This document shows, piece after piece, positions 1 through 6,462 of a stretch of 6,462 bases of DNA; within the stretch, counting starts at the first letter, position 1, and every line of letters starts with the position of its first letter. The position numbers were made by a program, and so were the translations under genes. This DNA is from Candidatus Latescibacterota bacterium. Lineage in GTDB: Bacteria; JAAXHH01; JACQVL01. The stretch is from assembly GCA_016209865.1 (NCBI GenBank), contig JACQVL010000165.1:1-6462 (forward strand), in the 5' to 3' direction. Under the pieces are notes generated by a model that did no database searches, was not told where the DNA came from, and was given only the letters and a program-made list of their open reading frames with translations.

Positions 1-189
1 GTGTTCCCGGACGAGGGCGTTCATCAGGGTTGACTTGCCTACGTTCGGCCGGCCGACGATGGCGACCAGCCCCGTCCGGTAGGCCGGGTCTGCTGGCGCA
101 GAGGAGGACGCCGGTCCAGGACCAGGCGGCAGGCCAACAGACGGCCCGTCAGAACGGGAAGATGAATCGGTCTGATGCAGGGGAACCAT
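1..189 (-). CDS. era: Era-type GTPase, 5' part only (runs off the left edge)
   Basis: The first 63 residues are visible. Residues 37-63 read [19 protein letters not shown] followed by MNALVREH, with the Walker A/G1 loop GRPNVGKS at 46-53. The aromatic-basic-small-Gly lead-in and the MNALV continuation match Era (usually [FY][RK][23 protein letters not shown]) better than Der/EngA, which usually continues with FNRL. Era is a cytoplasmic, membrane-associated GTPase that binds the 3' end of 16S rRNA and helps assemble the 30S subunit. ATG at 187-189 is the only plausible start: no ATG, GTG or TTG occurs between it and the G1 loop. A GGAGAGGAG site (202-210) lies 12 nt upstream, and a promoter lies further up. 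Residues 2-36 form a Ser/Pro/Gly/Ala-rich extension, where Era normally has about ten residues or fewer. The remaining G motifs and the KH domain are outside the window. Family call confident; Era over Der likely. Confidence 0.85.
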
Positions 190-201
190 ACGGGACGCAC
201 G

Positions 202-210
202 CTCCTCTCC
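202..210 (-). promoter_or_regulatory. Ribosome binding site of the Era gene
   Basis: Read on the minus strand this is GGAGAGGAG. It ends 12 nt before the ATG at 189, a little longer than the ideal spacing. It supports ATG 189 as the start and therefore the unusual N-terminal extension. Confidence 0.5.
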
Positions 211-244
211 GTCAACCAATGCTGCGCAACAAACAGCAGTCACA

Positions 245-273
245 ACAATAATATCACCCTTCAGTTCGGTCAA
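245..273 (-). promoter_or_regulatory. Putative sigma70-type promoter of the Era gene
   Basis: On the minus strand a TTGACC box (273 to 268, 5/6 to consensus) is followed after exactly 17 nt by TATTGT (250 to 245, 4/6). Transcription would begin near 238, leaving a leader of about 50 nt before ATG 189. The local sequence is AT-rich compared with the rest of the window. This is a motif match only. Confidence 0.5.
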
Positions 274-285
274 GCCATTTATTTA

Positions 286-313
286 CCGACCACTGACCAC
301 CGACCACCGATCA
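286..313. repeat. Heptamer tandem array 1 (4 units, consensus CCGACCA)
   Basis: Four 7-nt units in a row read CCGACCA, CTGACCA, CCGACCA and CCGATCA. The array sits between the two divergent promoters, ending 3 nt before the plus-strand -35 box at 317. Units share the pattern NNGAC[CG]A with arrays 2 and 3 in the same orientation. Confidence 0.8.
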
Positions 314-316
314 GTA

Positions 317-345
317 TTGACAGCTTGGATGACGGCGATTACACT
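317..345 (+). promoter_or_regulatory. Sigma70-type promoter of the hypothetical gene at 412
   Basis: A perfect TTGACA -35 box (317-322) is followed by a 17-nt spacer and TACACT (340-345, 4/6 to TATAAT). The predicted transcription start is near 352, about 60 nt before the GTG at 412. An in-frame TAA at 361-363 lies downstream of that point, so the reading frame cannot begin earlier. This is the best promoter match in the window. Confidence 0.6.
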
Positions 346-411
346 GTAGCTGAACCCAACTAAGCACGCTGGCCACTATCCGTCTACCACTCTTCACTGC
401 TCAACAGCACC

Positions 412-978
412 GTGCCCCCATCCTTGACCGAACGCCTGATGCTCCGAGCCTACGCCTGGTGGCTGCGCCGTCGCCGCCCGTACGTCCTGGATATCACCCA
501 GGCGATCCGCCGGGTTGAACGGCTGCTCGTCTGTCTGCCCCCGGACGTCCCTGAGACTGACGCGGCGCTGGCCGTCGTCCCCCACATCGTCGCGTGCCTG
601 GACGCCAGAGCCACCACGATCATCGCTCGGGAGGAGGCGCAAGCCGCGTGCGAGCAACTCAGCCTGCCCGTCCGCGTGGTCACGCTCCACCCGGAGGATC
701 GCCGGTGGTCCGGCCTGCCCGCGCCGAGACTGGTCGACCGGGTGAAGGCGGATGGGGTCATCGACGCGGCGATCGACCTCACCCCGCGCCTGCACCTCTT
801 GACCGCCGCGCTCTGTGTGCAGACCGGGGCGCTCATGCGGATCGGAGTCCGCGATCACAGGAGCGACGCCTTCTTCAACCTCCAGCTTGCCGTCCCGCCG
901 GACGACCCGGCCAGCCTCACCGACCGACCGTTCTACCCCCGGCTGCTGCGGACGATCCAGGGGTTGGTAGGACGATAG
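412..978 (+). CDS. Hypothetical protein, GT9/heptosyltransferase-like N-terminal half
   Basis: This is a 188-residue protein with no signal peptide or membrane segment. After a basic N-terminus (RLMLRAYAWWLRRRRPYVLD, residues 9-27) it alternates hydrophobic strands with helices: LLVCLPPDV (38-46), a helix through VVPHIVACL (55-63), ATTIIA (67-72), VRVVTLHPED (87-96), then GVIDAAIDLTP (115-125), a Leu/Ala helix, and TGALMRIGVRDHR (138-150). The order resembles the N-terminal Rossmann half of glycosyltransferase family 9 proteins or the short DUF6913-like proteins, where a D-L-x-P strand is followed by a helix and an R-I-G-x-R turn. The C-terminal nucleotide-sugar-binding half is absent, so activity as a transferase is doubtful. 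GTG 412 is used as the start; ATG 439 (residue 10) is equally possible, since neither has a clear Shine-Dalgarno sequence. The gene stands alone behind its own promoter. The function is not known; the fold link is my inference. Confidence 0.7.
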   Translation: MPPSLTERLMLRAYAWWLRRRRPYVLDITQAIRRVERLLVCLPPDVPETDAALAVVPHIVACLDARATTIIAREEAQAACEQLSLPVRVVTLHPEDRRWSGLPAPRLVDRVKADGVIDAAIDLTPRLHLLTAALCVQTGALMRIGVRDHRSDAFFNLQLAVPPDDPASLTDRPFYPRLLRTIQGLVGR

Positions 979-999
979 CCCCCTTACTATCCCCCAGGC

Positions 1000-1031
1000 C
1001 CCTTTCTCTCCCACGTTGGGGAGAGAAAGGG
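1000..1031. terminator. Perfect 13-bp hairpin downstream of the hypothetical gene
   Basis: CCCTTTCTCTCCC (1000-1012) pairs perfectly with GGGAGAGAAAGGG (1019-1031) around the 6-nt loop ACGTTG. It begins 21 nt after the stop codon at 978, where it could end or protect the upstream transcript. No T tract follows (AGGGTCAAAT), so it is not a canonical intrinsic terminator. It is also the left unit of the composite repeat. Confidence 0.4.
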
Positions 1032-1067
1032 AGGGTCAAATGGTCTGAAGTCTGATGAAGCCTGTCT

Positions 1068-1093
1068 CCCCTCTCCCCGCTGTGGGAGAGGGG
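1068..1093. repeat. Second hairpin, 10-bp perfect stem
   Basis: CCCCTCTCCC (1068-1077) pairs with GGGAGAGGGG (1084-1093) around CGCTGT. It is the right unit of the composite repeat, in inverted orientation relative to the hairpin at 1000-1031. It lies 30 nt before the TTGACA box at 1123. Confidence 0.6.
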
Positions 1094-1122
1094 CCGGAGG
1101 CGAGGGGGATACAAAAATCCGC

Positions 1123-1151
1123 TTGACAGTCGCGCAAGACCGGCCCATCTT
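1123..1151 (+). promoter_or_regulatory. Weak putative promoter of the GWxTD gene
   Basis: A perfect TTGACA (1123-1128) is followed after 17 nt by CATCTT (1146-1151), which matches TATAAT at only three positions. If used, transcription would begin near 1158 and the leader would be about 50 nt. The perfect -35 box and position make it plausible; the poor -10 box keeps it uncertain. Confidence 0.35.
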
Positions 1152-1197
1152 ACGGTGAGTTCACCTCATCGTTTCCGAATCCATCCTCTCCTTCTCC

Positions 1198-1204
1198 AGG
1201 AGGT
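1198..1204 (+). promoter_or_regulatory. Strong Shine-Dalgarno site of the GWxTD gene
   Basis: AGGAGGT is complementary to the 16S anti-SD sequence and lies 6 nt before ATG 1211, which fixes that start. It can fold back on the pyrimidine run CCTCTCCT at 1185-1192 (see findings). Confidence 0.85.
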
Positions 1205-1210
1205 AGAGGG

Positions 1211-3637
1211 ATGCGACCTCGATCCGCTCTCCTCGGTTGGGCTGTCGCGCTCTTCTTGCTAAGCGTCATCAGCCTTGCTGGCGCGGCGCAAGCCGCCTCA
1301 CCGTCGACAGACCCCCAGGCCGCCCTCGATGCTGGTCAGGCCTTGTACACACAGGGCCGCTTCGCGGAAGCCGAAGCCGAGTTCCAGCGCGCCGTCCAGC
1401 TCCAGCCGAAATCCGCGTCCGCCCGGTACTGGCTGGGCATGACCTATTACGCGCAGAACCAGGATAAACAGGCCCTGGAGCAGTTCCAGCGGGCGATCCA
1501 GTACGACCGGAAGGACCCTAACGGCCATGTCGGGCTGGGACTGGTCTACATGCGGACGAAGAACCGGATGATGGATGCACGGGAAGAACTCAAAGAGGCC
1601 GCCCGGCTCGACCCGAAAAACGGACAGATCCAGTATTATATCGGCCTCTCCCAGGTCGAGCAGAGCAAGCGCGACCCGGCCGCGCCGATGTACATCGCCA
1701 TGAGCCGGCAATCGTTCGAGAAGACGATCAACCTCGACCCCAACCACCCGGATGCCTACTATCAACTGGCGCTGACGTACGAATACCCCTCGCGGGATTA
1801 TAACAAAGCCATCCCGTTTTATTTCAAACAGTTATCCGTGACCCCCGGGCATCGGGACGCGCTCGCCCATTTCGGGAAATGCGTGTTCCAGACGGGGCGA
1901 TACCAGGAAGGAGTCGCGCTGCTCAAACAGCTCATGGACGCGCAGGGGAACCACCCCAACCCGATGATGCGGACGGTCATGGCACAGCTCAACGCGTCGT
2001 ATTTTCAGGCGCAGAAGCAGTACGATCGGGCGCTGGATGTGTATGACCAGTACCTGTCGGCCCTCAACCCCAAAGAGCGGGGGCTGTACACCGACCTCGC
2101 GTATGTCGCTTCTGAGGATGAGACGGAGCGGTATGCGCGGGCATCCGAAGCAGAGCGGGCCGAGGTCTGGCGCAAATTCTGGGCCAGCCGCGACCCCGAC
2201 CCGGCGACGGTCGTCAACGAACGCTTAGTCGAGCACTACCGGCGGGTGATGTACGCGCGCGAGAATTTCTCACGCGGCAAGTACCCGTGGGATCGCCGGG
2301 GCGACATCTACATCCGGTACGGCGAGCCGGACGACCGCCAGCACTTCCTCGCCCGGTCGGATGAGGAAGCGGAGTCGAACTACCGGCCGACCGGCAACGC
2401 GAAGGTGGACGCTATCCGGGAGATGAACCGCCGCTTCCGGTATCGGCTGAAGGTGGATAACGTCGGCGTGCCGTGGGTCTTGGGCGAGGAGCCCGAGCAG
2501 CAGCCAGATGAAGATAACTGGCGTCCAGGTGGGCGCGGGTCGTTTATGCTCAGGGCGGGCCGGGAGACTCAAGGGCTGGTCTATATCTCCGAAAGCTGGG
2601 TGTACGTCCCGTATAACATGGAGCTCTTCTTCGTCGATCAACTGGGGCTCGGCTCGTTCGACTACCCGCTCCCCACGCACGACACTAACGTGGCCGTCGC
2701 CGGCCGGCAGGCCACGTACCATCCGCAGAAAATCGCCGAAACGCTGATCGCCAAGACCCCCGAGGGGTATCAACACGACTACGGCGGGCTCCCGCTCGAT
2801 TTCATGTTCGATGCGGTGACGTACAAGGGGCAGAACGGCCAGACGCTCGTCGAGGTCGCCTACAGCGTCCCGGCCCGCCAGTTGGGGGATGTCGGGGACG
2901 GTCAGGGGCTGAACACGTGGTTCGACAGCCATGTCGTGTTGCGGGATGATGAACTCCGCCGGGTCGCAGCCGCAGAGGAGAAGATCGGCCCGATCGAGCG
3001 TCCGCTCAGTAAGCTGCCGAAGAAGAAATTTGGGGTGGACGTGCGGACCGCCGCCCTGTCGTTTTTGGCTCCGGCGGGCAGCTACCGCTCCGCCGTCGAG
3101 GTGCGGGACGAAGCCTCCCGCCGGATCGGCATCTTCGAAGCCTCGTTGACGGTTGACGACTACAGCGGGAACAGGCTCAACGCGAGTGACATCAAACTGG
3201 CCACTTCTGTCAAACCGCAATCCGCACCAGGCCGGTTCGTCCGGCACGGTCTGGAAATCCTGCCCAACCCGTCACGCCTGTACCACCGGTCCCAGCCGGT
3301 CTACGTGTACTATGAGGTGTACAACCTGAGCACGGACGCCTCCGGCCGCACCACCTACCGCACCGCCTTGAACATCACGGCGAAAGACAAGTCGATGAAC
3401 CTCGTCTGGAAGATTCTGTCGGGGTTCGGCAAGCTCGTCAACCAGTCGAGCACCGGAAAGTCAGTGCTGCTCACGTTCGAGGACGCGGGCACGGCAATGG
3501 ACGAGCGGAAGTACACCGCCATCGACACCGGCGACTCACCCGCCGGGGCGTACACCCTGACGCTGACGGTGACCGACCTGCACACCGGGCAGACGATCTC
3601 CAAAACGACCGAATTCACCGTCGCAGAAGAGCAGTGA
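1211..3637 (+). CDS. Exported TPR protein with GWxTD-type domain
   Basis: This is an 808-residue protein with a clear Sec signal peptide: basic start MRPR, hydrophobic core 6-24, and a likely signal peptidase I site after AQA at 26-28. There is no lipobox cysteine. Residues 35-137 hold three regular TPRs (for example AGQALYTQGRFAEAEAEFQR and ARYWLGMTYYAQNQDKQALE). Further, looser repeats run to about 290, including one with an insertion near 150-165. Residues 323-380 carry the GWxTD-family signature: FWASRDPDP (323-331), NERLVEHYRRVMYAR, then KYPWDRRGDIYIRYGEPDD (357-375). Here the usual G-W-x-T-D is degenerate (YPWDRRG), but the R-G-x-I-Y-I-x-[YF]-G-x-P-D part is intact. The C-terminal third is beta-rich, with YVYYEVYNL near 700 and a last GAYTLTLTVTDLHTG strand pair. 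GWxTD proteins are of unknown function; here a periplasmic scaffold or binding role is inferred. The ATG is fixed by AGGAGGT 6 nt upstream. The TGA stop lies inside heptamer array 2. Confidence 0.9.
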   Translation: MRPRSALLGWAVALFLLSVISLAGAAQAASPSTDPQAALDAGQALYTQGRFAEAEAEFQRAVQLQPKSASARYWLGMTYYAQNQDKQALEQFQRAIQYDRKDPNGHVGLGLVYMRTKNRMMDAREELKEAARLDPKNGQIQYYIGLSQVEQSKRDPAAPMYIAMSRQSFEKTINLDPNHPDAYYQLALTYEYPSRDYNKAIPFYFKQLSVTPGHRDALAHFGKCVFQTGRYQEGVALLKQLMDAQGNHPNPMMRTVMAQLNASYFQAQKQYDRALDVYDQYLSALNPKERGLYTDLAYVASEDETERYARASEAERAEVWRKFWASRDPDPATVVNERLVEHYRRVMYARENFSRGKYPWDRRGDIYIRYGEPDDRQHFLARSDEEAESNYRPTGNAKVDAIREMNRRFRYRLKVDNVGVPWVLGEEPEQQPDEDNWRPGGRGSFMLRAGRETQGLVYISESWVYVPYNMELFFVDQLGLGSFDYPLPTHDTNVAVAGRQATYHPQKIAETLIAKTPEGYQHDYGGLPLDFMFDAVTYKGQNGQTLVEVAYSVPARQLGDVGDGQGLNTWFDSHVVLRDDELRRVAAAEEKIGPIERPLSKLPKKKFGVDVRTAALSFLAPAGSYRSAVEVRDEASRRIGIFEASLTVDDYSGNRLNASDIKLATSVKPQSAPGRFVRHGLEILPNPSRLYHRSQPVYVYYEVYNLSTDASGRTTYRTALNITAKDKSMNLVWKILSGFGKLVNQSSTGKSVLLTFEDAGTAMDERKYTAIDTGDSPAGAYTLTLTVTDLHTGQTISKTTEFTVAEEQ

Positions 3638-3661
3638 CGAGTGACAAGTGACGAGTGACGA
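3634..3661. repeat. Heptamer tandem array 2 (4 units, GTGACGA)
   Basis: Units read GTGACGA, GTGACAA, GTGACGA and GTGACGA. The first unit contains the TGA stop codon (3635-3637) of the GWxTD gene. With its flanks (3632-3662) it matches 5349-5379 at 30 of 31 positions in direct orientation. The rest of the convergent spacer, about 3664-3723, is a pyrimidine-rich stretch with loose CCTCTGC/CCCTGCT-like motifs and no convincing terminator. Confidence 0.85.
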
Positions 3662-3723
3662 GTAAAACAGCAACAGAAGCTCTTTCTCCTCTGCCCCCTT
3701 GTCCCTCTGCTCCCCTGCTGTCT

Positions 3724-5256
3724 TTACCCTTCCTCCATCACCTCGACAATCTCATGATCCAGGCCGGAGAACTGCGCCAGCCAGGCCTGCCGCTCCGACC
3801 GGAGCTTCTGGCTCATCGCGTGGTAGTCCGCGTCGGGATAGTAGCGGGACGGGGTATACCGCTCCAGGTCCACCCCCTCGATCTGTCGAGGCAGCCAGTA
3901 CCCCCACTCCGGGTCCTGCGTCCAGGTGATCGTCCCGCGGGCGATCTCTTTCATGATCGTCGTCGAGACCTCGATCGTGATCTTCTCTCCCGGAAACCCC
4001 TGTTTCGCCCCGACACTGCCCGTATTCAGCAGATAACACTCGATATCCGGGTTCTCGTGCAGAATCTCCAAGAAGCGGTTTCCTTCCTCGAACTCCGGCC
4101 CGATGACGAACGGGTTCGTCCCGACTTCCCGCTTGGCCTGGCCCGCCCGCGTCGGGTCCCCAGCCGATGTCTCGATCGACTCCCCTAACATGAAGAAAGC
4201 CGACGCCTGCTCCGGGGTGAGCTTGACGACCGGCGGGACGATATCCTGCCGGCGAGTAATGAAAATAACCTTATGGGCTTTCTCCAGGTCGATCGACTCG
4301 TCCGTCCCGGCCACCTCCGGCCTGAGGATGATGCCGCGGCCGTTCGTCGTCAGCTCGGTGTTCAGGAAATCCACCCGGCCGTCCTCGTCGACCTTGACGT
4401 TCTCGAAGATCGCACTCTGCCTGGTGGCCGCGTCGTACAGCACTTTCTGCTTCGGCGTCAGCCCCTCGGTCTTGATGTAGAACCCCTGTTCCGTGCCGTA
4501 ACAGATGCCGTGTTCGTCCATCGACACGACGTCATCCTGGCGGATGATCACCCGTTCTGGCGCGACCAGGCCGTGGTCGTGGACGGTCAGCGTCGTCTTC
4601 CCGGTGCCGCTCAGGCCGAACAGGATGAACCCGACATCCTGAAGACTCCCGCTCCGGTCCCGCACCCGGAGCACCTTGCTCCCCGCATGCAGCCCGATCC
4701 CTCCCTGCTGTTTGGCCGCGTACATCGTCATCCGGAGGAACGATTTTTTCGATTCCCCGAAATAATCCGTGCCCAGAATGCAGGTCAGCCGGTGCTTCGG
4801 ATGGACGAAGATAATCCGTTCCGGCCACTCTGGGACGAAGATCGACATCAGGTCGGGGGTGCCCGTTCCGTCGTGCGGAAACAGCGTCTGATGCCACATG
4901 TGCGCAATCCGGGCGTACTCGGCGGTGATGTACAGCCGGCCGTGGAGACGATGGCCGGGCGTCAGTCCGATCCACCGGTCGATCTGGATCACCTCCCGGC
5001 CCTTCAGGTACTCACGCACCTGCGCCAGCAATTCCATCGCACGATCCAGGGGGATCCCCTGTTGCTGAACCCCGACCGTCACCCCGTCCTCGACGATATA
5101 CGTCTTCTTCGCGCTGCGATTCCGGACCTTCGACGTGTAGCTCGCGCTTCCGTACTCTGTTGTGCGTTCATCATGCTGAGCGAATTGCCGCAGACCTTCG
5201 GTCGAGGGGTTGTCGATGATCCGTTTCGCCTCGACGGTGCGCTGAAACACATTCAT
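3724..5256 (-). CDS. pckA: Phosphoenolpyruvate carboxykinase (ATP) family, divergent member
   Basis: This cytoplasmic enzyme family converts oxaloacetate plus ATP to PEP, CO2 and ADP, the entry step of gluconeogenesis. The 510 residues (from ATG 5256) contain the family's landmarks in order: RNRSAKKTYIV (45-55, substrate Arg region; E. coli GRSPKDKYIV), YFGESKKS (165-172, metal-binding Lys), GLHAGS (188-193, metal-binding His), P-loop GLSGTGKTT (214-222), RQDD (239-242, kinase-2 Asp pair), TTNGRGII (303-310, the ENTR-type Arg) and LLNTGSVG (409-416). The usual GDDEHGW block is replaced by RQDDVVSMDEHG, so this is a distant subfamily and its nucleotide or substrate preference is unproven. Start choice: GGGGAGG lies 10 nt upstream of ATG 5256. 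Earlier in-frame ATGs at 5304 and 5346 (540 residues) lack a good ribosome site, and the extra 30 codons have lower GC at third positions. The gene is convergent with the GWxTD gene, and nearly identical heptamer arrays lie on both sides. TAA stop. Confidence 0.87.
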   Translation of the reverse strand: MNVFQRTVEAKRIIDNPSTEGLRQFAQHDERTTEYGSASYTSKVRNRSAKKTYIVEDGVTVGVQQQGIPLDRAMELLAQVREYLKGREVIQIDRWIGLTPGHRLHGRLYITAEYARIAHMWHQTLFPHDGTGTPDLMSIFVPEWPERIIFVHPKHRLTCILGTDYFGESKKSFLRMTMYAAKQQGGIGLHAGSKVLRVRDRSGSLQDVGFILFGLSGTGKTTLTVHDHGLVAPERVIIRQDDVVSMDEHGICYGTEQGFYIKTEGLTPKQKVLYDAATRQSAIFENVKVDEDGRVDFLNTELTTNGRGIILRPEVAGTDESIDLEKAHKVIFITRRQDIVPPVVKLTPEQASAFFMLGESIETSAGDPTRAGQAKREVGTNPFVIGPEFEEGNRFLEILHENPDIECYLLNTGSVGAKQGFPGEKITIEVSTTIMKEIARGTITWTQDPEWGYWLPRQIEGVDLERYTPSRYYPDADYHAMSQKLRSERQAWLAQFSGLDHEIVEVMEEG

Positions 5257-5262
5257 ACGTTC

Positions 5263-5278
5263 GACGCCTCCCCGCGTC
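5263..5278 (-). promoter_or_regulatory. Hairpin presenting the PEP carboxykinase Shine-Dalgarno in its loop
   Basis: On the minus strand GACGC and GCGTC form a 5-bp stem around the hexaloop GGGGAG. The SD sequence GGGGAGG (5273 to 5267) occupies the loop and the first base of the 3' stem arm. It ends 10 nt before ATG 5256. The SD supports this start; the hairpin may be chance in a GC-rich leader. Confidence 0.4.
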
Positions 5279-5350
5279 TCTTCCCGAACGTTTTCGCTTG
5301 ACATATTCCGGGGGACAGGCCAAGTTGTCGTACCCGTCCCGTTCATTTCA

Positions 5351-5378
5351 GTGACGAGTGACCAGTGACGAGTGACGA
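5351..5378. repeat. Heptamer tandem array 3 (4 units, GTGACGA)
   Basis: Units read GTGACGA, GTGACCA, GTGACGA and GTGACGA, followed by a degenerate GCGATCC. It has the same architecture as array 2, with the odd unit also in second place, and the same orientation. It lies in the divergent spacer between the PEP carboxykinase and DUF3187-like genes. I found no convincing promoter for either gene in 5257-5419. TATTAA at 5411-5416 is AT-rich enough to be a -10 box but has no good partner. Confidence 0.85.
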
Positions 5379-5419
5379 GCGATCCTATCCTTTCACCCGT
5401 GAACGTCTCCTATTAAATT

Positions 5420-6462
5420 ATGCCTAAATTCATGAATCCGCAATCCACAATCCACAATCCACAATCCGTATTTGTTCCCTTGATCCTCTGCTTCCTGCTC
5501 TTACATCCTCTCCCCGCAGTTGCCCAGCGCGTCCCGTTCGGTCCGTTCGAGACGCGGGACGAGTTTCCTGTCAAACTCCTGTTCCTCAGCCTGCGGCCGG
5601 ACAGGGCCGGCCTCCGTCCGCCGGGCACGCTCCGGCTGGCCGGACGGTTCGCGTACGCCAACACGTACGCGGTCACCCGCCCGGTCGGGAACCCGACAGT
5701 GCCGCTCGACTACTACCAGGCCGCCCCGTTGAGTGAATACCGGCTGTTCGTCGACGCCGAAGTCCTGCGTGCGTCGTTCGACATCGACTGGAGCCCATCA
5801 GCCCGTTGGCAACTCGGCGCGGAAGTCCCGTTCCTCATCCAGGGCGGCGGCTACCTGGATCGCACCGTCGAGGGATTCCACCACCTCTTCCGGCTGTCGA
5901 ACGGAGGCCGGGAACAGACACCCCGGAACGCCTATGGTGTCTTCGTCGTCCGGTCGGGCCGTTTCTGGATCGCTCACGACCAGCCGCCGGCCGCCGGCCT
6001 GGGGGATGTCGTCCTACGAGTCAAGACGGCGGTCATCACTCCTCACGGCCGCCGGCCCGCCCTCTCGTGGCTTGGGGCGCTGAAACTGCCGACCGGCCAG
6101 TTCGACCGGCTGACCGGGAGCGGCGGAACCGATGCCCAGGTTGCGCTCCTCCTGACTCAGCCCATCGGCGCGTCGTTCATACTCCACTACAACGTCGGCT
6201 ACACCCACATCGGCCGTCCCGCCCGCAGTGCCGGGTTCCCGGTCCGCTCGATCACCTCCCACTTGCTGGCGGCTGAATACCTGGCCACCCGTCGTCTATC
6301 CGTCATCCTCCAGGCCCTGGCCAATACCAGCCTTTTCCCCGCAGGGCGGCTCGGCCCGCTCGACCGGACCGCCTACGAACTCCACGCCGGCGTCAAGTAC
6401 GCCCTCACGCCCTCCATTCTGCTCGACATCGGGCTGATGGAGAACCTGAGCCAGTACCAGAA
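5420..6462 (+). CDS. DUF3187-like exported protein, 5' part (runs off the right edge)
   Basis: There are 347 codons and no stop before the window ends. A hydrophobic core VFVPLILCFLLL (17-28) and AVA before Gln36 give a plausible Sec signal peptide cleaved after residue 35. The mature start RVPFGPFETRDEFPVKLLFL (37-56) fits the G-P-[FL]-x-x-R-[ND]-x-F-P-x-x-L-x-F-L signature I associate with DUF3187. Later parts also fit: FDIDW and WQLGAEVPFLIQGGGYLD (130-147), EGFHHLFRLSNGGREQTPRN (151-170), LGDVVLRVK (194-202) and ALKLPTG (220-226). Alternating strands such as ASFILHYNVGYTHIG (251-265) suggest an outer-membrane beta-barrel; function is unknown. Start is uncertain: ATG 5420 and in-frame ATG 5432 both lack a Shine-Dalgarno sequence, and codons 5-17 are made of heptamer array 4. 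Family call likely; location inferred. Confidence 0.8.
   Translation, partial: MPKFMNPQSTIHNPQSVFVPLILCFLLLHPLPAVAQRVPFGPFETRDEFPVKLLFLSLRPDRAGLRPPGTLRLAGRFAYANTYAVTRPVGNPTVPLDYYQAAPLSEYRLFVDAEVLRASFDIDWSPSARWQLGAEVPFLIQGGGYLDRTVEGFHHLFRLSNGGREQTPRNAYGVFVVRSGRFWIAHDQPPAAGLGDVVLRVKTAVITPHGRRPALSWLGALKLPTGQFDRLTGSGGTDAQVALLLTQPIGASFILHYNVGYTHIGRPARSAGFPVRSITSHLLAAEYLATRRLSVILQALANTSLFPAGRLGPLDRTAYELHAGVKYALTPSILLDIGLMENLSQYQ
5434..5468. repeat. Heptamer tandem array 4 (5 units, CAATCCA) inside a coding start
   Basis: Units read GAATCCG, CAATCCA, CAATCCA, CAATCCA and CAATCCG. The array encodes part of residues 5-17 of the DUF3187-like protein, seen as NPQSTIHNPQS, just before the hydrophobic signal core. 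Seven is not a multiple of three, so adding or losing one unit would shift the frame. Confidence 0.85.

Follow-up and report, generated by a model that had tools for sequence, protein, structure and literature searches.

The window, i.e., the whole stretch of 6,462 nucleotides that was analysed, is contig C110 of a 3.75-Mb genome assembly (83% complete). It carries an unknown ORF and genes for a TPR/GWxTD protein, ATP-dependent PEPCK and a DUF3187 protein, with short tandem arrays standing as arms at spacer edges (Table 1). Tandem Repeats Finder located four arrays of period 7, at 285-310, 3633-3663, 5350-5379 and 5435-5467, in agreement within a few bases with the four listed in the first-pass annotation. 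That annotation had described the first three as kin in one orientation, with NNGAC[CG]A in common and the second unit deviating in each. The letter pattern is literally correct, but the kinship is wrong: as array 286..313 belongs to the TCGGTGG family on the other strand, it is no sister of arrays 3633..3663 and 5350..5379, and among the window arrays only the latter two form one family, AGTGACN.

Table 1. Genes, arrays and spacer of the window
Feature	Coordinates	Strand	Remarks
Unknown ORF	412-978
TPR/GWxTD protein gene	1211-3637
ATP-dependent PEPCK gene	3724-5346	minus
DUF3187 protein gene	start near 5420
TCGGTGG-family heptamer array (top strand ACCGACC, C-rich), right-edge arm	286..313	-	family by comparison with the genome sample
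(AGTGACN)4AGT array, left-edge arm	3633..3663	+	variant pattern G-A-G-G
Degenerate C-rich octamer run, CTCTGCCC CCTTGTCC CTCTGCTC CCCTGCTG	3689..3720	-	read by eye; unscored by repeat finders
Intergenic spacer, TPR/GWxTD gene to PEPCK	3638..3723	.	G-rich left arm and C-rich right arm of different families
(AGTGACN)4AG array, left-edge arm	5350..5379	+	variant pattern G-C-G-G; adjoins 5′ end of the PEPCK gene
AATCCRC x4.7 array (GGATTNN family), right-edge arm	5435..5467	-

Array 286..313 lies in the spacer left of ORF 412-978, where no left partner was seen, and the octamer run faces array 3633..3663 across their common spacer. There is no matched pair among the window's own spacers. The two that were folded gave z values of -0.35 (spacer 3638..3723) and 0.88 against shuffles, and thus fold no better than shuffled sequence because their arms mismatch.

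The first AGTGA of array 3633..3663 (3633-3637) supplies the TGA stop of the TPR/GWxTD gene, and array 5435..5467 covers part of the region where the signal peptide of the DUF3187 protein begins (window 5420-5500). The TAG stop of moaD is likewise supplied by an array (L118 12909-12939). Successive heptamers shift the reading frame, 7 not being divisible by 3, and tandem units with a stop codon in them therefore block all frames. Two strong inverted repeats, ccctttctctccc..ggggagagaaaggg and cctctcccc..gtgggagagggg, lie 3′ of ORF 412-978 (window 999-1034 and 1065-1110) and resemble a terminator plus a REP-like palindrome.

Abundance, build and placement in the genome

Period-7 arrays were counted in an unselected sample of 60 contigs of the same genome (641 kb), of which 58 are readable (~636 kb) and 2 are N-masked, with a score threshold of at least 12 and Markov-3 sequence as the control. 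The arrays are real, and their abundance is far beyond chance: the sample holds 135 against 3 in the control, or ~133 against ~1 in ~636 kb after removal of the N-only contigs, which account for 2 of each. Period 8 gave 12 arrays in the 641-kb sample at this score, and periods 5, 6 and 9-11 were at background level; the control yielded 2-3 arrays at every period, two of them being N-only contigs. The density of about one period-7 array per 4.8 kb extrapolates to roughly 780-800 per genome. Across the 3.75 Mb, the AGTGACN pattern matched 187 times forward and 181 times in reverse, with 0 matches to a reversed control pattern, and AATCCRM triplets matched 21 and 18 times on the two strands. The period-7 excess over the Markov control, together with the 0 reversed-pattern matches, rules out a chance origin, and contaminant contigs are ruled out as the source because 46 of the 58 readable contigs carry arrays and have ordinary, similar GC. 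The genome-wide scan that the first-pass annotation had named as able to refute it thus returned both a large excess and consistent unit families.

Ten unit families, AGTGACN, TCGGTGG, GGATTNN, AAGGACG, CGGGGTT, CAGGGGT, GGGCAGT, AGTGAAG, ATGGGAA and AACCTGG, cover nearly all arrays. One build, with ~4.4 units and a modal length of 30-31 nt, is common to at least ten families; the number of units ranges from 3 to 5. In the AGTGACN family, 36 arrays have four units of which a single one deviates; the deviating unit is the second in 25 arrays, the third in 8, the first in 3 and the fourth in none (χ2 41.6, p 5e-9). Copies of this family are preceded by TAAAA[GT]C and followed by AAAA, and no homology extends further than ~8 nt from the array. 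The favoured variant position, the fixed length and the conserved A-rich flanks of ~8 nt therefore indicate that whole arrays were copied, in line with the earlier suggestion of array copying instead of independent slippage. Families are not regionally clustered (28 same-family neighbours versus 27.9 expected). At loci L057, L061, L104, L110, L114 and L117, a TCGGTGG array lies outside and an AGTGACN array inside the same spacer, in a nested order with an AAAATC-like linker of nearly fixed length, and the centre of some of these spacers holds a GGATTCCCGC palindrome. Separate palindromes, TGTCATTCCCGCGAAAGCGGGAATCCA with ~20 copies and GGGGCGATCCTTGTGATCGCCC with ~14, are dispersed in a larger sample of this genome (0.87 Mb, L051-L130).

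Placement was scored on genes predicted with a home-made hexamer gene caller, by which 141 of 191 arrays lie in spacers and the remainder mostly at gene-call edges. In the main families, the median distance from the array to the nearer gene edge is ~3-30 bp. The G-rich strand points away from the adjoining gene in 110 of 126 cases, independently of the gene strand. This polarity is alike at 5′ and 3′ gene ends, which are used nearly equally (~47 of 110 edge-placed arrays are beside a 5′ end, and slightly more are at 3′ ends). By gene orientation, 107 arrays are in tandem, 16 in convergent and 13 in divergent spacers, compared with 255, 40 and 54 of all spacers.

An architecture absent from the first-pass annotation emerges from these counts, namely inward-facing pairs at both spacer edges with the G-rich strand outward. 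Of 58 cases of neighbouring arrays, defined as those at most 230 bp apart, 48 are convergent; the two belong to the same family in 41 of these 48, against an expectation of 10.3 and a highest value of 20 over 10,000 permutations. All 38 same-family inverted pairs of this genome are G-outward. Convergent same-family neighbours make long hairpins, and six paired spacers folded with z values of -6 to -9 against shuffles. A-tracts accompany the AGTGAC arms on the outside in 27 of 75 and on the inside in 40 of 75 cases, versus 7% of random intergenic 10-mers. Loops within one family are mostly non-homologous, with small palindromes such as GTCATTCCCGCGAAAGCGGGAATCCA in about a third of them. Many arms stand alone or have a partner from a different family. 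Templating of one arm on the other was unsupported, same-spacer arms being no more alike than different-spacer arms (p 0.83-0.96).

Orthologous junctions and wider occurrence

The AGTGACN pattern is absent from 15 other genomes of the order, across which the gene orders tilS-hpt and moaD-thrB are kept. The tilS-hpt spacer, 143 bp long here with an AGTGAAG pair, measures -4 to 7 bp in seven relatives, and the moaD-thrB spacer, 109 bp long here with a GGATTNN pair that includes the array supplying the moaD stop, measures 3, 6 and 14 bp in G001, G011 and G013. The clean empty sites that the first-pass annotation had proposed to look for in orthologous spacers are thus present. In a partly hand-picked set, with spacer ends extrapolated from protein alignments, 12 array spacers with conserved neighbours had a median length of 135.5 bp here versus 30.5 bp in relatives, and 16 array-free spacers showed a median difference of 0.5 bp. 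The pdxJ neighbours were left out of this comparison, their relatives being only 28-38% identical.

Some relatives carry arrays of their own. In place of the AATCCAC array of the window, the DUF3187 start of G011 bears (TTCCTAC)4, a heptamer array of unrelated sequence that encodes part of the signal peptide of the G011 orthologue. Arrays of 7- and 8-nt units are abundant in G013; its tilS-hpt junction holds an octamer pair with the same polarity as here, and further junctions in G013 hold that genome's own units. At the 3′ end of moaD in one genus of the same order (L388-L398), in-frame G-rich arrays of period 9 and varying length extend MoaD and stand where the genome of the window has its heptamer array. 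Samples of one genus of the order contained no arrays. The different units in relatives and the genus without arrays imply that the phenomenon is patchy, with a lineage-specific unit sequence and a general geometry.

Beyond the order, the AGTGACN pattern was found in at least 108 stretches from many phyla, which shows breadth and not frequency, and in 102 stretches of a viral collection. The G-rich strand points outward in 25 of 31 same-family inverted pairs among the many-phyla matches listed and in 22 of 22 at the viral-collection loci; both sets are biased, as the loci were chosen by one pattern, and several pairs nevertheless consist of other units. Another genus of the order obeys the same structural rule (arrays at spacer edges, facing inward, G-rich strand outward), as do most of the sampled array pairs of other phyla.

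Origin of the arrays

The best explanation, to which about even confidence is given, is that each array forms one arm of a small inverted-repeat (palindromic) insertion, and that such insertions are kept at gene junctions genome-wide. Each insertion would consist of a G-rich heptamer array, a loop of 20-160 nt and the complementary C-rich array, ~90-190 bp in total. A trans-acting activity may move or copy such hairpins, and selection would remove those that land inside genes, leaving survivors that lie close to gene edges and take up the spacer. An arm could subsequently be lost or replaced, which would yield lone arms or mixed pairs like those of the window. Insertion is supported by the orthologous junctions, which are often empty in relatives. 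The period-7 excess, the modal length, the polarity set by spacer edge, the convergent same-family pairing, the favoured variant position with short A-rich flanks and the folding of paired spacers also speak for this reading. Its main weakness is the unrelated loops: those of one family are mostly non-homologous, unlike the interior of ordinary MITE copies. Same-spacer arms being no more alike than others, and the window having no matched pair, likewise count against it. A RAYT/IS200 mobiliser was rejected, as a Y1/REP-type transposase gene (PF01797) was not found in the 83%-complete genome in a search that detected its positive controls. The 0.87-Mb sample contained no multi-copy IS with arrays at its ends, and no target duplication was identified, there being no close strain from which to read one.

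Hairpin function is the main rival to the insertion reading. Selected RNA or DNA hairpins at gene ends could serve as bidirectional terminators or as elements of mRNA processing or stability, and the folding of matched pairs well beyond shuffles, the A-tract enrichment beside AGTGAC arms and the closeness to gene edges all point in this direction. We nevertheless consider it doubtful, since the arrays show no gene-orientation preference, which weakens terminator and translation roles alike, the arrays favour neither 3′ nor 5′ gene edges to any marked degree, same-spacer arms are not co-adapted, many arms (the window included) are unpaired, and relatives manage without arrays at identical operon junctions. 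Translational control by regulators bound beside start codons, as proposed for the Beggiatoaceae TAACTGA repeats (PMC4679880), is very improbable. The sizeable share of edge-placed arrays beside 5′ gene ends would suit such a role, but the slight majority at 3′ ends, a polarity independent of gene strand and the ten different unit families argue against it.

Other explanations dispense with the paired insertion. Single elements of ~42 bp (an A-rich flank, four heptamers, an A-rich flank) might move singly, so that pairs represent two insertions. Very small dispersed repeats, to which such elements can be likened, occur in cyanobacteria; moreover, conservation does not reach further than ~8 nt from the array, and many arms have either no partner or one of a different family. 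This origin is unlikely, because same-family pairing far beyond chance and strict convergence are unexpected from independent insertions. Ordinary slippage, in which every array expanded in situ out of a short seed and the heptamer is favoured by polymerase geometry, is consistent with the variation from 3 to 5 units and with the different-unit array at the equivalent DUF3187 site of G011; according to work cited within the Xanthomonas report (PMC4692102), many bacteria have an excess of heptamer SSRs, and slippage of the polymerase has been proposed. It too is improbable, as the favoured variant position, the common flanks and the few families for nearly all arrays require copying, and one seed cannot yield ~100 bp of inserted DNA that includes a second arm. 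A small probability is also assigned to a unit-independent process that makes ~4 units of whatever heptamer, with the G-rich strand outward from gene edges. Such a process would account for unrelated units at one orthologous junction, as seen at DUF3187 (here versus G011) and tilS-hpt (heptamer here versus the G013 octamer pair), and, if true, would represent an undescribed DNA synthesis or insertion activity common to many phyla.

Comparison with known repeats

Heptamer arrays have been reported since the work on cyanobacteria as an unexplained decoration of genomes. As noticed at first, the arrays do resemble heptamer repeats known from other lineages, but the closest match is the GGGAATC repeat of Xanthomonas, ahead of the cyanobacterial STRR that had been named. 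The genomes of X. campestris and X. axonopodis pv. citri contain 186 and 183 GGGAATC arrays, with 70 and 75 convergent inverted pairs, respectively; the repeats lie 28 nt from the 5′-side ORF versus 160 nt from the next, show no strand preference and are generally untied to insertion sequences (Rehm 2015, PMC4692102). Both systems have ~4 heptamers per array, mostly intergenic positions, convergent pairs whose G-rich strand points away from the near gene, and proximity to a gene edge. In contrast to the single unit family there, at least ten occur here, none being GGGAATC; the units here are mostly not G-quadruplex sequences, about 800 arrays are estimated, and orthologous empty junctions are shown.

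STRR and the Nostoc GGGGA(C/T)T repeat are likewise intergenic heptamers in many copies, but they probably differ in unit sequence and come from another phylum, the host here belonging to a small phylum-level group, and only a few inverted pairs are reported for the Nostoc repeat. The Beggiatoaceae TAACTGA repeats share period 7, 2-6 units, positions beside start codons and a patchy occurrence across phyla, whereas they have a single unit, one indirect repeat only and a one-sided placement upstream of starts (PMC4679880). REP/BIME/REPIN sequences with RAYT are comparable in being short, intergenic and arranged as inverted pairs around a variable linker, but single arms here are non-palindromic and the search of the 83%-complete genome yielded no Y1_Tnp gene. 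The same-family inverted arms at spacer edges correspond to the terminal inverted repeats of a MITE; in contrast to MITE copies, which share internal sequence, one-family loops here are mostly unrelated. The 0.87-Mb sample yielded no parent transposon.

In Geobacter metallireducens, the accessible text of a 2009 report (PMC2700814) describes tandem 7- and 8-nt units paired on opposite strands at variable spacing, with several unit classes in one genome. Those sites, with tens of copies per class, were interpreted there as binding sites of global regulators, and the same text reports no edge rule. Relative to the Xanthomonas and Geobacter cases, the larger number of unit families, the higher density and the orthologous empty junctions are new, and the genome offers a testable structural rule of edge-placed, inward-facing arrays with the G-rich strand outward. 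High density, many families, this rule and the empty junctions together make the question of origin tractable, and it may be approached by seeking a gene common to the genomes that follow the rule.
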